Shown: piece after piece, positions 1 through 10,712 of the stretch
Position numbering within the stretch: the stretch's first letter is position 1
Layout of the letters: each line of letters begins with the position of its first letter
Source of the DNA: Geminicoccaceae bacterium
GTDB lineage: Bacteria; Pseudomonadota; Alphaproteobacteria; Geminicoccales; Geminicoccaceae
Reading direction: 5' to 3'
Assembly (NCBI GenBank): GCA_020446285.1
Contig: JAGREZ010000018.1
Location: forward strand, 2,944-13,655
Length of the DNA stretch: 10,712 nt
Made by a program: the position numbers and the translations under genes
The notes under the pieces: generated by a model
Seen by the model: only the letters and a program-made list of their open reading frames with translations
Databases searched by the model: none
Told to the model about the DNA's origin: nothing

Positions 1-588
1 GCCTCCGGCGCCAACGCCATCGCCGTGATCTCGGAAGAGGACAAGCGCGATTTCGTCCTCTCCCTCGGCGCCAGGGCCGCCATCAACCGCAAGGACTTCA
101 ACTGCTGGGGTGAAATGCCCGATCCGATGGATCAGGAAGCCTATGGCAGCTGGCTCAAGGAAGCGCGCAAGTTCGGCAAGGCCATCTGGGACATCACCGG
201 CAAGGGCAACGATGTCGATATGGTATTCGAGCATCCGGGTGCCGCCACCTTCCCCGTCTCGGCGCTGGTCGTGAAGCGTGGCGGCATGGTGGTCATCTGT
301 GCCGGCACCACCGGCTACAAGCTCACCATCGACGCCCGCTACATGTGGATGCGGCAAAAGCGCATGCAGGGCAGCCACTTCGCCAATCTCAAGCAGGCCT
401 CGGCCGCCAACCGCTTCGTCCTCAACCGCCAGGTCGATCCGTGCATGTCGGAAGTGTTTGCGTGGGAGGACATTCCCCGCGCGCACCAGAAGATGCGCAA
501 GAACGAGCACAAGCCGGGCAACATGGCGGTGCTCGTCTCGGCGAAGCGTCCGGGCATGCGTACGCTCGAAGAAGCGATGGAGGACTGA
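1..588 (+). CDS. ccr: Crotonyl-CoA carboxylase/reductase, C-terminal part (5' end outside window)
   Basis: Partial gene: the frame is open from base 1 and gives 195 residues before a TGA stop. It matches the C-terminal third of crotonyl-CoA carboxylase/reductase, a zinc-less member of the MDR superfamily. That enzyme uses NADPH to reduce crotonyl-CoA while fixing CO2, giving ethylmalonyl-CoA in the cytoplasmic ethylmalonyl-CoA pathway. Visible landmarks are the GEMPDP stretch (about residues 34-39), the end of the nucleotide-binding fold (DVDMVFEHPG, VVKRGGMVVICAGTTG), and the family-typical RYMWMRQKRMQGSHFAN. The histidine of GSHF is residue 126 here; from memory it corresponds to a CO2-pocket histidine of characterised Ccr. 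The ending RPGMRTLEEA is also typical. The stop lies four bases before mcd, so the two are almost certainly co-transcribed. Plain acrylyl-CoA reductases are related, but this tail and the mcd neighbour favour Ccr. Confidence 0.93.
   Translation, partial: ASGANAIAVISEEDKRDFVLSLGARAAINRKDFNCWGEMPDPMDQEAYGSWLKEARKFGKAIWDITGKGNDVDMVFEHPGAATFPVSALVVKRGGMVVICAGTTGYKLTIDARYMWMRQKRMQGSHFANLKQASAANRFVLNRQVDPCMSEVFAWEDIPRAHQKMRKNEHKPGNMAVLVSAKRPGMRTLEEAMED
579..583 (+). promoter_or_regulatory. Shine-Dalgarno site of mcd
   Basis: GGAGG lies inside the last codons of ccr, nine bases before the ATG at 593. It supports 593 rather than the ATG at 605 as the mcd start and suggests translational coupling to ccr. 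Confidence 0.7.
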
Positions 589-592
589 GGGC

Positions 593-2278
593 ATGGCCGG
601 CGCAATGATTGAGCCGCTCGCGGATGACGGATCGTCGGCGGATCTGGCACCGCATCTCGATTCTGCGCTGGCCGCCGCCGAAAGGTTGCGCGATGCGGCC
701 ATCGTCGCCCTTCGCCCGGTCGTCAGCCGGGAGGGACGCATCGACGCGGCATTGCTCGAGCGCGAGCAGAATGCCGCTCACGGCCTCGCCTGGTTCGAGG
801 TCTATGTCGAGGGTCTCTGGCAGATGCTCGGCTGGTCGCGGCGGCTGGAGGAGACGGGCCGGCTCGGCGAGCGCGAAGGGCTCATGCGCGACTGGGCCTT
901 CGCCGAATATCTCGCCCGCCTCGCCGGCGGCGTGCCGATGAGCCAGGTGGAATATGTCCGCCCGGCGGACCTGTACATGGACGATGCCGACATCCTCGCC
1001 TTCATGAGCGATCCGGCCGTACGCACCGTCATCCGCGAGGGCGGCTCGGTCGGACGCCGGGCGCGGCTGGCCGAACTGGTGAGCGAGGGCCACACCGGCG
1101 ATCACGGCTATGGCGACGAGACCCTGCAAATGGTGCAGGAGCAGTTCCGCCGCTTTGCCGCCGACAAGGTCACGCCCTTCGCGCAGGGCTGGCATGATCG
1201 CGATGAACTGATCCCCATCGAAATCGTCGACGAACTGGCGGAACTGGGCGTGTTCGGCCTCACCCTGCCCGAGGAGCATGGCGGGCTCGGCATGGGCAAG
1301 GAGGCGATGTGCATCGTCACCGAGGAGCTCTCGCGCGGCTATATCGGCGTGGGCTCGCTCTCGACCCGCTCGGAGATCGCCGGCGAACTCGTCCGGCTCG
1401 GCGGCACGGATGCGCAAAAGGAAGAGTTCCTGCCGAAGATCGCCTCGGGAGAGATCCTGCCGACCGCTGTCTTCACCGAACCCGATATCGGCTCCGATCT
1501 GGCCAGCCTGAAGACCCGCGCCGAGCTTGCCGACGGCGTCTGGCGGGTGACCGGCAACAAGAACTGGATCACCCATGCGGCGCGTGCCGACATGATGACC
1601 GTTCTCTGTCGCACCAACCCGGCGGAGAAGGGCTACAAGGGCCTGTCCATGCTGCTCGCCCGCAAGCCGCGCGGAACGGAGGACGCCCCCTTTCCCGTCG
1701 ACGGGCTCGACGGCAGCGAGATCGGCGTGCTCGGCTATCGCGGCATGAAGGAATATGCCCTTTCGTTCGACGGCTTCGAGGTGCCGGAAGCCGACCTGCT
1801 CGGCGGCGTTCAGGGCCAGGGCTTCAAGCAGCTCATGGCGACCTTCGAGAGCGCGCGGATCCAGACGGCGGCGCGCGCGGTCGGCGTTGCCGCCTGCGCC
1901 TTCGATCTCGGCCTCGCCTACGCGCATGAACGCAGGCAATTCGGTTCCGAGCTCTTCGACTTCCCGCGCGTCTTTCAGAAACTGGCGTGGATGGCGACCG
2001 AAACCATGATCGCCCGCCAGCTCGCACTGCATGCGGCGCGGCAGAAGGACAGCGACCGCCGCTGCGATCTGGAAGCCGGCCTTGCCAAGCTGCTGGGTGC
2101 GCAGGTGGCATTCGCCGCCGCCGACAATGCCCTGCAGATCCATGGCGGCAATGGCTACGCCCGGGAATACCCCATCAGCCGCGTCCTCTGCGACGCCCGC
2201 ATTCTCAACATCTTCGAGGGAGCGGCGGAGATCCAGGCACAGGTAATCGCCAGAAGGCTGCTTTCCGGGGCGAACTGA
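593..2278 (+). CDS. mcd: (2S)-methylsuccinyl-CoA dehydrogenase
   Basis: A 561-residue flavoprotein of the acyl-CoA dehydrogenase family. It is assigned as methylsuccinyl-CoA dehydrogenase, which oxidises (2S)-methylsuccinyl-CoA to mesaconyl-CoA in the ethylmalonyl-CoA pathway. Its N-terminal extension of about 170 residues (HGLAWFEVYVEGLWQM, FAEYLARLAGG) is characteristic of Mcd and absent from ordinary acyl-CoA dehydrogenases of about 380 residues. The canonical fold follows: N-terminal helical domain from about residue 175 (LPEEHGGLGMG), middle beta domain with TGNKNWITHAARAD (320-333), then the FAD-contacting AHERRQFG and IHGGNGYAREYPISR. The catalytic base is expected to be Glu542 in FEGAAEIQ. 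The start at 593 is backed by the GGAGG site; the frame is open further upstream, but that is only ccr read in another frame. Placement right after ccr makes the substrate assignment strong. Confidence 0.93.
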   Translation: MAGAMIEPLADDGSSADLAPHLDSALAAAERLRDAAIVALRPVVSREGRIDAALLEREQNAAHGLAWFEVYVEGLWQMLGWSRRLEETGRLGEREGLMRDWAFAEYLARLAGGVPMSQVEYVRPADLYMDDADILAFMSDPAVRTVIREGGSVGRRARLAELVSEGHTGDHGYGDETLQMVQEQFRRFAADKVTPFAQGWHDRDELIPIEIVDELAELGVFGLTLPEEHGGLGMGKEAMCIVTEELSRGYIGVGSLSTRSEIAGELVRLGGTDAQKEEFLPKIASGEILPTAVFTEPDIGSDLASLKTRAELADGVWRVTGNKNWITHAARADMMTVLCRTNPAEKGYKGLSMLLARKPRGTEDAPFPVDGLDGSEIGVLGYRGMKEYALSFDGFEVPEADLLGGVQGQGFKQLMATFESARIQTAARAVGVAACAFDLGLAYAHERRQFGSELFDFPRVFQKLAWMATETMIARQLALHAARQKDSDRRCDLEAGLAKLLGAQVAFAAADNALQIHGGNGYAREYPISRVLCDARILNIFEGAAEIQAQVIARRLLSGAN

Positions 2279-2285
2279 TTTCTTG

Positions 2286-2540
2286 TCAGGTTGAACGCGT
2301 CGGTCTGTCGGGCAAGGACGACAACCAGCAAACACGCCTCCCGGCGGCCTGACGGGCGGCGTGTTCTGTCTGGAATGTCATCGTGGCATGGTGTCCAATC
2401 GGAAACCAGCCGCCCGGATCCTCGACATCCCGGCGATATTCCTCGAAACCGAACGATCCGTCGGGGCGCACGAAGATATCCACGCAATGGCTGCCGTCCG
2501 GAGAATTCACCGACTTCATGACCTTGTTGATGTGAGCCAT
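2286..2540 (-). CDS. Conserved hypothetical protein, 84 residues
   Basis: Small soluble protein with no signal peptide or membrane segment. The core SPDGSHCVDIFVRPDGSFGF, then EEYRRD and GGWFPIGH, resembles small conserved proteins I recall from alphaproteobacteria with no known function. The composition is acidic and aromatic in the core, and a short helix rich in Ala and Arg (HAARQAAGRR) leads to a tail that is probably not conserved. The start at 2540 has no good ribosome site. The in-frame ATG at 2519 (MKSVNSPDG) is the main alternative and lies closer to the conserved core. The gene begins 28 bases after the GapR-like gene and probably shares its transcript. It meets mcd tail to tail with only seven bases between, leaving no room for a separate terminator. 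Confidence 0.7.
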   Translation of the reverse strand: MAHINKVMKSVNSPDGSHCVDIFVRPDGSFGFEEYRRDVEDPGGWFPIGHHATMTFQTEHAARQAAGRRVCWLSSLPDRPTRST

Positions 2541-2568
2541 CGCGTCGAAAACCGATGTCTGACAAAAA

Positions 2569-2814
2569 TCAGAGCATGCCGATGGCGGATTTGTAGACGT
2601 CGAGGAGTTCTTCCTGTTCCATGCGGTCGTGGGGCTTCATCTTGCGCAGCTTGAGCAGCTGGCGCATGACCTTGACGTCGAAGCCCTCGCCCTTGGCCTC
2701 CGCGAACACTTCCTTGATCTGTTCACCGAGCTCGCGTTTTTCGTCCTCGAGGGTTTCAAGGCGCTCGATGAAGGATTTGAGCCTGTCGCCGGTCACACCC
2801 TGTACGTCCGCCAT
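2569..2814 (-). CDS. gapR: GapR-like nucleoid-associated protein (DUF2312/UPF0335)
   Basis: An 81-residue protein of the DUF2312 family. The characterised member, Caulobacter GapR, is a tetrameric DNA-binding protein that coats overtwisted, AT-rich DNA ahead of replication forks and transcription and stimulates type II topoisomerases. The family pattern is clear: GDRLKSFIERLETLEDEK (long coiled-coil helix, about residues 9-26), then IKEVFAEAKGEGFDVKVMRQ (33-52), the basic LRKMKPHDR and the closing LDVYKSAIGM. The basic residues in the second and third helices fit the DNA-clamp surface. The start at 2814 is fixed by a strong AAGGAG site ten bases upstream; the longer open frame reaching 2973 has no such support. 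Several copies per genome are common, so this may be the main GapR or a paralogue. Confidence 0.88.
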   Translation of the reverse strand: MADVQGVTGDRLKSFIERLETLEDEKRELGEQIKEVFAEAKGEGFDVKVMRQLLKLRKMKPHDRMEQEELLDVYKSAIGML

Positions 2815-2824
2815 TCCGGGAATT

Positions 2825-2830
2825 CTCCTT
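2825..2830 (-). promoter_or_regulatory. Shine-Dalgarno site of the GapR-like gene
   Basis: The minus strand reads AAGGAG, ten bases before the ATG at 2814. It decides the start against the upstream in-frame codons. Confidence 0.75.
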
Positions 2831-2849
2831 CTGTTCGTGTCACGCAACG

Positions 2850-2878
2850 GCGTAGTGCAGGACCGCGCCACATGCCAA
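2850..2878 (-). promoter_or_regulatory. Possible promoter of the GapR-like gene
   Basis: On the minus strand TTGGCA (2873-2878) is followed after 17 bases by CTACGC (2850-2855). The -35 box is good and the -10 box poor, as often seen in GC-rich alphaproteobacteria. It sits 36 bases before the GapR-like start, in the 97-base gap after the YkvA gene. Weak, pattern-based call. Confidence 0.3.
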
Positions 2879-2885
2879 GCGCAAA

Positions 2886-2901
2886 CCGCTTTCGCGAGCG
2901 G
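2886..2901 (-). terminator. Short hairpin after the YkvA gene, possible terminator
   Basis: CCGCT and AGCGG pair around a six-base loop, ten bases beyond the YkvA stop. On the minus strand the hairpin is followed only by TTTG. The stem is five pairs long, so this is at best a weak intrinsic terminator. Confidence 0.25.
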
Positions 2902-2911
2902 GTGCTCGGCC

Positions 2912-3268
2912 TCACACCCTGTCGGCGCGCAGGCTCCGCAGACGTTCGCGCGCCCTTGCGCGATGCCCGTCATTCACATGGCGACCGAAGAGCGCGATCA
3001 CGGCGGCGATCACCGCCGCATCGTCGGTGAAGCCCATGCCGAGGACGAAATCGGGAATGGCATCCACCGGCAGGATGAAATAGGCGACGGCACCGAACAG
3101 CATGGCCCGTGCGCGCGCCGGCGTCTTCTCGTCGAGTGCGCAGTAGTAGGCCGCGAGAAGATCATCGGCGAACGGCACATGCGCCAGAACGCGACCGAGT
3201 TTCGCCCAGAGCTGCCGGGGTTCGGGCGCACTGGCGGGTTCGGGCAGACGGACGAGGCTCTTTTCCAT
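2912..3268 (-). CDS. YkvA/DUF1232 family protein
   Basis: A 118-residue protein of the DUF1232 (YkvA-like) family. These are small, probably membrane-associated proteins without an established biochemical role. The diagnostic core is present: ARARAMLFGAVAYFILPVDA (51-70), then IPDF (71-74) and GFTDDAAVIAAVIALFG (79-95). Both hydrophobic stretches (about 56-68 and 82-95) could enter or lie on the membrane. The N-terminal part (LPFADDLLAAYYCALD-like, here VPFADDLLAAYYCALD) is also usual for alphaproteobacterial members. The ATG at 3268 gives the usual length, but no clear ribosome site precedes it. The frame stays open to a TTG at 3373; the extra 35 residues look non-conserved and run through a palindrome, so I rejected them. 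The strongly basic tail is typical. Confidence 0.85.
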   Translation of the reverse strand: MEKSLVRLPEPASAPEPRQLWAKLGRVLAHVPFADDLLAAYYCALDEKTPARARAMLFGAVAYFILPVDAIPDFVLGMGFTDDAAVIAAVIALFGRHVNDGHRARARERLRSLRADRV

Positions 3269-3299
3269 GAACAAGGAGATGGGTGCTCGTTCAGGCGTT

Positions 3300-3310
3300 C
3301 GCAAGTTCAG
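3300..3310. repeat. Direct repeat CGCAAGTTCAG, copy 1
   Basis: Eleven-base exact repeat; the second copy is at 3442-3452 and reaches into the last codon region of the enolase-like gene. The left end of the palindrome starts directly after this copy. Confidence 0.55.
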
Positions 3311-3394
3311 TGGATCGAACCCGACATTTGAATCCCGCAGCCGACGAAGCAAGGGCGCGGTTGTCACATTCAAATGTCGGGATCATTTGATCCA
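3311..3394. repeat. Long imperfect palindrome (14-bp perfect arms plus outer TGGATC arms)
   Basis: CCCGACATTTGAAT at 3320-3333 is perfectly inverted at 3368-3381. Outside these arms TGGATC (3311-3316) pairs with GATCCA (3389-3394), with a four-base length difference in the connecting bases. The loop between the arms is 34 bases. The heptamer CATTTGA occurs three times (3325-3331 plus, 3370-3376 minus, 3384-3390 plus). It could be an operator array for the YkvA gene, an attenuator or terminator on leftward transcripts, or the remains of a small palindromic repeat element. There is no U-tract, so a classical intrinsic terminator is unlikely. Confidence 0.65.
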
Positions 3395-3405
3395 CCACAA
3401 GGAAT

Positions 3406-3443
3406 CGCTCGTGGCACGTTTTGTTGGAAACCTACCACGAGCG
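3406..3443 (-). terminator. Hairpin downstream of the enolase-like gene, possible terminator
   Basis: CGCTCGTGG (3406-3414) is perfectly inverted at 3435-3443, six bases beyond the stop of the enolase-like gene, with a 20-base loop that can itself form a small GTTT/AAAC stem. Position and strength suit an end-of-transcript structure. No T-run follows, so termination would need Rho, or the hairpin protects the 3' end. Confidence 0.4.
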
Positions 3444-3452
3444 CAAGTTCAG
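3442..3452. repeat. Direct repeat CGCAAGTTCAG, copy 2
   Basis: Exact second copy of the repeat at 3300-3310. It overlaps the right arm of the hairpin and the stop codon of the enolase-like gene. Confidence 0.55.
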
Positions 3453-4774
3453 GCGGTCAGCGAAGGTTCGGCGGGGCGTTGCGGCAGGTTGCGCAGGGGT
3501 TCGCGGCCGGCGAAGCGTGCGCGATCGCCGAGCGCTTCCTCGATGCGCAGGATCTCGTTCCACTTGGCCATGCGTTCCGAGCGCGCGAAGCTGCCCACCT
3601 TGATCTGCGGAACGCCCCAGCCGACGGCGAGATCGCAGATGGTCGTGTCCTCCGTCTCGCCCGAGCGCGCGGAGACGATGGCACCGAAGCCATAGGCGCG
3701 CGCGGCGTCCCAGGCGGCGAGTGTCTCGCTCAGGGTACCGCGCTGGTTGGGCTTGACGAGGACCGCATTGCAGGTGCCGGCCTGGGCGGCGGCGCGGACC
3801 CTTGCCGCATCGGTGACAAGGAAATCATCGCCGACGATCTGCACCCTTGCGCCATGTTCGCGGCTGAAGGCGGCAAAACCGGCGGGGTCGTCCTCGGCGA
3901 GCGGGTCTTCCACCGAGGCGATGGGATAGCGTGCGAGCCAGCCCGACAGAAGCTCGATCATTCCGTCCGTATCGCGTTCGCTGTCGTCGCGTGCGAGCCT
4001 GTAGACCCCGTTCCTGCCGAACTCGGATGCCGCAACATCGAGCGAGATCACGACCTCCTCGCCGGGTCGCCGGCCTGCCCGTTCGATGGCGGTCATCAGC
4101 GCCTCGAGCGCCTCCTCGTTGCTGTCGAAGGCGGGCCAGAATCCGCCCTCGTCGGCCACGCCCTGCAGGCGACCGCGCTCCTCCATGACGAGGCCGGCGG
4201 CACGGTAGATCCCGGCGGTCCATTCGAACGCCTCGTCGGCGCTCGACGCACCCGGACACATCACCATGAAATCCTGGATATCGACACGCCTTGCGGCATG
4301 CGCGCCGCCGCCGAAAATCTGGATTTCCGGCAAGGGCACACAGTCCACCGCACGATCGCCGGCAAGGCGGCGCCAGAGCGGAACGCCGTCGCTGGCGGCG
4401 GCGGCGCGGGCGGCGGCCATCGAGACGGCGATGGTTGCATTGGCACCGAGACTCCGCCTGTTCTCCGTTCCATCCAGTTCGATCAATGCCCGATCGAGTG
4501 CCTCCTGATCGCCGGCATTCATCCCGGCAAGGCGTGGCGCGATGCGTTCCCTGATGCCGGCAACCGCGCGGCGCACATCGTAACCACCGAGATGCTCGCC
4601 GCCGTCGCGCAGTTCGAGCGCCTCATGCATGCCCTTCGATGCGCCGGCGGGAGCGATGGCCCGCCCCGTGCTACCATCGACGAGCCGTATCTCCGCCTCG
4701 ACCGTCGGCCGGCCGCGGCTGTCCCAGACCCGCCGTCCCAGCACGGTCGCGATGTTCATGGATGCCGGGCTCAT
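3449..4774 (-). CDS. Divergent enolase-superfamily protein (phosphopyruvate hydratase paralogue)
   Basis: A 441-residue protein that aligns end to end with enolase (2-phosphoglycerate to phosphoenolpyruvate), of normal length. Metal ligands are kept: Asp246 (LDVAASEF), Glu289 (SVEDP) and Asp316 (IVGDD). The catalytic lysines Lys341 and Lys392, His159 (GGGAHA), Glu209 (DEGGF) and Ser46 of the loop are also kept. Several near-invariant positions are changed. The SGAST-G loop reads AGASKG (43-48). Yeast Glu168 is Asp168 (VDIQDFM). The SHRSGE motif is SARSGE, losing the histidine (Ala369). The lysine motif reads LVKPNQRG instead of the usual IKVNQIG. These lie around the substrate hydroxyl and the closing loop, so altered substrate use is inferred. 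Enolase-derived carboxyphosphonoenolpyruvate synthase of phosphinothricin biosynthesis is a known precedent. ATG 4774 overlaps the kinase stop and has an AGGAG site; ATG 4759 is the alternative. Automatic annotation would call it eno. Confidence 0.85.
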   Translation of the reverse strand: MSPASMNIATVLGRRVWDSRGRPTVEAEIRLVDGSTGRAIAPAGASKGMHEALELRDGGEHLGGYDVRRAVAGIRERIAPRLAGMNAGDQEALDRALIELDGTENRRSLGANATIAVSMAAARAAAASDGVPLWRRLAGDRAVDCVPLPEIQIFGGGAHAARRVDIQDFMVMCPGASSADEAFEWTAGIYRAAGLVMEERGRLQGVADEGGFWPAFDSNEEALEALMTAIERAGRRPGEEVVISLDVAASEFGRNGVYRLARDDSERDTDGMIELLSGWLARYPIASVEDPLAEDDPAGFAAFSREHGARVQIVGDDFLVTDAARVRAAAQAGTCNAVLVKPNQRGTLSETLAAWDAARAYGFGAIVSARSGETEDTTICDLAVGWGVPQIKVGSFARSERMAKWNEILRIEEALGDRARFAGREPLRNLPQRPAEPSLTA

Positions 4775-5775
4775 GACGTCATCTCCTGAAGCCAGATCTC
4801 GGGATAGCGGGCAAGCCGCTCGGGGGGATCGACGAGAAGGGCCAGGGCTATGCCGCGCACCCTGTTCTTGTCGGACGGTTCGGTAATGTACTCGACCGGC
4901 GACTTGCCGTCGATCCGGCCGAGCAGAAGGCCCGCGAGCAGGCTCGCGGCACGCGCCTCGAGATCATCGGGATGTTCGAAGGTCACGAGCGGCAGATAGG
5001 CGCCATAGAGGGCATTGAAGGCGTCGAGACAGGCTTCGAGCCATTGCCGCTTCCACACGCCCTTGAGCAGCAGGTGATTGAGACAGAAGGCGAGGTCGAA
5101 TGCCGGATCGCCATACCAGGCGCATTCGGCATCGAGGAACACGGGTCCGTGCGGCCCCTTGAGGATATTCTTCGGGCTGACGTCGCCATGCACCAGCGCC
5201 TTCTGCGTCTGCGCCGTGCGCCGTGCCAGGGCCTTGAGCTGACGGGTGACACTCCTGTGACGCGCGGCGGGGGCGAGCAGATAGGGTTCGAGGCGGATCG
5301 AGTGAAAGATCTCGTCGCTGCGGAAACGCGCGGCGACACTCGCCTTGCCTGCCGTCTCGCGGTGAATGACACCGATCGCACGGCCGACCGCGGCGGCGAA
5401 GGCGCAGTCGATCTCGCCATCGGCGAGTTGCGCCTTCCACAAGGGAAAGCGGGCCGGATCGAGATAGTGCATGACGATGGCCGAGCCGGTCTCATCGACA
5501 TGGACGAGCGGCGGCACGGCGTTGGGCAGAACGCGCGAGACGACGTCCATCCAGCCCGCCTCGTAATGGCTCCGTTCCACGGGCGCGCGCCAGTCGGCCT
5601 TGACCTTCAGCTTCGAGAGCGCCCGCTTGACGCAATATTCGTTATGGCCGATGCGCACATGCCAGATGTCGCTCGAGACCCCGCCGGTCAGCGGCTCCAT
5701 GGGCGGAGGCGGGCCGAGTTCGAGCAGACCCGCACGGCGCAGGATCGAGAGAATGTCGCTGTTCCAGTTGACCAT
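4771..5775 (-). CDS. APH-family phosphotransferase (small-molecule kinase)
   Basis: A 334-residue kinase of the aminoglycoside phosphotransferase/choline kinase fold. Visible elements in order: glycine-type loop LTGGVSSDIW (29-38), ATP-binding Lys50 in YCVKRA, helix-C Glu72 in HYEAGW, hinge IVMHYLD (100-106), catalytic Brenner motif LVHGDVSPKNIL with Asp198 and Asn203, and metal-binding FLDAE with Asp215. GDPAFDLAFCLNHLL (222-236) follows. No signal or membrane segment, so it is cytoplasmic. Members of this fold phosphorylate hydroxyls of sugars, choline, homoserine, methylthioribose or antibiotics; the substrate is not predictable here. The stop overlaps the enolase-like start by four bases (ATGA), so the kinase may make the substrate of that protein. 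I chose ATG 5775; the frame extends to a TTG at 5844, but the added residues look unrelated to the fold. The ribosome site is weak (GGGGA). Confidence 0.85.
   Translation of the reverse strand: MVNWNSDILSILRRAGLLELGPPPPMEPLTGGVSSDIWHVRIGHNEYCVKRALSKLKVKADWRAPVERSHYEAGWMDVVSRVLPNAVPPLVHVDETGSAIVMHYLDPARFPLWKAQLADGEIDCAFAAAVGRAIGVIHRETAGKASVAARFRSDEIFHSIRLEPYLLAPAARHRSVTRQLKALARRTAQTQKALVHGDVSPKNILKGPHGPVFLDAECAWYGDPAFDLAFCLNHLLLKGVWKRQWLEACLDAFNALYGAYLPLVTFEHPDDLEARAASLLAGLLLGRIDGKSPVEYITEPSDKNRVRGIALALLVDPPERLARYPEIWLQEMTS
4783..4787 (-). promoter_or_regulatory. Shine-Dalgarno site of the enolase-like gene
   Basis: AGGAG on the minus strand, inside the last codons of the kinase gene and eight bases before the ATG at 4774. 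It supports this start and coupled translation through the ATGA overlap (4771-4774). Confidence 0.7.
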
Positions 5776-5932
5776 GTCGCCGAAGCCGTCCCCGAAAATC
5801 GCCAAAGGCGTGCACCGGCATCGCCGCCCGTACGCGCCGCACAACTAGCAAGCAGGCGAGTGCTTGGCGAGGGATCAATGATTTCCGGCGACCGGGGCTG
5901 ATTTCCGCCGGTCTTCGTGTTATGAATGGAAG
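5776..5932. promoter_or_regulatory. Divergent promoter region between kinase and GMC genes
   Basis: These 157 bases separate two divergent operons and should carry both promoters. Repeats seen: CAAGCA-6-TGCTTG (5849-5866); TGATTTCCG twice, at 5879-5887 and 5899-5907, exactly 20 bases or about two helical turns apart; GACCGG-12-CCGGTC (5890-5913); and CGCCAA/TTGGCG (5800-5805, 5864-5869). The arrangement suggests one or two regulator-binding sites, but no known motif is recognised. Confidence 0.45.
5921..5926 (+). promoter_or_regulatory. Possible -10 box of the GMC gene
   Basis: TATGAA lies seven bases before the chosen ATG at 5933. A transcript from it would begin at or near that ATG, giving a leaderless message. 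No good -35 box is present at 17 bases, so the call is weak. Confidence 0.25.
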
Positions 5933-7525
5933 ATGGAAGAGAGTTTCGATCATGTGATTGTCGGTGCGGGTTCCGCCGGTTGCGTGCTCGCGGCGAGACT
6001 GAGTGAAGATCCGGGCCGATCGGTCCTGCTGCTCGAAGCGGGCGGATCGGATGAGGATGTGCGTGTTGCAACCCCGGCGAAGTTCGGCGGGCTTCCCAAC
6101 ACACGCTTCGACTGGGCCTATCGTACCGCACCGCAACGGGAACTGGCCCATCGGCAGATCGCCTATCCGCGCGGCCGTGGCATCGGCGGTACGGGCTCGA
6201 TCAACTACATGATCTACCTGCGCGGACATCCAGCCGACTATGACGGCTGGCGGGACAGTGGCTGCGAAGGCTGGGGCTGGAGCGACGTACTGCCCTTCTT
6301 CAGACTTGCGGAACATCATCTGGCGCCCGGCGATCCGGAGATTCACGGCAGGGATGGGCCGCTGACCGTTGCCCTGCCTGCCAGACGCTACGAACTGGCC
6401 GAGATGTTTCTCGAAGCCTGCCAGCAGGCGGGAATAGCGTTCAACACCGATCTGAACGGCGATCGGCTCGATGGCTGCGGCTACTTTCCGGGGACGGTTG
6501 CACGGGGCGAGCGCGGCAGCACCGCCCGCACCTATCTTCGCGAGGCGGGCGGACGCCCCAATCTGCGGATCGAGACGGGTGCAACGGTCCTGCGGCTCGT
6601 TGTCGGGCACGGTCGGGTGCGGGCGGTCGAGTATCTTCATCGCGGGCAGAGCAAGCGGGTTTTCTGCGATGGCGAGATCGTTCTTGCGGCGGGAGCGATC
6701 GGCTCGCCGCATCTGCTCATGCTCTCGGGCATTGGTCCGGCGGACGAGCTTGCCGCACTCGGTATCGATCCGGCATGCGATCTGCCGGGCGTCGGCCGCA
6801 ACCTGCAGGATCACCTGCACTACCGTTCGCGCTGGGAGATTACACGGCCGCTTTCCAATTTCGGACGGAACGCGCGGGAAACGGAACGGATCGAGCGCGA
6901 ATATGCGGATGACCGAAGCGGCCCGCTCGCGAGCCATCTGTTCGAATCGGGTGCGTTCCTGCGCTCCGGCACGGATGTCGAGGTTCCCGACATCGAGCTT
7001 TTGATGGTCCCGCATCTGATCAGCCCCGGAGCCACCGAGCTCAGACCGCCGGATCGCCACGGTTTCACGATTCCCGGTTTTCCCACACGGCCGGAGAGCC
7101 GGGGCCGGGTAGCGCTTGCATCGGCCGATCCGCTCGACCGGCCGATCATCGATCCGGGCTATCTGAGCGACCCGCGCGATGCGGATGTAACGATTTCCCT
7201 CATCAGACGCGCGCGCGAGGTCGCCGGCCAGAAGGCCTTCGCATCCATCCTGGGACAGGAGATTTCACCCGGCCCGTCCTGCGACAGCGACGAGGCCATC
7301 CTGAACGATATTCGCGCCATGGCCTCGACATCGTTTCATCCGGTGGGCACCTGCCGGATGGGTATCGACGAGGAAGCGGTGGTCGATCCGCGGCTGCGGC
7401 TGCGCGGACTGGACGGGCTGCGCATCGCCGATGCCTCGATCATGCCGCGCATGAATACCGGACATCCCAACGCACCGACCATCATGATCGCCGAACGCGC
7501 GGCCGCCCTGATGCGGGAAAGCTGA
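5933..7525 (+). CDS. GMC-family FAD-dependent oxidoreductase (choline/alcohol dehydrogenase type)
   Basis: A 530-residue flavoprotein of the glucose-methanol-choline family, of usual length, oxidising a primary alcohol or similar hydroxyl. The FAD-binding Rossmann motif is GAGSAG (11-16) with Glu35 ending the second strand (LLLEAGG). GMC signature 1 is at 80-106 (GRGIGGTGSIN, then YLRGHPADYDGW), and signature 2 at 254-269 (GAIGSPHLLMLSGIGP). The active-site His469 lies in TSFHPVGTCRMG and the second residue is His511 in NTGHPNAPTIM. Signature 1 has GGTGSIN where GGSSSIN is usual. No signal peptide, so it is cytoplasmic or peripheral. Substrate unknown; choline, glycine-betaine-related and long-chain alcohols are family substrates. 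No clear ribosome site precedes the ATG. It faces the kinase/enolase-like pair across a shared regulatory region and is followed after 79 bases by the molybdopterin enzyme, probably in one operon. Confidence 0.9.
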   Translation: MEESFDHVIVGAGSAGCVLAARLSEDPGRSVLLLEAGGSDEDVRVATPAKFGGLPNTRFDWAYRTAPQRELAHRQIAYPRGRGIGGTGSINYMIYLRGHPADYDGWRDSGCEGWGWSDVLPFFRLAEHHLAPGDPEIHGRDGPLTVALPARRYELAEMFLEACQQAGIAFNTDLNGDRLDGCGYFPGTVARGERGSTARTYLREAGGRPNLRIETGATVLRLVVGHGRVRAVEYLHRGQSKRVFCDGEIVLAAGAIGSPHLLMLSGIGPADELAALGIDPACDLPGVGRNLQDHLHYRSRWEITRPLSNFGRNARETERIEREYADDRSGPLASHLFESGAFLRSGTDVEVPDIELLMVPHLISPGATELRPPDRHGFTIPGFPTRPESRGRVALASADPLDRPIIDPGYLSDPRDADVTISLIRRAREVAGQKAFASILGQEISPGPSCDSDEAILNDIRAMASTSFHPVGTCRMGIDEEAVVDPRLRLRGLDGLRIADASIMPRMNTGHPNAPTIMIAERAAALMRES

Positions 7526-7604
7526 ATCTCGTTCCACTTGACGGAGCGCACGCTGCCCCCAAAATGATTCCGCCCTGCCTGCCATTGCCGGAGATCGAGT
7601 TTCC

Positions 7605-9659
7605 ATGAGCGAATTCCACGCTTCCGTCTGCCCGCACGATTGTCCGTCCGTCTGCACGCTGCAGGTGGAGCGGACAGAAGACGGGCGCATGGGCAGGGTG
7701 CGCGGCAGCAAGCTCAATCCCTATACGGCCGGGGTCGTCTGCAACAAGGTCAGCCGCTATGCCGAGCGCTATCATCACGCGGAACGCCTCGCCCATCCCA
7801 TGCGCCGGACCGGTGCGCGCGGTTCGGGCGAGTTCGAGCGGATCGGCTGGGAGGATGCCTTCGATCTGGTCGCCGAGGGACTGGCGCTGGCAGAGCAGGC
7901 GCATGGTGCCGAAGCCGTCTGGCCCTACTGGTATGCCGGAACGATGGGGTTCGTGCAGCGTGACGGCATCAACCGGCTGACGCACACGAAGAAATGGTCG
8001 CGCTTCGATGGCACGATCTGCACCAGGCTCGCCGATACCGGCTGGAAGGCGGGCTATGGCAAACTCTGGGGCGTGCCCTGCGAGGAAGCCGGCGACCTGA
8101 GCGATCTCATCATCGTCTGGGGCTGCAATCCGGTTGCCACCCATGTCAACCTGATGAACCACATCGCCCGTGCGAGAAAGCGCGGGGCGAAGCTCGTCGT
8201 GGTCGATCCCTACCGTACCGGCACGGCGGCGCAGGCCGATCTCCACATCGCCCTGCGCCCGGGGACCGACGGCGCGCTCGCCTGTGCGATGATGCATGTG
8301 CTCTTCCGCGACGATCTGGTCGACCGCGCGCATCTGGCGGCGCACACGGACGCACCGGACGCGCTCGAAGCGCACCTGAAGAACCGATCGCCGGAATGGG
8401 CCGCTCCGATCACCGGTCTTTCGGTGGAGACCATCACCGACCTTGCGCATCTCTACGGCCGCACCGACAGGGCGTGGATCCGTTTCGGTTTCGGCTTCAC
8501 CCGCTCGCGCAACGGTTCGGCCGCCATGCACGCGGTCTCATGCCTGCCGGTGGTCACCGGCAAGTGGGTCCGGGATGGCGGCGGCGGTCTCTACAACATG
8601 CGCGACGTCTATGGCTGGGACAAGACGATGATCGAGGGGCTCGATGTCGTCGATCCATCCGTCCGCCTGCTCGATCAGTCGCGCATCGGCCCGGTTCTCA
8701 CGGGCGACCGCAACGATCTCGGCGATGGCCCCGGGGTTCACGCGCTGTTCATCCAGAACACCAATCCCATGTGCGTGGCGCCGGATCTCGGCCTCGTGCA
8801 CAGGGGGTTCGCGCGCGAGGATCTGTTCATCGCCGTGCAGGAACAGTTCATGACGGATACGGCGAAACAGGCGGATGTGCTTCTGCCGGCGACCATGTTC
8901 GTCGAGCATGACGACATCTATCACGCCTCCGCACACAGCCGCTTTCAGATCGGCTGCAGGATCTTCGAGCCGTTCGCCGAATGCCGCTCCAATCATCATG
9001 TGGTGTGCGGGCTCGCCAAAAGACTGGGCGCTGTGCATCCGGGCTTCGACATGAGCGAACTGGAGCTGATCGAGGATCTGCTCGCCCGCTCCGGTCATCC
9101 CGATCTCGCCACGGTCCGGCGCGAGGGTGGTTTCGACGCGCGACCGGATGCCGACACCCTGCATCAGCGCAACGGCTATCCGACAGCCGACCGGAAATTC
9201 CGCTTCCGCCCCGACTGGAAATCGCTCGGCGATGCGGACGGCAGGATGCCCGAACTGCCGGATCACCTCGAGGCAACCGACGAGATCGGCGGGGATACAC
9301 CCTTTCGCCTCGTCGCCGCTCCCGCCCGGCAGTTTCTCAACACGAGCTTCACCGAACTGGCGAGCGGCCGCGCGCGGGAGGATCGGCCAAGGGCACGCAT
9401 TCACCCGGATGTCATGGCCCGTCTCGGCCTTGAGGAAGGCGACCGGGTCCGTCTCGGCAATGCGCGCGGCGAGGTCGTCCTGCCGGCCATCGCCGGACCG
9501 GGCCAGCATGAGGATACCATCGTCGTCGAGAGCATCTGGCCCAATCCCCATTGGGAGGGCGGTATCGGCATCAACCTCCTGCTCTCCGCCGACCGCGGCC
9601 TGCCGGCGGGCGGGGCCGCCATCCATGACACGGCGGTCTGGCTGCGGACGACCGGATAG
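7605..9659 (+). CDS. Molybdopterin-dependent oxidoreductase with N-terminal [4Fe-4S] domain
   Basis: A 684-residue enzyme of the DMSO reductase/formate dehydrogenase superfamily. The N-terminal iron-sulfur motif is Cys9-x3-Cys13-x3-Cys17 and Cys46 (CPHDCPSVC, GVVCNK), a spacing I associate with uncharacterised short members of this superfamily. The Mo-ligand position appears to be Cys139 (GTICTRLADTG), placing it nearer formate dehydrogenase-type than serine-ligated DMSO reductase enzymes. LIIVWGCNPVATHVN and VVVDPYRTGTA bind the bis-MGD cofactor; QNTNPMCVAPD and ADVLLPATMFVEHDD are family blocks. The C-terminal dinucleotide-binding domain starts near 566 (IHPDVMARLGLEEGDRVRLGN). There is no Tat signal, so it is cytoplasmic, and no electron-transfer subunit lies next to it. 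The start has GGAG twelve bases upstream. Substrate unknown. Confidence 0.9.
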   Translation: MSEFHASVCPHDCPSVCTLQVERTEDGRMGRVRGSKLNPYTAGVVCNKVSRYAERYHHAERLAHPMRRTGARGSGEFERIGWEDAFDLVAEGLALAEQAHGAEAVWPYWYAGTMGFVQRDGINRLTHTKKWSRFDGTICTRLADTGWKAGYGKLWGVPCEEAGDLSDLIIVWGCNPVATHVNLMNHIARARKRGAKLVVVDPYRTGTAAQADLHIALRPGTDGALACAMMHVLFRDDLVDRAHLAAHTDAPDALEAHLKNRSPEWAAPITGLSVETITDLAHLYGRTDRAWIRFGFGFTRSRNGSAAMHAVSCLPVVTGKWVRDGGGGLYNMRDVYGWDKTMIEGLDVVDPSVRLLDQSRIGPVLTGDRNDLGDGPGVHALFIQNTNPMCVAPDLGLVHRGFAREDLFIAVQEQFMTDTAKQADVLLPATMFVEHDDIYHASAHSRFQIGCRIFEPFAECRSNHHVVCGLAKRLGAVHPGFDMSELELIEDLLARSGHPDLATVRREGGFDARPDADTLHQRNGYPTADRKFRFRPDWKSLGDADGRMPELPDHLEATDEIGGDTPFRLVAAPARQFLNTSFTELASGRAREDRPRARIHPDVMARLGLEEGDRVRLGNARGEVVLPAIAGPGQHEDTIVVESIWPNPHWEGGIGINLLLSADRGLPAGGAAIHDTAVWLRTTG

Positions 9660-9842
9660 AAACGCCGCTACCGCCCGACAGGGTTCGGTGCCGCCATTGT
9701 CTTCATCAGGTTGTGGTATGCTTTTGTTACCGACACTGTCGCACATGAGTACCAGCATCATGGTTGCCACTGGTTAATATGGAAAAGTCATATTGAATTA
9801 ACCAATCGACCTATGTCTAAGTCATGATCGAGAAACGGCAGC
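9660..9842. other. Gene-free leader of the DUF2628 gene
   Basis: 183 bases without a gene, distinctly more AT-rich from about 9765 to 9825 than the rest of the window. It holds one clear inverted repeat (9771-9804). TTGAAT at 9793-9798 followed after 17 bases by TCTAAG (9816-9821) is a possible but weak promoter. No terminator for the molybdopterin gene is evident. Confidence 0.45.
9771..9804. repeat. AT-rich two-part inverted repeat
   Basis: TGGTTAA (9771-9777) pairs with TTAACCA (9798-9804). Inside it ATATG (9777-9781) pairs with CATAT (9789-9793) around GGAAAAGT, with a four-base bulge TGAA on the right side. The A at 9777 could belong to either stem, so the two arms are alternatives at that base. 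It is a candidate operator or RNA hairpin upstream of the DUF2628 gene. Confidence 0.5.
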
Positions 9843-10430
9843 ATGAAACATGTGAGTTCAGACGATCACGCTCTGATACGGGAAATTGTCATGTCGACTT
9901 CGACCACGCTGGAAGCAGACCACGAAGATCTTGCCATCGATGAGGCTCGCGCCTTCGTTGGTCCCAATGCGAGTTTCTATGACGAATGCTGGCGGGTCAT
10001 GTTGTGGCGTGGCAAGACGACCAGCTGGAATCCGCATGCGGCATTGCTGGGGCCCGTCTGGTTCGCCTATCGGCGGATGTTCGCACCGGCGCTGGTCTGG
10101 CTGGCTTGCCTCCAGCTCCTGTGGCTCGCCCATGACCGCGGTCTGTCACCATGGTTCCTTCTCGCATTGCTCAGCATGCTCATGGCGGCGAGCGGACTGT
10201 TCGCCAACGCCGTCTATCTCAATCATTTCACGAGGCGCGCGCGGCTGGCCCGCAAGGCCAGCGACTCCGTGCTCGCCCAGGAACAACGTCTCATCAAGGA
10301 GGGTGGCGTCAGCGCGATCGCGGCCGGTGCCTTCGCCGCAATCACGATTGCGCTGACATTGGCCAATCTCGCGACCCCGCTCGAATTCACCAGTGTCCTC
10401 GAACTGACCGACCGGCTCATCTTCGCCTGA
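9843..10430 (+). CDS. DUF2628 domain-containing membrane protein
   Basis: A protein of 195 residues, or 179 if translation begins at the in-frame ATG at 9891. The conserved block with WRGKTTSWNPHAALLGPVWF and AYRRMF (55-80) matches the DUF2628 family, small inner-membrane proteins of unknown role. Three hydrophobic segments are predicted: about 80-97, 102-126 and 155-177. Between the second and third lies a basic stretch (FTRRARLARKAS, 129-140) likely on the cytoplasmic side. The first 45 residues are polar and acidic. Neither start has a decisive ribosome site: 9891 is preceded by CGGGA at a fair distance and 9843 only by GAGA-like bases. It has its own AT-rich leader and seems unrelated to the molybdopterin gene. 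Confidence 0.8.
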   Translation: MKHVSSDDHALIREIVMSTSTTLEADHEDLAIDEARAFVGPNASFYDECWRVMLWRGKTTSWNPHAALLGPVWFAYRRMFAPALVWLACLQLLWLAHDRGLSPWFLLALLSMLMAASGLFANAVYLNHFTRRARLARKASDSVLAQEQRLIKEGGVSAIAAGAFAAITIALTLANLATPLEFTSVLELTDRLIFA

Positions 10431-10434
10431 GATC

Positions 10435-10452
10435 GCACCCGCAGCAGGGTGC
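10435..10452. terminator. Small hairpin between convergent genes, possible terminator
   Basis: GCACCC and GGGTGC form a six-pair GC-rich stem with a six-base loop, four bases after the DUF2628 stop and in the 57-base gap before the convergent oxidoreductase gene. No T-run follows on either strand, so confidence is low. Confidence 0.3.
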
Positions 10453-10487
10453 CGGGGAAAGTGTCGCCATGCCGTTCCGGAGCGGTT

Positions 10488-10712
10488 TCAGCGCCCCAGG
10501 CGGTCGCGCAACCGGCCCCAGAGCATGGCCAGCACGAGGAGCGGCTGGCGCAGGATCGTGCCGCCCGGAAAATCGGGAATGTCGAGACCGGCCATCACAT
10601 CGAACTGCGCGAGCCTGCCGCCGACGGCATCGGCGAGAATCCGTCCTGCGAGCGTGCCGATCGAGATGCCATGGCCCGAATAGCCTCCCGCCGCGAGGAT
10701 CCGCTCGCCGAC
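10488..10712 (-). CDS. FAD-dependent oxidoreductase of the DAO/PuuB-like family, C-terminal end
   Basis: Partial gene: the last 74 residues, with the 5' end outside the window. I translated it from the minus strand directly. The pattern is VGERILAAGGYSGHGISIG, then AGRILADAVGG, FDVMAGLDIPDFPGG, and the ending LRQPLLVLAMLWGRLRDRL. The GYSGHG turn, which closes over the FAD, and the FPGG...LLVLAMLW tail are typical of FAD-dependent amine/amino-acid oxidoreductases of the DAO family, especially gamma-glutamylputrescine oxidase-like proteins. The substrate cannot be fixed from this fragment. It converges on the DUF2628 gene and is not obviously part of the other operons. Confidence 0.85.
   Translation of the reverse strand, partial: VGERILAAGGYSGHGISIGTLAGRILADAVGGRLAQFDVMAGLDIPDFPGGTILRQPLLVLAMLWGRLRDRLGR

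Follow-up and report, generated by a model that had tools for sequence, protein, structure and literature searches.

The enolase-fold gene at 3449..4774 on the minus strand of the window (the whole 10,712-nucleotide stretch of Geminicoccaceae DNA that was analysed) probably encodes the lyase of a reductase–kinase–lyase module, whose substrate, judging from conserved residues and gene neighbours, would be something other than 2-phosphoglycerate. By fold and by chemistry the protein belongs with enolase and is a variant hidden under the name "eno": it passes the NCBIfam model TIGR01060 (eno; 468.8 bits, cut-off 300), which labels it phosphopyruvate hydratase, and the source names of its relatives read likewise. 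We recognize members of the group by D168/A369 together with a particular type of kinase gene in the same locus, and the window gene has both; it carries Asp168 and Ala369 where an ordinary enolase has Glu168 and His373 (yeast numbering). The features of the window that bear on the argument are as follows.

3449..4774, minus strand: enolase-fold paralogue, 441 aa uninterrupted by stops, with D168 and A369 on the leaving-group side in place of the canonical Glu and His
4771..5844, minus strand: APH-fold kinase, first gene of the pair, frame listed from a TTG
4771..4774, minus strand: ATGA overlap of the kinase stop and the enolase start, read from the sequence
5933..7525, plus strand: GMC-family alcohol dehydrogenase/oxidase, divergent neighbour, with relatives in 8/108 loci
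7605..9659, plus strand: molybdopterin oxidoreductase, with relatives in 7/108 loci

The ATGA overlap likely couples translation of the kinase and enolase genes. The true start of the kinase is probably an ATG near 5775 rather than the TTG, and the first 24 residues of the listed frame are modelled with pLDDT <50. Divergent from the kinase stand the GMC-family gene and then the molybdopterin oxidoreductase gene; in a relative (L154), the dehydrogenase gene separates the kinase gene from this molybdopterin gene. At the far end of the window (1-2278), the last part of a crotonyl-CoA carboxylase/reductase-like gene precedes one for a 561-aa acyl-CoA dehydrogenase that is extended by ~175 residues at its N terminus; we take the two to be the ccr–mcd pair of the ethylmalonyl-CoA pathway. 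Between this acyl-CoA dehydrogenase and the paralogue (2569-3373) lie genes for a GapR-like DNA-binding protein and a DUF1232 protein, for which we saw no link to the present finding.

Residues that set the paralogue apart

A sequence-only reading of this DNA had named eleven residues of the protein, and all are as it stated (A43, K47, H159, D168, E209, D246, E289, D316, K341, A369, and K392). Its observation of an enolase paralogue with kept catalytic residues and changes elsewhere is confirmed, and its interpretation overall is partly supported. Ordinary enolase (TIGR01060; structures 4rop from Synechococcus elongatus, 3tqp, and 1e9i) shares the fold and two-domain plan of the paralogue, and the two have in common the metal ligands, Lys341, Lys392, Glu209, the phosphate residues Arg370 and Ser371, His159, and Ser46; in yeast numbering, Lys345, Lys396, Arg374, Ser375, His159, Glu211, and the metal ligands are all found in the window protein. 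They differ in that the paralogue has Asp for Glu168, Ala for yeast His373, Ala for yeast Ser36, and the replacements N152Q, N155G, G207A, and A213W, as well as a kinase partner.

We compared 81 paralogues (the window protein and the best 80 of at least 572 relatives) with 31 complete ordinary enolases from genomes that carry both; the incomplete sequences from L002 and L146 were excluded from the residue counts, which reduced the ordinary set from 33. Positions 43, 168, and 369 were Ala, Asp, and Ala in 81/81 paralogues and Ser, Glu, and His in 31/31 ordinary enolases, so these are not chance changes, and the substitutions reported by the sequence-only reading are genuine. Five further positions (152, 155, 207, 213, and 393) divided as cleanly, with Q, G, A, W, and V in every paralogue and N, N, G, A, and T in every ordinary enolase, and Arg163, present in all 81 paralogues, is P, N, or S in ordinary enolases. 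By contrast with these positions, the residues that the reading took to retain proton abstraction were untouched: the metal ligands, K341, K392, R370, S371, H159, Q167, D208, and E209 were invariant in both sets, and the loop serine S46 (yeast Ser39) was kept in all 81 paralogues. The 80 loci had been found with the peptide patterns ADEGG[FWY]WP and PLP[EQ]IQI[FL]G, which contain positions 152, 155, 207, and 213; conservation there was thus partly selected for, while 43, 163, 168, 369, and 393 lie outside the patterns. In 24 loci found without the patterns, 152, 155, 168, 207, 213, and 369 were kept in 24/24 and R163 in 22/24. Distant kinase-fused proteins (46-51% identical) retain D168 and A369 even where several of them have N152, S155, and G213, which makes the D168/A369 pair the most stable mark of the group.

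The suggestion that the new lysine at position 47 indicates a more acidic substrate fared less well. Position 47 is T in 61, K in 12, M in 4, and R in 4 of the 81 paralogues, and in 24 further loci it is never K and is R in 12. A basic residue does recur (16/81 and 12/24), and a role in some lineages is possible, but lysine itself, with 12/81 and 0/24, was rejected as a sign of an acidic substrate across the family.

The placement of the changes on the leaving-group side, by contrast, agrees with the closest solved homologue. In the structure of S. elongatus enolase with phosphoenolpyruvate (PEP), Glu168 and His367 form hydrogen bonds to a water 3.5 Å from C3 (PMC8996150), and these are the same two positions as D168 and A369 of the window paralogue. 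The same source gives 1.2e5 M–1 s–1 for this enzyme acting on 2-phospho-D-glycerate (PMC8996150). Because the residues that hold the C3 water in ordinary enolases are replaced, the leaving group or the C3 substituent would differ from that of 2-phosphoglycerate. The claim that the substrate is a different one is, on this comparative evidence, supported as probable.

The reading had also proposed a tree. In one of 78 rows, a branch with an SH-aLRT of 99 separates 37 ordinary enolases from the remaining 41 rows. This tree was built by a quick method (LG+G4, no bootstrap), is unrooted, and included 28 of the 81 paralogues. Six divergent fusions fell nearer the ordinary side, and the kinase-linked rows make up one clade under some rootings only, so the tree does not establish that the group arose once.

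Coexistence with ordinary enolase and spread

An ordinary eno was expected elsewhere in the window genome (4.2 Mb in 619 contigs, 87% complete), and one is present on another contig (G000:C74). This second enolase-domain match adjoins a kdsA-like gene and is cut by the contig end; it has Ser43, Asn152, Asn155, and Glu168, with the His373 part beyond the contig edge and two residues unread. Ordinary enolase was likewise found in 30 of 31 genomes carrying relatives of the paralogue (from 32 of the 80 loci, less L073), where the ordinary enolases were 42-48% and the paralogues 62-74% identical to the window protein. Among 40 genomes around the window genome, itself included, 19 had the paralogue (58-100% identical) and 18 of these also had ordinary enolase; within the window's own family, 17 of the 24 genomes sampled carried the paralogue. 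The lone paralogue-bearing genome in which we saw no ordinary enolase is apparently the same assembly in both sets and is 86% complete. One genome on a single contig with 99% completeness (G162) has both genes on one chromosome. If the product of the kinase were 2-phosphoglycerate, an enolase paired with that kinase would be redundant in such genomes. As a side observation, ordinary enolase stands in one chain with a PF00793 domain (DAHP synthase/KdsA type) in P0226 and L002.

Relatives of the paralogue are encoded in at least 572 stretches of the genome collection. The best 80 of these, which we kept, come from Acetobacteraceae, other Rhodospirillales, Rhizobium, Methylobacterium, Burkholderiales, Sneathiella, and Streptomyces, and the closest named matches to the window protein are from Geminicoccaceae; one (L005, Geminicoccaceae bacterium) coincides in contig and coordinates with the paralogue match of a same-genus genome. 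At an E value of 1e-125 or better, the paralogue occurs in 23 of 289 alphaproteobacterial genomes, while in the phylum of one Streptomyces member it occurs in 1 of 198 genomes, that member itself.

The kinase partner and the wider gene clusters

Beyond the earlier reading, the analysis added a near-obligate kinase partner, a reductase, fusions with the kinase, and an idea of how large the family is. The kinase passes PF01636 (APH; 55.2 bits, cut-off 23.2), and its catalytic HGD...N and D motifs are invariant in 25/25 sequences. Its fold is nearest that of 5-methylthioribose kinase, to which it is only 16-17% identical (2olc, 2pyw) and whose model, TIGR01767, it fails (52.7 bits, cut-off 275).

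Genes in the loci were called by a simple GC-position rule, and pairing was counted by tblastn with translated neighbours (identity thresholds of ≥40% for the kinase, ≥35% for the reductase, and ≥33% for the LacI-type regulator and the FAH-type hydrolase). A kinase gene was found in 102 of 108 related loci, in 83 of them directly upstream on the same strand. None was found in 20 control loci around ordinary eno (up to 5 kb per side, from 19 genomes that also carry the paralogue). Since the paralogue loci are longer, spanning up to 10-12 kb, the fair comparison is that of a kinase directly upstream, 83/108 against 0/20. As these loci had been reached by way of the enolase, we also counted from the kinase side: at E 1e-45 or better, the kinase occurs in 24 of the 289 alphaproteobacterial genomes, and these include all 23 with the paralogue. 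The sole case lacking a paralogue at our threshold is a kinase 45% identical to that of the window (G035:C1:14130-15146), in a genome whose single enolase match is 46% identical. Because the kinase hardly ever occurs without the paralogue although ordinary enolase is at hand, we infer that its product is not 2-phosphoglycerate.

Natural fusions point the same way. A length-shifted search for long enolase proteins returned at least 294 at E 0.001, of which we analysed the best 120. By local comparison, 94 of these contain the kinase, always N-terminal and with both parts whole in 75, 5 contain a dehydrogenase, and 21 contain neither. Positions 168 and 369 of the 94 kinase fusions read D/A in 89, D with 369 unaligned in 4, and T/A in 1, and the ordinary Glu/His pair is absent from all 94; the 21 long enolases with neither partner are Glu/His in 15 and D/A in 6. 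A Bacteroidota example in which both parts are whole (P0216, 46% identical) bears the name Polaribacter staleyi. The five proteins with a dehydrogenase part were rejected as examples of true fusion: the enolase ends before residue 375 in four and the dehydrogenase is cut early in the fifth, so that by their sequences they look like frameshift run-ons of neighbouring genes, and the 19 incomplete kinase fusions may include further run-ons.

A reductase gene, for either of two kinds of D-2-hydroxyacid dehydrogenase or for a ketopantoate-reductase-like protein, was found in 76 of the 108 loci and in 0 of the 20 control loci. One locus with the whole trio has its reductase gene at L035:11281-12216. 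Among solved structures, the dehydrogenases come closest to glycerate dehydrogenase/glyoxylate reductase and to phosphoglycerate dehydrogenases. A dehydrogenase gene of this sort is absent from the window contig, and the best match elsewhere in that genome is 45% identical.

Other companions vary from lineage to lineage, so that the substrate may differ between them. A LacI-type regulator is encoded in 22 of the 108 loci and an FAH-type hydrolase in 26. Twenty loci from Rhizobium, Burkholderiales, and Streptomyces carry genes for a homoprotocatechuate-dioxygenase-like protein, a CMD-family protein, and a Zn-alcohol dehydrogenase, with a cupin in 18 of them, and five Rhizobium loci, and only those of Rhizobium, have a PEP carboxylase gene (the one scanned scored 1113.7 bits, cut-off 815). 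In Paracoccus, Roseibium, and L158 the paralogue is accompanied by a LacI regulator, the kinase, an FAH-type hydrolase, and SDRs, the first two also having a sugar ABC transporter, while in loci from Methylobacterium, Labrys, and some others the genes around the kinase and paralogue look unrelated to the pair, as judged by eye.

The dioxygenase-like neighbour proved a weak guide to aromatic substrates. In the one sequence aligned (L147:13421-14422, with a similar gene in 19 other loci), the residues aligned with the metal ligands are kept, while the residue aligned with His200 of homoprotocatechuate 2,3-dioxygenase is replaced; this protein may not be an ordinary extradiol dioxygenase. Several other loci deserve mention in their own right. 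In a Roseomonas-type cluster seen in 14 loci, tandem frames of ~844 and ~807 aa lie downstream of the dehydrogenase (L035:12387-14918 and 15243-17663), and the first had no match in Pfam or NCBIfam. A record titled Akkermansia muciniphila (L027) has reductase, kinase, and enolase genes in the arrangement, and at almost exactly the lengths, found in Limnohabitans (L028, L063), and its title looks wrong. In L022, a galactarate-dehydratase-like gene (5930-8691; SAF and GD_AH domains, under the family cut-off) and a 391-aa FAH-family gene lie directly behind the kinase and paralogue.

We also ran the model for carboxyphosphonoenolpyruvate (CPEP) phosphonomutase on 392 genomes from the genus of a Streptomyces member, and it gave one match above its cut-off (672.1 bits, cut-off 420). 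The genome with this match has four enolase-type genes of three kinds, two of them with the ordinary residues. The homologue adjoining the phosphonomutase gene (A46, Q168, S209, H369) is presumably CPEP synthase, the enolase relative of the phosphinothricin pathway, an identification based on its position next to that gene. Like the window paralogue, this one example is altered on the leaving-group side and keeps the metal ligands and lysines, but it is 36% identical to the window protein over 398 aligned positions, has other neighbours, and has lost the acid residues while keeping the histidine, whereas the window protein has S46, D168, E209, and A369. The likeness to CPEP synthase that the sequence-only reading had raised for comparison was thus not borne out. 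The fourth enolase of the same genome is 44% identical to the window protein and has D168, A207, A369, and V393. At L205 (G550:C211:16701-36700, positions 4672-12006), genes for a LacI regulator, an FAH-type hydrolase, the kinase, a D168/A369 enolase, and the dehydrogenase stand together, with the enolase between the dehydrogenase (62% identical to a Rhizobium one) and the kinase (55%). As this enolase is only 44% identical to that of the window, the trio persists beyond divergence at half of the residues.

Proposed reaction, competing explanations, and meaning

We propose a module of three steps. From the neighbouring genes, a D-2-hydroxyacid dehydrogenase or ketopantoate-reductase-like enzyme would reduce a 2-oxo acid to a D-2-hydroxy acid, and the APH-fold kinase, whose motifs are intact, would phosphorylate the 2-OH of such an acid, one other than glycerate. 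The paralogue would then bind the 2-phosphoryloxy acid on two Mg2+, with Lys341 taking the C2 proton, Lys392 and Mg2+ stabilizing the aci-carboxylate, and Glu209 and Asp168 helping the C3 group to leave, to give a phosphoenol. The group leaving C3 would be larger than, or other than, hydroxide, or else C3 would be substituted. Several observations count against a module with a changed substrate: 32 of the 108 loci have no reductase within the stretch examined, the window contig has no dehydrogenase gene, one kinase-bearing genome (G035) lacks a paralogue at our threshold, PEP carboxylase accompanies the pair in Rhizobium alone, and D168 is still acidic. In addition, the dehydrogenases, most like glyoxylate/glycerate and phosphoglycerate dehydrogenases, would fit glycerate too.

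Most simply, the product of the paralogue is perhaps PEP, in which case the substrate would be a 3-substituted D-lactate and the PEP carboxylase gene beside the Rhizobium clusters would make sense. We tentatively entertain a route of this kind, somewhat short of an even chance, that would start from a 3-substituted pyruvate, which the FAH-type hydrolase perhaps releases in some clusters. This would be reduced to the D-2-hydroxy acid and phosphorylated at the 2-OH, and the enolase relative would expel a C3 group other than water to give PEP directly. Were it true, the route would take in several hundred genes at present annotated as eno. The substrate may instead be a glycerate substituted at C3, from which a substituted phosphoenol would form. 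Sulfolactate, with sulfite as the leaving group, was considered because galactarate-dehydratase-like and sulfatase-like genes lie near some members. L-2-phosphoglycerate was set aside by argument: the paralogue keeps the residues that determine from which face the proton is taken, and its partner reductases are members of D-specific families.

The strongest competitor of the proposed module is a dedicated isozyme of ordinary enolase that would complete a path from hydroxypyruvate through D-glycerate and 2-phosphoglycerate to PEP (and on to oxaloacetate), as in the serine cycle. The second half of that cycle runs through hydroxypyruvate reductase, glycerate 2-kinase, enolase, and PEP carboxylase, an order of enzyme types that the module repeats, although its kinase is of another family and its enolase has altered leaving-group residues. 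The neighbours match this path step by step (a glycerate dehydrogenase/glyoxylate reductase-like protein, a kinase, an enolase, and, in Rhizobium, PEP carboxylase), and the paralogue passes the NCBIfam eno cut-off and keeps the other catalytic residues. For this explanation to hold, the APH-type kinase would have to be a glycerate 2-kinase and the enolase would have to tolerate both substitutions, yet Glu168 and His373 occur in 31/31 ordinary enolases and 0/81 paralogues (the best 80 of at least 572 and the window protein), and the paralogue accompanies the kinase in 23 of 24 alphaproteobacterial genomes even though ordinary enolase is nearly always present. In Mycobacterium tuberculosis enolase, moreover, Ala for this Glu is reported among the non-functional mutants, its activity being abolished, and S42A retains ~5%; Asp at this position is absent among the mutants described in the accessible part of that source (PMC10619443). 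We therefore regard the isozyme as unlikely, while giving it some weight.

It is also conceivable, but distinctly improbable, that the kinase and paralogue replace a sugar-acid dehydratase and act on 2-phospho-aldonates with a long C3 substituent. The clusters of Paracoccus, Roseibium, and L158, with their regulator, hydrolase, SDRs, and (in the first two) transporter, would suit such a route; the Paracoccus FAH protein resembles 2,4-didehydro-3-deoxy-L-rhamnonate hydrolase (352 bits, cut-off 500), the annotation of the Paracoccus and Roseibium stretches includes no further sugar-acid dehydratase, and the fold likeness of the kinase to 5-methylthioribose kinase fits as well. The phosphoenol, however, would need dephosphorylation before the FAH step, and we saw no enzyme for this, while the active-site residues compared in these three members are as elsewhere except for V in place of P at 342. 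The constancy of the active site across differing neighbours suggests instead one small common substrate.

That the paralogue is a non-catalytic or regulatory partner of the kinase is very hard to credit: fusion and gene overlap do speak for a tight bond between the two, but all 81 paralogues (again the best 80 of at least 572 and the window protein) retain the metal ligands, the two lysines, Glu209, Arg370, Ser371, and His159, which an enzyme without activity would hardly be expected to do. We give next to no credence to a CPEP synthase or other phosphonate-pathway enolase, for which one locus (L045) offers a PEP-mutase/methylisocitrate-lyase family gene directly before the kinase, because that gene scores 250 bits as methylisocitrate lyase against 227, below both cut-offs, because the one homologue adjoining a CPEP phosphonomutase gene differs in its residues (Ala46, Gln168, Ser209, His369 kept; 36% identity), and because the nine window genes scanned include no CPEP phosphonomutase or gene of that type.

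The reductase–kinase–lyase module thus remains our preferred reading. We found no description of a kinase-paired enolase family or pathway in open-access PMC texts. Enolase is treated as a family with one reaction, and a recent survey puts 27% of its sequence space as experimentally unexplored (PMC8996150). A subgroup with two diagnostic residues, a fixed kinase, and natural fusions would give part of that space a defined second function, and the annotation of databases would be corrected accordingly. In Geminicoccaceae, Acetobacteraceae, Rhizobium, Burkholderiales, and Streptomyces, it indicates a step yet to be characterised.
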